Assembly (NCBI GenBank): GCA_947629955.1
Contig: CANRFT010000001.1
Location: 1-64,000, forward strand
DNA: 64,000 nucleotides
Source: an uncultured Oscillospiraceae bacterium
Lineage (GTDB): Bacteria; Bacillota; Clostridia; Oscillospirales; Oscillospiraceae
Direction: 5' to 3'
Each line of letters begins with the position of its first letter. Positions within the stretch are counted from its first letter, which is position 1. Shown here piece by piece: positions 1 to 64,000 of this stretch. The notes beneath the pieces are model-generated. The model had not been told where the DNA came from and searched no databases. It was given only the letters and a program-made list of their open reading frames with translations. A program made the translations under genes and the position numbers.

Positions 1-356
1 CCGTCGTCGGCGGGGTCGCCGGGCTTGATGCCGTGGAGGAAGGGCACGCCGCCGCCCAGGGCCACGATGAGCAGGTCATTGGCCACCTGGACCTTGGGGG
101 TGGACTGGGCGAAGTAGATCTTGGGGTCGCTGACATAGACGCAGCCCACCACGGTGGGCTTGCTGGGGTCGGTGACGTCCACGATGTTGACCTCCGCGCC
201 CTTGAAGGAGCCGCAGTACATCAGATACCGGTCGCCGGTCTTGTAAAGAGCCATCTGGAAGGCGTTGATGCCGTTCAGGTCGCAGAAGCCCACGACCTCC
301 ATGTTCTTGATATAGCCCTGATTGGTCTCGCTTTTCGCGTAGAAGGGAATGGACAT
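1..356 (-). CDS. LVIVD-repeat protein, N-terminal part (runs off window)
   Basis: The reading frame opens at ATG 354-356 behind GGAGGTAA (361-368) and continues past the left edge, so only the first 118 or so residues are visible. The protein starts MSIPFYAKSETNQG, has no signal peptide, and contains VNIVDVTDPSKPTVVG, which fits the LVIVD repeat pattern of beta-propeller-like proteins often found on or around Firmicute cell surfaces. The function is unknown. The opposite-strand frame over the same bases has no ribosome binding site and is a GC-driven shadow. Confidence 0.7.
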   Translation of the reverse strand, partial: MSIPFYAKSETNQGYIKNMEVVGFCDLNGINAFQMALYKTGDRYLMYCGSFKGAEVNIVDVTDPSKPTVVGCVYVSDPKIYFAQSTPKVQVANDLLIVALGGGVPFLHGIKPGDPADD

Positions 357-475
357 AAGGTTACCTCCTCTGTTTGATGTCGTTAACTAATAAGTTACTC
401 CAATCGGGCAAAAATGTCAATTCGCAATCGGCAAAAAAACAGAGCGGTTTTTTGGGGAAAATCCATAATCGGGGC

Positions 476-1414
476 TCACGTCATCAGCCGGGTAAACAGC
501 CACGCCAGTCCTCCGCACACGGGAAAGGTGAGGGCCCAGGCCCCCGCCATCTCCCCCATGATCCTGGGGCTGGCCCCCCGGCCCGCGCCGCACACGGCGG
601 CGACTTTCGCGTGGGTGGTGGACACCGGCAGCCCCAGCAGGGAGCAGGCCAGCAGCACCGCGCCCGCGCCTAAATCGGCGCACAGCCCGGCGGCGGGGGA
701 GAGGTCCGCCAGCTCTTTCCCCACCTTCTCCACGATGGGCCGTCCCCCGCAGGCGGTGCCCAGGGCCATCACGGCGGCGGTGAGCAGGGCCAAAGGGAGG
801 GCGCGTCCTCCGTCTCCCATGGACGCCCCCTCCGCCAGCAGGAGCAGGGCCAGAAATTTCTGCCCGTCCTGGGCCCCATGGAGGAGGGCGGTGAGGGCCG
901 CCGCCAGCCGCTGCCACCGGGCGGGCCGCCGGAGCCGGTCCCCCACGAGACGCCGGAACAGCCGGGCGCAGGCCGCCCCTGCCGGGATGGACAGGGCCAG
1001 CGCCGCCAGCGTCTTGCCCCACGCCGCCCCGTTGAGGGCGGTGAGCCCTCCCCCCAGGGCGATGGTCCCGCCGGACAGCCCCGCCAGCAGGGCGTGGCTC
1101 TCGCTGGTGGGCAGGCCGAACCGCCAGGCCAGCGCCCCCCACAGCACGATGGCCAGCATGGCCGCCCGGAGGGCGGTCTGCCCGTCCTCGTGGGAGGGGA
1201 AGGAGGCCAGTTCCTCCACCGTGGCGGCCACGGCGGGGAACAGCAGGCAGGAGGTGGCCGCGCCGGCGAAATTGCACACGGCGGCCATCCCCACCGCCCG
1301 CCGGTAGGGTATGGCCCCGGACCCCACGGCGGTGGCGATGGCGTTGGGCGCGTCGGTCCAGCCGTTGACAAAGACCACCGCCAGCGCCAGCAGGCGGGGC
1401 AGAGCACTCTCCAT
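476..1414 (-). CDS. PiT-family inorganic phosphate transporter
   Basis: This is a 312-residue integral membrane protein of the PiT family, which imports phosphate with a coupling cation. The first PiT signature, NGWTDAPNAIATAV, lies at about residues 17-30. Further hallmarks are GLPTSESHALLAGLSGG near 97, GAQDGQK near 184 and LPVSTTHAKV near 262; the N- and C-terminal halves are inverted repeats, as is usual for the family. ATG 1412-1414 is preferred because AGGGGG (1422-1427) lies 7 bases upstream. An in-frame GTG at 1418-1420 would touch that site. A phoU-like partner, common beside PiT genes, is not adjacent. Confidence 0.9.
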   Translation of the reverse strand: MESALPRLLALAVVFVNGWTDAPNAIATAVGSGAIPYRRAVGMAAVCNFAGAATSCLLFPAVAATVEELASFPSHEDGQTALRAAMLAIVLWGALAWRFGLPTSESHALLAGLSGGTIALGGGLTALNGAAWGKTLAALALSIPAGAACARLFRRLVGDRLRRPARWQRLAAALTALLHGAQDGQKFLALLLLAEGASMGDGGRALPLALLTAAVMALGTACGGRPIVEKVGKELADLSPAAGLCADLGAGAVLLACSLLGLPVSTTHAKVAAVCGAGRGASPRIMGEMAGAWALTFPVCGGLAWLFTRLMT

Positions 1415-1573
1415 GGGCACACCCCCTCGGTCAAGGGTATGGCCCGCCCGTCCGGATTAGAACGGACAGGCAAAATTTTTCGGGGATTTTTTCGGAAAAA
1501 AGAAGGGTTTTCGCCCCCGGACGGCGTATTAGTAAAAAGAGATACATCCTTGCACGCCGAAGGAGGTCACCCG

Positions 1574-2578
1574 ATGAATATCCGTGAACGCACGGAGGAG
1601 CTGGAGCGGCAGACCCTGTCGCCCCGGGCCTGCCTGTCCGAGCACTCCAAAGGGAGGGCGGTGCCCATCCCCGACGACCCCATGCGCACCTGTTTCCAGC
1701 GGGACGTGGACCGGGTGGTCCACAGCAAGGCGTTCCGCCGCTTAAAACACAAGACCCAGGTGTTCCTCCAGCCCGAGGGGGACCACTACCGCACCCGCAT
1801 GACCCACACGCTGGAGGTCTCCCGCATCGCCCGGACCATGGCCAGGGGCCTGCGGCTCAACGAGGATCTGACCGAGGCGGCCGCCCTGGGCCACGACCTG
1901 GGCCACACCCCCTTCGGCCACGCCGGAGAGCGGGCGTTGGCGAGGATGGTGTCCGGCGGCTTCAAGCACTACGAGCAGTCCCTGCGGGTGGTGGACCGGC
2001 TGGAGAACGACGGGGCCGGCCTGAACCTGTGCCAGGAGGTCCGCAGCGGCATCCTTTGCCACACCCGCGGCCCCGCGGCCGACACCCTGGAGGGCCAGCT
2101 GGTCCGTTTCGCCGACAAGATCGCCTACATCAACCACGACATCGACGACGCCCTCCGGGGCGGGGTCATCTTCCCCACCGATATCCCGGTGGCCATCTCC
2201 CAGGTGCTGGGCTACACCCACGGGGAGCGCATCGCCGCGCTGGTGCAGGACGTGGTGGACGCCAGCGCGGACAGCGATACCATCCGCCAGTCCGACCAGG
2301 TGGGCCGGGCCATGGCCGAGCTGGAGCAGTTCATGTTCGACGCGGTCTACACCAACCCCCTGGCCAAAGGGGAGGAGGGCAAGGCGGAGCATATGGTCTG
2401 CCTGCTGTTCGAGTATTACAGCAAGCGCACCGACCAGCTGCCTCCGGAGTACCAGGAGATCCTGCTGGAGGAGGGCACCGAGCGGGCGGTGACCGACTAC
2501 ATCGCCGGCATGACCGACACCTACGCGGTGGAGACCTTCGGCCGGCTGTTCGTCCCCATGGGCTGGATGGTGAAGTGA
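1574..2578 (+). CDS. dgt: dGTPase-like HD-domain triphosphohydrolase
   Basis: This 334-residue protein belongs to the dGTP triphosphohydrolase family, which releases triphosphate from dNTPs. The HD metal site is visible as H78 in THTLEVSRIA followed by GHDLGHTPFGH near residues 108-118. The N-terminal DRDVD/RVVHSKAFRRLKHKTQV pattern is typical of the short Firmicute dGTPase-like group. The start is ATG 1574 behind AGGAGGT (1561-1567). An open frame extends far upstream, but it lies antisense to the PiT gene and has no second start signal. The gene is the first of a rightward block leading into dnaG-rpoD, an order also seen in other Clostridia. Confidence 0.93.
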   Translation: MNIRERTEELERQTLSPRACLSEHSKGRAVPIPDDPMRTCFQRDVDRVVHSKAFRRLKHKTQVFLQPEGDHYRTRMTHTLEVSRIARTMARGLRLNEDLTEAAALGHDLGHTPFGHAGERALARMVSGGFKHYEQSLRVVDRLENDGAGLNLCQEVRSGILCHTRGPAADTLEGQLVRFADKIAYINHDIDDALRGGVIFPTDIPVAISQVLGYTHGERIAALVQDVVDASADSDTIRQSDQVGRAMAELEQFMFDAVYTNPLAKGEEGKAEHMVCLLFEYYSKRTDQLPPEYQEILLEEGTERAVTDYIAGMTDTYAVETFGRLFVPMGWMVK

Positions 2579-2579
2579 C

Positions 2580-3209
2580 GTGACGGAATATCTGGTCCCC
2601 ACCAAAGCGGCCTCGGCGGAGTTCACCGAGAAGCGCTCCACCTTCATCGGCCAGGTGTGGCCGGTGGACAGCGAGGAGGAGGCCCGGACCCGGATCGAGG
2701 AGACAAAGAAAAAATACCATGACGCCCGGCACAACTGCTGGTGCTATTTGGTGAAGGACGGGCCGGTGCGCTACTCCGACGACGGAGAGCCCCAGGGAAC
2801 CGCCGGCCAGCCCATGCTGGCGGTGTTCCAGAAGGAGGGGGTCACCGGCGTGTGCTGCGTGGTGACCCGGTACTTCGGCGGGGTGCTGCTGGGGGCAGGG
2901 GGCCTGGTCCGGGCCTACACCCAGGCCGCCAAGGACGCCCTGGACGCCGCCGGCGTCTCCGTGGTACGCCGGTGGGTGGAGCTGGCGGTGGACTGCCCCT
3001 ACAGCTTTTTGGAGCGGGTGAAGAACGAGTGCGCCGCCCTGGGGGGCGCGGTGGGGGAGATCGGGTACGCCGCCGCCGTCACCGTCCACGCCCTGCTGCC
3101 CGAGGAGCGGGCGGCGGCCTTCGCCGCCCGGATGACCGAGCTGTCCGCCGGGGCCTTTTCCGCCGTAAAGCTGGGCGAAGTCCTTAAGGCGGTCCCCGTT
3201 TCCGGCTGA
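2580..3209 (+). CDS. yigZ: YigZ/IMPACT family protein (UPF0029)
   Basis: A 209-residue YigZ-like protein. The family signature is present as RYFGGVLLGAGGLVRAYTQA near residues 98-117, preceded by HDARHNCWCY and YSDDGEPQGTAGQP. The C-terminal part is the DUF1949-like ferredoxin-fold domain. The biochemical role is not settled; the eukaryotic homologue IMPACT binds GCN1. The gene starts with GTG 2580-2582, one base after the dgt stop, so translation is probably coupled. It precedes dnaG by 57 bases. Confidence 0.9.
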   Translation: MTEYLVPTKAASAEFTEKRSTFIGQVWPVDSEEEARTRIEETKKKYHDARHNCWCYLVKDGPVRYSDDGEPQGTAGQPMLAVFQKEGVTGVCCVVTRYFGGVLLGAGGLVRAYTQAAKDALDAAGVSVVRRWVELAVDCPYSFLERVKNECAALGGAVGEIGYAAAVTVHALLPEERAAAFAARMTELSAGAFSAVKLGEVLKAVPVSG

Positions 3210-3266
3210 ACGGAGAAAAATGTGATAAAACAGGCCCATTTTGGCTAATATGCAGGGGGTGAGACC

Positions 3267-5048
3267 GTGGCCATCCCAGAGCGCTTTCTGGATGAACTGA
3301 ATGACCGGCTGGACATCGTGGACGTGGTCTCGGCCTACGTGCCCCTGAAAAAGCGGGGGTCCAACCACTGGGGCCTGTGCCCCTTCCACCACGAGAAGAC
3401 CCCCTCCTTCTCCGTCAACGAGTCGCGGCAGAGCTTCCACTGCTTCGGCTGCGGCAAGGGGGGCGGGCCCATCCGCTTCGTCATGGAGATCGAGAGCCTG
3501 TCCTTCCCGGACGCGGTGCGCAAGCTGGCCGAGCAGGTGGGGATGACTGTGCCCGAGGAGGACGCCTCCGACGGCCGCTGGCGGGAGCGGCGGAAGCGCA
3601 TCCTGGAGCTGAACAAGGAGGCCGCCCGGTTCTACCGGGAGACGCTGTCCCGGCCAGAGGGGGCGGCGGTGGCCGCCTACATCCGGGACAAACGGCGCAT
3701 CAGCCCGAAATTCTCCGCCCGGTTCGGCCTGGGGGCCGCCCCCGACGCCTGGGACACCCTCATCAAAGCCATGGCGGAGAAGGGCTACGACAAGATGGAC
3801 CTGATCGATGCGGGCCTGGCCGTGGCGGGCAAAAACGGCGGTGTCTACGACAAATACCGCAACCGGCTCATGCTCCCCGTCATCGACGTGCGGGGGGACG
3901 TGATCGGCTTCACCAGCCGGGTGATGGACGACTCCACCCCCAAATATCTGAATACCCCGGAGACCGCCATCTTCAAAAAACGGTCCATCCTCTACGGGCT
4001 GAACTACGCCAAGAGCACCAGACGGCCCAACTTCATCCTGGTGGAGGGCAATATCGACGTGATCACCATGCACCAGGCGGGCTTCGACAACACCGTGGCC
4101 ACCATGGGCACTGCCCTCACCGAGGACCACATCCACACCCTGTCCAAGTACACCAAGGAGCTGGTGCTCTGCCTGGACAACGACGCCGCCGGCGAGGACG
4201 CCACCCAGCGGGCCATCGCTCTGCTGAAAAACGCGGACATCGCAGTCAAGGTGCTGCGCCTGCCCCGCCGCAGGACGGAGGACGGGGAGCTGGTGAAGCA
4301 GGACCCGGACGACTACATCAAGAATCACGGCCCGGAGGCATTCCAGGGGCTGCTGGAGCGCAGTTCCAACTCGGTGGAGTACCGGCTGGCCGCCCTGGAG
4401 GGGCAGTTCGACCTGAAGCGGGACGACCAGCGGGCCCAGTACCTCCAGGCGGCGGCGGAGGTGGTCGCCTCCCTGGCCAGTCCGGTGGAGCGGGAGATCT
4501 ACGGCGGCCGGTGCGCCGAGACCGCCGGCGTCAGCCGCCAGGCGGTGCTGGACGAGGTGGACCGCCTCCGTAAGCGGAAGCGCTGGCAGGACAGAAAGGA
4601 CGAGGAGCGCCGGAGCATGACCCCCACCCGCCAGCTCCAGCCCAAAGAGCGGGAGCTGCGCTACACCGACATCCGCTCCGCCCGGGCGGAGGAGGGCGTG
4701 CTGCGGGTGGTCCTTCTGGACGGGGACTTCTTCACCCGGCTGGACGGCCTGGAGCCGGAGGATTTCTCCTCGCCCCTGCTGGGGAAGGCCTACGGCATCC
4801 TCCGGCGGCGGTGGCGGGAGGGCCGGCGGCTGTCCCTCTCCGCGCTGGAGGGGGAGTGCTCCCCGGCGGAGCTGGACCAGCTCTCCGCCATCCTCCAGGA
4901 GCCCCAGCCCAGGAACACCGCCCAGGACGCCCTGGACGACTTCAGACAGACCATACTGGAGCGGAGAGACCGCAAAAAGATCACCGGCGCCGAGGGGCTG
5001 AACGCCCTGAAAGACGCGCTGAAGCAGAAAAAAGGATTGGGAGGATAA
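3267..5048 (+). CDS. dnaG: DNA primase DnaG
   Basis: Primase of 593 residues that makes RNA primers at the replication fork together with the DnaB-type helicase. The CHC2 zinc finger is complete (C38, H41, C59, C62). The TOPRIM core follows, with the acidic EG near residue 260 (VEGNIDVI, where many primases have EGYMDVI) and DND near 304-306. The C-terminal third is the helicase-binding region. The start is GTG 3267 behind AGGGGGTGAG. The gene lies 6 bases before rpoD, the conserved macromolecular-synthesis arrangement of dnaG and the major sigma factor. Confidence 0.96.
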   Translation: MAIPERFLDELNDRLDIVDVVSAYVPLKKRGSNHWGLCPFHHEKTPSFSVNESRQSFHCFGCGKGGGPIRFVMEIESLSFPDAVRKLAEQVGMTVPEEDASDGRWRERRKRILELNKEAARFYRETLSRPEGAAVAAYIRDKRRISPKFSARFGLGAAPDAWDTLIKAMAEKGYDKMDLIDAGLAVAGKNGGVYDKYRNRLMLPVIDVRGDVIGFTSRVMDDSTPKYLNTPETAIFKKRSILYGLNYAKSTRRPNFILVEGNIDVITMHQAGFDNTVATMGTALTEDHIHTLSKYTKELVLCLDNDAAGEDATQRAIALLKNADIAVKVLRLPRRRTEDGELVKQDPDDYIKNHGPEAFQGLLERSSNSVEYRLAALEGQFDLKRDDQRAQYLQAAAEVVASLASPVEREIYGGRCAETAGVSRQAVLDEVDRLRKRKRWQDRKDEERRSMTPTRQLQPKERELRYTDIRSARAEEGVLRVVLLDGDFFTRLDGLEPEDFSSPLLGKAYGILRRRWREGRRLSLSALEGECSPAELDQLSAILQEPQPRNTAQDALDDFRQTILERRDRKKITGAEGLNALKDALKQKKGLGG

Positions 5049-5054
5049 AAGACC

Positions 5055-6359
5055 ATGAGCGAGAAGAAAAAGGCCGGCAAAAAGCCGGAGGCGATGGTGT
5101 TCCAGGTGAGCCCCGAAAAGCTGGAGGCCGCCAAGCAGGAGCTCTCCAAAATGGTGGAAGGGGTGGCCGGCGGCGAGAAGCTGCTGGAGCTGGTGGACGC
5201 CGGCTACAAAAAGGGCAGGCTGTCCTCCGGCGAGCTGATGGAGGCCATGGACTCCCTGAACCTGGAGACCGAGCAGTTCGACAAGATCTACGACGTGCTG
5301 GAGAACCTGGGCGTGGACACCGCCGGCGAGGAGGACTTCCCCCCGGTGATGGACGAAGATCTCGCCCCCCCTGTGGAGGAGCTGGAGGATCTGCCCGAGG
5401 AGGAGATCGTCGACCCCAACACCATGCTGGACGCCTTCGCCATCGACGACCCGGTGCGCATGTACCTGAAGGAGATCGGCAAGGTGGACCTGCTCACCCC
5501 CGAGCGGGAGGTGGAGCTGGCCCAGGTCATGGACGCCGGAAACGCCGCCAGGGAGCAGCTGGAGGAGCTGGCCTCCGAGGGGGAGGAGGTGCCCGAGGAG
5601 GTCAGGACCGAGCTGAACAAGGCTGTCAAGGCCGGCGAGCGGGCCAAGCAGCAGCTGGCCGAGGCCAACCTGCGCCTGGTGGTGTCCATCGCAAAGCGGT
5701 ATGTGGGCCGGGGGATGCTGTTCCTGGACCTGATCCAGGAGGGCAATCTGGGCCTCATCAAGGCGGTGGAGAAGTTCGACTACACCAAGGGCTACAAGTT
5801 CTCCACCTACGCCACCTGGTGGATCCGCCAGGCCATCACCCGGGCCATCGCCGACCAGGCCCGGACCATCCGCATCCCGGTACACATGGTGGAGACCATC
5901 AACAAGGTCATCCGGGTGAACCGTCAGCTCCTCCAGGAGCTGGGCCACGACCCCACCCCCGAGGAGACCGCCGCCGAGATGAACATGCCCGTGGACAAGG
6001 TCCGGGAGATTTTAAAGATCGCCCAGGAGCCCGTGTCCATGGAGACCCCCATCGGCGAGGAGGAGGACTCCCATCTGGGCGACTTCATCGAGGACGAGAG
6101 CGCCTCCGAGCCCTCCGAGGTGGCCTCCTTCACCCTGCTCAAGGAGCAGCTGGTGGAGGTGCTGTCCACCCTGACCCCCAGGGAGGAGAAGGTGCTGAAG
6201 CTCCGCTTCGGCATCGAGGACGGCCGCAGCCGCACCCTGGAGGAGGTGGGCCGGGAGTTCAACGTGACCCGTGAGCGCATCCGCCAGATCGAGGCCAAGG
6301 CCCTGCGGAAGCTCCGCCACCCCAGCCGGAGCAAGAAGCTGAAAGACTTTTTGAACTGA
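5055..6359 (+). CDS. rpoD: RNA polymerase primary sigma factor (SigA/RpoD)
   Basis: The 434-residue housekeeping sigma factor. Region 1.1 and a long acidic stretch occupy the first 120 residues. Region 1.2 begins near [11 protein letters not shown]. Region 2 with [17 protein letters not shown] lies near residue 240 and reads the -10 element. Region 4 carries the -35-binding helix-turn-helix [20 protein letters not shown] near 393-412. The start is ATG 5055 with GGGAGG 11 bases upstream. The many TTGACA/TATAAT promoters listed in this window fit its expected specificity. A strong palindrome follows the stop codon. Confidence 0.97.
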
Positions 6360-6372
6360 ACGCAGACATGAG

Positions 6373-6403
6373 GAGAGCCGCCTGTCAACGACAGGCGGCT
6401 CTC
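6373..6403. terminator. 14-bp perfect hairpin between convergent genes
   Basis: Both arms (6373-6386 and 6390-6403) are perfectly complementary with a 3-base loop. It lies between the end of rpoD and the end of the leftward SLH gene, so it probably serves both. There is no U-tract on either side, so termination strength is uncertain. Confidence 0.6.
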
Positions 6404-6418
6404 TGGCAATGTTAAACC

Positions 6419-7480
6419 TCAGTCTCCCAGAATTGTGCAGTAGCGCTGGATCATGACCGCCACCTGCGCACGGGTGGCTGTGCCCAGGGGCAGCAGCTTT
6501 CCATCGCCGGTGCCGTTGATGATGCCGTTCTCCACGCACCAGGCTATGGCGGAGGCAGCCTCACTGGTGGGGATAGAGGACGCGTCCGGCCACTTATTCA
6601 GCTGGCTGGTGCTCACCGCGGGGCTGTTGGCGCAGCGGTACAGCAGGGTGGCCAGCTCCGCCCGGGTGATCGTCTCCTCGGGCTTCTCGCCGTCGGACAC
6701 GCCCTTCTCCTTGGCCCACTCCACGCCCTTTGTGTACCAGGTGGCCCCACCCTCGGTGTCCACCCCCGCTTGACGGGCCAGAAGGGTCAGGATCTGGCCC
6801 CGGGTGAAAATACCGTCGGGATCAAATTTTCCGCCGGGGACGCCCTGCATCAGGCCCTGCTCCGCGGCCCAGACCACCGCATCGGCGTAGTAGGCATCGG
6901 GCTTCACGTCCTCAAAAAGCTGCTTCTCCCCGTGGACCGGGTAATCCTCCGCGACGAAAATATAATTGGTGACATCGCCGTTCTCCCTGAGCGTGAGGAT
7001 GGGGATGCGGTCGTAGCAACGGTCCTCGTGCCACGACTCCGTGACGGTGCCGTTTGGAAGCGGATAACCAACATCGTAGGCATACCCATCCAGGGACTCG
7101 ATCCAGAAAAGCATATTGACCCCGGCCCGGCACTCCGCGCCGATTAGTGCCTCCAGGGAATCGACCTGGAACTCCTCCAGGAGATATTCCGCCTCCGACG
7201 GGTCGACCTGGGTCACCGTTTCATTGAAGTGGGCGCTGATCTCGCAGCCCTGCGCCAGGATGAGGGCCGTCACGGAGAGCTCCGGATCGGCAGACTCATC
7301 CACGCCTGCGCGGATGACCATTTTCTCTGTCCGAGCTTTGGAGAGGTGGATGTCACAGTCCCCGCTGGTCAGGGTGATCTCGCGCCAGTCGTCTCCGGCG
7401 GCCAGGGCTGTCACAGGCAACGCCCCCAGCAGCAGGGCGCATGTCAGCAGCAGGCACAGGGTTCGTCTGATTTTTCGCAT
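6419..7480 (-). CDS. Secreted protein with C-terminal SLH repeats
   Basis: A 353-residue exported protein. It begins MRKIRRTLCLLLTCALLLGA and has a signal peptide with probable cleavage after ALA near residue 27. The middle 160 residues match nothing I recognise. Three S-layer homology repeats occupy about 190-353, with FEDVKPDAYYADAVVWAAEQG as the clearest start and FTRGQILTLLARQAG and ITRAELATLLYRCAN as repeat ends. SLH repeats bind pyruvylated secondary wall polymers, so the protein is likely held in the cell wall. The start is ATG 7478-7480 behind AGGAGGA; a sigma-A promoter lies at 7570-7598. Confidence 0.88.
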   Translation of the reverse strand: MRKIRRTLCLLLTCALLLGALPVTALAAGDDWREITLTSGDCDIHLSKARTEKMVIRAGVDESADPELSVTALILAQGCEISAHFNETVTQVDPSEAEYLLEEFQVDSLEALIGAECRAGVNMLFWIESLDGYAYDVGYPLPNGTVTESWHEDRCYDRIPILTLRENGDVTNYIFVAEDYPVHGEKQLFEDVKPDAYYADAVVWAAEQGLMQGVPGGKFDPDGIFTRGQILTLLARQAGVDTEGGATWYTKGVEWAKEKGVSDGEKPEETITRAELATLLYRCANSPAVSTSQLNKWPDASSIPTSEAASAIAWCVENGIINGTGDGKLLPLGTATRAQVAVMIQRYCTILGD

Positions 7481-7569
7481 AGTTAGATTCCTCCTCGATT
7501 CAAAAAAGTGTAGGTTTACAAACTTTTTTTTCGACAGGGATTCGGTCCTATAAAGTGCTTGATTTTTCC

Positions 7570-7598
7570 GTTTTACTGTGTTACACTGAACCTGTCAA
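7570..7598 (-). promoter_or_regulatory. Sigma-A promoter for the SLH protein gene
   Basis: On the minus strand TTGACA (7593-7598) is followed after exactly 17 bases by TAAAAC (7570-7575). The predicted transcript would have a leader of about 80 bases ahead of the SLH gene. Confidence 0.6.
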
Positions 7599-7649
7599 AT
7601 TTCCGCACGGAGATTTGAAAAACTACACGTTTTCAAATTTTTCGACAAG

Positions 7650-7673
7650 AAAGCCGCCCATCTGGGCGGCTTT
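7650..7673 (-). terminator. Terminator of the pseudouridine synthase gene
   Basis: An 11-bp perfect stem (7650-7660 with 7663-7673) with a 2-base loop, read on the minus strand, followed by TTTCTTGTC. It lies 21 bases past the stop of the leftward pseudouridine synthase gene. Confidence 0.7.
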
Positions 7674-7694
7674 GCTTTGCGTATGTTCCGGCGC

Positions 7695-8579
7695 TCACTT
7701 GAACAGCCGGTTGAAATCTTTCGGCATCTTGGCCGTAAAGATGATCGGCTTGCCGGTGGCGGGGTGGAGGAAGGACAGCTCGTTGGCGTGGAGGCACAGC
7801 CTCCCGATGGGGTTGGTCCGGGCGCCGTACTGCTTGTCCCCGGCGATGGGGCAGCCCTTCTCCTTCATGTGGACCCGGATCTGGTTCTTGCGGCCGGTGT
7901 CGATGGAGATATCCAGCAGGGAGTAGCCGTTGCCGGTGCGCTTGATCTCGTAGTTGGTGATGGCCTCTTTGGCGTTGGGGCCCGGCCGCCCGGAGAAGGA
8001 CAGGTGGGTCTCCGTCTCGATGAGCCAGCTGCGGATGGTGTCCCGCTCCGGCTTGGGGACGCCCTCCACCACCGCCAGGTAGCCCCGGCGGGTGACGATG
8101 TCGTTCCATTTGGACTGGAACAGTTCTTTCGTCTCCGGGTCCTTGGCGAACATCATCACGCCGGAGGTGTCCCGGTCCAGCCGGTGGACCACGTAGACGC
8201 GGTTTTTCACGTGCCGGGTCTTCACGTAGTCGGTGACGATGTGGTAGGCGGTGCGGTCCTTCTCCCGCTCATTGGCCACAGAGAGCAGCTTGGCGGGCTT
8301 GTTCACCACGATGAGATGCTCGTCCTCGTAGAGCAGGGGGAAGGGCAGCACGTCGGTCCTGGGGGCGGAGAAGGCCAGGATGGTCACCGTCTGGCCGGGG
8401 GACAGGGGTTCGTCGAACTGGGAGACGGGCCGGCCGTCCACCGCCACCAGCCGCCGGGTGAGCAGGGATTTGATGTTGTTGCGGCTCTTGCCCTTCACGT
8501 GCGCCAGCAGGAAGGGGAGCAGGGTGGAGGGCTCCTCCACCGGGTAGTTCACGGCCTCGTGTCTGGTGAAATGGTCCAT
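7695..8579 (-). CDS. RluA-family RNA pseudouridine synthase
   Basis: A 294-residue enzyme that isomerises uridine to pseudouridine in rRNA or tRNA. An S4-like RNA-binding region (about residues 15-60, VKGKSRNNIKSLLTRRLVAV) precedes the catalytic domain. The RluA motif VVHRLDRDTSG contains the catalytic D135. RKNQIRVHM and PIAGDKQYG are further family motifs. The precise target (RluB/C/D-like) cannot be read from sequence alone. The start chosen is ATG 8577-8579; a longer open frame upstream runs through an intergenic repeat. The gene is single and followed by its own terminator. Confidence 0.92.
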   Translation of the reverse strand: MDHFTRHEAVNYPVEEPSTLLPFLLAHVKGKSRNNIKSLLTRRLVAVDGRPVSQFDEPLSPGQTVTILAFSAPRTDVLPFPLLYEDEHLIVVNKPAKLLSVANEREKDRTAYHIVTDYVKTRHVKNRVYVVHRLDRDTSGVMMFAKDPETKELFQSKWNDIVTRRGYLAVVEGVPKPERDTIRSWLIETETHLSFSGRPGPNAKEAITNYEIKRTGNGYSLLDISIDTGRKNQIRVHMKEKGCPIAGDKQYGARTNPIGRLCLHANELSFLHPATGKPIIFTAKMPKDFNRLFK

Positions 8580-8604
8580 AGGAATACCGCCTTTATTTTG
8601 ATCC

Positions 8605-8682
8605 GTAGGGGTCGCCCCCCTGGGCGGCCCGCCATACCGAGCCTGTTTCGCGAACGGGTCGCCGAAGGCGGCGACCCCTACA
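8605..8682. repeat. GTAGGGG-family intergenic repeat, copy 1
   Basis: The unit starts GTAGGGGTCGC and ends with the reverse complement GCGACCCCTAC, so its termini are inverted. It lies between the pseudouridine synthase start and yqfC. Related copies are at 14487-14554, 20448-20640, 51119-51157 and 63708-63742. Confidence 0.75.
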
Positions 8683-8777
8683 AGTATACCACACCGCCGC
8701 CCGGTTTGCCACCCCAATTTTCGCGGGACAGGCAAGGGCGCGTCCCGCCGCGCATATCCTTGCCAGAGGTGATGTGT

Positions 8778-9053
8778 GTGTCGGACAAGGAGAGCCTGCT
8801 GGAGCGGGCGGCCCGGGCGCTGGATCTGCCCGCCGACGCGGTGGCGGGGGTGCCCCGCATCGAGCTGATGGGAGACGGCGAGCTCCGCATGGGCCCCCAC
8901 CGGGGCATCCTGGCCTACGGCCCGGGGGAGATCCACATCTCCGGCGGCAGGCTGGTGGTGCGGGTGCTGGGGGAGGGCCTGGAGCTGCGGGCCATGACGC
9001 CGGCGGAGCTGCTGATCACCGGGCAGATCCGGGCGGTGGAATTTGTGAGGTGA
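8778..9053 (+). CDS. yqfC: Sporulation protein YqfC
   Basis: A 91-residue protein of the YqfC family, with the pattern PRIELMGDGELRMGPHRGIL followed by ISGGRLVVRVLGEGLELRAMT. In Bacillus subtilis yqfC and yqfD are mother-cell sporulation genes, and the order yqfC-yqfD-phoH is conserved in spore formers. GTG 8778 is chosen because GAGG (8766-8769) sits 8 bases before it. ATG 8772, which would add two residues, is almost touching the ribosome site. An inverted repeat GGCAAGG/CCTTGCC (8731-8737, 8758-8764) precedes the gene. Confidence 0.85.
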   Translation: MSDKESLLERAARALDLPADAVAGVPRIELMGDGELRMGPHRGILAYGPGEIHISGGRLVVRVLGEGLELRAMTPAELLITGQIRAVEFVR

Positions 9054-9057
9054 GGGC

Positions 9058-10308
9058 ATGGGAAGGCTGGTCAATCTGGTGCGGGGCTATGTGGAGCTGG
9101 AGGCGTCCGGCGCCTTCCCGGAGCGGCTTCTGAACCTGTGCGCCCAGGAGCAGACAAGGTTTTGGCGTTTACAGTGGAACGACGAGACCTCTTTCGTGTT
9201 CCGCGTCTATTACCAGGACCTGGACAGGGTAAAAAAGCTGGCGGACCGGGCCATGTGTACCCTCACCGAGCGGAGCCGGGGCGGCGGCGGGGTGGCGGCG
9301 GTCAATCTGATGAAGCGGTGGGGGTTCGTGGCGGGGCTGGCCCTGTGCCTGCTGGCGGCCACAGTGCTGTCCCGGTTCATCTGGGTGATAGAGGTCACCG
9401 GCAACGAGACGGTTTCCACCGCCGCCATCCTGTCCCAGCTGCGGCGGGTGGGGGTGAGACCGGGGGCCTACGGCCCCGCCATTCCCCAGCGGGAGGCCGC
9501 CAACGACGCCCTGCTGGGCCTGCCGGGGCTGTCCTATCTGGCCATCAACGTGTACGGCGCCAGGGCGGAGGTCATCGTCCGGGAGGCGGACGAGCCGCCG
9601 GAGGTGGTGGACGAGTCCGTCCCCGCCGACATCGTGGCGGCGGCGGACGGCATCATCGAGGAGATCCAGCCGGAGAGCGGCCGGGCCATGTTCGCCGACG
9701 GGGACGTGGTGACCCGCGGGGAGGTGCTCATCACCGGGGACATGGCCCTTTACGAGACGGGGGCCCAGGCGCCCAGCGGCCGGATGCTGGTCCGGGCGGC
9801 GGGGCTGGTGCGGGCCCGGACCTGGCGCACCCTGGAGGAGACTATGCCCCTCACCGCCATGGTGAAGGAGTACACCGGCGAGGAGGTCAGCCGGTACGAC
9901 CTGGAAATTTTGTGGGGCAGATGGGAAATTTTCAAAAACAGTAGCATTTCTGATACCAGATATGATAAAATAACAAAAACCACCCCACTGGTCCTGTTCG
10001 GGGCGGAGCTGCCCGCCCGGATCACCGCCACCACCCTGCGGGGCTACACCCTGAAGGAGGAGCCCATCGACCGGGCGGCGGCGGAGGCGGAGCTGCGAGA
10101 GCTGCTGTCCGCCCAGCTGGACCGGCTCATGGCCGAACGGAACGGAGAGGTCCTGCGGGCCGACTATGTCACCCGTGTGGAGGGCGGAAGGCTCACCGTC
10201 TCCCTGCTGGCCGAGTGCCGGGAGGACATCGGCCGCACGGTGGAGCTGCCGGGCGAGTCCGGATATCGCGCCGATCCCGGCGCGGCGGGGGAGACAGAGC
10301 AAGAGTAA
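9058..10308 (+). CDS. yqfD: Sporulation protein YqfD
   Basis: A 416-residue YqfD-family protein. A single membrane helix lies at about residues 88-107 (WGFVAGLALCLLAATVLSRF), with a large extracytoplasmic part behind it. The family is needed for efficient sporulation in B. subtilis; no biochemical activity is known. The start is ATG 9058, 4 bases after yqfC. A short AT-rich stretch at 9901-9985 encodes the conserved EIFKNSS/DKITKTTPLVLFG segment and stands out against the GC-rich surroundings, but the frame is intact. Confidence 0.9.
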   Translation: MGRLVNLVRGYVELEASGAFPERLLNLCAQEQTRFWRLQWNDETSFVFRVYYQDLDRVKKLADRAMCTLTERSRGGGGVAAVNLMKRWGFVAGLALCLLAATVLSRFIWVIEVTGNETVSTAAILSQLRRVGVRPGAYGPAIPQREAANDALLGLPGLSYLAINVYGARAEVIVREADEPPEVVDESVPADIVAAADGIIEEIQPESGRAMFADGDVVTRGEVLITGDMALYETGAQAPSGRMLVRAAGLVRARTWRTLEETMPLTAMVKEYTGEEVSRYDLEILWGRWEIFKNSSISDTRYDKITKTTPLVLFGAELPARITATTLRGYTLKEEPIDRAAAEAELRELLSAQLDRLMAERNGEVLRADYVTRVEGGRLTVSLLAECREDIGRTVELPGESGYRADPGAAGETEQE

Positions 10309-10320
10309 GGAGTTTTACCA

Positions 10321-11298
10321 ATGATAGAGCAGAGCATCAGCATCGAGCGGATGGAGCAGGCGGTGAACCTGTTCGGCGCCTTTGACGAGAACATCCGCAT
10401 CATCGAGCAGGAGCTGGACGTGGCGGTGGTCAACCGGGAGTCCAGCCTGAAGATCTCCGGCGAGGGCGAGAACGTCATGCTGGCGGTGAAGGCCATCCAG
10501 GGGCTGCTGTCCCTGTCCGCCAAGGGGGAGGCCATCGGCCAGCAGAACGTGCGGTATATCATCGAACTGGTGCGCACCGGCAACGAGGGCAAGATCGCCC
10601 AGCTGGCCGGGGACGTGATCTGCGTCACCGCCAAGGGCCGGCCCGTGAAGGCCAAGACCATCGGCCAGCAGAAGTACGTGGACTCCATTCTGAAAAACAC
10701 GGTGACCATCGGCGTGGGCCCCGCCGGCACGGGCAAGACCTATCTGGCGGTGGCCGCCGCCGTGGCCGCCTTCCGGGACAAGCAGGTCAACCGCATCATC
10801 CTCACCCGGCCCGCCGTGGAGGCGGGGGAGCGGCTGGGCTTCCTCCCCGGCGATTTGCAGAGCAAAGTGGACCCCTATCTGCGGCCTCTGTACGACGCCC
10901 TTTTTGATATGCTGGGGGCCGAGACGTATCAGAAGTATGTGGAACGGGGGAACATTGAGGTGGCCCCCCTGGCCTATATGCGCGGCCGGACGCTGGACGA
11001 CTCCTTCATCATCCTGGACGAGGCGCAAAATACCAGCCGGGAGCAGATGAAGATGTTCCTCACCCGCATGGGGTTCAACTCCAAGGCGGTCATCACCGGC
11101 GACGTGACCCAGATCGACCTGCCCGCCGACAAGGCCAGCGGCCTCAAGGAGGCCATGCGGGTGCTGAAGGGCGTGGAGGACATCGAGATCTGCCGGCTGG
11201 GGGAGGCCGACGTGGTGCGCCACGTCATCGTCCAGCGGATCATCAAGGCCTATGAGGACTACGAGAACGCCAAAAACGGCGGGAAGGGGAAAAAGTGA
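10321..11298 (+). CDS. phoH: PhoH-family ATPase
   Basis: A 325-residue PhoH-like NTPase. The Walker A motif GPAGTGKTYLA lies near residue 133 and the Walker B region FIILDEAQNTS near 227. LTRPAVEAGERLGFLPGD is a family hallmark. An N-terminal KH-like region precedes it. PhoH proteins act near ribosome and RNA metabolism, and phoH-ybeY is one of the most conserved bacterial gene pairs. The start is ATG 10321 behind TAAGGAG. The stop TGA (11296-11298) overlaps the start of the next gene. Confidence 0.95.
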   Translation: MIEQSISIERMEQAVNLFGAFDENIRIIEQELDVAVVNRESSLKISGEGENVMLAVKAIQGLLSLSAKGEAIGQQNVRYIIELVRTGNEGKIAQLAGDVICVTAKGRPVKAKTIGQQKYVDSILKNTVTIGVGPAGTGKTYLAVAAAVAAFRDKQVNRIILTRPAVEAGERLGFLPGDLQSKVDPYLRPLYDALFDMLGAETYQKYVERGNIEVAPLAYMRGRTLDDSFIILDEAQNTSREQMKMFLTRMGFNSKAVITGDVTQIDLPADKASGLKEAMRVLKGVEDIEICRLGEADVVRHVIVQRIIKAYEDYENAKNGGKGKK

Positions 11299-12215
11299 TG
11301 GAGATCTCCATCCCCGGCTTCCGGGCGGAGGCCGACGCGGAGGCCACCCGGGCGTGGTACGCCCACGAGGGGGACGAGTGGTACTGCATGTGCGGCCGCT
11401 GCCGGAACTTTGTGGCCCTGGCGAAGCGGAGAGAACTTCCGGCGGACCTGCTGGACCTGCTGGACAGGCTGTCAATCCCCCCGGAAAAGGCCACCTATGT
11501 GTGCGAGATGGACGGCGAAGGGCTCTACGAACTGTGCTGGAACGTCTCCGGCCGCCTGCTGGAGAAGGGCGGCAAGGCCGCCTCCGCCCCCTGGGGGGAT
11601 TGGTCCCTGGCGGACCGAGAGGACCAGTACCAGCCCTCGGACGCCTACGAGGACTTTCCGGACCCGTGCTTCATCCTGCACGTGTTTGCCCGGCTGCCCT
11701 GGGCGCTGGACGAGCCCATGGACATCCCCCGGCCCAAGGAGCACTACATCCCCGTCCAGGGGGCGCCGGGGGAGACCTGCGCGTTCCTGCGGAAGGTCAT
11801 CGCCGCCGCCCTGGCCGCAGAGGGGGTGGACTTCCCCTGTGAGATCGACGTGGAGATCACCGACGACGCCGGTATCCACGCCATCAACAAAGAGATGCGG
11901 GACGTGGACGCCCCCACCGATGTGCTCAGCTTCCCGGCCTTCGACCTGACGCCGGGGGAGTTGCCCGACCCGGACGAGGACATGGACCCCGGCACCGGCT
12001 ACGTCCCCCTGGGGGATATGGCCATCTCCCTGGAGCGGGCCAGGGCCCAGGCGGCGGAGTATGGCCACTCGGAGCGGCGGGAGCTGGCCTATCTGGCGGT
12101 CCACTCCACCCTGCACCTGCTGGGCTACGACCACCTGGACGAGGGGCCCATGAAGGCCCAGATGCGGGCCAGAGAGGAAGTCATCATGGAGGCCCTGGGC
12201 CTCCCGAGAGCATAA
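11298..12215 (+). CDS. ybeY: Cys-motif domain fused to endoribonuclease YbeY
   Basis: This 305-residue protein is about twice the usual YbeY length. Residues from about 150 onward are a full YbeY domain: PTDVLSFPAF near 205 and the metal site HSTLHLLGYDH near 269-279, which matches HxxxHxxxxxH. YbeY is a metal-dependent RNase in 16S rRNA maturation and ribosome quality control. The first 145 residues form an extra domain with the cluster WYCMCGRCRNF near 28-38 and a later Cys in YVCEM; I recognise it only as a domain seen alone in some Clostridia. The frame is continuous across the joint. The start ATG 11298-11300 overlaps the phoH stop; GTG 11295 is an alternative. Confidence 0.88.
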   Translation: MEISIPGFRAEADAEATRAWYAHEGDEWYCMCGRCRNFVALAKRRELPADLLDLLDRLSIPPEKATYVCEMDGEGLYELCWNVSGRLLEKGGKAASAPWGDWSLADREDQYQPSDAYEDFPDPCFILHVFARLPWALDEPMDIPRPKEHYIPVQGAPGETCAFLRKVIAAALAAEGVDFPCEIDVEITDDAGIHAINKEMRDVDAPTDVLSFPAFDLTPGELPDPDEDMDPGTGYVPLGDMAISLERARAQAAEYGHSERRELAYLAVHSTLHLLGYDHLDEGPMKAQMRAREEVIMEALGLPRA

Positions 12216-12228
12216 AGGGGGATTACCG

Positions 12229-12909
12229 ATGGGCGCGAAGATCGCGGGCATCCATTTCCTGACCCCGGAGCCGGACAAGCTCCTGCCCAAATTAAAGCGG
12301 AAATTCAACAAAGCCCCCGGTCCCAGCGAAAAGGACCTGGGCATGCTGGCGCTCCTCCGGGCCATGGCGGAGGGGAACATCCGGAAGACGGCCTCCGACG
12401 AGGGGGAGCGGGCGGCAAAGCAGGCCAAACTGGACGCTTTCATGGCCAACGCCTTCCGGGAGGCCGGAGAGGAGCGGGCTGTCTTGGTCCTCCGCCCCGG
12501 AGCGGTGAGCCTCTACTGGTACGACCAGATCCGCACGGAGAACCTGGGGCAGGAGGCGAAGAAGTACGCCAAGTCCCTGGGCGTCCCCGCCCTGGGGCTG
12601 GGGCTGTACGACGATGACGACGTGATCCTCTGCGCCACCGACGGGAAAGAGGTCCAGCAGGGCTTTTACTGGTTTGCCGAGGAGGATGTGGAGCCCGCCG
12701 ACCCGGCGGCCCTCTGCGCCCTGCTGGGGGCGGCGGACAAGACCCCCGCCGTGGCGGAGGCCCTCGGATACCAGGAAGCGGAGCCCATGATCCAGGCGCT
12801 GGAGCAGATCTTCGGCGTCGAGCTGTGCCTGAGCGCAAACGACTGCCGGGGACGGGGTCATGAGGATGTGGCGGCCTGGCCTGGGGCCGACGTGTTCCGG
12901 GCAAAATAA
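12229..12909 (+). CDS. Unrecognised protein, 226 aa
   Basis: I do not recognise this family. The start is ATG 12229 behind AAAGGGGG, 13 bases after ybeY, and codon use matches its neighbours, so the gene is real. It is soluble by appearance, with no signal peptide or membrane segment. The first third is basic and helical (KLLPKLKRKFNKAPGP). The middle is mixed (ERAVLVLRPGAVSLYWYDQI), followed by the acidic run YDDDDVIL. Co-transcription with phoH-ybeY suggests a housekeeping or RNA-related role, but this rests on position only. Confidence 0.75.
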   Translation: MGAKIAGIHFLTPEPDKLLPKLKRKFNKAPGPSEKDLGMLALLRAMAEGNIRKTASDEGERAAKQAKLDAFMANAFREAGEERAVLVLRPGAVSLYWYDQIRTENLGQEAKKYAKSLGVPALGLGLYDDDDVILCATDGKEVQQGFYWFAEEDVEPADPAALCALLGAADKTPAVAEALGYQEAEPMIQALEQIFGVELCLSANDCRGRGHEDVAAWPGADVFRAK

Positions 12910-12913
12910 AAAA

Positions 12914-12935
12914 CGCGGCAAAGCTCAACGCCGCG
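12914..12935. other. Hairpin in the era upstream gap
   Basis: CGCGGC (12914-12919) pairs with GCCGCG (12930-12935). The T-tract that would make it an intrinsic terminator lies on the minus strand, facing away from every known gene here. A second stem, CCCCGC/GCGGGG, follows near 12961-12976. Confidence 0.4.
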
Positions 12936-13017
12936 AAAAATCTGTGTTTGTGACTGCCCCGCCCCGCAGAGGCGGGGAGTCGCGGACCATATCAAAGAAA
13001 GTTGAGGATCATCTTCT

Positions 13018-13929
13018 ATGAGCGAGATCAAAAAATCGGGCATCATAACCATCTGCGGCCGGCCCAACGTGGGCAAGTCCACCCTGGCCAACGCCCTGGC
13101 GGGGGAGAAGGTGGCCATCGTCTCCCCCAAGCCCCAGACCACCCGGAACCGCATCTGCGCGGTGGCCGTCCGGGGGGACTGCCAGTTCGTGTTCGTGGAT
13201 ACGCCGGGCCTCCACCGGGCCCGCACCAAACTGGGGGACTACATGGTGAAGACCGTGCGCCAGTCGGTGGCCGATGTGGACGGCATCATCCTGATGGTGG
13301 AGCCGACAGACCGCGTGGGCCCCGCCGAGGCGGAACTGATCGAGCGCATCGGCCAGCAGAAGCGGGCCCTGGGCGTCAAGGCCGGCCTGGTCATCAACAA
13401 GATCGACACGGTGGGGGAGAAGGAGAAGCTGCTCTCCGTCATCGCGGCCTATTCCGCCCGGCTGGACTGGGACCTGGTCATGCCCGTCTCCGCCCGGACC
13501 GGCGAGGGAGTGGAGGAACTGCTCTCCGAACTGGCGGCCTGGCTGCCCGAGGGGCCCCAACTCTTCCCCGACGGCATGACCACCGACCAGACCGAGCGGC
13601 AGATGATGGCCGAGATCGTCCGGGAGAAGCTGCTGCGGGAGCTGGACCAGGAGGTGCCCCACGGCGTGGCCGTGGAGGTGACGAAATTCTCCCAGCGGGA
13701 CGACGGCATCATCGACTGCGCGGCCACCATCTACTGCGAGAAAGAGAGCCATAAGGGGATCATCATCGGCAAACACGGGGCCATGCTGAAAAAAATTTCC
13801 ACCGAGGCACGGGAGGACATGGAGCGCTTCATGGGCGAGAAGGTGTACCTCCAGACCTGGGTGAAGGTGAAGGAGAACTGGCGGGACAACCCGGCGGCCA
13901 TCCAGAATTTCGGCTATACGGAGGATTAG
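13018..13929 (+). CDS. era: GTPase Era
   Basis: A 303-residue GTPase that binds the 3' end of 16S rRNA and checks 30S assembly. Visible motifs are G1 GRPNVGKST (about residues 14-22), KPQTTRNR switch I, G3 DTPGLHR near 61 and G4 NKID near 126. The C-terminal KH domain has GKHGAMLKKI near 245. The start is ATG 13018 with GAGG about 10 bases upstream. The stop TAG overlaps by four bases the end of the small leftward gene at 13926-14195. Confidence 0.96.
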   Translation: MSEIKKSGIITICGRPNVGKSTLANALAGEKVAIVSPKPQTTRNRICAVAVRGDCQFVFVDTPGLHRARTKLGDYMVKTVRQSVADVDGIILMVEPTDRVGPAEAELIERIGQQKRALGVKAGLVINKIDTVGEKEKLLSVIAAYSARLDWDLVMPVSARTGEGVEELLSELAAWLPEGPQLFPDGMTTDQTERQMMAEIVREKLLRELDQEVPHGVAVEVTKFSQRDDGIIDCAATIYCEKESHKGIIIGKHGAMLKKISTEAREDMERFMGEKVYLQTWVKVKENWRDNPAAIQNFGYTED

Positions 13930-14195
13930 CGCAGGGCCAGGGCGGACAGGTACAGGCCCAGGGCCAGCCCTCGGCGGAACAGGGCCCGCGCCAGGTAGTC
14001 CTCCCGCTCCGCACGCAGATCGGTGTACCACTCCAGACGCTTCCTGCCAAGGGTCTCGGCCAGCTTGCGCTCCTGGGCGGCCAGGCGTTCCCCGCACTCC
14101 TGATAGGCGCGGAGCTCGTCCGGGTCCATCATGCGCAGGAGTTCGTTGAAGTTTTCCATGCAGTTGTTGTATAATAGGTCGAGTGGTTTATCCAT
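13926..14195 (-). CDS. Small helical protein (DUF6809-like), repressor-controlled
   Basis: An 89-residue, strongly helical, charged protein (MDKPLDLLYNNCMENFNELL at the start). It resembles the DUF6809 type of small proteins that sit beside XRE regulators in gut Clostridia; this is a tentative match. ATG 14193-14195 is chosen because GGAGGG lies 6 bases upstream; GTG 14208-14210 is upstream of that site. The gene converges with era (4-base overlap) and diverges from the XRE regulator. Its promoter is full consensus and carries two operator-like sites, so it is likely silenced by the neighbour until induction. Confidence 0.72.
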   Translation of the reverse strand: MDKPLDLLYNNCMENFNELLRMMDPDELRAYQECGERLAAQERKLAETLGRKRLEWYTDLRAEREDYLARALFRRGLALGLYLSALALR

Positions 14196-14214
14196 ACAGG
14201 TGCCCTCCACAAAT

Positions 14215-14262
14215 GTCCAAATATGGACTTTATATTGCTATTATAATGGTCCAAATTCGGAC
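14215..14262. promoter_or_regulatory. Two 14-bp operator sites for the XRE regulator
   Basis: GTCCAAATATGGAC (14215-14228) and GTCCAAATTCGGAC (14249-14262) are near-identical inverted repeats 34 bp apart, about three helical turns. The second fills the -35/-10 spacer of the leftward promoter; the first lies just past its expected start point. They are the obvious binding sites for the HTH protein encoded at 14284-14490. Confidence 0.75.
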
Positions 14263-14268
14263 TGTCAA
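14240..14268 (-). promoter_or_regulatory. Perfect sigma-A promoter of the small DUF6809-like gene
   Basis: On the minus strand TTGACA (14263-14268) and TATAAT (14240-14245) are separated by exactly 17 bases, the full consensus. A TATAAT at 14242-14247 on the plus strand overlaps it and may serve the regulator gene. Confidence 0.85.
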
Positions 14269-14283
14269 GGGGGAATTTGAAAG

Positions 14284-14490
14284 ATGGCCGCTTTTTCGGA
14301 AAATCTTCGTCAACTCCGGGAAAAGACGGGGCTGACGCAGCGGCAGATGGCGGCGGAACTGGGGCTGGCGTTTCGCTCCTACCGCCGCTATGAGAGCGGC
14401 GAGACCGAGCCCACGCTGTCGTCTCTGCTGACCATGGCCGACTATTTCCACGTTTCGCTGGATGATCTGGCAGGGCGGACGGATACGTAG
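14284..14490 (+). CDS. XRE-family helix-turn-helix regulator
   Basis: A 68-residue Cro/CI-type DNA-binding protein consisting almost only of the HTH domain (LREKTGLTQRQMAAELGLAF, then YRRYESGETEPTLSSLL). It is likely a repressor of the divergent small gene and of itself, through the paired 14-bp sites at 14215-14262. The start is ATG 14284 behind AAGGGGG. The stop codon TAG (14488-14490) is the TAG of a GTAGGGG intergenic repeat, so the last codon boundary was set by repeat insertion or the gene was trimmed by it. Confidence 0.92.
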   Translation: MAAFSENLRQLREKTGLTQRQMAAELGLAFRSYRRYESGETEPTLSSLLTMADYFHVSLDDLAGRTDT

Positions 14491-14554
14491 GGGCGGCCCC
14501 GTGTGGCCGCCCGCTGCGATGTCCGCACGATGTCCTGTAGGGGCCGCCCCTACA
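14487..14554. repeat. GTAGGGG-family intergenic repeat, copy 2
   Basis: It starts GTAGGGGCGGCCCC at 14487, overlapping the XRE stop codon, and ends with the near-palindrome TGTAGGGGC/CGCCCCTACA at 14536-14554. Confidence 0.75.
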
Positions 14555-14624
14555 GAGCGCCCCACAACTTACCGCTCATACCCGGTATCTCTCCCGCCAA
14601 ACTAAGGGCAGGAGGGATGCGGAG

Positions 14625-14843
14625 ATGAATGAATACTGGAACCTGTTTTTGGCCACCGGCATGCCGGAGGCGTGGGTCATGAGCCGCAAGATGGGGGACA
14701 GGCCCGTGACCGGCGAACCGCTTTGGCCGCTGGCCGAGGCCGGCGACCCGGTGCGGCCCTGCGCGGTGGAGGCCGCGGGAAATGCCTCTCATGCGTCTCA
14801 CCAAGAGGCGATTTCAGGGGAAAAACCCTCAGTCACCGCCTGA
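14625..14843 (+). CDS. yqzL: YqzL-like small protein with extended C-terminus
   Basis: A 72-residue protein whose first 23 residues (MNEYWNLFLATGMPEAWVMS) match the YqzL pattern W-N-x-F-x-x-T-G. In B. subtilis yqzL lies between era and recO, the position seen here. Typical YqzL proteins are shorter, near 47 residues. The tail here reads into an intergenic repeat (14826-14875), which supplies the stop codon, so the last third is probably not conserved. The start is ATG 14625, 8 bases after AGGAGGG. Function is unknown in any species. Confidence 0.78.
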   Translation: MNEYWNLFLATGMPEAWVMSRKMGDRPVTGEPLWPLAEAGDPVRPCAVEAAGNASHASHQEAISGEKPSVTA

Positions 14844-14875
14844 CGGCGGTGCCAGCTCCCTTTGCGAAGGGAGCC
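14826..14875. repeat. Hairpin repeat family B, copy 1
   Basis: The order is CCCTC, GTCAC, a small GC hairpin, GTGCCA, then CTCCCTT/AAGGGAG. The same order recurs at 63869-63919. It overlaps the 3' end of yqzL. Confidence 0.6.
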
Positions 14876-14894
14876 TGGTACATAGGAGATCATC

Positions 14895-15644
14895 ATGCAC
14901 ATGACCACGAAGGCCCTCGTTCTGCGGGAGGTCAACTACAAGGAATCGGACAAGATACTGACCGTCCTCACCGAACAGGAGGGCAAGCTGACCCTGTCCG
15001 CCCGGGGGTGCCGGAAAAAGGGCAGCCCCATCGCCGCCGGCTGCCAGCTGCTGTGCTGGGGGGAGTTCACCCTCTACGAGTACCAGGGCCGCTGGTCGGT
15101 GAAGGAGACCGCCGCCGAGCGGCTGTTCGAGGGGGTCCGGGCGGACCTGGACAAGCTGGCCCTGGCCAGCTATTTCGCCGAGGTGACGGAGACCCTGGCC
15201 GAGGAGGGCCAGCCCGAGCCGGAGCTGCTGGCCCTGACCCTGAACTGCCTCCACACCTTGGACAGGCTGGACCTGCCCCTGGCCCAGGTGAAGACCGCTT
15301 TTGAATGGCGGGCGATGTCCCTGGCGGGGTACGAGCCCCAGCTGGAGGGCTGCGCGGCCTGCGGCAAAGCGGACCCGGAGGAGCCCCGCGTCCACCTGGG
15401 GGAGGGGCTGCTGTGCTGTGCCTCCTGCCGGGGGAAGCTGGGCGAGGGGGTGTCCATGCCCCTGTCCCAGGCGGCCCTGGCCGCCCTGCGGCACATCGTG
15501 TGGAGCGAGCGGAAGCGCATCCTGTCCTTCCGGCTGGAGGGGGAGAGCCTCCGCCTGCTGGGGGACGCCTCCGAGGTCTATCTGATGACCCGGCTGGAGC
15601 GGGGGTTCCGCACGCTGGATTTCTATAAGAGTTTAACACCGTGA
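14895..15644 (+). CDS. recO: DNA repair protein RecO
   Basis: A 249-residue RecO, which with RecR loads RecA on SSB-coated DNA. The N-terminal OB-fold region has TKALVLREVNYKESDKILTV and LTLSARGCRKKGSP. The four-Cys zinc site is visible as CAAC near residue 152 and CASC near 175. The start is ATG 14895, 5 bases after AGGAGA. Codon use is normal. recO after era and yqzL is the ancestral Firmicute order, here interrupted by the XRE pair and two repeats. Confidence 0.94.
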   Translation: MHMTTKALVLREVNYKESDKILTVLTEQEGKLTLSARGCRKKGSPIAAGCQLLCWGEFTLYEYQGRWSVKETAAERLFEGVRADLDKLALASYFAEVTETLAEEGQPEPELLALTLNCLHTLDRLDLPLAQVKTAFEWRAMSLAGYEPQLEGCAACGKADPEEPRVHLGEGLLCCASCRGKLGEGVSMPLSQAALAALRHIVWSERKRILSFRLEGESLRLLGDASEVYLMTRLERGFRTLDFYKSLTP

Positions 15645-15668
15645 TACGGCCCACATAAGGAGTAAAAC

Positions 15669-18056
15669 ATGACTGAACTGTTTGAAAAATCCATCGAGAC
15701 CCTGGAGCTGCCCAAGGTGCTGGCCATGCTGGCCGACGAGGCCGCCACCGAGGAGGGCAGGGAGGCCTGCCTGGCCCTCCGCCCCGCCGTGGTGAAAAGC
15801 GACGTCCAGCGCCTGCAAAAGCAGACCTCCGCCGCCTTCGACCTGCTGGTGAAGCACGGCACGCCGGGGCTGGCCGGCATACGCCCGGTGGAGATGGCCC
15901 TGAGCCGGGCGGACCGGGGGGGCGCTTTGAACACCAGGGAGCTGCTGGACGTGGCCCTGGTGCTCCGGTGCGCGAGGAATGTGAAGGAGTACGGCGCGGG
16001 CAATTCCTCCGGAGAGAAGTCGGTGCTGGACGGCTACTTCGAATCCCTCACCGCCAACCGCTTCCTGGAGGACAAGATCACCAATTCCATCCTCAGCGAG
16101 GAGGAGATCGCCGACGCCGCCTCCCCGGAGCTGGCCGACATCCGCCGGCACATCCGGGCCGCCGCCGGCAAGGTGCGGGATGTGCTCAACCGGCTCATCT
16201 CCTCCAGCCAGGCCAAGTACCTGCGGGAGGCCATCATCACCATGCGGGGCGGCCGGTTCGTGGTCCCCGTGAAGAGCGAGCACAAGAACGACATCCCGGG
16301 CCTGGTCCACGACGTGTCCGGCTCCGGCTCCACCTTCTTCATCGAGCCCATGGGGGTGGTCAACGCCAACAACGAACTGCGGGAGCTCCAGGCTAAGGAG
16401 CAGAAGGAGATCGAGCGCATCCTGGCGGAGCTGTCCGCCGACTGCGCCTCCTTCCGGGCGGACATCGAGGACGACTACCGCACCCTGATCGCCCTGGACT
16501 GCATCTTCGCCCGGGCGAAGCTGTCCTCGGTGATGGGCTGCATGGAGCCGGTCCTGGGGGACCACATCGAGCTCATCAAGGCCCGGCACCCCCTGCTGGA
16601 CCCCAGGACGGCGGTGCGCAACGACCTGACCCTGGGCAAGACCTTTGACACCCTGGTCATCACCGGCCCCAACACCGGCGGCAAGACGGTGACCCTGAAA
16701 ACCCTGGGCCTGCTGACCCTCATGGCACAGTGCGGCCTCCACATCCCCGCCGGCGACGGCTCCACCGTGAAGGTGTGTACGGCGGTGCTGGCCGACATCG
16801 GCGACGAGCAGTCCATCGACCAGTCCCTGTCTACCTTCTCCTCCCACATGACCAACATCGTGGCCATCCTGGACCAGGCGGACGACGGGACCCTCATCCT
16901 GTTCGACGAGCTGGGGGCGGGCACCGACCCGGTGGAGGGGGCCGCCCTGGCCGCCGCCATCATCGAGTCCGCCCGGGGCATGGGGGCGGCGGTGGCCGCC
17001 ACCACTCACTACGCCGAGCTGAAGGTCTACGCCATGACTACCCCCGGCGTCCAGAACGCCTCCTGCGAGTTCGACGTGGAGACCCTGGCCCCCACCTATC
17101 GGGTGCTGACCGGTATCCCCGGCAAGTCCAACGCCTTTGCCATCTCCCGGCGGCTGGGCCTGCCCGACTATATCATCCAGCGGGCCGCCGACCGGGTGGA
17201 CGCGGAAAACGTCCGGTTCGAGGACGTGCTGAGCCAGCTGGAGCAGCAGCGCCAGCAGATGGAGAAGGAAAAGGACGCCGCCGCCAAGCTCCGCCGGGAG
17301 ATGGAGGAGGCCAGGACCCAGGCGGAGCAGTACCGGGCCCGCATCGAGGAGGAGCGTCAGAAGGCCACGGAAAAGGCCCGGGCGGAGGCCAGGGCCATCC
17401 TCAACGAGGCCAGGGACACCGCCGACAGCGTGTTCAAAGAGCTGAACGACATGCGCCGCCGCCAGGAGCAGGCCAAGACCTGGGTGGACGACAACGACCA
17501 GCGGGCGGAGCTCCGCCACAAGCTCAACCAGGCGGAGGACAGCCTGGGCATCAAGCCCAAGGAGCTGCCCGCCCCGCCCCCCACCAGGGACGCCGTGGTG
17601 GGCGACACGGTGGAGCTGGTGAAGATGGGCACCCAGGCGGAGGTCACCGCCGTCAATAAGGACGGCACCCTCCAGCTCCAGGCGGGCATATTGAAGATGA
17701 AGGCGAAGCAGGACGAGGTGCGGGTGCTGGAGGACGTCACCGCCCGGAAGAAGCAGAGCCAGAAGGACAGGGCGAGAGCCGCCTCGGTGAAGCACGAGTT
17801 CCGGGCGGCCGCCGCCAAGGCGGAGCTGGACATCCGGGGCATGACCGCCGGGGAGGCCCTGGCGGAGGTGGACAACTTCCTGGACGCCGCCCTCATGGGC
17901 AAGCTGGAGACCGCCCGGATCATCCACGGCAAGGGCACCGGCGCCCTGCGCAAGGCGGTGCGGGAGCATTTGAAAAAGAGCCGCTATGTGAAGGAGTTCC
18001 GCCCCGGCGTCTACGGCGAGGGGGAGGACGGCGTCACCGTGGTGACGCTGAAATAG
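15669..18056 (+). CDS. mutS2: Endonuclease MutS2
   Basis: A 795-residue MutS2. The ATPase core has Walker A GPNTGGKTVTLKT near residue 333 and Walker B LILFDELGAGTDP near 409. A long coiled coil occupies about 510-620 (many EQ/AR/KA heptads). The C-terminal Smr nuclease domain starts near 719 with LDIRGMTAGEAL and contains IIHGKGTGALR. MutS2 lacks the mismatch-binding domain and acts in recombination control and on collided ribosomes in Firmicutes. The start is ATG 15669 behind AAGGAG. Confidence 0.95.
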   Translation: MTELFEKSIETLELPKVLAMLADEAATEEGREACLALRPAVVKSDVQRLQKQTSAAFDLLVKHGTPGLAGIRPVEMALSRADRGGALNTRELLDVALVLRCARNVKEYGAGNSSGEKSVLDGYFESLTANRFLEDKITNSILSEEEIADAASPELADIRRHIRAAAGKVRDVLNRLISSSQAKYLREAIITMRGGRFVVPVKSEHKNDIPGLVHDVSGSGSTFFIEPMGVVNANNELRELQAKEQKEIERILAELSADCASFRADIEDDYRTLIALDCIFARAKLSSVMGCMEPVLGDHIELIKARHPLLDPRTAVRNDLTLGKTFDTLVITGPNTGGKTVTLKTLGLLTLMAQCGLHIPAGDGSTVKVCTAVLADIGDEQSIDQSLSTFSSHMTNIVAILDQADDGTLILFDELGAGTDPVEGAALAAAIIESARGMGAAVAATTHYAELKVYAMTTPGVQNASCEFDVETLAPTYRVLTGIPGKSNAFAISRRLGLPDYIIQRAADRVDAENVRFEDVLSQLEQQRQQMEKEKDAAAKLRREMEEARTQAEQYRARIEEERQKATEKARAEARAILNEARDTADSVFKELNDMRRRQEQAKTWVDDNDQRAELRHKLNQAEDSLGIKPKELPAPPPTRDAVVGDTVELVKMGTQAEVTAVNKDGTLQLQAGILKMKAKQDEVRVLEDVTARKKQSQKDRARAASVKHEFRAAAAKAELDIRGMTAGEALAEVDNFLDAALMGKLETARIIHGKGTGALRKAVREHLKKSRYVKEFRPGVYGEGEDGVTVVTLK

Positions 18057-18134
18057 GAGAAAAAGGTGTCCCGCTTATCCCGTTCTTAGCGGAATTATTA
18101 ACATACTTGTCCTTTATATTTGTGCAAACTGCCG

Positions 18135-18164
18135 TTGACGGTGCGGCCTGAAATCTGTTATGCT
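18135..18164 (+). promoter_or_regulatory. Promoter and leader hairpins of ptsH
   Basis: TTGACG (18135-18140) and TATGCT (18159-18164) are 18 bases apart. A perfect CTTACG-TTG-CGTAAG hairpin (18163-18177) lies at the expected transcription start, and GGGGC/GCCCC forms a second stem before the ribosome site. Confidence 0.6.
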
Positions 18165-18229
18165 TACGTTGCGTAAGTTCAGTGTGGGGCGGCTCATGCC
18201 CCAACGTGAGAGTATGGAGGGTAACGCTC

Positions 18230-18493
18230 ATGTTCATGAAAGAGACTACGGTCAGCAACCAGGTCGGTCTCCACGCCCGCCCCGCCACCTTCTTTATCCA
18301 GAAGGCCAACGAGTACAAGAGCTCCATCTGGGTGGAGAAGGACGAGCGCCGGGTGAACGCCAAGAGCCTTCTGGGCGTCCTTTCCCTGGGCATCGTGAAG
18401 GGCACCGTGATCAATCTGATCGCCGACGGCCCCGACGAGGAGGCCGCTATCAACGCGCTGGTGGAGCTCATCAATTCCGATTTTTCCGAGTGA
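18230..18493 (+). CDS. ptsH: Phosphocarrier protein HPr
   Basis: An 87-residue HPr. GLHARPAT carries the EI-phosphorylated H15, and NAKSLLGVLSLG carries the HPr-kinase site S46, numbered from ATG 18230. Because H15 is present, this is HPr and not the Crh paralogue. It passes phosphate from enzyme I to sugar permeases, and in the Ser-P form serves CcpA-dependent catabolite control. No enzyme I gene follows. GGAGGG lies 8 bases before the start; the gene has its own promoter and terminator, so it is monocistronic. Confidence 0.95.
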   Translation: MFMKETTVSNQVGLHARPATFFIQKANEYKSSIWVEKDERRVNAKSLLGVLSLGIVKGTVINLIADGPDEEAAINALVELINSDFSE

Positions 18494-18505
18494 TCGACCG
18501 ACAGT

Positions 18506-18542
18506 AAAGCGGGACTTGGGGTATCCAGGTCCCGCTTTTTTT
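18506..18542 (+). terminator. Intrinsic terminator of ptsH
   Basis: AAGCGGGAC pairs with GTCCCGCTT, extended by TGG/CCA across a T-G wobble, followed by seven T residues. It ends the HPr transcript. Confidence 0.9.
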
Positions 18543-18624
18543 GTTCCCGGCTGATTTACATAAAAATGTTGACGGGGCCGCGCCCCATCTGGTATCCTAT
18601 TGGAAAAGGGAAGGGGGGAGGACG

Positions 18625-20451
18625 GTGACCTTTGAGGAACTGCGGGACAAGGCCCACGCCCTGCCCCTGAAGCCCGGCGTCTACATCATGCAGAACGCCA
18701 AGAGCGAAGTCATCTACGTGGGCAAGGCCAAGGCCCTGAAAAACCGGGTGAGCCAGTACTTCCAGGACCAGGACCGGCACAATCTCAAGACGCGGACCAT
18801 GGTCAGCCAGATCGACCACTTCGACGTCATCGTGGTCCAGTCGGAATTTGAGGCGCTGGTGCTGGAGTGCTCCCTCATCAAGCGGCATATGCCCCGGTAC
18901 AACATCCTGCTCAAGGACAGCAAGGGCTTCCCCTTCATCCGCCTGTCCGTCCAGGAGGAGTACCCCCGGTTCTCCCTGGCCGCCAGAGAGGCCCGGGACG
19001 GGGCCCGGTACTTCGGCCCCTACGGCAGCCGCAGCGCCAGCCACGACGTGATCGACGCCCTCCGCACCGCCCTGAAACTGCCCTCCTGCGCCCGGAAGTT
19101 CCCCAGGGACATCGGGAAAGAGCGGCCCTGCCTCAACTACCACATGGGGGTGTGCGACGGCTACTGCCGCCCCCAGATGGACCAGAGCCAGTACCGGGTG
19201 GCCATCGACCAGGCCATCCGCCTGCTGGAGGGCCGGCTGGACGAGGTGGTGGGGGAGCTCACCGCACAGATGGAGCGGGCGGCGGAGGAGCTGCAATTTG
19301 AGAAGGCCGCCCAGATCCGGGACCGCATCCGTGATCTGCAGATACTGTCCACCAGGCAGAAGGCGGTGGCCGGGGCCTTTGCCGACACCGACGTGGTGGG
19401 ATACCACCGGGGGGAGGCCAGAAGCTGCTTCGTGGTGCTCCACTACCTCCGGGGGGAGCTGGCCGCCAAGGACTGGGAGCTGCTGTCCTTCCCCCTGGAG
19501 GAGGACGCGGGGGAGACGGTGGCCGCCCTCACCGCCCAGTATTACACGGCCCGGGGCCACCTGCCCCGGCAGATCCTGCTGCCTATGGAGTTCGAGGGCA
19601 GGGAGGACCTGGCCCGGCTGCTCACTGAGAACGCGGGCCGTAAAGTGGAGCTCCTTGTCCCCCAGCGGGGGGAAAAGGCGGAGCTCACCCGCATGGCCTG
19701 TGAGAACGCCCAGGAGGAGGTCCTCCGGGCCACCACCGCCGAGGAGCGCCGCTCCAAACTCACCGAGGCGCTGGGGAGCCTGCTGGGGCTGGAAAACCCG
19801 CCCCACCGTATCGAGGCCTTCGACATCTCCAACACCGGCAGCGCCGACATCGTGGCCTCCATGACCGTCCACATCGACGGCAAGCCCCTGAAGCGGGATT
19901 ACCGGCTGTTCATCCTGAAGGACATGGCCCACGCCGACGACTACGCCTCCATGAGGCAGGTGGTGGAGCGCCGGTTCCGCCGGTATCTGGACGGGGACGA
20001 GAAGTTCGCCGTCCTGCCCGATCTGCTGCTGATGGACGGCGGCGCGGGCCAGGTGGCTATGGCTGAGGAGGCCATGGCGGAGCTGGACATCCGGGTGCCG
20101 GTGTTCGGCATGGTGAAGGACGGCCGGCACCGCACCCGCGCCCTGGTGGCCGGGGACGGCCGGGAGATCGGCATCCAGCACATCCCCGCCCTGTTCGCTA
20201 TGGTGGGCCGCATCCAGGAGGAGACCCACCGGGCGGCCATCGAGTTCCACCGGAAGCGGCAGCAGGGCCACATGAAGGGCTCCGCCCTGGACGGCATCCC
20301 CGGCGTGGGGCCGAAAAAGAAGGCCGCGCTGCTGAAAGCCTTCAAGAGCGTCAAGGCCGTGAAGGCCGCCTCGGCGGAGGAGCTGGCCGCCGTGGTGGGG
20401 CAGAAGACCGCGGAGACGGTCATGGCCCATTTCCGCCAGGAGACGGCGTAG
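18625..20451 (+). CDS. uvrC: Excinuclease ABC subunit C
   Basis: A 608-residue UvrC, which makes both incisions in nucleotide excision repair. The GIY-YIG nuclease is at the N-terminus (PGVYIMQN, VIYVGKAKALKNR near residues 17-45). A UVR motif lies near 210-245 (FEKAAQIRDRIRDL). The C-terminal RNase H-like nuclease contains EAFDISNTGS and LLLMDGGAGQV, and a helix-hairpin-helix pair ends the protein (IPGVGPKKKAALL). GTG 18625 behind AAGGGGGGAGG gives the usual length; the frame is open further upstream without a ribosome site. The stop TAG belongs to a GTAGGGG repeat. Confidence 0.95.
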   Translation: MTFEELRDKAHALPLKPGVYIMQNAKSEVIYVGKAKALKNRVSQYFQDQDRHNLKTRTMVSQIDHFDVIVVQSEFEALVLECSLIKRHMPRYNILLKDSKGFPFIRLSVQEEYPRFSLAAREARDGARYFGPYGSRSASHDVIDALRTALKLPSCARKFPRDIGKERPCLNYHMGVCDGYCRPQMDQSQYRVAIDQAIRLLEGRLDEVVGELTAQMERAAEELQFEKAAQIRDRIRDLQILSTRQKAVAGAFADTDVVGYHRGEARSCFVVLHYLRGELAAKDWELLSFPLEEDAGETVAALTAQYYTARGHLPRQILLPMEFEGREDLARLLTENAGRKVELLVPQRGEKAELTRMACENAQEEVLRATTAEERRSKLTEALGSLLGLENPPHRIEAFDISNTGSADIVASMTVHIDGKPLKRDYRLFILKDMAHADDYASMRQVVERRFRRYLDGDEKFAVLPDLLLMDGGAGQVAMAEEAMAELDIRVPVFGMVKDGRHRTRALVAGDGREIGIQHIPALFAMVGRIQEETHRAAIEFHRKRQQGHMKGSALDGIPGVGPKKKAALLKAFKSVKAVKAASAEELAAVVGQKTAETVMAHFRQETA

Positions 20452-20640
20452 GGGCGGCCCCATGTGGCCGCCTGTAGGGGTCGCCGCCCTCGGCGACCCG
20501 TTTTCACCGGCGTATCATAGGGCGGGCCGCCCGGGGGGCGGCCCCATGTGGCCGCCCGTAGGGGCCGCCGCCCTCGGCGACCCGTTTTCACCGGCGTATC
20601 ATAGGGCGGGCCGCCCAGGGGGGCGGCCCCTACAGAGCGT
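20448..20640. repeat. GTAGGGG-family repeat, copy 3, with 84-bp tandem duplication
   Basis: The block starts at the GTAGGGG that holds the uvrC stop codon. A unit starting GTAGGGGTCGCCGCC at 20474 is repeated at 20558 (GTAGGGGCCGCCGCC), a period of 84 bp. Both units contain the shared segment CCCGTTTTCACCGGCGTATC. It ends with GGGGCGGCCCCTACAG. Confidence 0.85.
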
Positions 20641-20665
20641 GTACATCAGGAAAGGAATGATCGCC

Positions 20666-21211
20666 ATGCGCGTCATCACGGGGACGGCCCGAGGCCGGAG
20701 GCTGGAGGAGCTGCCCGGCTTGGACACCCGGCCCACCACCTCCAAGGTGAAGGAAGGGCTGTTCAGCGCCATCCAGTTCGACATCGAGGGCCGGCGGGTG
20801 CTGGACCTGTTCGCCGGCACCGGCCAGCTGGGCATCGAGGCCCTGTCCCGGGGGGCGGCCTGGTGCGACTTCGTGGACAGCAGCCCCGCCGCCATGAAGA
20901 TCGTCCGGCGGAACGCGGAGGCCTGCGGCTTCTCCGGCCGGGCAGGGTTCTATCAGCGGGACTTTTCCGCCTTCCTGGACCGGGCGGGGGAGAGGTACGG
21001 CCTCGTCTTCCTGGACCCGCCCTACGCCTCGGACGCGCTGGAAAAGGCGCTGGAGCGCATCGCGGCGATTGACATTGTAACGGGAAATGGTATAATAGTG
21101 TGCGAGAGTTCCGGGTCCCACACCCTCCCTGACCTGCCCGATCCCTATGAACTGGGACGGGAGTACCGATACGGGAAGACCAAGGTGACCCTTTACCGGA
21201 GGAGGGCATGA
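20666..21211 (+). CDS. rsmD: 16S rRNA (guanine966-N2)-methyltransferase RsmD
   Basis: A 181-residue SAM-dependent methyltransferase. It starts MRVITGTARGRRLEELPG, has SAM motif I VLDLFAGTGQLGIEAL near residues 44-59 and the N6/N2-type catalytic motif LDPPY near 114-118. RsmD methylates G966 in helix 31 of 16S rRNA. ATG 20666 is chosen because AGGAAAGGA ends 10 bases upstream; ATG 20657 touches the site. The frame continues upstream through the tandem repeat, which is not coding. rsmD-coaD is a common pair. Confidence 0.94.
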   Translation: MRVITGTARGRRLEELPGLDTRPTTSKVKEGLFSAIQFDIEGRRVLDLFAGTGQLGIEALSRGAAWCDFVDSSPAAMKIVRRNAEACGFSGRAGFYQRDFSAFLDRAGERYGLVFLDPPYASDALEKALERIAAIDIVTGNGIIVCESSGSHTLPDLPDPYELGREYRYGKTKVTLYRRRA

Positions 21212-21218
21212 GTCCCCA

Positions 21219-21710
21219 ATGAAGAGAGCCATTTATCCAGGCAGCTTTGACCCGGTGACCCTGGGCCACCTGAACATCATCAAGCGGGCCGCCGCCATCT
21301 TCGACGAGCTCATCGTCTGCGTGTGCGTCAACTCCGCCAAGGACCGGGGCCTGTTCTCCCCCGAGGAGCGGGTGGATCTGATCCGCCGGGTGACGGAGGA
21401 CCTCCCCAATGTGACGGTGGACCACACCTCCGAGCTGGTGGCCGATTATGCCCGCCGCCACGATTCCAGGGTGCTGGTGAAGGGCCTGCGGGCAGTGTCC
21501 GACTACGAGTCGGAGATCCAGATGGCCATGATCAACGCCAAGCTGTACAATAAGCTGGATACCATCTTCCTGTATACCAGCCCCAAGTACGCCTACCTCA
21601 GCTCCACCGTGGTGAAGGAGATGGCCCGGTACGGCGCCGACCTGTCCGACTTCGTGCCCCGGCAGATCATCGGCGAGGTGGAGCGCAAGGCGCGGCGGAG
21701 CGGTTCCTGA
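21219..21710 (+). CDS. coaD: Phosphopantetheine adenylyltransferase
   Basis: A 163-residue PPAT, the fourth step of CoA synthesis (4'-phosphopantetheine plus ATP to dephospho-CoA). The nucleotidyltransferase motif YPGSFDPVTLGHL lies at residues 5-17, and VKGLRAVSDYESEIQMA and SSTVVKEMARYG are family hallmarks. The length is normal. The start is ATG 21219, 7 bases after rsmD. Confidence 0.96.
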   Translation: MKRAIYPGSFDPVTLGHLNIIKRAAAIFDELIVCVCVNSAKDRGLFSPEERVDLIRRVTEDLPNVTVDHTSELVADYARRHDSRVLVKGLRAVSDYESEIQMAMINAKLYNKLDTIFLYTSPKYAYLSSTVVKEMARYGADLSDFVPRQIIGEVERKARRSGS

Positions 21711-21758
21711 GTGAGCAAACGGCTTTACATACATTCTATATTTAAGGAGAGATGACAA

Positions 21759-22289
21759 ATGGCGACCGGCGTGGATGAATTGATGGATATGCTGTTCGAT
21801 ATGATCGACGAGGCGAAGAACGCCCCCCTGAGCAGCGGAAAGTGCGTCATCGAGCGGGACAAGGCCCTGGATATCATCGAGGATGTGAAGGCCCAATTCC
21901 CGGTGGAGCTGGCCGAGGCCCGGAAGATCCTCAACGCCAGAGCCGAATTTGTGGCCGCCGCCAAGCGGGAGGCCGACGAGATCAAGAAACGGGCCGAGCA
22001 GGAGGCCAGCCAGATGGTCAGTGAGACCGAGGTGATCCGGCAGGCCCGGCAAAAGGCGGGCGAGATCATCCGGCAGGCGGAGGCCCAGGCCTGGGAGGTC
22101 AAGGACAGGGCCAACAACTACTGCGACAACCTGCTCCAGCGCACTGAGGAGGCCCTGGCCGACGCCCACGCCGAGATGCGCAAGGTCCACACCGACTTCC
22201 GCGCCGCCATGGACAGCCTGACGCCCCCCGCCCATGTGCAGCAGAGCCAGCAGGGCAGGAGGGTGTACGACGCCGAGGCCGACCAGTGA
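21759..22289 (+). CDS. Coiled-coil protein, function unknown
   Basis: A 176-residue, highly charged protein. It has a helical N-terminus (MATGVDELMDMLFDMIDEAK) and a long coiled coil from about residue 45 to 150 rich in Ala, Glu and Lys (AAAKREADEIKKRAEQEASQ). It resembles the ATP synthase subunit B/DivIVA-like coiled coils often annotated after coaD in Clostridia; I assign no function. The start is ATG 21759 behind AAGGAGAG. It closes the rsmD-coaD transcript before a strong terminator. Confidence 0.8.
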   Translation: MATGVDELMDMLFDMIDEAKNAPLSSGKCVIERDKALDIIEDVKAQFPVELAEARKILNARAEFVAAAKREADEIKKRAEQEASQMVSETEVIRQARQKAGEIIRQAEAQAWEVKDRANNYCDNLLQRTEEALADAHAEMRKVHTDFRAAMDSLTPPAHVQQSQQGRRVYDAEADQ

Positions 22290-22313
22290 GCGTTCCGCCC
22301 GCGCCTGACACAG

Positions 22314-22354
22314 AAAAACGCCGCCGCGAAAATTTTTTCGCGGCGGCGCTTTTT
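22314..22354 (+). terminator. Strong intrinsic terminator
   Basis: A perfect 14-bp stem (22319-22332 with 22335-22348) rich in GC at its base and followed by CTTTTT. It ends the rsmD-coaD-coiled-coil unit. Confidence 0.92.
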
Positions 22355-22440
22355 GGACTTTCTACAATATATTGTGGTGTCCATTATTAAGGACACAAGA
22401 CTATGCGCCAAGAATATGAAACATCCGTTTGAGTTCATGA

Positions 22441-22476
22441 AATGCCGGGGTTTTTGTGCAAAACCCCGGCATTTTT
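22441..22476 (+). terminator. Second terminator upstream of mraZ
   Basis: A perfect 14-bp stem (22441-22454 with 22460-22473), a 5-base loop and trailing T residues. It lies 92 bases after the previous terminator and 15 bases before the mraZ promoter, insulating the division cluster. The 22355-22440 segment between them holds a 12-bp palindrome (22364-22375) and GTGTCC/GGACAC arms (22377-22396) but no gene that I can support. Confidence 0.88.
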
Positions 22477-22490
22477 GCGAAAAAAAGTGC

Positions 22491-22519
22491 TTGCATTTTG
22501 TGACAGGACAGCGTATACT
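22491..22519 (+). promoter_or_regulatory. Promoter of the mraZ division cluster
   Basis: TTGCAT (22491-22496) and TATACT (22514-22519) are exactly 17 bases apart, followed by the MraZ boxes. Confidence 0.8.
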
Positions 22520-22529
22520 GAGAGCAGAT

Positions 22530-22576
22530 TGGAGTGAAATGGAGTAAATCCACTTAAATCTGGAGTAGATTGGAGG
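22530..22576 (+). promoter_or_regulatory. MraZ-binding direct repeats
   Basis: TGGAGT/G occurs at 22530, 22540, 22561 and 22571, that is in two pairs with a 10-bp period and a 31-bp offset. MraZ is known to repress its own operon through tandem TGGRG-type repeats just after the promoter. The last repeat overlaps the mraZ ribosome site GGAGGG. Confidence 0.75.
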
Positions 22577-22583
22577 GACAGTG

Positions 22584-23000
22584 ATGACCGGCACCTATGA
22601 ACACAGCCTGGATACCGCCGGCCGTCTGATCGTGCCCTCCAAGCTGAGGGACAAGCTGGGGAAGGCCTTTTACCTGTCCGTGGGCGTGAAAAAGAACCTG
22701 ACTCTCTACCCCATGGAGACTTGGGACAGGCTCCGGGCCCGGGTGTCCGAGCTCTCCACCACCGACGCCGCCAGGATGGACGTGTTCTTCGCCTCCGCAC
22801 AGCTGTGCGAGGTGGACAAGCAGTGGCGGTTCCAGGTGCCCTCCTATCTGAAGGACTACGCGGGAATCGACCGGGACGTGGTCATCACCGGCAACAACGA
22901 CCGGGCTCAGGTGTGGAACGCGGAGGACTGGAAGGCCAAGGCCCGGGAGCAGCTCAACCCGGAGAACATCGCCGGCCTGATGGCCGCCCTCGGCATCTGA
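22584..23000 (+). CDS. mraZ: Transcriptional regulator MraZ
   Basis: A 138-residue MraZ with two AbrB-like swapped-hairpin halves: TYEHSLDTAGRLIVPSKLRD at the start and ELCEV-type CEVDKQWRFQVPSYLKDY in the second half, followed by RAQVWN. MraZ forms a ring-shaped oligomer that binds the repeats at 22530-22576. ATG 22584 is preferred over GTG 22581 from ribosome-site spacing. It is the first gene of the division and cell wall cluster. Confidence 0.95.
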   Translation: MTGTYEHSLDTAGRLIVPSKLRDKLGKAFYLSVGVKKNLTLYPMETWDRLRARVSELSTTDAARMDVFFASAQLCEVDKQWRFQVPSYLKDYAGIDRDVVITGNNDRAQVWNAEDWKAKAREQLNPENIAGLMAALGI

Positions 23001-23001
23001 G

Positions 23002-23934
23002 ATGGAATACACCCACAAGCCCGTTCTGCTGCGTGAGTGCCTGGAGGGGCTGGACATCCGCCCGGACGGCGTCTATGTGGACGGCACCCTGGGCAGAGCG
23101 GGCCACGCCAGGGAGATCGCGAAGCGGCTGACCACGGGCCGGCTCATCGCCGTGGACCGGGACCAGGCCGCCATCGACGCCGCGCCTGACCGGTTCGGCG
23201 CCCTGATGGACCGGGTCACCCTGGTCCGGGGCAACTTCGGCGACATCGCCGCCATCCTGGACCGGCTGGGGATCCCCTCTGTGGACGGGATGCTGTTCGA
23301 CCTGGGGGTATCCTCCCCCCAGCTGGACGAGGCTGCCAGAGGTTTTTCCTACTTGAACGACGCCCCGCTGGACATGCGGATGGATCAGTCCGCAGCCCTC
23401 ACCGCCCGTGACGTGGTGAACGGCTGGAGCCGGGAGGAACTGTACCGCATCCTCCGGGACTACGGCGAGGAGCGGTACGCCGGGCCCATCGCCGCCGCCA
23501 TCGTCAGGGCCCGTGAAGGGAAACCCATTGACACCACATTGGAGCTGGCGGAGCTGGTCAAGAGCGCCATGCCGGCCAAAGCCAGGAGGGAGAAGCAGCA
23601 CCCCGCCAAGCGGTCCTTCCAGGCCGTCCGCATCGCCGTCAACGACGAGCTGGGCGAGGTGGAGCGGCTGCTGACCTCCGCCCTGGATCTGCTGAATCCG
23701 GAGGGGCGCATCGCCGTCATCTCCTTCCACTCCCTGGAGGACCGGCTGGCCAAGACCGCCTTCTCCTCCTGGACCCAGGGCTGCACCTGCCCGCCGGACT
23801 TCCCGGTGTGCGTGTGCGGGAAAAAGCCCAGGGCGAAGCTCATCGGCCGAAAGCCCGTCACCGCGGGCGAGGCCGAGCTGAATGAAAACCCCCGCGCCCG
23901 GAGCGCGAAACTGCGCATCGCGGAAAAGCTGTAA
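23002..23934 (+). CDS. rsmH: 16S rRNA (cytosine1402-N4)-methyltransferase RsmH
   Basis: A 310-residue RsmH (MraW). It begins EYTHKPVLLRECLEGL and has the SAM site YVDGTLGRAGHAREI, where most homologues read DxTxGxGGHS. LFDLGVSSPQLDEAARGFSY and ISFHSLEDRL are family hallmarks. It methylates C1402 in the decoding centre. It begins one base after the mraZ stop. A CxC pair near the C-terminus (GCTCPPDFPVCVCGKKP) is typical of the Firmicute form. Confidence 0.95.
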   Translation: MEYTHKPVLLRECLEGLDIRPDGVYVDGTLGRAGHAREIAKRLTTGRLIAVDRDQAAIDAAPDRFGALMDRVTLVRGNFGDIAAILDRLGIPSVDGMLFDLGVSSPQLDEAARGFSYLNDAPLDMRMDQSAALTARDVVNGWSREELYRILRDYGEERYAGPIAAAIVRAREGKPIDTTLELAELVKSAMPAKARREKQHPAKRSFQAVRIAVNDELGEVERLLTSALDLLNPEGRIAVISFHSLEDRLAKTAFSSWTQGCTCPPDFPVCVCGKKPRAKLIGRKPVTAGEAELNENPRARSAKLRIAEKL

Positions 23935-23955
23935 CGAAAAGGAGCGCGCGTACCC

Positions 23956-24534
23956 ATGGCTGACGAGACAAGGAACCGTACCGACAGAAGATACCGCACC
24001 TACGGCAACGTGGCCTATCAGGCGGAGCGCGCCCAGGACAACGCGGTCCGCAGGAGCGCCGCCCGGCCCGTTGAGCAGCCCCGGCGCCGGCCGGAGATCG
24101 AGCGCCGGCCCCACATCCAGCCCCGCGAGCGGGTGGCGGCACGGCCCCTTCCCCGGCTGCGGGCTCAGGACGCCATCGCCCCCTTCTCCGTGGTGGGCTT
24201 TGCGGCGGTGCTGGTGTGCGCTCTGCTGCTGGTGGCGGCCACCGCCCAGCTTGCCGCGGTCAACAACGATATCATGGATCTGCGCGCGCAGATGTCCGAT
24301 CTGCAGGAGGAGGAGCGGCGGCTCCAGACCGAATATGAGCTGGCCTTCGATCTGGAGGCCATCGAGGAGATGTTCACCGCCGACGGCTCTATGGTCCGGC
24401 CCGGCGCCGGCCAGACCGTCTACCTGGATATGGCCGCCGGCGACTCGGTAGTCTACTATGACGGGGCGATGACGGGACTGCCCGCCCTGGTGCGGCAGGC
24501 GGAGGACCTGCTGGACGGACTGCTTCCCTGGTGA
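23956..24534 (+). CDS. ftsL: FtsL/DivIC-like septum protein
   Basis: A 192-residue single-span membrane protein in the ftsL position. About 75 basic, Arg-rich cytoplasmic residues precede one membrane helix near 80-100 (VVGFAAVLVCALLLVAATAQ). A short coiled coil follows (NNDIMDLRAQMSDLQEEERR). FtsL-type proteins join FtsQ/DivIB and activate FtsW-PBP. Sequence similarity in this family is weak, so the name rests on topology and position. The tail beyond residue 135 is longer than in most FtsL proteins. Confidence 0.78.
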   Translation: MADETRNRTDRRYRTYGNVAYQAERAQDNAVRRSAARPVEQPRRRPEIERRPHIQPRERVAARPLPRLRAQDAIAPFSVVGFAAVLVCALLLVAATAQLAAVNNDIMDLRAQMSDLQEEERRLQTEYELAFDLEAIEEMFTADGSMVRPGAGQTVYLDMAAGDSVVYYDGAMTGLPALVRQAEDLLDGLLPW

Positions 24535-24679
24535 GGCGCCTGGACGCATAAACGCCGGGCCGGCGCCATAGACTGAAATCAACAACATGAAACGGACGGG
24601 AGGGGCGTAAAGAGACTGTGAGGGTTTCTTGCGCCCTTCCGTGCTGATGCGGTATTTTCCGGGACAGGAGGGAGAGGAC

Positions 24680-27139
24680 ATGGAACAGCGGGAGCGAAAG
24701 CCCCGGGGCGACCACGGGAAGAGCAACCGGAGCCTGCTGCGGCGCACCATCTTCCTGATGGCCGTGATGGGCGTGCTGGTGTTCGTTCCCCTGGTGGTGC
24801 AGCTGGTGCGGCTGCAGATCGTGGAGTACGACAGCTGGAAGCAGCGGGCAGCCAACCAGCAGACCCAGAGCGTGGCCATCCCCGCCAACCGGGGCACCAT
24901 CTACGACAGCCAGGGCCGCGCCCTGGCCATGTCCGCCACGGTGTACCAGCTGATCCTGTCCCCCAAGGACGTGACCGCCCTCGTCAACAAGGACAGCAAG
25001 GACTTCAAGGACGCCGAGGGCAATTTCAACCAGGCCGCCTATGACGCCGCCGTCCAGGCCAAGCGCGCCGTCATCGTGGACTGGCTGGTGAGCAACCTGG
25101 GCATGGACGAGGAAAACCTCTGGAAGCGCATCGAGAACACCAAGTCCGCCTATGAGAAGCTGGCCACCGAGCTGGAGGAGGAGCAGGCCGAGCAGGTGCG
25201 GCAGTTCGTCAAGGAGCAGCACCTGTCCAACTCCCTGTACCTGGTGGACTCCAGCAAGCGGTACTATCCCTTCTCCTCCGTGGCCTCCCATCTGCTGGGG
25301 TATATGTCCGAGAACAAGGACAGCGGCGGCAAAAAGGTGGGCGCCATGGGCATCGAGGCCATCTACGAGGACGCCCTCTCCGGCGAGCTGGGCCGCCAGG
25401 TGTACTCCAAAAACGGCGCCGGGCAGGAGATGATGTCCGGCTATGAGATGTATTTCGACGCCGAGAACGGCTACGATTTGACCCTCACCATCGACGAGCG
25501 GATCCAGTCCCTGCTGGAGCAGGCGCTGGCCGAGGGCGTGGAGACCTACGACGTGCAGGCCGGGGCCTTCGCCGTGGCCATCGACCCCCAGACCGGGGCG
25601 GTGCTGGGGATGGCCTCCTCCCCGGAGTTCGACCCCAACAGCTACGCCTCCATCGTCGACCAGGACCTGCTGAACGAGCTGGCGGAGATCGCCGAGCAGT
25701 ACGGCGCCGACAGCGAGGAGTACGGCGAGGCCGTCTCCGCTGCCCGGAACCAGCAGTGGCGGAACAAGGCCCTGGCCGACACCTATGAGCCCGGCTCCAC
25801 CTTCAAGCCGCTGACCGTGGCCATGGCCCTGGAGCAGGGGATCATCTCCCTGGACGACCACTACTACTGCGGCGGCTCCTACACCGTGGCGGGCCGGTCC
25901 ATCAGCTGCAGCAAGCGCACCGGCCACGGGGATCAGACTCTCACCGAGGCGGTGGGCAACTCCTGCAACGTGGCCATGATGCAGATCGCCGAGAAGATCG
26001 GCGCCTCCACCTTCTACGACTACCTGGAGAACTACGGGCTGAAGGACTCCACCGGCATCGACCTGGCGGGGGAAGGCACCAGCCTGTTCTGGAGCAGGAA
26101 CGACTTCACCGGCCCCTACGGCGCCCAGTCCCTGGCGGTGGCCTCCTTCGGCCAGACCTTCAAGGTCACCCCCATCCAGATGATCACCGCCTTCGCCTCG
26201 GTGATCAACGGCGGCCATCTGCTGGAGCCCTATGTGGTGCAGTCCATCCGGGACGACGAGGGCAGCACCGTCTACTACCACGAGACCACCGAGGTGCGCC
26301 AGACCATCAGCGAGTCGGTGTCGGAGACCATCCGGGGCATCCTGGAGTACGTGGTCACCGACGCCGGCGGCAAAAACGCCTATCAGGCGGGCTACCGCAT
26401 CGCCGGCAAGACGGGCACCTCCGAGAAGATCGAGCTGAAGGCCACCGACCCGGACAACGACGACGTGATCTGCTCCTTCATGGGCTACGCCCCGGCGGAC
26501 GACCCCAAGGTGCTGGTGCTGCTGGCCTATGACACCCCCAAGCGCTCCTCCCCCCACTCCAACTACACCCCCAACGGCACCTACATCAGCGGCGGCAACT
26601 TGGCCGCCCCCATGGCGGGCAAGCTGATCGCCGGCATCCTGGACTACATGGGGGTGGAGAAGGAGTACACCGCGGAGGAGCTGTCCGGCGCGGACGTGTC
26701 GGTCCGCAACGTCACCGGGATCGATGTGGCCACAGCCATGAGCCGGCTGAAGGGCCAGGGCCTCGCCTGGCGCACCGTGGGCAGCGGCGCCAAGGTGACG
26801 CGGCAGGTGCCCTCCTCCGGGGTGTCCATTCCCGGCGGCTCCACCGTGGTGCTGTACCTGGGGGACGAGGCCCCGCCGGAGCAGGTGGAGGCGCCCGATC
26901 TCTTCGGGCTGTCCCCCACCGAGGCCAAGACGAAGCTGGAGGACGCGGGGCTGTTCCTGCGGCCCTCCGGCGCGGCCAGCCTCACCGACCCCTCCGTCAG
27001 GGCCATCTCCCAGTCCATCGCGGCGGGGACGGCGGTGGCGCCGGGCACGGTGATCGACGTACAGTTTGCCAACGACGTGGACGACTACGATGTGGAGAAC
27101 AACAATGGCACAGAAGGTATCCAGGCTCCAACCGAATAG
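24680..27139 (+). CDS. Class B penicillin-binding protein with PASTA domains
   Basis: An 819-residue transpeptidase of the FtsI/SpoVD group. It has a short cytoplasmic tail, one membrane helix (IFLMAVMGVLVFVPLVVQLV), the dimerisation domain, and the catalytic motifs S373-TFK (EPGSTFKPL), S428-C-N and K577-T-G. Two PASTA repeats occupy about 675-810. In a sporulator it could be the vegetative septal PBP2B or the spore cortex SpoVD; the cluster position suggests the septal enzyme. ATG 24680 follows GGAGGGAGAGG. A hairpin, ACGGGAGGGGCG with CGCCCTTCCGT, lies in the 145-base leader. Confidence 0.93.
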   Translation: MEQRERKPRGDHGKSNRSLLRRTIFLMAVMGVLVFVPLVVQLVRLQIVEYDSWKQRAANQQTQSVAIPANRGTIYDSQGRALAMSATVYQLILSPKDVTALVNKDSKDFKDAEGNFNQAAYDAAVQAKRAVIVDWLVSNLGMDEENLWKRIENTKSAYEKLATELEEEQAEQVRQFVKEQHLSNSLYLVDSSKRYYPFSSVASHLLGYMSENKDSGGKKVGAMGIEAIYEDALSGELGRQVYSKNGAGQEMMSGYEMYFDAENGYDLTLTIDERIQSLLEQALAEGVETYDVQAGAFAVAIDPQTGAVLGMASSPEFDPNSYASIVDQDLLNELAEIAEQYGADSEEYGEAVSAARNQQWRNKALADTYEPGSTFKPLTVAMALEQGIISLDDHYYCGGSYTVAGRSISCSKRTGHGDQTLTEAVGNSCNVAMMQIAEKIGASTFYDYLENYGLKDSTGIDLAGEGTSLFWSRNDFTGPYGAQSLAVASFGQTFKVTPIQMITAFASVINGGHLLEPYVVQSIRDDEGSTVYYHETTEVRQTISESVSETIRGILEYVVTDAGGKNAYQAGYRIAGKTGTSEKIELKATDPDNDDVICSFMGYAPADDPKVLVLLAYDTPKRSSPHSNYTPNGTYISGGNLAAPMAGKLIAGILDYMGVEKEYTAEELSGADVSVRNVTGIDVATAMSRLKGQGLAWRTVGSGAKVTRQVPSSGVSIPGGSTVVLYLGDEAPPEQVEAPDLFGLSPTEAKTKLEDAGLFLRPSGAASLTDPSVRAISQSIAAGTAVAPGTVIDVQFANDVDDYDVENNNGTEGIQAPTE

Positions 27140-27677
27140 CGGGCTGCCCGTGGCGGTGGTGGGCGCCGGCAGGACGCTGACCGCCGGCCTGCTCCGCCGC
27201 CTCACCGGCCTGCCCGTGGAGAAGCTGACCCCCTATCAGGCCGCCCGGTCCCAGCGGGACTGGCGGGCCGTCGTGGTGGAGAACTACGACCTGCCCGCCT
27301 CCCGGGGGCTGACCGCCTGCGCCGCCGCCCGGTGGCAGCTGGCCGGCCATACGGACAGGATCGTGGTGGGGCTGGACGACCCGGAGGGGAGACGGCTGGC
27401 CGCCGCCCTGCCGGGACTGGTGTTCGCCTACTCCGATGGCCGTCCTCAGGCTGACCTCACCGCGAAAAACGTCCGCCTCCGGGGCGGGCGGATGGAGTTC
27501 GAGGCCCTTACCGACGGGGAGCTGACCCGTGTCCGGGCGCCCTGGGACGGGGAGCCCCGGTTCTATGACCTCTTGGCGGCCCTGGCCGGGGCCCTGGCCT
27601 TGGACGTGCCCCTGGAGGAGGCGGCCGCCATCCTGGCCGGAGAGGATGTCCGCCGGTCCGCCGGTTCCATCGCCTGA
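27105..27677 (+). CDS. Degenerate MurE-like protein (putative pseudoenzyme)
   Basis: A 190-residue protein at the place where murE normally lies. Residues 15-30 (LPVAVVGAGRTLTAGLL) align with the Mur ligase P-loop region, but GTNGKTT is reduced to G20-A-G-R23-T. Residues 88-104 (VGLDDPEGRRLAAALPG) follow the MurE NxDDxxG pattern, and ADLTAKNVRLRGGRMEFEAL plus FYDLLAALAGALALDVPLEE match the end of the MurE central domain. The UDP-MurNAc-binding domain, most of the ATPase core and the C-terminal domain are missing, so ligase activity is not expected. It overlaps the PBP gene by 35 bases; GGAG lies 7 bases before ATG 27105. The frame is intact and codon use is normal, which argues for a retained function. 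Confidence 0.8.
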   Translation: MAQKVSRLQPNSGLPVAVVGAGRTLTAGLLRRLTGLPVEKLTPYQAARSQRDWRAVVVENYDLPASRGLTACAAARWQLAGHTDRIVVGLDDPEGRRLAAALPGLVFAYSDGRPQADLTAKNVRLRGGRMEFEALTDGELTRVRAPWDGEPRFYDLLAALAGALALDVPLEEAAAILAGEDVRRSAGSIA

Positions 27678-27732
27678 TCTGTTCGGCAGTTGAGAGGGAA
27701 GAGAATACAAAGGAAGGCTGTGAAGGTTTGAC

Positions 27733-28719
27733 ATGAGGATATTGCTTGCGGCGGTGGCCGCGTTCGTCATCTCGCTGGTCCTGGGCTGGTTCCTGATCCC
27801 CGCCCTGCGGGCCCTCCACGCGGGGCAGTCCATCAAGGAGATCGGCCCCAACTGGCACAAGTCGAAGGAGGGCACCCCCACCATGGGCGGGCTGATGTTC
27901 ATCGCCGCCGCCCTCGCGGCCGTCGTGGTCTTCGGCTGGCGGGACATGGCCGGGGGCGACTGGACCGCCATGACGGTGCTGGGCTTCTCCTGCGTCTTCG
28001 GCTGCATCGGCTTCGCCGACGACTTCGCCAAGGTGCGGGGCCACCACAACGACGGCATCTCCGCCGGGCTGCGCCTGCTGTTGGAGCTGGCCGCCGCCCT
28101 GGCCTTCCTGGCCCTGCTGCGGCTGACTGAGGGCCTGTCCCCCAACCTGTATATCCCCTTTGTGAACCTGTACCTGCCCCTGCCCTGGCCGGTGTACCTG
28201 ACCTTTGCCGCCTTCGTGATCGTGGGCTGCGTCAACGCGGTGAACCTCACCGACGGGCTGGACGGTCTGGCGGGCTCGGTGACCCTGGCGGTGATGGTGT
28301 TCTTCGCCGTGCTGTCCCTCTGGTGGGACAGGGGGCCCGCGGGCATCTTCGCCGGGGCGCTGGCGGGGGGCCTTCTGGGCTTCCTGGTGTATAACTTCCA
28401 CCCGGCCAAGGTGTTCATGGGGGACACCGGCTCCCTGTTCCTGGGGGGCGCGGTGTGCGGCCTGGCCTTCGCCCTGGACGCGCCCCTGGTGCTGGTGCCG
28501 GTGGGGATCATCTACATCGCCGAGACCATGAGCGACATCATCCAGGTGACCTATTTCAAGCTCACCCACGGCAAGCGGATCTTCCGCATGGCCCCTCTCC
28601 ACCACCACCTGGAGCTGGGCGGCTGGAGCGAGGTGCGCATCGTGCTGACCTTCACGGGCATCACGGTGGCCTTCTGCCTGCTGGCCTTTGTGGGCGTGAT
28701 GTACCGCTATTCTATCTGA
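27733..28719 (+). CDS. mraY: Phospho-MurNAc-pentapeptide translocase MraY
   Basis: A 328-residue, 10-helix membrane enzyme that makes lipid I from UDP-MurNAc-pentapeptide and undecaprenyl phosphate. Visible signatures are GTPTMGGLMFI near residue 47, FADDFAK near 95, NAVNLTDGLDGLAG near 168 and the APLHHHLE loop near 287. The length is typical. The start is ATG 27733. It follows the MurE-like gene directly. Confidence 0.96.
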   Translation: MRILLAAVAAFVISLVLGWFLIPALRALHAGQSIKEIGPNWHKSKEGTPTMGGLMFIAAALAAVVVFGWRDMAGGDWTAMTVLGFSCVFGCIGFADDFAKVRGHHNDGISAGLRLLLELAAALAFLALLRLTEGLSPNLYIPFVNLYLPLPWPVYLTFAAFVIVGCVNAVNLTDGLDGLAGSVTLAVMVFFAVLSLWWDRGPAGIFAGALAGGLLGFLVYNFHPAKVFMGDTGSLFLGGAVCGLAFALDAPLVLVPVGIIYIAETMSDIIQVTYFKLTHGKRIFRMAPLHHHLELGGWSEVRIVLTFTGITVAFCLLAFVGVMYRYSI

Positions 28720-28757
28720 CCTGAGTTGAAGTTCAAAAAGAGAGGAGGAGACAGCGT

Positions 28758-29990
28758 ATGGCCATCCGCAGAAAAGCCCGCCGGGACCTGACCGCCGAGC
28801 AGCAGCTGGCAAAGGGGCCCATGGACCTGATCTTCCTGGCGCTGGTGCTGCTGCTGACGGCCATCGGCCTTATCATGCTGCTGTCCTCCTCCTTCGCCAT
28901 CGCCATGTACGACTCCTATGCGGGCATACACACCGGCGGGAATCCCTATTACTACCTCATCCACCAGGGGGGGTTCGCCGTCGCCGGCCTGGTGATCATG
29001 TATGTGATCTCCCGCATGGACTACCAGTATTTCCGCCTGCTGTCGGTGCCCGCCCTCATCGGCTCCATCGTTCTGCTGCTGCTGGTCTTCACCCCCCTGG
29101 GGCGGTCCAGCAACGGCGCCCGCCGGTGGCTGTGGCTGGGCTTCACCTTCCAGCCCTCGGAGATCGCCAAGGTGGCCATCATCATGTTCTTCGCCGCCCG
29201 GCTGTCCAAGCGGAACGACGAGCTGCGCGCCCCGCCCAAAAAGTGGAGCAGGCGCACCCTCACCGGCCGGATCGGGGCCCTTTTGGACCGGATCGGCTTT
29301 CTGGAACTGGTGCCCTACGGGGCCATCATGCTGATCGTGCTGTTCCTGCTGTATAAGGAGCCCCATATGTCCGCCATGATCCTGATTATCGTGGCCGCCG
29401 GCTCGGTGCTGCTGGTGTCGGGGGTCAGCCTGGGCTGGTTCGCCGCGGCGGGGGCCGCGGTGGGCGGCGGGCTGTGGTTCATCATCACCCAGACCTCGTA
29501 TATGACCAAGCGCATCAACGTCTGGCTGGATCCCACCAGCGACCTGCAGCACGGCGGCTACCAGCCCTGGCAGGCCCGGATCGCCATCGGCTCCGGCGGC
29601 CTGCTGGGCAAGGGGCTGGGCAACAGCATCCAGAAGTACCGGTTTCTGCCGGAGATGCAGAACGACTGCATCTTCGCCATCGTGTGCGAGGAGCTGGGCC
29701 TCATCGGCGCCTGCGTGATCATCGCCCTGTTCATGCTGCTGATCATCCGGGGCTACTGGCTGGCCATCCACGCCAGGGACCGGTTCGGCACCCTGCTCAT
29801 CGTGGGCATCATCACCCTGCTGGCGGCCCAGACCTTTTTCAACATCGGCGTGGTCACGGGGGTCATCCCCACCACCGGCATCTCGCTGCCCTTCTTCAGC
29901 TACGGCGGCACGGCGCTGGTGATCCAGCTGGCGGAGATGGGCATCGTGCTCAGCGTGTCCCGGCAGATCACCGCGCCCAAAGTAGAGTGA
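28758..29990 (+). CDS. ftsW: Septal peptidoglycan polymerase FtsW
   Basis: A 410-residue SEDS-family glycosyltransferase with about 10 membrane helices, which polymerises lipid II together with the class B PBP. Hallmarks are GARRWLWLGFTFQPSEIAK near residue 115, the QAxxAIGSGGLLGKGLGNS region, PEMQNDCIFAIVCEELG, and PTTGISLPFFSYGGTAL near the end. SpoVE, the sporulation paralogue, is the alternative; cluster position favours FtsW. The start is ATG 28758 behind AGAGGAGG. Confidence 0.93.
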   Translation: MAIRRKARRDLTAEQQLAKGPMDLIFLALVLLLTAIGLIMLLSSSFAIAMYDSYAGIHTGGNPYYYLIHQGGFAVAGLVIMYVISRMDYQYFRLLSVPALIGSIVLLLLVFTPLGRSSNGARRWLWLGFTFQPSEIAKVAIIMFFAARLSKRNDELRAPPKKWSRRTLTGRIGALLDRIGFLELVPYGAIMLIVLFLLYKEPHMSAMILIIVAAGSVLLVSGVSLGWFAAAGAAVGGGLWFIITQTSYMTKRINVWLDPTSDLQHGGYQPWQARIAIGSGGLLGKGLGNSIQKYRFLPEMQNDCIFAIVCEELGLIGACVIIALFMLLIIRGYWLAIHARDRFGTLLIVGIITLLAAQTFFNIGVVTGVIPTTGISLPFFSYGGTALVIQLAEMGIVLSVSRQITAPKVE

Positions 29991-30004
29991 GGGGGCAGGA
30001 GCCT

Positions 30005-31120
30005 ATGCGAGTCATATTTACCTGCGGCGGCACTGCGGGCCATGTGAACCCGGCCCTGTCGGTGGCCCAGCAGTTCGAGGCCCACCATCCCGGCTGCGAG
30101 ATCCTGTTCATCGGCGCGGAGCGGGGGATGGAGCAGCGCCTGGTGGAGCAGGCGGGCTATCCCATCAAAACGGTGAAGGTCTCCACCTTTGAGCGGCAGA
30201 TCAGCTGGAAGGTCATCAGACACAACGTCGCCAGCGTGTTCAAAGTGCCCATGGGCCAGTACGAGGCGGCGAAGATCATCCGGGAGTTCAGGCCCGACCT
30301 GGTGGTGGGCACCGGCGGCTACGCCTCCTTCCCCGCCGTGCGGGAGGCCGCCCGGCGGCACATCCCCACCGCCATCCACGAGTCCAACGCCTATCCCGGT
30401 CTCACCACCCGCGCCTTGGCGGGGAAGGTGGACCTGGTGATGGTGGGCTTTCCCGAGGCCGCCGCCTACTACGACGGCATCGCCAAGCGGGTGGCGGTCA
30501 CCGGCACGCCGGTGCGGGAGGAGTTCTTCACCCTCACCCGGAAGCAGGCCCGGCTGGAGCTGGGCATGACCGACAGCCAGCCGCTGGTGGTGTCCTTCTG
30601 GGGCTCCCTGGGGGCCCGGTATATGGACCGGCACACCGTCGATCTGATCGCCCGGTGGGCCGGCGAGGGCCGCCGGTTCCACTATATCCACTCCGCCGGC
30701 CGGGACTACGACGGCATGACCGCCGAGCTGGAAAGCAGGGGGGTGGCCGTTGCCGGCAACGAGCTGCGCCCCTACATCGACGATATGCCCCGGGTGATGG
30801 CGGCCGCCGACCTGGTGCTGTGCCGGGCGGGGGCCTCCACCATCGGGGAGCTGACCGTGCTGGGCAAGCCGGCCATCCTGGTGCCGTCCCCCTTCGTGGC
30901 GGAAAACCACCAGTACAAGAACGCCAAGGTGCTGGCCGACCGGGGGGGCGTGGCCCTCATCCAGGAGGAGGGCTGCACCGGCGATCAGCTGTACGAGGCC
31001 ATCACCGACCTGCTGGCCGACGGCGCCCGCCGCGCCGCCATGGGGAGGGCCATGAAGGAGCTGGCCGCCCCCCACGCGGCGGAGGACATCTACCGGGAGC
31101 TGGAAACGCTTCTGAAATGA
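30005..31120 (+). CDS. murG: UDP-GlcNAc transferase MurG
   Basis: A 371-residue GT28 enzyme that adds GlcNAc to lipid I on the inner face of the membrane. The donor-loop motif CGGTAGHVNPALSVA lies at residues 6-20, and IGAERGMEQRLVEQAGY, TGGYASFP, and SRAGASTIGEL-type CRAGASTIGEL near 277 are conserved. ATG 30005 is chosen, with CAGGAG 4 bases upstream. The frame remains open leftward inside ftsW, without a start signal. It is followed directly by a new promoter for murA. Confidence 0.95.
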   Translation: MRVIFTCGGTAGHVNPALSVAQQFEAHHPGCEILFIGAERGMEQRLVEQAGYPIKTVKVSTFERQISWKVIRHNVASVFKVPMGQYEAAKIIREFRPDLVVGTGGYASFPAVREAARRHIPTAIHESNAYPGLTTRALAGKVDLVMVGFPEAAAYYDGIAKRVAVTGTPVREEFFTLTRKQARLELGMTDSQPLVVSFWGSLGARYMDRHTVDLIARWAGEGRRFHYIHSAGRDYDGMTAELESRGVAVAGNELRPYIDDMPRVMAAADLVLCRAGASTIGELTVLGKPAILVPSPFVAENHQYKNAKVLADRGGVALIQEEGCTGDQLYEAITDLLADGARRAAMGRAMKELAAPHAAEDIYRELETLLK

Positions 31121-31128
31121 CGGAGGAC

Positions 31129-31157
31129 TTGCAAAGTCCTGCGGCATCCTGTATAAT
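31129..31157 (+). promoter_or_regulatory. Promoter of murA
   Basis: TTGCAA (31129-31134) and TATAAT (31152-31157) are exactly 17 bases apart, starting 8 bases after the murG stop. Confidence 0.82.
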
Positions 31158-31177
31158 ATCGTTCCGGCGTGCTTCCG

Positions 31178-31205
31178 CATAGGATGGGTGGAAATCCATC
31201 CTATG
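31178..31205 (+). other. Leader hairpin next to the murA ribosome site
   Basis: CATAGGATGG (31178-31187) pairs perfectly with CCATCCTATG (31196-31205) across an 8-base loop. GGGGAGG, the murA ribosome site, starts at the end of the stem. It may modulate translation. Confidence 0.6.
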
Positions 31206-31218
31206 GGGAGGCTTTGCC

Positions 31219-32475
31219 ATGAGCGTCATGTACATCCGGGGGGGCGCGCCCCTTGAGGGGGAGCTCACCGTCCACGGGGCCAAGAACAGCGTCCTGCCCC
31301 TGCTGGCGGCCTGCCTGCTGGCGGACGGGCCGGTGACCCTCCACAACTGCCCGAAGCTCACCGACGTGGACGCCGCCCTGGCCATCCTGCGGCACTTGGG
31401 CTGTAAGACCGTCCGGGAGGGCCGGTCCGTCACCGTGGACCCCACGGGGGCGGCAGGCAGCGCCGTATCGGAGGAACAGATGCGGGCCATGCGCTCCTCC
31501 ATCATCTTCCTGGGGCCGCTGCTGGCCCGGACGGGGGAGGCCCACCTGACCTATCCCGGCGGGTGCGAGCTGGGCCCCCGGCCCATCGACCTGCACCTGG
31601 CGGCCATCCGGGCCCTGGGGTGTCAGGTCAGCGAGGACCGGGGCATCCACTGCGAGGGGAGGCCCCGGGGCGGGGAGGTCCAGCTGTCCCTCCCCAGCGT
31701 GGGGGCCACCGAGAACGCCATGCTGTGCGCCGCGGGCGGCACGGGGATCACCACCATCGTCAACGCCGCCCGGGAGCCGGAGATCCGGGACCTCCAGAAC
31801 TTTCTGAACACCCTGGGGGCCGACGTCCACGGGGCGGGGGGCTCCATCGTCACCGTGCGGGGCGCGGGGCCCCTCCACGGGGGAGAGTTCACCGTCATGG
31901 GGGACCGGATCGTGGCGGCCACCCTGCTGTCGGCGGCGGCGGCCGCCGGCGGGCGGATCAGGCTCCGGGGGGTGGACTGGCGGCATCTGTCCCCGGTGCT
32001 GTCGGCGCTCTCCCAGGCGGGGTGCCGCGTGGTCAGCCGGCCGGACTGTGTGGAGCTCAGCCGGGACCGGGCGAAGCCCCTCCGGGCGGTGCCCACGGTG
32101 CGCACCGCGCCCTATCCCGGCTTTCCCACCGACGCCCAGGCCCCCGTGATGGCCGCCCTGGCCGCCTCCGAGGGCTGCACCCTGTTCGTGGAGACCATGT
32201 TCGACAGCCGCTACCGCCACGTGGCGGAGCTGCGGCGCATGGGGGCGGACATCACCACCGAGGGGCGGGTGGCCCTGGTCCGGGGGGTGGAGCGGCTCCA
32301 CGGGGCCAACGTGGAGGCCCCCGACCTCCGGGGCGGAGGGGCGCTGGCCGCCGCGGCTCTGGGGGCGGAGGGCGTCACCGCCCTGCGCGGATTGAATCAC
32401 ATCGACCGGGGGTATGAAAACCTCGAGGTCATGCTCTCCTCCCTGGGGGGCGGCGCCGTCCGCCGGGAGGAATAG
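31219..32475 (+). CDS. murA: UDP-GlcNAc 1-carboxyvinyltransferase MurA
   Basis: A 418-residue MurA, which transfers enolpyruvate to UDP-GlcNAc in the first committed step of peptidoglycan synthesis and is the fosfomycin target. The catalytic Cys is present as C116 in GGCELGPRPIDLHL. HGAKNSVLPLLAA near residue 19 and FPTDAQAPVMAALA near 296 are the inside-out alpha/beta barrel hallmarks. The start is ATG 31219. It has its own promoter, so its level can be set apart from mraY-murG. Confidence 0.95.
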   Translation: MSVMYIRGGAPLEGELTVHGAKNSVLPLLAACLLADGPVTLHNCPKLTDVDAALAILRHLGCKTVREGRSVTVDPTGAAGSAVSEEQMRAMRSSIIFLGPLLARTGEAHLTYPGGCELGPRPIDLHLAAIRALGCQVSEDRGIHCEGRPRGGEVQLSLPSVGATENAMLCAAGGTGITTIVNAAREPEIRDLQNFLNTLGADVHGAGGSIVTVRGAGPLHGGEFTVMGDRIVAATLLSAAAAAGGRIRLRGVDWRHLSPVLSALSQAGCRVVSRPDCVELSRDRAKPLRAVPTVRTAPYPGFPTDAQAPVMAALAASEGCTLFVETMFDSRYRHVAELRRMGADITTEGRVALVRGVERLHGANVEAPDLRGGGALAAAALGAEGVTALRGLNHIDRGYENLEVMLSSLGGGAVRREE

Positions 32476-32485
32476 ATCAACTCAA

Positions 32486-32542
32486 GGGCTTGCCGGCGGT
32501 CCGGTCCTGCCAAACGCGGGGCGGGGGGCCGCCGGCAGGCCC
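32486..32542 (+). other. Long-arm hairpin between murA and ftsQ
   Basis: A 14-bp stem (32486-32499 with 32529-32542, one G-T wobble) encloses 29 bases. No T-tract follows, so it is not a typical terminator. It could be a partial stop or an mRNA stability element in front of ftsQ. Confidence 0.5.
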
Positions 32543-32577
32543 CGACCAAATGAGACAGAGAGAGGAGGGAGAATACC

Positions 32578-33345
32578 ATGGCAGCCCCACGTCAGCGCAG
32601 GCACCGGCCCTATCGGAGCCGGCGGAGCCGCTTCGGACCGCTGTCCAAGCTGCTGTCCGCCGTCGCGGTGATCGCGGCGGTGGTGGGGGCCTGCGTGGTG
32701 TTCTTCCGGGTCAACCACATCGAGGTGGAGGGCAACGCCCGCTACTCCGCCGAGGAGATCATCGAGGCCTCCGGCATCCAGATCGGGGACAACCTGGCCG
32801 CCCTGCCCAGGAGCCGCATCGCCAGCAGCATCCTGTCAAAGCTGCCCTATGTGGAGGCGGTGGTGCCCCGGCGGACGCTGCCCGACGGCGTGGTGCTGGT
32901 GGTCACCGAGCGGGTGGCGGCGGCCAGCATCGACACCGGGGAGGGCCGCTGGCTCATCTCCGCCCAGGGCAAGCTGCTGGAGCCTATGACCGGCGAACAG
33001 GTGGTGACCATCACCGGGCTGAAGGCGCTGGCCCCCATGGCGGGCGCCGACGTGCAGGTGGGCGAGGAGGATCAGGCCACCCTGGGCTATGTGCTGGCGC
33101 TGATGAAGGCGGCCGACAAGTACGGTGTGCTGAAGGATTATTCCTCCATCGACTGCACCCCCGCCGCGTACATCGGCGTGGAGTACGGCATCTACCACAT
33201 CCGCTTCCCCCGGGGCGGCGACTACGACTACCATCTGCGGCTGCTCACCGCCGCGCTGGAGAGCGACCGGATGCCCCAGGATGTGGCCGGTACGCTGGAT
33301 CTCACCGTGGAGGACGGCAAGGTGCATTTCATCCAGGACAAATAG
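32578..33345 (+). CDS. ftsQ: Cell division protein FtsQ/DivIB
   Basis: A 255-residue bitopic division protein. A basic cytoplasmic tail (APRQRRHRPYRSRRSR) is followed by one membrane helix near 25-42. A POTRA domain then starts with FFRVNHIEVEGNARYSAEEI and continues through LPDGVVLVVTERVAAA. It forms a complex with FtsL and DivIC at the septum. The start is ATG 32578 behind GAGGAGGGAG. A terminator follows directly after the stop, so ftsZ is transcribed separately. Confidence 0.92.
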   Translation: MAAPRQRRHRPYRSRRSRFGPLSKLLSAVAVIAAVVGACVVFFRVNHIEVEGNARYSAEEIIEASGIQIGDNLAALPRSRIASSILSKLPYVEAVVPRRTLPDGVVLVVTERVAAASIDTGEGRWLISAQGKLLEPMTGEQVVTITGLKALAPMAGADVQVGEEDQATLGYVLALMKAADKYGVLKDYSSIDCTPAAYIGVEYGIYHIRFPRGGDYDYHLRLLTAALESDRMPQDVAGTLDLTVEDGKVHFIQDK

Positions 33346-33386
33346 ATCTGCCGGTTCCCGAGCCGGGGCCGGCGGATTTCTTTTTT
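33346..33386 (+). terminator. Terminator after ftsQ
   Basis: ATCTGCCGG (33346-33354) pairs with CCGGCGGAT (33369-33377) with one wobble, an inner CCCG/CGGG stem, then TTCTTTTTTC. Confidence 0.82.
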
Positions 33387-33410
33387 CTTGAAAAAATCCG
33401 AAAATATCTA

Positions 33411-33439
33411 TTGACCACGGCGGAAAAACAGGCTACAAT
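33411..33439 (+). promoter_or_regulatory. Promoter of ftsZ
   Basis: TTGACC (33411-33416) and TACAAT (33434-33439) are exactly 17 bases apart, with an 80-base leader before ATG 33519. Confidence 0.85.
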
Positions 33440-33518
33440 GGTACAAGATATAGTCTAGCGTTATCGTACGGATTACAAGCGCTTGTTGATACATCAGACA
33501 TAACAGGAGGGCACAGGT

Positions 33519-34688
33519 ATGGCATTTATGATGGACGCCAACAATGAGCATGAGGACGTGCTGAAAGTCATCGGCGTGGGCGGCGGCGGCACCAACGTGG
33601 TCAACCGCATGGTCCGCTCCGGTATGCAGGGCGTGGATTTTATCGCGGTAAATACCGATAAGCAGTGTTTGAACGCGTCCGAGGCCACCCAGAAGCTGGC
33701 CATCGGCGAGAAGCTCACCGGCGGCAAGGGCGCCGGCGCCAACCCCGAGGTGGGCCGGGAGTCCGCCAAGGAGAGCAAAGAGCAGATCAGCGCCCTGCTG
33801 GACGGCACCGACATGGTATTCGTCACCGCCGGCATGGGCGGCGGCACCGGCACCGGCGCGGCCCCCGTGGTGGCGGAGATCGCCAAGGAGCGGGGCATCC
33901 TCACCGTGGGCGTGGTCACCAAGCCCTTCAAGTTCGAGGGCCGCCGCCGCATGGAGCAGGCCCTGAAGGGCATCGAGGAGCTGCAGCAGAAAGTTGACTC
34001 CCTGGTCATCATCCCCAACGACCGGCTGCAGTTCGCCACCGACGAGAAGATCACCTTCGCCAACGCTTTCGCCATCGCGGACGACGTGCTGCGCCAGGCG
34101 GTGCAGTCCATCTCCGACCTGATCAAGACCACCGGCCTCATCAACCTGGACTTTGCCGACGTGACCGCCGTCATGAAAGACGCCGGCCTCGCCCACATGG
34201 GCGTGGGCCGCGCCGCCGGCAAGAACAAGGCCGAGGAGGCCACCCGCATCGCCATCAACAGCCCCCTGCTGGAGACCTCCATCCAGGGCGCCAAGGGCAT
34301 CATCGTCAACATCACCGGCCCCATGGACATGGGCCTGGAGGAGGTGGAGATGGCCGCCGACATGGTCAAGGAGGTGGCCGACCCCGACGCCCTGTTCATG
34401 ATGGGCACCGCCTTCGACGAGTCATTGGAGGACGAGATGCGGGTCACCGTCATCGCCACCGGCTTCGGCGAGGTGGCCAATCCCGTCCCCGCCGAGCGGG
34501 AGGAGCCCGCGCCCGCGCGGCCCGCCGTGTCCGCCGGCGCCGCCGCGGCCATCCCCACGCCCGCCCCCGCCCCTGCCCCCGCGGAGAGCGCCGTGAAGCC
34601 CCCGATGCCCGCCGCGCCGTCACCCTCCCAGGAGCCCCCGGAGAGCGACCCCTTTGACGACATCTTCCGCATCTTCAACAAGAAGTAA
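33519..34688 (+). CDS. ftsZ: Cell division protein FtsZ
   Basis: A 389-residue tubulin-like GTPase that forms the Z ring. The tubulin signature [18 protein letters not shown] lies near residue 106, with [13 protein letters not shown] near 20 and the T7-loop region NLDFADV near 205. After the GTPase core (about 315 residues) comes a Pro/Ala-rich linker and the tail [13 protein letters not shown]. This tail differs from the common DIPxFLR-type binding peptide. ftsA is not adjacent. Own promoter and terminator; ATG 33519 behind AGGAGGG. Confidence 0.97.
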
Positions 34689-34701
34689 GGTACTTATACA
34701 G

Positions 34702-34731
34702 GACCCCCGGCCCGTTGGACCGGGGGTCTTT
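34702..34731 (+). terminator. Terminator of ftsZ
   Basis: GACCCCCGG (34702-34710) pairs with CCGGGGGTC (34720-34728), followed by a short TT(T)G. The weak T-tract may allow some read-through into gluQ. Confidence 0.75.
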
Positions 34732-34758
34732 GACTATCAGAGGAAAGGGGACGGGCCC

Positions 34759-35681
34759 ATGGAGGTGACGGGCCGCTTTGCCCCCAGCCCCAGCGGGCGG
34801 ATGCACCTGGGCAACCTGCTCTCCGCCCTGCTGGCCTGGCTGGACGCCCGGAGCGCCGGAGGAAGGCTGATCCTCCGGGTGGAGGACCTGGACCCGGACC
34901 GGTGTGACCTGAAAAAAGCGGAACAGATGCTGGACGACCTCCGCTGGCTGGGTCTGGACTGGGACGAAGGCGGGCTGGAGCCCGCCTACTGCCAGTCCCG
35001 CCGGGGCCGGTACTACGAGGCCGCCTTTCAAAAGCTGCGGGAGATGGGGCTGGTCTATCCCTGCTACTGCACGAGAGCGGAGCGACTGGCCGCCTCCGCC
35101 CCCCACAGCGGGGAGGGGGAGCCGGTGTACTCCGGCAGGTGCGCCCGCCTGACGGAGGAGGAGCGGCTGGCCTTGGAACGGGCGGGCCGCCGGCCCGCCT
35201 GGCGGGTGCGTGTGCCCGACGAAACTCTGTCCGTCGACGACGGACACTACGGGCCCTATACCCAGGATCTGAAGCGGGACTGCGGGGACTTCATCGTCCG
35301 CCGGTCCGACGGGGTGTGGGCCTATCAGCTGGCGGTGACGGTGGACGACGCCCTCATGGGGGTGACCCATGTGGTCCGGGGGAGGGACCTGCTGCCCTCC
35401 GCGCCCAGGCAGGCGTGGCTCTGCCGGACCCTGGGCTTTGAGCCGCCCCGATACTTCCATCTGCCGCTTTTGACGGATAAAGCGGGCCGTCGGCTGTCCA
35501 AACGGGACAGGGACCTGGATATGGGGGCCCTCCGGGCGCGGTACGCGCCGGAGGAGCTCATCGGCCTGCTGGGCTGGTACGCCGGGCTGCTTCCGGAGCC
35601 GAAAAGTGTCGAACCGAAAGACCTTGTCCCCGGCTTCTCATGGGCAAAAGTGCCGAAAAACGACATTGCCGTGGGTTGTCC

Positions 35682-35685
<4 letters not shown>
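34759..35685 (+). CDS. gluQ: Glutamyl-Q tRNA(Asp) synthetase
   Basis: A 308-residue truncated class I glutamyl-tRNA synthetase paralogue. The HIGH-type motif is H16-L-G-N in [12 protein letters not shown]; the KMSKS-type motif is LSKRDRD near residue 247; the zinc ligands CYC...C are near 100-127 ([19 protein letters not shown]). There is no anticodon-binding domain, as expected for GluQRS, which puts glutamate on queuosine-34 of tRNA-Asp. ATG 34759 is chosen, with AGGAAAGGGG upstream. The guaB promoter overlaps its last codons. Confidence 0.9.
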
Positions 35686-37219
<1,534 letters not shown>

Positions 37220-37264
37220 GCCGCCGGCGCGGCAGCCGGGATCTGAAAACGTGCCTTATGTGAC

Positions 37265-37306
37265 AAAAATTCCCCAGACTGGTTTATCCATTCTGGGGAA
37301 TTTTTT
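37265..37306 (+). terminator. Terminator of guaB
   Basis: A 14-bp stem (37265-37278 with 37292-37305) around TTCCCCAGA/TCTGGGGAA, with T residues at its end. Confidence 0.9.
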
Positions 37307-37318
37307 ACATGAAAATGG

Positions 37319-37347
37319 TTGACAAGCCCTTATACAAGGAGTATAAT
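37319..37347 (+). promoter_or_regulatory. Consensus promoter of the frameshifted small gene
   Basis: TTGACA (37319-37324) and TATAAT (37342-37347) with exactly 17 bases between them: full consensus. It starts 13 bases after the guaB terminator. Confidence 0.88.
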
Positions 37348-37378
37348 TAGTGTATCTCACAAAAAGGAGGGTTGAGCT

Positions 37379-37664
37379 ATGAAGAAAATTGTAAAAAAAG
37401 AGGAAATCAATCGCCTCTTGGGCATGAGCGCCTACGAGCGCGGCAGATGCAAGATGGATTTCTACTCCCGGCAGGCGCGGGGGGGGGGAGTGGCAGGATT
37501 GGGAGTTCCAAGGGCATTCCCTGCCTCCCGTTTCCGACTATGACGTGGAAAAGACAGATAAAGGCGTCTTCCTTGTGAGAGCGGCTCAAGACGGGGAGGA
37601 AGGGAAGCGGATGGAGCGCTACCGTCTGACTCTGCCCTGCAACGAGGTCCTGAACGTGATCTGA
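37379..37664 (+). pseudogene. Small gene with frameshift in a G10 tract
   Basis: ATG 37379 sits 8 bases after AAGGAGG and behind a consensus promoter. The frame MKKIVKKEEINRLLGMSAYE runs into a tract of ten G (37479-37488) and stops at 37541, giving 54 residues. With nine G the frame would continue as EWQDWEFQGHSLPPVSDYDV and on to PCNEVLNVI, stopping at 37662-37664, giving 94 residues of normal codon use. The cause may be a sequencing slip, a true inactivation or slipped-strand phase variation. I do not recognise the protein family. It is soluble, with a basic start and an acidic middle. Confidence 0.72.
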
Positions 37665-37686
37665 CGTTGCCCGTATACATGTGTGG

Positions 37687-37728
37687 AGGCCGCCCGGCGC
37701 GAGGGAGCGTCGGACGGCCGTTTTGTCT
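37687..37728. terminator. Terminator between convergent genes
   Basis: GGCCGCCCGGCGC pairs with GCGTCGGACGGCC (37687-37718) with one mismatch and one wobble, followed by GTTTTGTCTC. It follows the frameshifted gene and faces the leftward membrane-protein gene. Confidence 0.65.
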
Positions 37729-37733
37729 CTTCT

Positions 37734-38261
37734 TTACTTTTTGAAGAACAGCCACAGCCCCGCCGCCAGCGCCGCCAGGGCGGGCACGTCCAGCGGCTCG
37801 AACGCCCACCAGCGGGGGGAGCCCAGGGCCTTGAGCCCCACATAGACGGCCAGCATCACCAGCAGGCCCGCGCCCGCGACATATTTGGCGATATGGCCGC
37901 CGCCGGTCATCCAGCCCAGGCAGATGCCGGCGGCCGGGGCAATGCACCAGCACAGGAGGAGGCCGCCGAACAGAGCGTCCCAACCGCCGCCCAGGTCGCC
38001 CAACAGATACAGCGCGCCGATCAGCGCGATCACGGCCACCAGGACCAGCGGCGCCCAGCGGGGCCAGCGCCACCGCTCCACCCGGCACAGCCGCCACTGG
38101 AGCAGGAACATGGGCAGGGCGTGGGCGGAGAGCAGCGTCACCGCCAGCGCGTTGGAGGATGCCCGCCCGAAGATCCAGAGCAGCAGGGCGTACAGCGCGG
38201 CGGCCACGGCAAAGCCCGCCGTCAGCAGGCGGTCCAGGGATCTCGCTTCCATGTGCTTCAT
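37734..38261 (-). CDS. Small membrane protein, unknown function
   Basis: A 175-residue protein with about five or six predicted membrane helices (LLTAGFAVAAALYALLLWIF, ALAVTLLSAHALPMFLLQW, APLVLVAVIALIGALYLLGD and others). No family is recognised. ATG 38259-38261 follows AGGAGGC; an in-frame upstream extension to 38318 runs through the promoter and is not coding. It ends LAAGLWLFFKK. It has its own promoter at 38290-38318. Confidence 0.72.
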   Translation of the reverse strand: MKHMEARSLDRLLTAGFAVAAALYALLLWIFGRASSNALAVTLLSAHALPMFLLQWRLCRVERWRWPRWAPLVLVAVIALIGALYLLGDLGGGWDALFGGLLLCWCIAPAAGICLGWMTGGGHIAKYVAGAGLLVMLAVYVGLKALGSPRWWAFEPLDVPALAALAAGLWLFFKK

Positions 38262-38289
38262 GGGGCGTGCCTCCTTTCTTGGTATCTCC

Positions 38290-38318
38290 AGCATAGCAAA
38301 AGGCCGGCTGTCCGTCAA
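38290..38318 (-). promoter_or_regulatory. Promoter of the small membrane protein
   Basis: On the minus strand TTGACG (38313-38318) and TATGCT (38290-38295) are 17 bases apart. Confidence 0.7.
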
Positions 38319-38360
38319 GAGTTTCGGGACAGCCGGTCGTTTTTGGGGGATAGGTGGTCG

Positions 38361-38906
38361 TCACAGCTCCAGCCGGACGGCCTCCTTCTCCGGATGGGCC
38401 GGGTCCAGCAGCCAGATATCCCGCTCTTTGCCCACCGCGTAGGAGAGGGTGTAGTGGGTGCCGCCGGTGGTGCCGTCGAACACCGCCAGGATGGCCTGGG
38501 TCCGGTCTACCAGATACCGGTCCCGCCGGAGCATACAGAACTTGCCGTACTCCTGCTGGACCACCGTCTCCAAATCGCAGGCGTCCAGGATGGCCCGCCA
38601 GCGGCGGCGGTCCTCCTCCGGCCAGCGGTCAGCCTGGGTGGGGCAGGGGACCGCTCCCTCCACCGTTACGTCAGAGTGGTCCTCCCGCAGGGCCAGGGCG
38701 GCTTCGGCGAAGTACAGGTCGCACCCCTGGGCCATGCCCGAGATGAAGTGCCGGTAACCCCGCTCATACAGCTTTTCCAGCTCCCGGGCGATGCTGGCCT
38801 TCAGCGCCGCGCACCGGGGGTCGCTCTCGTCAAAGCCCCAGGGGAGCTTGTCCGGGCGGTGGCCGGTGAAGCAGCAGCTGATGTCCCGCCGGATATCCAC
38901 AGCCAT
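38361..38906 (-). CDS. SLOG/DUF1273-family protein
   Basis: A 181-residue protein of the SLOG (DUF1273, YpsA-like) family. The Rossmann-type nucleotide-binding start CCFTGHRPDKLPWGF, then HFISGMAQGCDLYFAEAAL and the late FDGTTGGTHYTLSYA motif are all present. SLOG domains bind nucleotide-derived ligands. YpsA of B. subtilis is linked to cell division and stress in some reports, but no reaction is fixed. ATG 38904-38906 follows GGAGG. It has its own promoter and diverges from the riboflavin transporter unit. Confidence 0.88.
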   Translation of the reverse strand: MAVDIRRDISCCFTGHRPDKLPWGFDESDPRCAALKASIARELEKLYERGYRHFISGMAQGCDLYFAEAALALREDHSDVTVEGAVPCPTQADRWPEEDRRRWRAILDACDLETVVQQEYGKFCMLRRDRYLVDRTQAILAVFDGTTGGTHYTLSYAVGKERDIWLLDPAHPEKEAVRLEL

Positions 38907-38926
38907 CGCCTCCTTTCCTGTCCCAC

Positions 38927-38955
38927 ATTCTACCGGATTCCCGCCCGCAAGTCAA
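38927..38955 (-). promoter_or_regulatory. Promoter of the SLOG gene
   Basis: On the minus strand TTGACT (38950-38955) and TAGAAT (38927-38932), 17 bases apart. Confidence 0.75.
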
Positions 38956-39026
38956 GAGGGGGATAGAACAACTGTTTGAAAACCTGGCCGCGCCGGTCCC
39001 GGTTATGACACGGATGAAATTGGGGG

Positions 39027-39054
39027 TTGCATTTCTGCTTCAGCGTGCTATAAT
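39027..39054 (+). promoter_or_regulatory. Promoter of the FMN riboswitch-ribU unit
   Basis: TTGCAT (39027-39032) and TATAAT (39049-39054), 16 bases apart, placing the start about 17 bases before the aptamer. Confidence 0.78.
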
Positions 39055-39077
39055 GTGGGCAAGACAACTGGATAACT

Positions 39078-39192
39078 GTCTTCAGGGCGGGGTGCGATTC
39101 CCCACTGGCGGTACAGTCCGCGAACCACGCCGCGCGTGGCCGACCCGGTGCAACTCCGGGACCAACGGTATAGTCCGGATGGAAGAAGATGT
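39078..39192 (+). ncRNA. FMN riboswitch (RFN element)
   Basis: The conserved RFN blocks are all present: TTCAGGGCGGGGTGCGATTC, CCCACTGGCGGTA, a P4-P5 region, and AGTCCGGATGGAAGAAGA at the 3' end. It controls ribU. The expression platform looks translational: CTCCTTT (39203-39209) is complementary to the ribU ribosome site AAAGGAG (39252-39258), and no T-tract terminator is seen between aptamer and gene. Confidence 0.95.
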
Positions 39193-39266
39193 GTTGTACA
39201 TGCTCCTTTTGATCGACACCTGAGAAGGCAATTTTCAGGGGTCTGCATCTGAAAGGAGTGTTTTTT

Positions 39267-39989
39267 ATGTTCGATCATCTGAAAGATCTTTGGGCCGCCG
39301 TGCAGGACAACGTGCTGTTCCTGCTGATGTGCCTGCTGGTGTTCGCGGGGCTGTTCCTCGCGGCGCTGGCGGTGGAGAAGCTGTGGCTCAAGCCGCCGAA
39401 GCAGTCGTCGGCCCGGCGGGCGGCCTACATCGGCGTGTTCGGCGCCATCGCCGCCATCCTGATGTACTGGGAGTTCCCGCTGCCCTTTGCCCCTTTCTTT
39501 TATGAGTTGGACTTCAGCGAGGTGCCAGTGCTCATCTGCTCCTTCTCCCTGGGCCCGGTGGCCGGGGTGGTGTGCGAGTTCGTGAAGATCCTCCTGAAGC
39601 TGGTCATCAAGGGCACCAGCACCGCTTTCGTGGGGGATTTCGCCAACTTCGCCACCGGCTGCTCCTTCATCCTGCCCGCCACGGTGATCTATCACCGGTT
39701 CAAGACCCGAAAGGGCGCTCTGGCGGGCATGGCCGCGGGCACAGGGACGCTGACGGTCTTCGGCAGCCTGTTCAACGCGGTCTATCTGATCCCCGCCTTC
39801 TCCGAGCTGTACGGGCTGCCCCTGGACCAGATCGTGGGCATCGGCACGGGGATCAACCCGGCCATCACCAGCGTGGGCACCCTGGTGCTGCTGGCGGTGG
39901 CGCCCTTCAATCTGGTGAAGGGCGTGGTGGTCTCCCTGCTGACCTTCCTGCTGTACAAGCACATCGAGCGGCTGTTCCGCATGAGATAA
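39267..39989 (+). CDS. ribU: Riboflavin ECF transporter substrate-binding subunit RibU
   Basis: A 240-residue S-component with about six membrane helices, which captures riboflavin and works with the shared ECF energising module encoded elsewhere. ELDFSEVPVLICSFSLGPVA near residue 82 and the FxGDFANFATGC region match the RibU group; an FMN riboswitch upstream confirms the substrate. ATG 39267 is preferred because AAAGGAG (39252-39258) is 8 bases upstream; GTG 39258 overlaps the site. The N-terminal first helix is followed by a longer basic loop than in Bacillus RibU. Confidence 0.93.
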   Translation: MFDHLKDLWAAVQDNVLFLLMCLLVFAGLFLAALAVEKLWLKPPKQSSARRAAYIGVFGAIAAILMYWEFPLPFAPFFYELDFSEVPVLICSFSLGPVAGVVCEFVKILLKLVIKGTSTAFVGDFANFATGCSFILPATVIYHRFKTRKGALAGMAAGTGTLTVFGSLFNAVYLIPAFSELYGLPLDQIVGIGTGINPAITSVGTLVLLAVAPFNLVKGVVVSLLTFLLYKHIERLFRMR

Positions 39990-39994
39990 AAGCG

Positions 39995-40028
39995 CCGCCC
40001 CGCCGGGATTCTCCGGCGGGGCGGTTTT
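39995..40028. terminator. Terminator after ribU
   Basis: A perfect 12-bp GC stem (39995-40006 with 40013-40024), then TTTT. It lies between convergent genes. Confidence 0.88.
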
Positions 40029-40033
40029 CACGC

Positions 40034-40930
40034 TCACAGGCGGGTAAAGGGCTCGTACAGCAGGTGCAGGGGGATGAAGGTCAGCGCGTAGCTGGCGATG
40101 TTGGCGGCGAAGGCGTACCCGATCCGGCGGCCCCGGCTCCCCTCGTTGGCGGCGAAGGCGTACACCGCCGCCTCCGCGCACCAGATGACCGCCTCCGGGA
40201 TCAGCAGGACCACATAGGCCAGCACGAACCACCCCGCCTGGGTCACCAGCGTGTTCAGCCAGAACCAGCACGCCAGGTGCAGCCCGATTTGGGTGGCCAC
40301 GTTGACGAGGAAGAACACGATCCACGTCCGCCGCTCCCGGAAGCCGAACAGGAACAGGATCAGCCCCTCCACCAGCAGGGTGGGGATCAGGGTGGCGGCG
40401 ATCTGTGCCGCCCAGTACAGGGGGGTGGGGGTGGCGTAGGTCAGGGTGTTGGCGGCCCAGTCGTACACCATGTTGGTGTAGTACCGGGTCCGGGTGAAGG
40501 GTGCCTCCATGGCTTTGGCCTCGGTGGCGGTGGCCGCCGCCAGCCGGAAGGTCTGGGGCAGGCCGAAGTAGCTGAAATAGTAGGTGCCGTCCTCCCGGGG
40601 CGCCACGTCCCCGAAGATGGGGACGGTGATCTCGTCCACGCCGGTGGTGAGGGCCAGCACCCAGCCGTCCCCCTCCAGGGAGCGGAGCCGGGCCAGGACA
40701 GCCCCGTCGTACCCCTCGTCCTCCATGTTCTGGGGGCGGTCCGCGTCCACCGGCGTCCCCTGGACCAGCAGGTCCAGATAGAGGGTCTCGCCTTCCGGGA
40801 CGTTGACCGCCCGGATATACAGGGCCTCCTTGGGCCCGATGTCGGCGTAGGTCACGGGGATCACCAGGCACACCAGCAACAGGGCCAGCAGGAGCCGCTT
40901 CGCGAGAGACGTTCGGTTTTTCTTTTTCAT
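40034..40930 (-). CDS. Exported multi-span membrane protein, unknown function
   Basis: A 298-residue protein with a cleavable or anchoring N-terminal signal (KRLLLALLLVCLVIPVTYAD), an extracytoplasmic domain of about 150 residues (IGPKEALYIRAVNVPEGETL), and four membrane helices at the C-terminal end. I recognise no family, but the layout of a sensor-like extracellular domain before a helix bundle is common in uncharacterised Clostridia proteins. ATG 40928-40930 follows GGAGG; an upstream in-frame start has no ribosome site. The promoter is at 40994-41022. Confidence 0.75.
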   Translation of the reverse strand: MKKKNRTSLAKRLLLALLLVCLVIPVTYADIGPKEALYIRAVNVPEGETLYLDLLVQGTPVDADRPQNMEDEGYDGAVLARLRSLEGDGWVLALTTGVDEITVPIFGDVAPREDGTYYFSYFGLPQTFRLAAATATEAKAMEAPFTRTRYYTNMVYDWAANTLTYATPTPLYWAAQIAATLIPTLLVEGLILFLFGFRERRTWIVFFLVNVATQIGLHLACWFWLNTLVTQAGWFVLAYVVLLIPEAVIWCAEAAVYAFAANEGSRGRRIGYAFAANIASYALTFIPLHLLYEPFTRL

Positions 40931-40993
40931 ACCTGCCTCCTTTTTCGGATCCAGCAAAAGTCCTCTAACCAAAAAGACGGATTTTTTACCCTT

Positions 40994-41022
40994 ATATTAC
41001 AATGATTTTCCGTTTTTTTCAA
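40994..41022 (-). promoter_or_regulatory. Promoter of the exported membrane protein
   Basis: On the minus strand TTGAAA (41017-41022) and TAATAT (40994-40999), 17 bases apart. Confidence 0.65.
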
Positions 41023-41102
41023 CCGACTTTTCGATCGCGCAGAAAAGGGTGGATTTTTGTGGAGAAACGTAGTATGATATACTTCGGAGTAAAATCGGGG
41101 AG

Positions 41103-42899
41103 GTGGAGGAGATCAGTATCTTCGATATCATCACGCTGCTGGGCGGCCTTGCCATGTTCCTCTACGGCATGCGGGTCATGGGGGACGCCTTGAAGGAGAG
41201 CTCCTCCGGGCCGCTGAAAAACGCCCTGGAGAAGCTGACCAACACCCCCGGCAAGGCGTTTCTGCTGGGCCTGGCCATCACGGCGGTGATCCAGTCCTCC
41301 ACCGCCACCATCGTCATCACCTCCGGCCTGGTGGCCGCTGGGGTCATCTCCCTGCGGCAGTCTCTGGGGGTCATCGTGGGGGCCAACGTGGGCACCACTG
41401 TCACCGGCCAGATCATCCGCCTGCTGGACGTGGACTCCTCCGGCACCTCCATCCTGCGGATCTTCACCCCGTCCACCCTGGCCCCCATCGCCATGATCGT
41501 GGGCATCATCTTCATCATGTGCGTGCCCCAGAAGGGCCCCGTCAAGACTGGGGAGATCATCATCGGCTTCGGCATCCTGTTCTCCGGCCTGCTGTCCATG
41601 ACCGGCGCGGTGGAGGTCCTCAACGAGACCGGCGTCATCGAGGGACTGTTCTCCCGCTTAGGCAGCAACCCCGTCCTGGCCTACGGCATCGGCGCGGCGG
41701 TGGCCTTCATCCTCCAGAGCTCGTCGGCCAGTATCGGCATTTTGCAGGCCTTCGCCACGTCAGGCCAGCTGACCTTCTGCGCCATCTACGCGGTGCTGGC
41801 GGGCATCTATCTGGGGGACTGCGTCACCACCGCCATCGTCATCAACATCGGCGCCAAGCCCAACGCCAAGCGGGTGGGCTATATCAATATCATTTTCAAC
41901 CTGTGCAAGATCGCGCTGATCCTGATCGCCGTGTTCGTCCTCTACCACGTGGGCGCGCTGGACGGCATCTGGAACAGCCCCATCGACTCCGGCGGCATCG
42001 CCAACACCAACACGGTGTTCAATCTGGCCAGCGCCGCGGTCCTGTTCCCGCTGCTGGGCCTGTTCGAGAAGCTCAGCTACAAGCTGGTGAAGGATGCCCC
42101 CGCCCACGCCGACAAGTACAGCGAGCAGATGGACGCCCTTGACCCGGTGTTCTTCAGCACCCCCGCCATCGCCCTGGGCCGGTGCTACGACGCCCTGCTC
42201 ACCATGTTTGACGCGGCCCGGACGAACATCGACCGCGCCTTTGACGTGGTGGCCAGGTACGACGCCAAGGCCGCCGAACAGATCGAACGGGACGAGGACA
42301 CGGTGGACCTGTTCGCCGACCGGATCAGCAACTATCTGGTGCAGATCTCCGCCCATCTGACCGCCCCCAACCACGTGGAGATCATGAACCACTACTACTC
42401 CGTAGTCACCGAGTTCGAGCGGCTCAGCGACCACGCCACGAACATCCTGGAGATCACCCGTGACCTGCGGGACAGAAGCGAGGACCTGCCCGGCGACGCC
42501 CAGCGGGACCTGGCGGTGCTCCGGGGGCTGATCGACACCATCCTGGACGACGCCGGCCAGACCTTCCGCCACCGGGACGTGGCCGCTGCCCGGCGCATCG
42601 AGCCCCTGGAGCAGGTGGTGGACGACATGGTGTCCGCCCTGAAGGACAACAACATGGAGCGCATCCGGGCCAAGGCGTGCTCCACCTACGCCGGCAGCGC
42701 CTTCATGAACCTCCTGTCCGAGGCGGAGCGCATCTCCGACGCCTGCTCCAACATCGGCGTGGCCACCATCGCCCGGGCGGAGCCGGAGCTGAAGCACCAG
42801 GTCCACGAGTATATGTCGCAGCTCCACTCCGGCCGGGACGCGGACTTCAACCGGCAGTACCGGGAGGCCCACGAGCGGTATTTCAGGCAGCTGAAATGA
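41103..42899 (+). CDS. Na/Pi cotransporter family protein with PhoU-like domain
   Basis: A 598-residue protein. The first 330 residues are the NptA-type Na+/phosphate cotransporter with two inverted halves, marked by QSSTATIVITSGLVAAG near residue 65 and QSSSASIGILQAFA near 205. The C-terminal 230 residues are a helical PhoU-like domain that probably senses phosphate status. The start is unclear: GTG 41103 merges with the ribosome site GGGGAGGTGGAGGAG, and no ATG is nearby until residue 18, inside the first helix. A start at a rare codon just after GGAGGAG (41106-41111) is possible. Confidence 0.9.
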   Translation: MEEISIFDIITLLGGLAMFLYGMRVMGDALKESSSGPLKNALEKLTNTPGKAFLLGLAITAVIQSSTATIVITSGLVAAGVISLRQSLGVIVGANVGTTVTGQIIRLLDVDSSGTSILRIFTPSTLAPIAMIVGIIFIMCVPQKGPVKTGEIIIGFGILFSGLLSMTGAVEVLNETGVIEGLFSRLGSNPVLAYGIGAAVAFILQSSSASIGILQAFATSGQLTFCAIYAVLAGIYLGDCVTTAIVINIGAKPNAKRVGYINIIFNLCKIALILIAVFVLYHVGALDGIWNSPIDSGGIANTNTVFNLASAAVLFPLLGLFEKLSYKLVKDAPAHADKYSEQMDALDPVFFSTPAIALGRCYDALLTMFDAARTNIDRAFDVVARYDAKAAEQIERDEDTVDLFADRISNYLVQISAHLTAPNHVEIMNHYYSVVTEFERLSDHATNILEITRDLRDRSEDLPGDAQRDLAVLRGLIDTILDDAGQTFRHRDVAAARRIEPLEQVVDDMVSALKDNNMERIRAKACSTYAGSAFMNLLSEAERISDACSNIGVATIARAEPELKHQVHEYMSQLHSGRDADFNRQYREAHERYFRQLK

Positions 42900-44419
42900 G
42901 AGAGAAAGACTGGCTGGCCCGCCATGAGCGGGCCATTGCCATCGCATTGCTGGTTTTGGCGGCGGCGGTTCGGCTCATCGCCCTGACCCGGTATCCCGCC
43001 GGCCTCAACCAGGACGAGGCCTCCACCGGCTACGAGGCCTGGGCCCTGCTCCATTACGGCATGGACCGGGCGGGCAACTCCTGGCCGGTGCTGCTCACCT
43101 CCTGGGGCAGCGGGCAGAACATCCTCTACTCCTGGCTGTCCATGCCCTTCATCGCCCTCTTTGGATTGAATATGTTCTCCCTGCGGCTGACGGCCGCCCT
43201 CTGCGGCGTGGCCGCCTGCGCCGTCATGTGGCGGCTGGGCCGCCGGTGCGGGGGCGCGGGCTGCGGGCTCTGCGCCCTGCTGCTGATCGCCGTCGATCCA
43301 TGGCACATCATGGCCAGCCGCTGGGCGCTGGAGAGCAACATCATGCCCCTGTTCCTGCTGGCGGGGGTCCTCTGTACGGTAAAGAGCCGGGAGAACGTGC
43401 GCTGGCTCATGGGGGCGGCGGTGTGCTTCGCCCTGGCGCTGTACGCCTACGGCACCGCGTTTTTCTTCCTGCCCCTGTTCCTGGTGGTCTATGTTTTGAT
43501 GAATCTGTCCCTGCTGCGGGAGAGATGGTTCTGGCTGGCGGCGGGGCTGTTCGTCCTGCTGGCCCTGCCCATCGGCCTGTGTCAGCTCATCAACATGACC
43601 GATTTGCCCGCCGTCACCTTTCTGGGGATCACCCTCCCGAAGCTCACTGCCCCCCGGCAGGCGGCGGTGAGCGTGTTCGGCACCGGCCTGTCCGGGGTGC
43701 TGGACAACATCGGGAGCTTTGCAAAGCTCCTGGTGACGCAGTCCGACGGACTGCGTTACAACGCTTTGCCGGGCAGCGGGCTGTACTATTTCTTCGGCCT
43801 GCCCCTGGCCGCCGCCGGCCTGGTCCGCTCATTTGTGGAGCGGAAGCCCCAGCCCGGCGAGGGACCGGTGCGGCTGGCGCTGATCGTGTCCCTGGTGTGC
43901 GCCTGTCTGGTGACGGTGAACATCAACCGGGTGAACATGGTCTGGCTGCCCCTGCTGTACTTCCAGGGGGCGGGGCTGGACTGGCTGCTGTCCCGCATCG
44001 GGAGATGGGGCGCACTGCCCCTGGCGGCGGTGGCGGTGTGCTTCGCCCTGTTCGCGGCGGATTACGTGCGGGAGCCGCCCGCATTCACCGATATCGATGG
44101 TCTCAGCGAGGCCATCGCCTGCGCGGAGGAGGCCGCCGACGGGACGGTCTATGTGACCGACCAGATCCCCGCGCCCTACATCTACGTGCTGTTCCTCAGG
44201 CAGGTCCCGCCTCAGGATTACGCGGACACGGTGGAGTTCTTCAACCCCGGCAGCCCCTTTGAGAACGCCGCCTCCTTCGGCCGCTACCGGTTCGACGGCG
44301 GGGCGGGGGAGGAACCGGGGGACTGCTGCGTCCTCACCCTGTGGGAGTTCGACCAGTGGGCGGGGTGGATGACCTGCCTGGGCCAGTTCGGCGATTACGT
44401 GGTGTGCGCCGCCCCCTGA
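42896..44419 (+). CDS. GT39/GT-C-type membrane glycosyltransferase
   Basis: A 507-residue protein with about 11 membrane helices. The first outer loop has the acidic pair D40-E41 in GLNQDEASTGYEAW, the catalytic feature of GT-C enzymes such as protein mannosyltransferases and ArnT-like transferases. A lipid-linked sugar donor is expected; the acceptor is unknown. ATG 42896 overlaps the phosphate transporter stop (ATGA), so the two are co-translated, though a shared role is not obvious. The C-terminal 90 residues form a small outer domain ending at 44419. Confidence 0.85.
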   Translation: MREKDWLARHERAIAIALLVLAAAVRLIALTRYPAGLNQDEASTGYEAWALLHYGMDRAGNSWPVLLTSWGSGQNILYSWLSMPFIALFGLNMFSLRLTAALCGVAACAVMWRLGRRCGGAGCGLCALLLIAVDPWHIMASRWALESNIMPLFLLAGVLCTVKSRENVRWLMGAAVCFALALYAYGTAFFFLPLFLVVYVLMNLSLLRERWFWLAAGLFVLLALPIGLCQLINMTDLPAVTFLGITLPKLTAPRQAAVSVFGTGLSGVLDNIGSFAKLLVTQSDGLRYNALPGSGLYYFFGLPLAAAGLVRSFVERKPQPGEGPVRLALIVSLVCACLVTVNINRVNMVWLPLLYFQGAGLDWLLSRIGRWGALPLAAVAVCFALFAADYVREPPAFTDIDGLSEAIACAEEAADGTVYVTDQIPAPYIYVLFLRQVPPQDYADTVEFFNPGSPFENAASFGRYRFDGGAGEEPGDCCVLTLWEFDQWAGWMTCLGQFGDYVVCAAP

Positions 44420-44430
44420 ACGACAAAAAT

Positions 44431-44470
44431 ACGCCCCGGACCGTTCTCCGGTCCGGAGCGTTTTTTTTTG
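44431..44470. terminator. Bidirectional terminator
   Basis: CGCCCCGGACCG (44431-44442) pairs with CGGTCCGGAGCG with one mismatch, followed by nine T. The reverse orientation is followed by TATTTTTG, so it can also end the leftward lipoprotein gene. Confidence 0.9.
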
Positions 44471-44482
44471 CATTGTTCCGGC

Positions 44483-45781
44483 TCATCCTGCCGCGTTGGC
44501 GGCGGACTCAAAGGCCGCCGCGGCCTCTGGGACGCTGCCGCCCGCGCCGATCTGCTGGAGCATGGTCCACCAGGCGGTGCGGGCCTGGGCCCAGCCCGGC
44601 GTGACCTGATAGTAGTCGCCCATGTACTGCCGGAACATGAAGTATTCCGTCATCAGATCGTCGTTCTCGTAGATGTTGGGCACGTCCCGCACCGGCCAGA
44701 AGGAGGAGGCCAGCACCGCCTGGGTGTACTGGGTGGTGTCCTCCGTCATAAAGCGGATGAAGGTCTTGGCCGCTTCGATCTTTGCCTCGTCCCCGTTGTC
44801 AAAGACCCCGAACCCCCAGATGCCGCCCTGAAGGCTGAAATCCCCGTCGTCGGTGGGGAAGGTCATGGGGAAGATGTCAAAGTCCATGTTGGGGTTGTTA
44901 ATGACCTGCGTGACCTCGTTGGCCACGTTCCAGCAGAAGCACATGGCGGTCTCTCCCCGGCAGAAGGCGTCGATCTCGTCGGTGCCCACCATATCGGGGG
45001 CGAAGCGGATGCCCTCCATCCCCGCCAGCAGCTCCAGCGCCCGGACGTTCTCGGGGCTGTTGAAGGCGTAGCGGGTGTGGGCCTCGTCGGTGAAGGAGCC
45101 GCTGTAGAGGTTGGTCACCAGCGCCCGTGTGCCCTGGTCGCCGCCCTGGCCGCCGCAGTAGACGATGCCCACGGTCTCTATGCCGTAGGCCCGCAGGGCC
45201 GCCACGGCGGCGATGAAGTCCTCCGTGCTCCAGGTGTGGGTCTCCTCGTCGATGTACTGCCAGGCCCCGGCGGCCTCGAACAGGTCCCGGTTGATCGCCA
45301 TGCAGTGGGTGGTCATGCACAGGGGATAGATGTAGTGGGCCCCGCTGCCGTTGACGCAGGCCGCGGCGACGGAGCCATAGATCTCCCCGGCGGTCTCGCT
45401 CTGCCACAGGTCGCTGAGATCGGCCATGAGCCCCCGGGCCCCCCAGTTGGCCAGCAGGCGCTCCGGCCCCTCGAATATCAGGTCGGGGGCCTCGCCCCGG
45501 CCGATGGCCTCCTCCACCTCCTGGTCGCCGGTCTGGTAGTCCACGGTGCGCAGGGTGATGTGGATGTGGGGATAGGCCCGCTGGAACGAGCTGAGCAGGG
45601 AGGAGACGGTGCTTCCGCTGCCCAGGCCGCCCACGGGATAGGTCCACAGGGTCAGCCCCACGTCCTCCGGCTCCGCCGTCTCGGGGCCCGGCGTTCCGGC
45701 GGGGGCGTCCGGCTCCGCCGCGGGCCCGCAGGCCGAAAGCAGAAGAAGGGCGGCCAGAAGGCAGACAAAAAACTTTCTCAT
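44483..45781 (-). CDS. Extracellular solute-binding lipoprotein
   Basis: A 432-residue ABC-type sugar-binding protein. The lipobox LLSAC (Cys18) follows a short signal (MRKFFVCLLAALLLL), with a Pro/Glu-rich linker. The mature part starts LTLWTYPVGGLGS and contains APDLIFEGPERLLANWG, as in carbohydrate-binding family 1 proteins. No permease or ATPase is adjacent. It directly follows, and slightly overlaps in an alternative GTG start (45805), the hybrid kinase, so it may serve sensing and not import. ATG 45779-45781 is preferred because it starts the signal peptide. Confidence 0.9.
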   Translation of the reverse strand: MRKFFVCLLAALLLLSACGPAAEPDAPAGTPGPETAEPEDVGLTLWTYPVGGLGSGSTVSSLLSSFQRAYPHIHITLRTVDYQTGDQEVEEAIGRGEAPDLIFEGPERLLANWGARGLMADLSDLWQSETAGEIYGSVAAACVNGSGAHYIYPLCMTTHCMAINRDLFEAAGAWQYIDEETHTWSTEDFIAAVAALRAYGIETVGIVYCGGQGGDQGTRALVTNLYSGSFTDEAHTRYAFNSPENVRALELLAGMEGIRFAPDMVGTDEIDAFCRGETAMCFCWNVANEVTQVINNPNMDFDIFPMTFPTDDGDFSLQGGIWGFGVFDNGDEAKIEAAKTFIRFMTEDTTQYTQAVLASSFWPVRDVPNIYENDDLMTEYFMFRQYMGDYYQVTPGWAQARTAWWTMLQQIGAGGSVPEAAAAFESAANAAG

Positions 45782-45801
45782 GGCGGTGATATCCTCCGTT
45801 T

Positions 45802-48369
45802 TCACGTTTGTCCGGACGGGCCGGGGGCCATATGCGACCGCAGCAGGCGGGCCACCTCGTCCACGTTGATGGGCTTGGCGGTGTGGCCGTTCATGCCGCT
45901 GTCCAGGCAGCGCTGCACGTCGTCCGAAAAGGCGTCCGCGCTCATGGCCAGGATGGGGACGGTCCTGGCGTCCGGCCGGCTCAGGACGCGGATGGCCTTC
46001 GTGGCCTCGTAGCCGTTCATGACCGGCATCCGGATATCCATCAGGATGGCGTCGTAATATCCGGGCGGGTTGCCCCGGAATTTATCCAGGCAGATCTGGC
46101 CGTTCTCCGCCCGCTCCAGGGTCAGGCCCAGCTCGGAGAGCAGCTCCTGGGCGATCTCCCAGTTCAGGTCGTTGTCCTCCGCGATCAGCACCCGCCGGCC
46201 GGTCAGATCCTCAAAGCCGGCCTTATCCCCGGCCTCGGACTCCTCCTGGGCGCCGGTGTAGGGCCTGAGCCCGTAATAGAGGGTGGAGCGGAACAGCGGC
46301 TTGGGGAGCAGGCCGTTGATCCCCGCGGCACGGGCCCGCTCCTCGATCTCGAACCAGTCCGCGGCGGTGATGAGCAGGATGACCGGCTCCTCCCCGCAGA
46401 GGTCCCGGAGCCGGCGGGCGGTCTCGATGCCGTCGATGCCCGGCAGACGCAGGTCCACCAGCAGGACGGGATAGCTCCCGCCCAGGCGCAGGTGCTCAGC
46501 GGCCTTTTCCAGGGCGGCCTCGCCGCTGAGGGCCCACTCGGGGACGCAGCCCAGGTCCCGCAGCGTGGCGGCCGCGCTCTCGCAGAGCAGCTCGTCGTCG
46601 TCCACCAGCAGGATGTTCCACGGGGGCAGGGCCATTTCGGCCTCCTGCACCAGGGCCTTTTCCAGGTCCAGCGTCACGTGGAACTCGGTGCCCACGCCCA
46701 GCTCGCTCTCCACCTCGATGGTGCCGCCCAGCGCGTCCACGATGTATTTCGTGATGGCCATGCCCAGGCCGGTGCCCTCGGTCTTCTGGACCCGGGAGCT
46801 GTCCTCCCGGGAGAAGGACTCGAAGATGTGCCGGCGGAACTCCTCCGACATGCCGATGCCGGTGTCTTTCACCCGCAGGTGGACCCGCACCTTGTTCTCG
46901 CCCTGGGGGGAGCGCTCCTCATAGAGGACCGCCTGGATGGAGCCGCCTTCCGGGGTGAATTTGATGGCGTTGCCCAGCAGGTTCAGCAGGATCTGGTTGA
47001 AGCGGATGCTGTCGCAGTAGACGTTTTCGGTGGGGATATCGTACACGTAGACGTCGAACCGCTGGCTCTTGGCGTTGACCTGGGGCTGGACGATGTTGAC
47101 GATGCCCTGCATGGCCTCCTGGAGGGACATCTGCTCCATGTGGAGGGTCAGCTTGCCGCTCTCGATTTTGGACATATCCAGGATATCGTTGATGAGCCCC
47201 AGCAGGTGGCGGCTGGAGAGGTCGATCTTCTTCAGGCAGTTCTGCACCTGCTGGATGTTGTCCAGATTTGAGTTGGCGATGGCCGTCATGCCCACGATGC
47301 CGTTCATGGGGGTGCGGATGTCGTGGCTCATGTTGGAGAGAAATTCGCTCTTGGCCCGGCTGGCGTGCTCGGCGGTCCTGCGGGCCTCGTCCAGCTCCCG
47401 CATCTGGCGGCGGGTCAGCAGGATGTACCAGGTGAAGACCGCCAGCAGGGCCAGCAGGATGAGCACGCAGCTGATCACCGCGGACCAGCCCCAGGCCCGG
47501 CTCAGGTCGCCCACCGTGCGGTCCAGCTGGCCGTGGGGCATGAAGAGCAGAAGGTACCACTCCGAGTAGGGCAGGGAGGCGCCGTAGAGGTAACGGCGCT
47601 CGCCCTCGATGGTGAACTCGCTGGTGTAGGTCTCGCCCGCGGCCATGGCCTCCTTCAGCTCCACAAGGTACTGCTCCCCGGTCATGCCCTTCACGCTGTC
47701 ATAGCGGTCCCGGACCCGCTGGAAATAGTCCGCGTCGGTGAACTCGCTGTCCCGGAGGATGAACTGGCCGTTGGGGTCGATGATGATATAGTAGAGCAGG
47801 GCGTCGTCCGCGTCCAGGGACAGCGTGTCGCTGATATAGCTGATGGGCAAGGCGGCCACCAGGGCCACGCTCTTTCCGCCGGACCCTGTGGGATAGGCGG
47901 CGGGGATGCCCATGAGGACCACCTCCTCGCCGGTGGCGTCCCGGCCGGAGGTCATCTTCTCCTCCCCGGACAGCAGAGAGGAGAGAAAGGCGTCCTGATC
48001 GCCCACCTCGATCTGGCTGCCGTACAGCATCTCAAACCGCCCGTCCTCCGTGTAGAGCGCCAGGTGGTCGAACCCCCGGGCCCGGGCGTTGTAGTTCAGG
48101 GCCACCCGCATGGCGCTGTCGCTCATCTGGCTGCCCGGCGGGACGGAGTCCACCAGCGCGCTCACCTGGCTGAGGCGCAGCTCGATGGCCGTGCCGAAAT
48201 GGGCGGCCGCCTGTTCGCTCATGCCGCCCATGTAGATGGAGCCGATCTCGCCGATGGACTCCGCGCCCTGCTGGTTCATCCGCACCGCCAGGTAGGAGAA
48301 CACCAGCACGCACAGGGCCGATATGAGGACCAGACTGATCACCAGCCCATGGGTCGTTTTCCGTTTCAT
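45802..48369 (-). CDS. Hybrid histidine kinase with two receiver domains
   Basis: An 855-residue membrane sensor. It has an N-terminal helix ([20 protein letters not shown]), an extracellular Cache-like sensor (about residues 35-285), a second helix near 295-318, HisKA with the phospho-His in [11 protein letters not shown] near 348, and a HATPase (about 455-570). Two receivers follow, with the phospho-Asp in LLVDLRLPG near 638 and [11 protein letters not shown] near 775. No DNA-binding output domain is present and no HPt or separate regulator is adjacent. ATG 48367-48369 follows GGGGG. The promoter is at 48396-48423. Confidence 0.93.
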
Positions 48370-48395
48370 AGACAGCCCCCTTTCGACGATATCCT

Positions 48396-48423
48396 ATTTT
48401 ACCATATCTGCCGTTTTATGCAA
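48396..48423 (-). promoter_or_regulatory. Promoter of the hybrid kinase-lipoprotein unit
   Basis: On the minus strand TTGCAT (48418-48423) and TAAAAT (48396-48401), 16 bases apart. Confidence 0.65.
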
Positions 48424-48463
48424 TCGTTCCGGCGCAATTTTTCCGCGGTTTTTTCGGGAGGGC

Positions 48464-49018
48464 TCACAGCGCCCTGGTGTACCGCAGGTCGACGCACACC
48501 GTGTCGTGGGGGAAGGGGACCTCAGCGAAGGTGCCGTCCCAGGCGAAGCCGTGGCGGGCGTAGAACCGCCGGGCCCCCTCGTTCTCCCGGAGGACGAACA
48601 CAAAGCAGTTGGCAAATCCGTCCGCTTTCAGCCGGTCCAATGCCTCCTCCATGAGGATGGAGCCGTAGCCCTTGCCCTGCTCCTCCGGCAGGGTGTAGAA
48701 GGAGGCCAACTCTCCCCAGTCCTCGTACCCCTCGTTGGGGAATTTGCACTCCGCGGAGTTGAAATTGTCCTTCCGGGCCCGGCAGTAGTTGAGGCAGGCC
48801 ACCGGGACGTCCCCTCTGTAAAGGAGCAGTCCTTTAACGCCGCTTTGGGTCTCATAGTTGGCCCGGAAGACGTCCAGCCAGTGGTCGTCGCCGATGGCGT
48901 CCAGGAAATCGTCGGGCACCGCGCCCCGGTAGCAGACCTTCCAGGCCCGGGCGTGGATCATGGACATGGCCCGGAAGTGTTCCTCCCGGCAGGCGTCCAC
49001 CATATGAAGCTGTTCCAC
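48464..49018 (-). CDS. GNAT-family N-acetyltransferase
   Basis: A 184-residue GNAT. The acetyl-CoA motif is LPEEQGKGYGSILMEEAL near residue 113-130, followed by FVFVLRENEGARRFYARHGF. The N-terminal part (MSMIHARAWKVCYRGAVPDD) fits the group annotated as small-molecule N-acetyltransferases. The substrate is unknown. GTG 49016-49018 is chosen, with GGAG 8 bases upstream; ATG 49001-49003 is an alternative, and longer frames run through the terminator of the upstream unit. Confidence 0.88.
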   Translation of the reverse strand: MEQLHMVDACREEHFRAMSMIHARAWKVCYRGAVPDDFLDAIGDDHWLDVFRANYETQSGVKGLLLYRGDVPVACLNYCRARKDNFNSAECKFPNEGYEDWGELASFYTLPEEQGKGYGSILMEEALDRLKADGFANCFVFVLRENEGARRFYARHGFAWDGTFAEVPFPHDTVCVDLRYTRAL

Positions 49019-49034
49019 TCGATCATCTCCAGTC

Positions 49035-49070
49035 AAAAGGGAAAGCCCCGCCCGGATGTCCGGGCGGGGC
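49035..49070 (-). terminator. Strong minus-strand terminator
   Basis: A perfect 11-bp GC stem (49045-49055 with 49060-49070), then on the minus strand TTTCCCTTTT. It ends a leftward transcript covering the structured segment at 49171-49275 and perhaps the genes to its right. Confidence 0.88.
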
Positions 49071-49170
49071 GCGACCGGCAGGCGTCCCCGTTCCCGCCCT
49101 CGCCTCAGGTCAATGCGTGGTAGTACGTGATAAAAGGCCAAAGCCGTGTAACGATGCGCTCGTACCCGAT

Positions 49171-49275
49171 GGGGGCTGCCCGATACAGGGGGACTCGAAC
49201 CCCGCGCGGCCCTGCGCGTTCCACCTGTTCCGGCGGTTTACCCTCTTGCCGGAGCCGAGGCCGCATTACGCCCCC
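49171..49275 (-). ncRNA. Unclassified structured RNA candidate (tRNA-like T-arm)
   Basis: In the 288-base gap between the DIP1984 gene and the GNAT, GCCCCC (49171-49176) and GGGGGC (49270-49275) on the minus strand close a 105-nt structure. Inside are a T-arm-like GGGGTTCGAGTCCCC, a GCGGCC/GGCCGC pair, and TCCGGC/GCCGGA around GGGTAAACC. It is not a normal tRNA: no matching 7-bp acceptor or 7-base anticodon loop can be formed. The SRP GGAAGGAAGCAG motif, the T-box and the B12 box are absent. No open frame with a ribosome site covers it. Confidence 0.4.
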
Positions 49276-49305
49276 GAGACTACCTCTCCCGCCGAAGATG
49301 CGCTG

Positions 49306-49755
49306 TTACAGTTCGACGGTCCAGTTGGTCTGCTGGATGGTGTTGTCCAACAGGCGAAGCTCCTTGGAGAGCTGATCGGCCTTCTTCTGGAGGGCCTGCA
49401 CATCCACGGCGCTCATGATCTTGATCTCGCTGCGGGTGGCCCGCTGATAGGTGCGGCTGGCGGCCTGGGCCAGGTCCCGGAGGGTGCCCGCCTGCTGGGT
49501 CAGGGCGTCCCGGTGGGCGATGAGCTCGGTGAGGGTCTTGCCCGCCACCACCGTTTTGCAGTTGGTCAGGTTGATCTTAGCCGTGATGTCCTCCAGGGCG
49601 GCCAGGGCCTTTTCATAGTCCTTCAGCAGGGCGGCGGGGTCCTCGGCGGGCTTCTCCCCCTCCTGCACCAGGGCGTTGTCCATCAGGCGGCTCCTGAGCT
49701 GCTGGACTTTCCGGTTCAGATCGGCCCGCTCCTGCAATGCCTCCGCTAATTTCAT
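49306..49755 (-). CDS. DIP1984-family protein
   Basis: A 149-residue helical protein of the DIP1984 (septicolysin-like) family: MKLAEALQERADLNRKVQQL at the start and LLDNTIQQTNWTVEL at the end are diagnostic. Two long helices with heptad spacing suggest a coiled-coil dimer. No function is established. ATG 49753-49755 follows AAGGAGAG, 24 bases after the dehydratase gene, so it may be part of that operon. Confidence 0.85.
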   Translation of the reverse strand: MKLAEALQERADLNRKVQQLRSRLMDNALVQEGEKPAEDPAALLKDYEKALAALEDITAKINLTNCKTVVAGKTLTELIAHRDALTQQAGTLRDLAQAASRTYQRATRSEIKIMSAVDVQALQKKADQLSKELRLLDNTIQQTNWTVEL

Positions 49756-49779
49756 GGCGATCTCTCCTTTTTGATCGTT

Positions 49780-51093
49780 TTACGCGTGGACCAGCTCTTT
49801 TTCGGCCTCCGCGGTCTCCTGGGCGGCGGCCTGCTTGGCAAGCTGCCGGGCGTTGGCCAGCATGAGCTTGATGCGGTTCTCCTGGTTGATCTTGGTGGCG
49901 CCGGGGTCGTAGTCGATGGCCACGATGTTGGAGTTGGGGTAGTCGTCCTTCAGCTTGCGGATCATGCCCTTGCCCACGATGTGGTTAGGTAGGCAGCCGA
50001 AGGGCTGGGTGCAGACGATGTTGGGCACCCCGGAGTGGATGAGCTCCAGCATCTCGCCGGTGAGCAGCCAGCCCTCGCCCATCTTGTTGCCGTCCCCCAG
50101 GTAGCCGTGGACCAGCTTGTGCATCTCCTCAAAGGTGCCGGGGGCACGGAAACGGCTCTTTTTCAGCGCGGCGATCATGTCCTTCTGGCAGTTCTCGATG
50201 AAGCCCTTGAGGACCTGGCAGGCTTTCTTTTTCGCCCACAGCCCGCCGTAGATGTCCACGTCCACGATGCGGTTGTAGACCTTGAAGATGATGAAGTCGG
50301 TGAGGCCGGGGACCACCGGCTCCGCCCCCTCGGACAGGAGGAAGTCCTCCAGATTGTTGTTGCCCAGGGGGGAGAACTTCACGTAGATCTCGCCGACCAC
50401 GCCGACGCGGACCTTCTGCTCGTCCCGCACGGGGATGGTAGAGAAATCGGCGATGATCTGGTCGAACAGGGAGAGCATCTCCCTGCGGACCATGCCCTTG
50501 CCCTTCTGGAAGCCCTGGGTGATCTTGTCCTCCCAGTGCTCCACCATGGCGTCGGCGTCTCCCTTGTTGAGCTCATAGGGCCGCACCTGGTTGGCCACGT
50601 TGACGATCAGGTCCCCGTACATCATGGCGTAGATGATCTTCCGCAGCAGGGGGAGGGTCAGGGACCAGCCGGGGTTGTGCTCCAGGCCGGACAGATTGAT
50701 GGAGATGACGGGCACGAACTCCAGCCCCGCCTTCACCAGGGCTTTGCGGAGCAGATGGATGTAGTTGGAGGCCCGGCAGCCGCCGCCGGTCTGGGTGATG
50801 CACAATGCCACCTTGTGGGGGTCGTACCCGCCGTGCTTGATGGCGTCGATGAGCTGACCGATGACCAGCAGGGCGGGGTAGCAGGTGTCGTTGTGGACGT
50901 ATTTCAGCCCCTCGTCCACGATGCCCCGGTGGTTGGTGGTGAGCATATCCACCTTGTAGCCCTCCAGGATCAGCAGCTGCCGGAACATGCCGAAGTGGAC
51001 GGGCAGCATCTGAGGCATGAGGATGGTGTACTCCTCCTTCATCTCCTTGGTGAACAGGAGGCGGCCTGTCTTGTCATATACCAGCTTTGCCAT
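49780..51093 (-). CDS. 2-hydroxyacyl-CoA dehydratase-like subunit (HGD-D type)
   Basis: A 437-residue protein of the 2-hydroxyglutaryl-CoA dehydratase D-component family. It has conserved Cys in NDTCYPALLVIGQLIDA, TQTGGGCRASNYIHLLRKAL and TQPFGCLPNHIVGKG, which may hold a [4Fe-4S] cluster. This group is often fused to the C-terminus of the large activase; here it is separate, with a GTAGGGG repeat in between. A CoA substrate is not known for this clade. ATG 51091-51093 follows GAAAGGAG. Confidence 0.85.
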   Translation of the reverse strand: MAKLVYDKTGRLLFTKEMKEEYTILMPQMLPVHFGMFRQLLILEGYKVDMLTTNHRGIVDEGLKYVHNDTCYPALLVIGQLIDAIKHGGYDPHKVALCITQTGGGCRASNYIHLLRKALVKAGLEFVPVISINLSGLEHNPGWSLTLPLLRKIIYAMMYGDLIVNVANQVRPYELNKGDADAMVEHWEDKITQGFQKGKGMVRREMLSLFDQIIADFSTIPVRDEQKVRVGVVGEIYVKFSPLGNNNLEDFLLSEGAEPVVPGLTDFIIFKVYNRIVDVDIYGGLWAKKKACQVLKGFIENCQKDMIAALKKSRFRAPGTFEEMHKLVHGYLGDGNKMGEGWLLTGEMLELIHSGVPNIVCTQPFGCLPNHIVGKGMIRKLKDDYPNSNIVAIDYDPGATKINQENRIKLMLANARQLAKQAAAQETAEAEKELVHA

Positions 51094-51118
51094 AGCTTGA
51101 AACTCCTTTCGCGGGAAC

Positions 51119-51157
51119 TTGTAGGGGCCGCCGCCCTCGGCGGCCCGCCGCGGGAGG
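51119..51157. repeat. GTAGGGG-family intergenic repeat, copy 4
   Basis: TGTAGGGGCCGCCGCCCTCGG followed by CGGCCCGCCGCGGG: a GC-rich hairpin that fills the whole gap between the activase stop and the dehydratase-subunit leader. Confidence 0.75.
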
Positions 51158-54091
51158 TCAGGTCTTGTCCCGCTCCTCCATGGCGGCCATCAGGGAGCGG
51201 ATGCGGATCCTCACCGCGCCCAGGTTGCTGATGTCGTCGATCTTCAGCTGGGTGTACAGCTTGCCGCCGTTCTCCAGGATGGAGCGCATCTCGTCGGTGG
51301 TGATGGCGTCGGTGCCGCAGCCGAAGGACACCAACTGCACCACCTGCATATCCGGCTGGGTGCAGACGTACCGGGCGGCGTTGTACATCCGGGCCTGGAA
51401 GGTCCACTGGTTCAGCACCTTCCGGGGGGCGTAGCCCTCCAGGTAGCTGAGCGCGTCCTCAGTGACGATCACGAAGCCGAAGGAGCCGATCAGGTCGTTG
51501 ATGCCGTGGTTGATCTCCGGGTCGATGTGGTAGGGCCGTCCGCACACCACGATGATAGGCATATGGTGCTCCCGGGCGTAGGCGATGTACTGCTTCCCGG
51601 TCTCCCGCACGTCCCGGACGTAGGAGTCGTACTCCGCGTAGGCGAAGCGGACGGCGGCCTCGGTCTCCCGCTTGGGTATGCTGAACTGCTCCTCCATGTA
51701 CACGGCGATGCGCTTAGCGAAGTCCTTCCGCCGCCAGAGACCCACATAGGGGTCCAGATACCGGGTCTTTTTCAAATCGGGCACGTTGGCGGCCAGCAGT
51801 TCGGGGTAGTAGGCCACCACCGGGCAGTTGTAGTGGTTGTCGCCGATGCCCTCGTCGTTGTTGTAGCTCATGCAGGGGTACCAGATGGCGTCCACCCCAT
51901 CCTCCACCAGGGCGGTCACGTGGCCGTGGAGCAGCTTGGCGGGGTAGCACACCGTGTCCGACGGGATGGTGCGCTGGCCCTTGATGTACAGCTTCCGGGA
52001 GGACTCGGGGGAGAGGACCACCTCGAAATTCAGATGGGTGAAGAAGCCGAACCAGAAGGGCAGGTTCTCATACATGTTGAGCCCGAAGGGGATGCCCACG
52101 CGGCCCCGGGAGCCGTCGCCCTGGCCCTTGCCCTGGAAGGTGCGGAGCAGGTCGTACTTGTAGCGCATCAGGTCCGGGTTCTGCACCCGCTCCTTGCCCA
52201 GGGGCCGGGAGCAGCGGTTGCCCGAGATGAACCGCCGCCCGCCGTCGAAGGTGTTGACGGTGAGGGAGCAGTGGTTGGTGCAGAGGTTGCAGGTGACGGG
52301 CCGCGCCGTGTGGGTAAAGGACTGTAAGGCGTCGGGGCCTAACAGGGCGGACTTCTCCAGATGGAGGCTTTTGGCGGCCAGGGCGGCACCGAAGGCCCCC
52401 ATGATGCCGGCGATGGTGGGCCGGGTGACCTCCCGGCCCAGCTCCTGCTCAAAGGCCCTCAGCACCGCGTCGTTGTGGAAGGTGCCGCCCTGGACCACGA
52501 TGTGTTTGCCCAGATCGTCGGCGTTGGCCGCCCGGATGACTTTGTAGATGGCGTTCTTCACGATGGAGATGGACAGTCCGGCGGAGATGTCCTCCACGGA
52601 GGCGCCGTCCTTCTGGGCCTGCTTTACGCTGGAGTTCATGAACACGGTGCAGCGGGAACCCAGGTTCACCGGCTTTTTGGTGAACAGGCCCAGCTTGGCG
52701 AAGTCGGCGATGTCATACCCCAGGGCCTTGGCGAAGGTCTCGATGAAGGAGCCGCAGCCGGAGGAACAGGCCTCGTTGAGCATGATGGAGTCCACCGCGC
52801 CGTTGCGGATCTTGAAGCACTTCATGTCCTGGCCGCCGATGTCGATGATAAAGTCCACATCGGGGTTGAAGTGGGCGGCCGCCCGGTAGTGGGCCACCGT
52901 CTCCACCAGGCCCAGATCGCAGGAGAAGGCGTTTTTGATGAGGTCCTCGCCGTAGCCGGTGACGGCGGAGCCCTTGATGACGATCCTATCCCCGCACAGG
53001 CCGTAGATGGTCTTGAGCTGGTCCAGCACGATGGCCACCGGGTTGCCCTGGTTGGAGTGGTAGTAGGTATACAGCAGCCCGCCGTCCGGGGCGATGAGGG
53101 CCATCTTGGTGGTGGTGGAGCCGGCGTCTATCCCTAAGTACGCGTCGCCGGTGTAGGTGTTGATGTCCAGCGACGGCGGGGTGGAGGCGTTGTGCCGGGC
53201 GATGAACGCGTCATATTCCTCCCGGCTGTCGAACAGGGGGGGCATGGTGTCCACCACAGAGGTGGCCCCACGGCTCTCCTCCAGCAGCTTGAACAGCTCG
53301 TCAAAGGGCTTCTCCGGGTAGTCGGAGGCGCACAGGGCCGCGCCGATGGCGGCGAAGCAGTCCCCGTCCTCCGGGAAGATCGCGTGGTCGGCGTCCAGCT
53401 GCAAGGTCTCCACGAACCGCTCCCGCAGGCCCATGAGGAAGTGCAGGGGCCCGCCCAGGAACACGATCTTGCCCTTCAGCTCCCGCCCCTGGGTCAGGCC
53501 GGCCACCGTCTGGTCCACCACCGCCTGGAAGATGGAGGCGGCCACGTCCTCTTTCCGCCCGCCCTGGTTCAGGATGGGCTGGATGTCGCTCTTGGCGAAC
53601 ACGCCGCACCGGGAGGCGATGGGGTAGATCTTTTCGTGCTTGAGGGACAACTCATCCAGCTCGTTCACGGTGACGTTCATCAGGGTGGCCATTTGGTCGA
53701 TGAAGGCCCCGGTGCCGCCGGCGCAGGAGCCGTTCATCCGCTCCTCCAGGGCGCCGCCGAAGAAGATGATCTTGGCGTCCTCGCCGCCCAGCTCGATGAC
53801 GGCGTCGGTGTCCGGGATGTACTGGTTCACCGCGGCGGCGGTGGCGTACACCTCCTGGACGAAGTCCAGTCCGGCGGCCTTGGCCACGCCCAGTCCGGCG
53901 GAGCCGGTGATGACCAGCCGCACGTCCGTGCCCTTTAAGATATCCTCAATGGAGCGCAGGGTCTCGCAGGCCCGCTCCCTGGCCTTGGAATAGTGCCGCT
54001 CGTAGGAGCGGAACAGCAGCTTGTTGTCCTCGTCCAGCACCACCACCTTCACGGTGGTGGAGCCGATGTCGATGCCGACGCGCAAACTCAT
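51158..54091 (-). CDS. Acyl-CoA dehydratase activase, double ATPase plus DUF2229
   Basis: A 977-residue protein. Two BadF/HgdC-type ATPase domains start with VGIDIGSTTVKVVVLDED near residue 5 and GIDAGSTTTKMALI near 330. The cluster/nucleotide loops NGSCAGGTGAFIDQM near 135 and NEACSSGCGSFIETF near 435 carry the conserved Cys, and IDIGGQDMKCFKI is typical. The rest is DUF2229 (RTIPSDTVCYPAKLLHGHV). Activases inject an electron into dehydratases at ATP cost. ATG 54089-54091 follows GAGGTG; upstream frame extension crosses the promoter. Homologues are often about 1400 residues with the dehydratase domain fused. Confidence 0.92.
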   Translation of the reverse strand: MSLRVGIDIGSTTVKVVVLDEDNKLLFRSYERHYSKARERACETLRSIEDILKGTDVRLVITGSAGLGVAKAAGLDFVQEVYATAAAVNQYIPDTDAVIELGGEDAKIIFFGGALEERMNGSCAGGTGAFIDQMATLMNVTVNELDELSLKHEKIYPIASRCGVFAKSDIQPILNQGGRKEDVAASIFQAVVDQTVAGLTQGRELKGKIVFLGGPLHFLMGLRERFVETLQLDADHAIFPEDGDCFAAIGAALCASDYPEKPFDELFKLLEESRGATSVVDTMPPLFDSREEYDAFIARHNASTPPSLDINTYTGDAYLGIDAGSTTTKMALIAPDGGLLYTYYHSNQGNPVAIVLDQLKTIYGLCGDRIVIKGSAVTGYGEDLIKNAFSCDLGLVETVAHYRAAAHFNPDVDFIIDIGGQDMKCFKIRNGAVDSIMLNEACSSGCGSFIETFAKALGYDIADFAKLGLFTKKPVNLGSRCTVFMNSSVKQAQKDGASVEDISAGLSISIVKNAIYKVIRAANADDLGKHIVVQGGTFHNDAVLRAFEQELGREVTRPTIAGIMGAFGAALAAKSLHLEKSALLGPDALQSFTHTARPVTCNLCTNHCSLTVNTFDGGRRFISGNRCSRPLGKERVQNPDLMRYKYDLLRTFQGKGQGDGSRGRVGIPFGLNMYENLPFWFGFFTHLNFEVVLSPESSRKLYIKGQRTIPSDTVCYPAKLLHGHVTALVEDGVDAIWYPCMSYNNDEGIGDNHYNCPVVAYYPELLAANVPDLKKTRYLDPYVGLWRRKDFAKRIAVYMEEQFSIPKRETEAAVRFAYAEYDSYVRDVRETGKQYIAYAREHHMPIIVVCGRPYHIDPEINHGINDLIGSFGFVIVTEDALSYLEGYAPRKVLNQWTFQARMYNAARYVCTQPDMQVVQLVSFGCGTDAITTDEMRSILENGGKLYTQLKIDDISNLGAVRIRIRSLMAAMEERDKT

Positions 54092-54176
54092 GAGACGCAC
54101 CTCACTCGATATCCATGGGCCTTTTGGCCCGAAAAAACGCGTTTGGACGGGGCGGTTTTTGCCCACGTTAAGAGCT

Positions 54177-54205
54177 ATTATATAAAAACGGCGCGGCTTT
54201 TTCAA
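54177..54205 (-). promoter_or_regulatory. Promoter of the activase operon
   Basis: On the minus strand TTGAAA (54200-54205) and TATAAT (54177-54182), exactly 17 bases apart. Confidence 0.82.
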
Positions 54206-54265
54206 TAGCAGATTTATGAACGGGCGGCGTTTTCAGACAAAAAAGCCATATTGTCTGATTCCCTC

Positions 54266-54294
54266 TTGACAACCATCGAAGTCCGAGGTATCTT
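54266..54294 (+). promoter_or_regulatory. Promoter of the prefix-domain protein operon
   Basis: TTGACA (54266-54271) and TATCTT (54289-54294), exactly 17 bases apart, divergent from the activase promoter. Confidence 0.75.
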
Positions 54295-54331
54295 ATACAT
54301 AGAGCATCGAGGCAATGAGGGGGGCGGTACC

Positions 54332-55147
54332 GTGGCCGGAAAACTTGAGCTGTACGCCTGGGCGGACCGGGCCGCGAAACACGTCCGCTTTTTTCCTGAC
54401 CGGGCCGGCGTGCGGAAGGAGCTGCAAGAGCACATGGAGGACCGGTACGAGGCCCTCACCGCCGGCGGGCTGGATGAGCGGGCCGCCGCTGAAAAGACTG
54501 TGGCCGCCATGGGAGACGCGGACCAGGTAGGGGAGGCGCTGAACAAGATACACGCGCCCCTGCTGGGCTGGCTGTGGCTGCTGTCCTGCGGGCTCATTGC
54601 CGCCGCGCTGGTGCTGGGGTTCCTCCATATGAGCGGCCGGGCCGACCACGCCACGTGGCCCAACCGGCTCTGGGACAGTGAGTCCTTCACAGAGACCACG
54701 CGCGACGTGCTGGACGCCATCGACGGCGAGTGGCACGGCCAGATACGGGCAGGGCTGTGGGAGAGCGGCGCCGCCGGGACCTGCGGCGACTACTCCTTTA
54801 CCGTTCCCAAGGCGGCGCTGTGGACCCATACCGGGGTGGACGACGGGCGGTATGACTTGTTCCTCCAGCTCCGGGTCTCCCGGAAGTTCTGGACGCCCCA
54901 TTTTACCTGGACCGGGCTTTCCGGCTTTTTCCTCCTGGACAGCTTGGGCGGCCGCTATGACTACGCCCGCGGCTGGTACGCCGCCGAATACATGGGGGAC
55001 TTCCTGACCTCGGGGTGGGACATAGTCCTCCACGACTTTCCCACCGATGCCGAGTGGGTGGAGCTCCACTATCACCGGGAGGGATACGATCTGGTCCTCC
55101 GGGTGGACCTGAAGGGAGGGGAGGGGTATCGTGGCCGGGACACTTGA
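54332..55147 (+). CDS. Prefix-domain membrane protein, paralogue 1
   Basis: A 271-residue protein. Residues 1-85 are a helical domain like the permease-prefix domain found with PadR regulators (VRKELQEHMEDRYEALTAGG, then AAMGDADQVGEALN). One membrane helix follows near 87-110. The rest is an outer domain with WESGAAGTCGDYSFTVPKAA. It is a tandem duplicate of the next gene, with long near-identical DNA stretches. GTG 54332 is chosen by matching its paralogue, with GAGGGGGG upstream. The last 17 bases overlap the next gene. Confidence 0.82.
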   Translation: MAGKLELYAWADRAAKHVRFFPDRAGVRKELQEHMEDRYEALTAGGLDERAAAEKTVAAMGDADQVGEALNKIHAPLLGWLWLLSCGLIAAALVLGFLHMSGRADHATWPNRLWDSESFTETTRDVLDAIDGEWHGQIRAGLWESGAAGTCGDYSFTVPKAALWTHTGVDDGRYDLFLQLRVSRKFWTPHFTWTGLSGFFLLDSLGGRYDYARGWYAAEYMGDFLTSGWDIVLHDFPTDAEWVELHYHREGYDLVLRVDLKGGEGYRGRDT

Positions 55148-55934
55148 ACTGTACGCCTGGGTAGAGCGCGCGGTCAAACACATCCGGTTCCTGCCGGACC
55201 GCTTCGGCGTCCGGTGGGAATTGCAAAACCACATGGAGGACCGGTACGAGGCCCTGACTGCCGGCGGGCTGGACGAGCGGGCCGCCGCCGAACAGACCGT
55301 GGCCGCCATGGGGGACGCCGATGAGGTTGGCCGGGCCCTGAACAGGCTCCACTCGCCATTGCTGGGCTGGGCGTGGCTGCTGTCCTGCGCCGCCGTTTTC
55401 CTGGCGCTGCTGCTGTGCCTGTCCCATATGGCCTTTCGGCCGGAGACCACGACCGAATACCCCATGCTCCGGGACAGCGGCGCCTTTACCGAGACTGAGC
55501 GAAGCGTATACGACAAGATCGACCAGGAGGAACATATTCAGACGCGAACGCGTCTGTGGGAGAGCGGCGCCGCCGGGACCTGCGGCGATTACACCTTTAC
55601 CGTTCCCAAAGCGGCGCTGTGGACCCACACCGGGGTGGACGACGGGCGGTATGACCTGTACCTCCAGTTCCGGGCCGCCCGGAAGTTCTGGACGCCGCAC
55701 CTCCGCTGGAACGCGGTCTCCGCGTTCTGGTTCGCGGACAGCCTGGGCAACCGCTACGATGACTGCGGCGGGGACTGGTATCCCGAAGAATATATGGCAA
55801 GCGCCCGGACCCTGGGCCTGGATTTGGTTCTCTACGACTTTCCCCCGGACGCCGAGTGGGTGGAGCTCCACTACCACCGGGAGGGGTACGACCTGGTCCT
55901 CCGGGTGGACCTGAAAGGAGGGGACGCCTCATGA
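55131..55934 (+). CDS. Prefix-domain membrane protein, paralogue 2
   Basis: A 267-residue paralogue of the preceding protein with the same order: helical prefix (HMEDRYEALTAGGLDERAAA), one membrane helix near 87-107, outer domain with TCGDYTFTVPKAALWTHTGV and the shared end WVELHYHREGYDLVLRVDLK. GTG 55131 follows GGAGGGGAGG. Divergence is highest between the helix and the TCGDY motif. The stop overlaps the next start (ATGA), so the cluster is translationally coupled. Confidence 0.82.
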   Translation: MAGTLELYAWVERAVKHIRFLPDRFGVRWELQNHMEDRYEALTAGGLDERAAAEQTVAAMGDADEVGRALNRLHSPLLGWAWLLSCAAVFLALLLCLSHMAFRPETTTEYPMLRDSGAFTETERSVYDKIDQEEHIQTRTRLWESGAAGTCGDYTFTVPKAALWTHTGVDDGRYDLYLQFRAARKFWTPHLRWNAVSAFWFADSLGNRYDDCGGDWYPEEYMASARTLGLDLVLYDFPPDAEWVELHYHREGYDLVLRVDLKGGDAS

Positions 55935-56692
55935 CCGAAAAGCTGGCGGTCTTTTTCCGCCGGTTCCCCCGGCTGACCCGCGGGCAGAGACTGGCCCGCA
56001 ATGTGCTGATCGTGCTGGCCCTGATCCTGGCGGTGAGCCTGTGGGATCTGCGGTTTCCCGACTCCACCGGGCTGGCCGCGGTATTTCCCCGGAGCTGGCG
56101 GTTCCGGCTGGAGGAGCGCCGCTGCCTGCTGGCTCCGTCGGAGATCGTGGCCGACCTGTCCATGGAGGACGCCATAGACTGGGATCCGGACAGCGTGACC
56201 TTTTTGAACGACGAAGAAAGAGAAGAAGCCGTCGCAAGGCTGATCTTCACCCGGACATACGGGGACGTGCGCTTTCTCCTGGGCCGGCGCGCCGACCTGC
56301 TGCACATCTTTGAATCGGGGTTCAGGGACCAGGTCGTCGCCGTCCTTCCTGCGGGACCGGGGGAGATCCCGGCATACCTCTATCGATGTGAGGGGTGGAA
56401 CGACGTCTTTGAACTGGCCGAGCTGATCGTGTACAGCGACCTCCCCGCCGTCCGGGTGGAGGCGGAGCTGGCCGTCCGGGACGATGCCGGAGACACGGTC
56501 CTCCGGGGAGGCCGAGAGACGGAGGACGGCGCCTGCCTGCTCATCGCCCAGCGGACGGAGGAGGAGCCGCCGCCGGAGGCCGTCTTTGAAAAGAGCGATT
56601 ACTGGCTGCGGGTGCGGCTGCTGGACGAAAACGGGGCGGTCCTGGGGGAGCGCTCCGGCAATGTGGAGTACCGAGGAGGATGGATCCAATGA
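55931..56692 (+). CDS. Membrane-anchored protein of the PadR cluster
   Basis: A 253-residue protein with an N-terminal cytoplasmic tail and one membrane helix near 27-44 (NVLIVLALILAVSLWDL). The outer part is acidic with no family that I recognise. It is coupled to both neighbours by ATGA overlaps and probably works with the two paralogous prefix proteins under PadR control. Confidence 0.75.
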   Translation: MTEKLAVFFRRFPRLTRGQRLARNVLIVLALILAVSLWDLRFPDSTGLAAVFPRSWRFRLEERRCLLAPSEIVADLSMEDAIDWDPDSVTFLNDEEREEAVARLIFTRTYGDVRFLLGRRADLLHIFESGFRDQVVAVLPAGPGEIPAYLYRCEGWNDVFELAELIVYSDLPAVRVEAELAVRDDAGDTVLRGGRETEDGACLLIAQRTEEEPPPEAVFEKSDYWLRVRLLDENGAVLGERSGNVEYRGGWIQ

Positions 56693-57033
56693 AGATCGAC
56701 AAGAGTTTGCTGTCGGGCAGCACCGGGCTGCTGGTGCTCTCCCTGCTGAAAACGGGGGATATGTACGGCTACCAGATGATCGCCGAGCTGGAGCGGCGGA
56801 GCAATCAGACGTTTGAATTGAAGGAGGGCACCCTGTACCCCCTCCTTCACGCTTTGGAGAAGGAGGGGGCGGTGCGCTCCTACACCCAGACCACCCCCGG
56901 CGGGCGGCCCAGGAAATACTACCATCTGACGGACAGGGGCCTCCGCCGCCTGGACGAAAAAGAGAAGGAGTGGCGGGCCTTTTCCCAGGGGGTCAACGGC
57001 GTGGTCTACGGGGAGTTCCCCACCCCCGCGTGA
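56689..57033 (+). CDS. PadR-family transcriptional regulator
   Basis: A 114-residue PadR winged-helix regulator: LLSGSTGLLVLSLLKTGDMY, then GYQMIAELERRSNQTFELKE, then the wing GTLYPLLHALEKEGAV and GGRPRKYYHLTDRG. ATG 56689 overlaps the upstream stop; ATG 56680 touches the ribosome site GAGGAGG and is less likely. PadR proteins usually repress a membrane-stress or efflux operon containing prefix-domain proteins; here the regulator is the last gene and would autoregulate. Confidence 0.93.
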   Translation: MKIDKSLLSGSTGLLVLSLLKTGDMYGYQMIAELERRSNQTFELKEGTLYPLLHALEKEGAVRSYTQTTPGGRPRKYYHLTDRGLRRLDEKEKEWRAFSQGVNGVVYGEFPTPA

Positions 57034-57034
57034 C

Positions 57035-57063
57035 TTGACAATGGGGCCGGTTTATTGCATAAT
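57035..57063 (+). promoter_or_regulatory. Promoter just after padR
   Basis: TTGACA (57035-57040) and CATAAT (57058-57063), exactly 17 bases apart. The start point falls only a few bases before the hairpin at 57075. Confidence 0.78.
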
Positions 57064-57074
57064 CAAGGGAGCGG

Positions 57075-57115
57075 AACGCCCCGGCGCAGCACTGTGACGG
57101 CGCCGGGGCGTTTTC
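57075..57115 (+). terminator. Terminator or attenuator immediately after a promoter
   Basis: CGCCCCGGCG (57077-57086) pairs with CGCCGGGGCG (57101-57110), then TTTTC. It ends the padR unit, but would also stop transcripts from the promoter at 57035 after about 45 bases. Confidence 0.8.
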
Positions 57116-57176
57116 AGCGGCGGCTCCGCGGACGGGGCCGCCTTTTGCCGGATCTTCCGGGAGGGGAGAGGTGCCC

Positions 57177-58607
57177 ATGGGCGGAGCCTGGAAAAAGGAC
57201 CTCCCGCCGCTCTGCGGCGTTTTGGGCCTGATATGTCTTGTGGGGGCAGGGGCGGCCGCCGTATGTGCCGATATGTCCTGGCTGGAGGCGTTCAACGAGG
57301 GGGGCTCCGGCGTGTTCGGCCCGCCCCTGGGGAGCGTATGGGACCGGCGTCTGGCGGGGACCGTCCTCGTCCTTCTGGGGCTGCTGGTCCTGTTCCTCCT
57401 CTATCGGGAGGGGGTGAGCCGGGAGACCCTGTTCCTCCTGGCACTGCCGGTGGGGGCGGCCATGCTGCTCCGGGCCCTTCTCCTGAACTACGTCAGCCAC
57501 GACTACTCCGTGTTCCTGGCCCGGTGGCTGGAGTATTTCCGCTCCAACGGCGGCTTTGCCGCCATCGCCGGCAGCGTGGGGGACTACAACGTGCCCTACC
57601 TGTATTTCCTGGCGGCCATTTCCTATCTGGATCTGCCCGACCTGTATTCCATCAAGCTGTTTTCGATCCTGTTCGACGTGCTGCTGGCCTGGGGCGGCTT
57701 CCGGCTGGTCCGCGCCCTCCGGGGGCGCGATGAAGGGGGCGCCGCCCCCTTCATCGCCTTTTCTCTTCTGCTGCTCCTGCCCACGGTGATCCTCAACGGC
57801 TCCCTCTGGGGCCAGTGCGATGTGATCTACGCCGCCCTGTGCGTCCACGCCCTGGCCCTGGCGCTGGAGGGGAAAAACGTCCCCTCGGTGGTCCTGCTGG
57901 CGGCGGCCTTTTCCTTCAAACTGCAGACGGTGTTCCTCATGCCCCTGTGGGGAGTGCTTTGGGCGGCGAAAAAGGTGCGCTTCCGGGAGCTGATGGCCTT
58001 TCCGCTGGCCTATCTGGTCACCATCCTGCCCGCCCTTCGGCTGGGCAAGCCCCTGGCGGACATCTTAGGGGTATACTTCGGCCAGGTGGGGGAGTACAGC
58101 GACCGGCTGACCCTCAACGCCCCATCGGCGTACCAGTTCATCCCCACGGGCGCGGAGCCGGACCCGGTCCTCGCCGTCGCCGCGGGCGTGGCCGCCGCAT
58201 TTCTGCTGGTGCTGGTCCTGCTGGGGCTGGGCCTGTGGCTGGGGAAGCGTCTGGACAGCGGCGCGGCGATGGCGGCGGCCGTTGTGCTGGTGGTGGGTGT
58301 CCCGTTCCTGCTGCCCCGTATGCACGAGCGGTACTTTATCCTGGCCGATGTGATCTGTCTGTGCTGGGCCTGCGTGAACTGGCGGCGGTTCCCGGCGGCC
58401 GTCCTGGCGGAGGGCGCCTCTCTGGCCTCCTATCTCGTCTATCTGCGGCTGAAATATAACTATGTGCTCAATGTGGGCGGCCTCCAGTTCGTCATGCCGC
58501 TGGAGGCGCTGGCCATGCTGCTGGCGTTGCTGTTCAGTATCGCCATGCTGATCCGTGAGATCAAACGCTGTAAAGGAGAACCGCTTGAGGGGAGGGGACC
58601 GGCGTGA
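57177..58607 (+). CDS. GT-C-like polytopic membrane protein
   Basis: A 476-residue protein with about 12 membrane helices. The first outer loop has SHDYSVFLARWLEYFRSNGG near residues 102-121, with an acidic residue in the catalytic position of GT-C glycosyltransferases; GQCDVIYAALCVHALAL and RMHERYFILADVI resemble mannosyltransferase-like proteins. Donor and acceptor are unknown. ATG 57177 follows GGGAGGGGAGAGG. The stop overlaps the next gene start (GTGA). Confidence 0.8.
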   Translation: MGGAWKKDLPPLCGVLGLICLVGAGAAAVCADMSWLEAFNEGGSGVFGPPLGSVWDRRLAGTVLVLLGLLVLFLLYREGVSRETLFLLALPVGAAMLLRALLLNYVSHDYSVFLARWLEYFRSNGGFAAIAGSVGDYNVPYLYFLAAISYLDLPDLYSIKLFSILFDVLLAWGGFRLVRALRGRDEGGAAPFIAFSLLLLLPTVILNGSLWGQCDVIYAALCVHALALALEGKNVPSVVLLAAAFSFKLQTVFLMPLWGVLWAAKKVRFRELMAFPLAYLVTILPALRLGKPLADILGVYFGQVGEYSDRLTLNAPSAYQFIPTGAEPDPVLAVAAGVAAAFLLVLVLLGLGLWLGKRLDSGAAMAAAVVLVVGVPFLLPRMHERYFILADVICLCWACVNWRRFPAAVLAEGASLASYLVYLRLKYNYVLNVGGLQFVMPLEALAMLLALLFSIAMLIREIKRCKGEPLEGRGPA

Positions 58608-59365
58608 AGCTGGTGAGCTGGAACGTGAACGGCCTGCGGGCCTGTCTGAAGAAGGGCTTTCTGGACTCGATAGCCGCCCTGGACGCCGACGTGATCTGCC
58701 TCCAGGAGACCAAGATGGAGCGGGGCCAGGCGGAGGTGGACCTGCCCGGCTATCACGAGTTCTGGAACTCGGCGGAGAAGAAGGGCTATTCCGGCACCGC
58801 CGTGTTCACGAAGAAGGAACCCCTGTCCGTGTCCTACGGCATGGACGTAGAGAGGCACGACCACGAGGGCCGGCTCATCACCCTGGAGTACCCGGACTTC
58901 TGGCTGGTGAATTGCTACACCCCCAACGCCCAGGACGGCCTTGCCCGCATCGATTACCGCATGGCGTGGGAGGACGATCTGCTGGACTACCTGAAAAGCT
59001 TGGATAAGACCAAACCGGTGGTCTACTGCGGGGACCTGAACGTGGCCCACCAGGAGATCGATTTGAAAAATCCGAAAACAAACCGGGGCAACGCCGGCTT
59101 CTCCGACCAGGAGCGGGAGAAGATGACCAGGTTGCTGTCCTCCGGCTTTGCCGACACCTTCCGGCGGCTGAACCCGGACCTCACCGGGGCCTACTCCTGG
59201 TGGAGCTACCGGTTCCACGCCCGGGAGAACAACGCCGGATGGCGCATCGACTACTTCATCGTGTCGGAGCGGCTCATGGACCGGGTGGAGGGGGCCGCCA
59301 TCCACGCCGATATATTCGGCAGCGACCACTGCCCGGTGTCGCTGACGCTGCGGGACGAATCGTAA
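58604..59365 (+). CDS. xth: Exodeoxyribonuclease III / AP endonuclease
   Basis: A 253-residue enzyme of the Xth family, which cleaves at abasic sites and trims 3' ends in base excision repair. All catalytic motifs are present: SWNVNGLRA near residue 5, LQETKM with E34 or its neighbour, YCGDLNVAH near 145, and FGSDHCPVSL at the end. GTG 58604 follows GGGGAGGGG and overlaps the preceding stop. Confidence 0.95.
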   Translation: MKLVSWNVNGLRACLKKGFLDSIAALDADVICLQETKMERGQAEVDLPGYHEFWNSAEKKGYSGTAVFTKKEPLSVSYGMDVERHDHEGRLITLEYPDFWLVNCYTPNAQDGLARIDYRMAWEDDLLDYLKSLDKTKPVVYCGDLNVAHQEIDLKNPKTNRGNAGFSDQEREKMTRLLSSGFADTFRRLNPDLTGAYSWWSYRFHARENNAGWRIDYFIVSERLMDRVEGAAIHADIFGSDHCPVSLTLRDES

Positions 59366-59380
59366 AGGGGGCCGACGCCC

Positions 59381-60838
59381 GTGAGAGAGATCAGAGAACA
59401 TATCCTGCTCTACGCCGTCACCGACCGGCGGTGGCTAAAGGGGGAACCCTTGACAGAGTGTGTGCGCCGGGCGCTGGAGGGGGGCGTGACCATGGTGCAG
59501 CTCCGGGAGAAGGGGCTGGACCGGGAGGCGTACACCGCCCAGGCCAGGGAACTGGCCCTGCTGTGCCACTCCTACGGCGTGCCGCTGATCGTCAACGACA
59601 GCGTGGAGGTGGCCCTGGCCTCCGGGGCGGACGGCGTCCACCTGGGCCAGGGGGACATGGACCCGGCCCAGGCCCGGAAGCTGCTGGGCCCCTATGCCGT
59701 CATCGGCGTCACCGCCCGGACGGTGGAACAGGCGAAGGCCGCCCAGGCCGCCGGGGCGGACTATCTGGGCTCCGGGGCGGTGTTCCCCACCGGCTCCAAG
59801 GCGGACGCCGTGCCCATGGCGCTTGAGACGCTGGCCGCCATCTGCGCCGCCGTGTCCATTCCCGTGGCCGCCATCGGCGGGATCGACGCCGGCAACGTGG
59901 GAGAGCTTGCCGGCACGGGCATCTCCGGCGCGGCGGCCATCGGCGGTATCTTCGGCCAGCCGGACATCGAGCGTGCCGCGAAAACCTTAAAGCTCCGGGT
60001 GATGGAGGTAGTGAATGGGGGCAAAAAGAAGCCCGCCGCCCTCACCATCGCCGGCAGCGACTCCTCCGGCGGCGCGGGCATCCAGGCTGATTTGAAAACC
60101 ATGACCCTGAACGGCGTGTTCGCTATGAGCGCCGTCACCGCCCTCACCGCCCAGAATACCACCGGCGTCACCGGCATCCTGGAGTCCACGCCGGAGTTTT
60201 TGCAGCAGCAGATCGACGCGGTGTTCGACGACATCCGCCCGGTTGCGGTGAAAATCGGCATGGTGTCCTCCGCCGCTCTGATCCGGGTCATCGGGGACCG
60301 GCTGCGGCACTACGGGGCCAAAAACATCGTGGTGGACCCGGTGATGATCGCCACCAGCGGGGCAAAACTGATCTCCGACGGCGCGGTGGACACCCTGAAA
60401 GGGGAGCTGCTGCCCCTGGCCGCCCTCATCACCCCAAACATCCCGGAGGCGGAGGCCCTGTCCGGCCTGCCCGTCCGCACGCCGGAGGACATGGAGCGGG
60501 CGGCGAAGCGGATCGGGGACGAATACGGCTGCGCCGTCCTGTGCAAGGGGGGCCACAGCCTCTCCGACGCCGACGACCTGCTCTATGACCTGGGCAAGCT
60601 GACTTGGTTCCGGGGGGCGCGCATCCGCAACCCCAACACCCACGGCACCGGCTGTACCCTGTCCAGCGCCATCGCCGCCAACCTGGCCAAGGGGTTTCCC
60701 CTGCCGGAGGCCATTCGCCGGGCCAAGGACTATCTGTCCGGGGCGCTGGCCGCCATGCTGGACCTGGGGGCGGGCAGCGGGCCCATGGACCACGCCTTTG
60801 ACCTGCGGGGCCGCTTTGCGGCGGAGGCGGAGCGGTGA
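59381..60838 (+). CDS. Bifunctional ThiE-ThiD thiamine enzyme
   Basis: A 485-residue fusion. Residues 1-210 are thiamine-phosphate synthase ThiE (MVQLREKGLDREAY, VPLIVNDSVEVAL, GVTARTVEQAK, AIGGIDAGNVGEL). Residues 222-485 are HMP-phosphate kinase ThiD (ALTIAGSDSSGGAGIQADLK, VDPVMIATSG, NTHGTGCTLSSAIAANLA). Together they turn HMP and THZ-phosphate to thiamine phosphate. GTG 59381 is used. The next gene completes thiamine use. No TPP riboswitch is visible upstream within the 15-base gap to xth. Confidence 0.94.
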   Translation: MREIREHILLYAVTDRRWLKGEPLTECVRRALEGGVTMVQLREKGLDREAYTAQARELALLCHSYGVPLIVNDSVEVALASGADGVHLGQGDMDPAQARKLLGPYAVIGVTARTVEQAKAAQAAGADYLGSGAVFPTGSKADAVPMALETLAAICAAVSIPVAAIGGIDAGNVGELAGTGISGAAAIGGIFGQPDIERAAKTLKLRVMEVVNGGKKKPAALTIAGSDSSGGAGIQADLKTMTLNGVFAMSAVTALTAQNTTGVTGILESTPEFLQQQIDAVFDDIRPVAVKIGMVSSAALIRVIGDRLRHYGAKNIVVDPVMIATSGAKLISDGAVDTLKGELLPLAALITPNIPEAEALSGLPVRTPEDMERAAKRIGDEYGCAVLCKGGHSLSDADDLLYDLGKLTWFRGARIRNPNTHGTGCTLSSAIAANLAKGFPLPEAIRRAKDYLSGALAAMLDLGAGSGPMDHAFDLRGRFAAEAER

Positions 60839-61467
60839 GGCGGTGCGTCATCGTGGGGGGCGCCCCCATCGGGGACTATGAAAACGCCCGCTCCTATCTG
60901 GGAGCGGACGACTTTCTGGTATACTGCGACGCCGGCCTCCGCCATCGGGATAAGCTGGGGGCCGCCCCGGACCTGATCGTGGGGGACTTCGACTCCCACC
61001 CCCGACCGGACACCCATGTGGAGACCATCGCCCTGCCCCGGGAGAAGGACGACACCGACACGGTGTACGCCGCCAAAGAGGCCGTCCGCCGGGGCTTCGG
61101 GGACTTCCTGCTGCTGGGCTGCGCCGGGGGCAGGGTGGACCACACCCTGGGCAACCTGGCCCTGCTGCTGTGGCTGGACGGGCAGGGAAAGACCGCCCTG
61201 CTGGCCGACGACCTCTCCGAGATGGAGATCGTGTCCCGGCATCCCGCCGCTGTCACGGGGGAGTGGCCCTGTTTCTCCCTGCTGGCCATCGACGGCGCGG
61301 CGAGGCAGGTTGCCGTCACCGGGGCCAGGTGGCCGCTGGACGGGGCGGAGATCCCGCCGGACTACCCCTACGGCCTCAGCAACGAGGTGCTGCCGGGACA
61401 GACCGCCCGGATCGCCGTGGGCGAGGGCCGGCTGCTGCTGGTACGGGTACGGACGCCGCAGATTTAA
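60835..61467 (+). CDS. thiN: Thiamine pyrophosphokinase
   Basis: A 210-residue TPK that makes thiamine pyrophosphate from thiamine and ATP. DLIVGDFDSHPRP near residue 46, EKDDTDTVYAAKEAV near 68 and LLLGCAGGRVDHTLGNLALL near 91 are the nucleotide- and metal-binding motifs. The GTG start overlaps the thiE-thiD stop. Note that TPK acts on thiamine, not on the thiamine phosphate made by ThiE, so this pair also serves salvage. Confidence 0.94.
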   Translation: MRRCVIVGGAPIGDYENARSYLGADDFLVYCDAGLRHRDKLGAAPDLIVGDFDSHPRPDTHVETIALPREKDDTDTVYAAKEAVRRGFGDFLLLGCAGGRVDHTLGNLALLLWLDGQGKTALLADDLSEMEIVSRHPAAVTGEWPCFSLLAIDGAARQVAVTGARWPLDGAEIPPDYPYGLSNEVLPGQTARIAVGEGRLLLVRVRTPQI

Positions 61468-61474
61468 TGTTTAT

Positions 61475-61549
61475 TTAACATTTGCCCCTGAACTTCTGTA
61501 ACACTTCCCCCTTATCCTGATAATCGCAAGAGGCGATCTTCTTTTTCAT
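61475..61549 (-). CDS. Possible 24-residue peptide
   Basis: On the minus strand GGAGGATAGA precedes ATG 61547-61549 and a 24-codon frame starting MKKKIASCDYQDKGEV and ending with Cys before TAA. The ribosome site is strong, but the size is minimal and no family is known. It lies antisense between thiN and its terminator. Confidence 0.35.
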   Translation of the reverse strand: MKKKIASCDYQDKGEVLQKFRGKC

Positions 61550-61570
61550 TCTATCCTCCATCCTTTTCAG

Positions 61571-61598
61571 CCGGGGCAGAGATGCCCCGGCACTTTTT
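61571..61598 (+). terminator. Terminator of the xth-thiamine unit
   Basis: CCGGGGCA (61571-61578) pairs with TGCCCCGG (61583-61590), loop GAGA, then CACTTTTTT. Confidence 0.85.
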
Positions 61599-61611
61599 TA
61601 CGTGCTATACT

Positions 61612-62127
61612 CTATTCTGTCTCGCCATTCATAAGGCGGCTGCAAAGGTCAGCCAAAGGCTCACGATCTTCCCCAATGGCAAGCAGAAGATACTTGCCTT
61701 GGCGTTCAATGATGGGGTCATCAAATCGCGCCGCCTGCTCCGGAAAATATGACTCGAACCCTAACTTCTGATCCTCGACATAGGTATTCAGCGCGTTTTC
61801 CAAACGATCCGCCGCTTCTGTATCAGCTCCTTCAAGCAATATAAACTGATTGGCAGTAACGCCGGCAGTCACACCGTAATACCTCGAATCGACCAGGTCC
61901 TCTGGGGAGGCCTCGACCCTATCCTCATTCAAAAGCAATAGGTCAGACACAGAAATAGAATCCACCCTTTCCATAACGTCAGAAAAATACCCACTGGCGC
62001 ACAGGGTTTCTGCGATCGTGTCCAAATCTAATTCTATTTCTTTTTTCGAAGCACCCTCTCCACAGGCGGAGATCGAAAAAAGGAGAAGCAATGCCATAAT
62101 AATAGCTGAAAAACGCTTTTTCATCAT
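61612..62127 (-). CDS. DUF4358-family lipoprotein
   Basis: A 171-residue secreted lipoprotein. The lipobox FSISAC near residue 20 follows a short signal (MMKKRFSAIIMALLLL). The mature part has the DUF4358 pattern of IAETLCASGYFSDVM, YYGVTAGVTANQFILLEG and a final PIIERQGKYLLLAIGE. No function is known. ATG 62127 is 6 bases after GGAGG. GC content is clearly lower than in the surrounding genes, which suggests transfer. Confidence 0.85.
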   Translation of the reverse strand: MMKKRFSAIIMALLLLFSISACGEGASKKEIELDLDTIAETLCASGYFSDVMERVDSISVSDLLLLNEDRVEASPEDLVDSRYYGVTAGVTANQFILLEGADTEAADRLENALNTYVEDQKLGFESYFPEQAARFDDPIIERQGKYLLLAIGEDREPLADLCSRLMNGETE

Positions 62128-62347
62128 CTGATGCCTCCATTCAAGATGCCATTTGTCGCATCCGCCATAAGTAACGATTTGTTTCATCATTTCCATATGA
62201 CTACCCCCTTATTTCTTTTGTGCCTCACTGGTGTATTCCATTATAGCATAGAACGAAAACATATTCAATATATAATCTAATTATATCTTAAAATAAATAT
62301 ACATTACAAAATGATAGGGGAATATACTATGCAAGGGTGATATGGTC

Positions 62348-62533
62348 ATGGAGCGCAAGAAAATCACGATTTCAAAAAAGGGTGACGATGGATATAGGGT
62401 CATCTCTGTTCGCTTGAAAGAGAATACCCTTGCGTCCATTGATACGCTTGCGACACAGACAAACAGATCAAGGAATGAGGTCATCAACATTCTGCTGGAA
62501 AACTCCGTTGCAGAAGTGGAGATTAAGGAATAA
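62348..62533 (+). CDS. Ribbon-helix-helix (CopG/Arc-type) protein
   Basis: A 61-residue RHH protein: the beta strand YRVISVRLKEN is followed by the two helices TLASIDTLATQTNRSRNEVI and NILLENSVAEVEI. Such proteins bind DNA as dimers, often as plasmid, toxin-antitoxin or mobile-element regulators; no partner toxin is adjacent. ATG 62348 is chosen, with AGGGTG 8 bases upstream; ATG 62342 is close to the site. Low GC, within the same patch as the DUF4358 gene. Confidence 0.82.
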   Translation: MERKKITISKKGDDGYRVISVRLKENTLASIDTLATQTNRSRNEVINILLENSVAEVEIKE

Positions 62534-62625
62534 GAAAGGGCCGGGGGTCACCTCGGCCCTCAGTAGTTGGTAACACTTTTTTGGCGGCTATTGCATAAGT
62601 TGCATCAAAAGACGTAAAAAGTAAG

Positions 62626-62661
62626 AAAAACGCCTCAAATCTCTCGATTTGAGGCGTTTTT
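62626..62661. terminator. Bidirectional terminator next to tRNA-Pro
   Basis: A 16-bp stem (62626-62641 with 62646-62661) with A- and T-rich ends. On the minus strand it begins a few bases after the tRNA CCA end. Confidence 0.9.
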
Positions 62662-62664
62662 CTT

Positions 62665-62741
62665 TGGTCCGAGTGACTGGATTCGAACCAGCGGCCTCTT
62701 GAACCCCATTCAAGCGCGATACCAAACTTCGCCACACCCGG
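62665..62741 (-). tRNA. tRNA-Pro (anticodon GGG)
   Basis: On the minus strand a full cloverleaf is readable: acceptor CCGGGTG with CACTCGG plus A and encoded CCA, D arm with AGTTTGGTA, anticodon arm CTTGA-ATGGGGT-TCAAG giving GGG at positions 34-36, and T arm CTGGTTCGAATCCAG. It decodes CCC/CCU. Promoter and terminator flank it, so it is a single-gene unit. Confidence 0.95.
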
Positions 62742-62769
62742 ATATTCACTTTTGCCTTACAGCCTTAGT

Positions 62770-62798
62770 ATAGTAACACACCGCAAAAGAAAAAGCAA
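62770..62798 (-). promoter_or_regulatory. Promoter of tRNA-Pro
   Basis: On the minus strand TTGCTT (62793-62798) and TACTAT (62770-62775), 17 bases apart. Confidence 0.65.
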
Positions 62799-62828
62799 GA
62801 GGTAATTTTAAAATTTTCGCGGGAAATG

Positions 62829-62870
62829 AAAAAAGAGGCGGCGGCCTGCCATTTGAGCGGACCGCCGCTC
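62829..62870 (-). terminator. Terminator of the amidase gene
   Basis: On the minus strand a GAGCGGCGG/CCGCCGCCTC stem with a bulge precedes TTTTTTC. It lies 44 bases past the amidase stop. Confidence 0.7.
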
Positions 62871-62913
62871 TATTAACAAGGAGGAAAAACATCCTTTGTG
62901 AACAGGTCGAATG

Positions 62914-63654
62914 TCACACCAGGGTGATGAAATCCCGGCTGGCGTAGCCCTCCTGGCCGTCCAGGGACACCAGGTACCAGTTCTGGTACTGGTTGATGAT
63001 CCTGAGTCGGGCCCCGTCGTAGGCTTTGGCGATGACGGGGGCGGAGGTGGAGGGCCGGGAGCGGATGTTGAGGTATCCCCAGTCCACGTCCACCACGCCC
63101 TGCCGGGGGGCGGCGGGCTCCAGGAAGGGGATGCCGAAGTATTCGGTCAGGGACAGCACGATGTTCCGGGCGACGGCGTCCAGGTTGTTTTTGACCCAGG
63201 TGGCGTCGTCGGGGTTGTCGTGGTAGCCCAGCTCGATGAACACAGACGGGGCCCGGGGCTGGCGCACCTCGCCGATGGCGGTGGTGGCCTCGGTCCGCAC
63301 CCGATTGGGCAGGGGGTAGATGGTCTTGAGGTTGTCGGCCACGATGGTGGCGGCCCGTTTGCCGTTGGTGCTGCCGGGGTAGTAGTAGACGATGATCCCC
63401 CGCACATTGCCGTAGTTGCTGGGGGGCGCGGCGTTGGAGTGGAGCGCCAGGTGGAGATCATAGGTCCCGGCGTTGGAGGCCCGGATGGAGGAGGCCGCCG
63501 TCATCTCCGGCGTGTTGCGGGTGTAGCGGATGCCGGAGGCGTTGAGATAGGGGATCATGGCGTCGGCCAGACGGTTCATCCACTCCTCCTCGGTGCCGCC
63601 GTTGACGTACTCGTTGGCCTCCTGAGTGGACGGAGATAAGTAGATAACAGGCAT
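62914..63654 (-). CDS. N-acetylmuramoyl-L-alanine amidase with SH3 domain
   Basis: A 246-residue protein with an Amidase_3 domain (about residues 1-170: LSPSTQEANEYVNGGTEEEW, LHLALHSNAAP, PSVFIELGYHDNPDDATWV with the catalytic Glu) and a bacterial SH3 domain (WGYLNIRSRPSTSAPVIAKA). It cleaves the amide between MurNAc and L-Ala. There is no signal peptide, so it may act in sporulation or lysis or be exported otherwise. ATG 63652-63654 is used, with AAGGAGGG about 10 bases upstream. Confidence 0.92.
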   Translation of the reverse strand: MPVIYLSPSTQEANEYVNGGTEEEWMNRLADAMIPYLNASGIRYTRNTPEMTAASSIRASNAGTYDLHLALHSNAAPPSNYGNVRGIIVYYYPGSTNGKRAATIVADNLKTIYPLPNRVRTEATTAIGEVRQPRAPSVFIELGYHDNPDDATWVKNNLDAVARNIVLSLTEYFGIPFLEPAAPRQGVVDVDWGYLNIRSRPSTSAPVIAKAYDGARLRIINQYQNWYLVSLDGQEGYASRDFITLV

Positions 63655-63707
63655 AAGGAAAACCCTCCTTTGTGCCCATCCTATGACGGAAGGGGGAGGA
63701 GGGTTCA

Positions 63708-63742
63708 TGTAGGGGCGGGTCCCAGACCCGCCCGCGCCCTTA
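63708..63742. repeat. GTAGGGG-family intergenic repeat, copy 5
   Basis: TGTAGGGGCGGGTC followed by GACCCGCCC: a short hairpin copy in the leader of the amidase gene. Confidence 0.65.
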
Positions 63743-63868
63743 AATGCCTTCCACCCGCAGGGGGCCGACTCCCCCTGTCAGGGGGAGATGTCCCGAAGGG
63801 ACAGAAGGGGTAGGGTGGGTGCCCCGAAGGGGGCGGATGAGGGGGCGGCGAGGTCAGCTGTCAGCCGG

Positions 63869-63919
63869 CCTCATCCGTCACGGCTTCGCCGTGCCACCTT
63901 CCCCATAAATGGGGAAGGC
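63869..63919. repeat. Hairpin repeat family B, copy 2
   Basis: CCTCA, CGTCACGGCTTCGCCGTGCCA, then CTTCCCC/GGGGAAG: the same order as at 14826-14875. The preceding 63755-63840 also holds hairpin-rich repeats (CCCCCTGTCAGGGGG and GTCCCGAAGGGAC). Confidence 0.65.
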
Positions 63920-63921
63920 TT

Positions 63922-64000
63922 TTAGAGGAAAGAATCAATTTTCCCCGCCAGCTCCGCGAACTGCTCCAGGGAGAGCATTTCTCCCCGGACGGTCTCCGGC
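63922..64000 (-). CDS. rsmA: C-terminal end of a probable 16S rRNA dimethyltransferase RsmA (partial)
   Basis: The minus strand is open from the right edge to TAA 63922-63924. The last residues, ETVRGEMLSLEQFAELAGKI, match the conserved R-x-E-x-L-S-x-E-x-F end of RsmA/KsgA, which dimethylates A1518 and A1519 of 16S rRNA. Only 25 residues are visible. Confidence 0.55.
   Translation of the reverse strand, partial: PETVRGEMLSLEQFAELAGKIDSFL

Follow-up and report, generated by a model that had tools for sequence, protein, structure and literature searches.

The division cluster of an uncultured Oscillospiraceae bacterium of the gut encodes, in the place of murE between a penicillin-binding protein (PBP) gene and mraY, a small protein that descends from the MurE of this slot and has lost its catalytic motifs. 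The protein, here called mini-MurE, is under selection in one genus, and the same piece of MurE has been retained in several separate reductions of the slot protein in genomes that carry another, full-length MurE (MurE2). We consider it very likely that mini-MurE is a selected MurE-derived protein without MurE chemistry; whether it is an adaptor of wall synthesis is close to an even call. The window is the whole stretch of DNA analysed, 64,000 nucleotides of contig CANRFT010000001.1. The relevant features are:

24629..27139, + strand: upstream gene, PBP (ORF, start codon uncertain; same neighbour in relatives)
27105..27677, + strand: mini-MurE gene, 190 aa, encoding a MurE central domain devoid of catalytic motifs (ORF, 39 distinct intact relatives, fold, profile match to slot MurE)
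27105..27139, + strand: overlap of the mini-MurE start with the PBP gene end, 35 nt (ORF coordinates)
27162..27176, + strand: GAGRT, eroded P-loop (GTNGKT in full-length slot MurE), residues 20-24 (motif alignment)
27372..27395, + strand: LDDPEGRR, retained from NLDDEAGR of slot MurE (motif alignment; L90, D91, E94, G95 and R97 invariant in 36 rows)
27429..27470, + strand: YSDGRPQADLTAKN, hallmark of the retained non-catalytic module (invariant in 36 rows at 12 of 14 residues; kept in eroded proteins; synonymous codons free)
27456..27542, + strand: small beta-sheet of the kept module, residues 118-146 (AlphaFold2 strands 118-126, 129-135 and 140-146; segment identity)
27561..27599, + strand: helix, residues 153-165, derived from FxxYNALAALA in slot MurE (model helix; motif alignment)
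27733..28719, + strand: downstream gene, mraY (ORF; same neighbour in relatives)
L248 70-1302 and L249 2672-3883: slot MurEs of two other genomes without the kept module (natural deletion), 410 and 403 aa
DISPLACEMENT: the window's genome encodes MurF plus two MurE-type ligases in tandem

The ORF runs from the ATG at 27105 to the stop codon at 27675-27677. It lies exactly where the initial annotation of this DNA had placed a 190-aa protein overlapping the PBP gene and preceding mraY, its frame is open, and mraY starts (27733) 55 nt beyond its end. Two landmarks named in that annotation, GAGRT and DDPEGRRLAAALPG, are found in the protein. Only the central domain is present, the UDP-MurNAc-binding and C-terminal domains being absent as had been described. 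Elsewhere in the window, two tandem 84-nt copies that are 96% identical (20451-20618) lie at the end of a 636-aa ORF ending at 20451.

Searches with the single window sequence are nearly blind. There was no match in Pfam; in NCBIfam the best match was murF (E 0.011), followed by MurE (NF001126, E 0.018), with none to TIGR01085 (cut-off 257); and the PDB search returned only uridine phosphorylase (E 1.1). A Pfam scan of 36 minis detected Mur_ligase_M in three (best E 0.0017), while five other families, each seen in one of the 36, were taken as chance. The PDB profile search ranked MurF first (E 8e-4), before a MurE-MurF fusion (0.012), aminopeptidase N (0.075) and PAP11 (0.27). Comparison of the mini family profile with that of slot MurE gave a probability of 99.5 over 130 columns at 41% identity. 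In the AlphaFold2 model, 171 of the 190 residues align to residues 100-331 of the MurE structure 7d27, and the model spans the central-domain fold of the Mur ligases end to end. The predicted fold is thus Mur-like and matches solved Mur ligase structures, and the earlier statement that most of the ATPase is missing was too strong: the loss concerns the catalytic motifs and some loops. By fold, MurE, MurC and MurF match about equally well (Z within 1), so that the assignment to MurE rests on position, profile and intermediates. An origin from MurF was rejected, since the slot protein of the relatives is MurE and the profile and intermediates agree. A search of viral structures with the mini yielded nothing at E 0.001 or better.

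Among 150 genomes drawn from the family, 125 contained a match to the mini. Of 18 division-cluster loci of relatives (L038-L055), two hold minis of the same genus (G145, G066), one holds a form of 176 aa (G087), and 15 carry a long ORF of the MurE type (463-550 aa, 14 of them at least 475 aa), in each of the 15 between the PBP gene and mraY. The slot protein is MurE by NCBIfam in G068 (502 bits) and G077 (510 bits; TIGR01085 cut-off 257), which bears out the assignment of the window gene to the murE position. In G091 (463 aa) and G026 (490 aa) the slot protein is long and undeleted yet degenerate, several catalytic motifs being eroded, and that of G091 falls under the TIGR01085 cut-off (249.9 vs 257.3). 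Slot synteny, the profile match (E 3.7e-23) and these intermediates show that the mini descends from slot MurE. A 767-aa frame that resembled a fusion of the mini core and PBP (L123) was discarded as an upstream read-through frame before an ordinary full-length MurE. We use 'crown' as a label for one clade of a 35-row PBP+mraY+ftsW tree. In crown-clade loci (among L040-L053) the slot gene is directly followed by mraY, and in five outgroup loci (L196, L200, L201, L202, L204) murF lies between murE and mraY. The genome G125 encodes an intact slot MurE plus a second MurE-like protein (L252 4489-5988) with DDPD at the DNPR position, which suggests another substrate or a lost function.

Reduction of the slot protein has occurred repeatedly. 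Further reduced forms were found in G046 and G315 (377 aa each), G134 (354 aa), G055 (326 aa), G013 (223 aa), G115 (217 aa) and G197 (192 aa), in addition to the 176 aa of G087; the reduced frame of G380 ends at a contig end. An order-wide search matched 102 of 295 genomes, among them one of another family, f23, that has a 171-aa protein at the same slot (G617). Of 60 f23 genomes, 31 match, six with short open frames (171, 173, 205, 233, 195 and 182 aa), all between PBP and mraY. These six proteins keep a recognisable module (AD..A, FE, R[VI] and a GxPF-type end) but lack the LDD part, and they share only 12 invariant columns. Their profile aligns with full-length slot MurE over 77 columns (E 1.5e-15) and with the genus minis over 76 (E 3.7e-10). 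The state 'reduced' needs at least three changes on the 35-row tree, whose bootstrap is not settled, and at least four on a 64-row tree built by a quick method with SH-aLRT only; the rows of G050, G048 and G107, whose loci run into contig ends, and of G694, where MurE has no adjacent mraY, were dropped. Parsimony counts alone are the same for gain and loss, but it is implausible that a dead enzyme should have recovered every motif. In G153, G121 and G041 the slot holds no gene, which indicates that the job of the slot protein is dispensable in some lineages.

The gene could be kept as an operon spacer, for translational coupling or spacing between PBP and mraY, with the protein itself mattering little. 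The overlap with the PBP gene and the short gap to mraY fit this idea, and spacing is similarly tight in many relatives. However, 36 aligned minis share 48 invariant columns (the first being the start codon as chosen in the analysis), separate shrinkages have preserved one and the same internal module, and the three genomes with an empty slot closed the gap without any spacer. We therefore regard a spacer as unlikely.

Within the genus, 40 of 42 genomes match the mini, although in one of these (G187) the match is limited to 34 residues in a short frame. None was found in G153, where PBP and mraY are adjacent with no gene between, or in G172; mraY was not found in G172 and G187. Carriers include Candidatus Enterenecus species, Pseudoflavonifractor capillosus An386a and Pseudoflavonifractor sp. 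An44 and An85, the sequences of An386a and An44 being the same as those of G145 and G066. Once identical copies were removed, 39 distinct minis remained (40 if G087 is counted), every one with an open frame; for seven of the 39 the only source is a named record, presumably of a genus genome without a retained locus. One stop was flagged in 18 of the 40 matches; the frames inspected are open across the core, and the flagged stop was taken as the alignment running past the gene's own end. Pairwise dN/dS of the mini (Nei-Gojobori, start set at the VAVVG strand, 632 of 741 pairs with mini dS 0.05-1, pairs non-independent) has a median of 0.36 and a maximum of 0.62, with four pairs at 0.6 or above and none of the 632 at 1 or above. 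The median for mraY, taken as the longest ORF after the mini so that some starts (e.g. L084) may be wrong, is 0.21 (631 pairs). At about 1.7 times the mraY value, constraint on the mini is moderate. Purifying selection thus acts at the protein level in the absence of a catalytic site, as in a functional pseudoenzyme. The comparison of orthologues by dN/dS, which had been proposed together with the claim of selection, places the mini through most of the genus with every distinct copy intact, rather than in this genome only with decay in relatives.

A slot copy slowly dying since the arrival of MurE2, with the residue as its stable core, would account for the graded lengths (463, 377, 354, 326, 223, 217 and about 180 aa), for the empty slots and for a dN/dS higher than that of mraY. 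Such a remnant is improbable, since 39 of 39 distinct copies are intact, the present dN/dS speaks against it, and six reduced copies persist in f23. In simulated neutral drift, amino acid identity fell to 51% at 0.3 substitutions per site, whereas species at dS of about 0.3-0.4 from the window keep 81-83%. On stop codons alone the simulation is weak, because the GC-rich sequence leaves 47-60% of drifting frames open. Persistence of the module may in part reflect its being a stable folding core.

The catalytic apparatus has been dismantled. The P-loop of the window mini reads GAGRTLT, without GxxGK[TS], and the genus minis have a GRGGT-type sequence without the lysine. In nine reduced rows, including the window, TTPE, EVSSH, DHLDFH and the AK motif (YxxAK, the lysine of which is carbamylated in MurE) are all lost, and the P-loop lysine is gone in all except G046; GAGKT is kept in G046 and G315 among the other reduced forms. 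Of the C-terminal motifs DYAH, DNPR and GKGHE, none is intact in the reduced rows (G046 has DDPR), and the window mini lacks the region with DNPR and GKGHE as well as the Asn of the FxxYN helix. What the nine rows keep is LD or DD at NLDD, a motif of the type Y/F/I-S/A-E/D....AD..A.. and a.Y..LA. helix, which is weaker in G087.

In 11 of 11 eroded slot MurEs measured (nine reduced, two degenerate), conservation is highest in two segments, YSENK..TAKN and the beta-sheet. Compared with 12 intact crown MurEs, their identity is 43-74%, against 3-59% for the P-loop, TTPE-EVSSH and DHLDFH-AK segments. Among the intact crown MurEs these two segments are not the top ones (72 and 72 vs 76, 74 and 76), and they rank last in the 21 MurE2 rows (22 and 19). 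Identity of the module segment between crown and outgroup intact slot MurEs is only 33-34%, so that a function of the module would be clade-specific. The mirror image exists in G006 (410 aa) and G110 (403 aa), of one genus, whose slot MurEs keep the catalytic motifs and lack the NLDD-TAKN-FEAL stretch. The kept segment hence seems dispensable for catalysis. Together with the mini, these proteins, whose activity is judged from motifs, suggest that the chemistry and the kept module are separable. Retention of the same piece after several separate shrinkages points to a second job for MurE.

The mini might instead be a ligand sensor, controlling MraY or MurE2 through a retained ability to bind a nucleotide or a UDP-MurNAc-peptide, and retention of the central-domain fold in the AlphaFold2 model is in line with this. 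The P-loop lysine, TTPE, DHLDFH, AK and the FxxYN asparagine are gone and both outer domains are missing, which makes a sensor improbable. Binding of a Mur precursor, as suggested earlier, becomes less likely for the same losses and because the kept segment is non-catalytic. A DNA or RNA control element under the gene, such as an mraY promoter, with the protein incidental, would suit a position just upstream of mraY and is most improbable: synonymous codons of YSDGRPQADLTAKN are freer in the genus (excess codon homozygosity 0.015) than in the remaining gene (0.094) or mraY (0.142), so that constraint acts on the protein, and Rfam gave no match at threshold in 26500-28800 (single match, E 0.44, 21.9 bits vs 71.8).

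A search for a full murE elsewhere in the window's genome, which the initial annotation had advised, found the full-length MurE2 (P0002), which scores 394 bits against TIGR01085 (cut-off 257) and carries the ligase motifs including DNPR, as do 21 of 21 MurE2 rows. The genome also encodes a MurD-like ligase, a MurT-like protein and a further three-domain Mur ligase, which we take to be MurC. MurE2 is present in 19 of 19 genus genomes tested (the G170 copy split between two contig pieces). Among the 150 genomes drawn, 13 match the MurE2 profile with at least 697 bits, all other matches scoring at most 567.5 bits. Slots were inspected in part of the 150 genomes, and in 12 of the 13 carriers the slot MurE is reduced (9), degenerate (2) or absent (1, G041). 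The exception, G049, has MurE2 plus an intact slot MurE; conversely, in G121 (71% complete) the slot is empty and MurE2 was not found. MurE2 also occurs in G197, G315 and G380. All six f23 genomes with a reduced slot have a match of at least 693 bits, but f23 scores form a continuum, and six more f23 genomes above 650 bits have their slots outside the inspected set, as do G704, G713, G723 and G734 with two matches each. Two f23 genomes, G708 and G707, have a full-length slot MurE plus a second, higher-scoring MurE2-like copy elsewhere (585 and 560 bits). Another MurE therefore seems needed for shrinkage and does not force it.

We rejected the idea that MurE2 arose by recent duplication of slot MurE, because a 100/100 branch separates MurE2 (21 rows) from slot MurE (23 rows); with a single long-branched outgroup row the root falls inside MurE2, so that MurE2 may be more than one clade. 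A second MurE-like ligase, MurE_C, lies behind an Asp/Glu racemase gene just before MurE2 in the window's own genome (L003 411-1118 and 1153-2703, contig C16). The MurE_C of a relative, G179 (L212 5333-7714, 794 aa), carries an amino-acid kinase domain fused at its C-terminus, a hint of some unusual pathway for peptides or amino acids.

We propose that, besides catalysis, the slot MurE had another function, non-catalytic and seated in the small beta-sheet module of the central domain. Once a separate full-length MurE2, encoded elsewhere, could do the ligase step, as it presumably does in mini carriers, the slot protein would have lost catalysis and shrunk to the module plus the fold that holds it, staying between the PBP gene and mraY. 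The mini would then most likely work as an adaptor for a partner present before MurE2, with MraY, MurG, MurF, PBP and FtsW as candidates. As a whole we consider this reading somewhat more probable than not. Intact crown slot MurEs without MurE2 contain the module, which suggests that its function predates MurE2 in the crown and need not involve it. With the nucleotide- and substrate-binding motifs gone, protein contact is the simplest remaining role. The earlier view of a MurE-derived pseudoenzyme, selected in the division-cluster slot while a real MurE is encoded elsewhere, is supported in its core, its precursor-binding part being less likely, and a structural or regulatory role near lipid I synthesis, such as scaffolding of MraY, fits as a candidate.

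The mini shares with MurE (UDP-MurNAc-tripeptide synthetase, TIGR01085) the slot and the central-domain fold, and is linked to it by degenerate long (G091, G026) and truncated forms; it differs in lacking the N- and C-terminal domains, the P-loop lysine, YxxAK, DNPR, GKGHE and a TIGR01085 match. Mur ligases are reported to interact or co-localise with MurG and MraY (available text of PMC6420597), so that a part of MurE could serve as an adaptor there. Together with the operon position, these reports would direct the search for a partner to the lipid I machinery first. The complexes scaffolded by MurG differ in that the available text describes no reduced, non-catalytic ligase (PMC6420597). In titles and abstract openings, including few subscription papers, on truncated dcw murE, inactive Mur ligases, Oscillospiraceae MurE, PAP11 and Mur scaffolds (among them PMC6420597, PMC9434261 and PMC9456514), the mini is not described. 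A literature search gave no match joining 'pseudoenzyme' with MurE or Mur ligase. The plant PAP11/MurE-like subunit of the plastid RNA polymerase has long chains (768 aa), unlike the mini, which is one trimmed domain in a bacterial wall operon. In contrast to PAP11, we know of no link between mini-MurE and transcription.

MurE is usually regarded as a plain ligase. Repeated separate reduction to the same module, at the same slot and with another MurE present, constitutes a natural experiment that splits the chemistry of MurE from another role. The division-cluster MurE of this order may, we tentatively suggest, have a second, non-catalytic adaptor function in the beta-sheet module that ties the precursor pathway to the lipid I or divisome machinery, lineages with MurE2 having repeatedly stripped the enzyme to the adaptor. 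The mini (171-233 aa in the smaller forms) is a short, testable protein for contacts between the cytoplasmic Mur enzymes and the membrane steps of wall synthesis. If the proposal is true, these proteins would form a new family of Mur-derived wall-synthesis adaptors and show where ordinary MurE may contact its partners.
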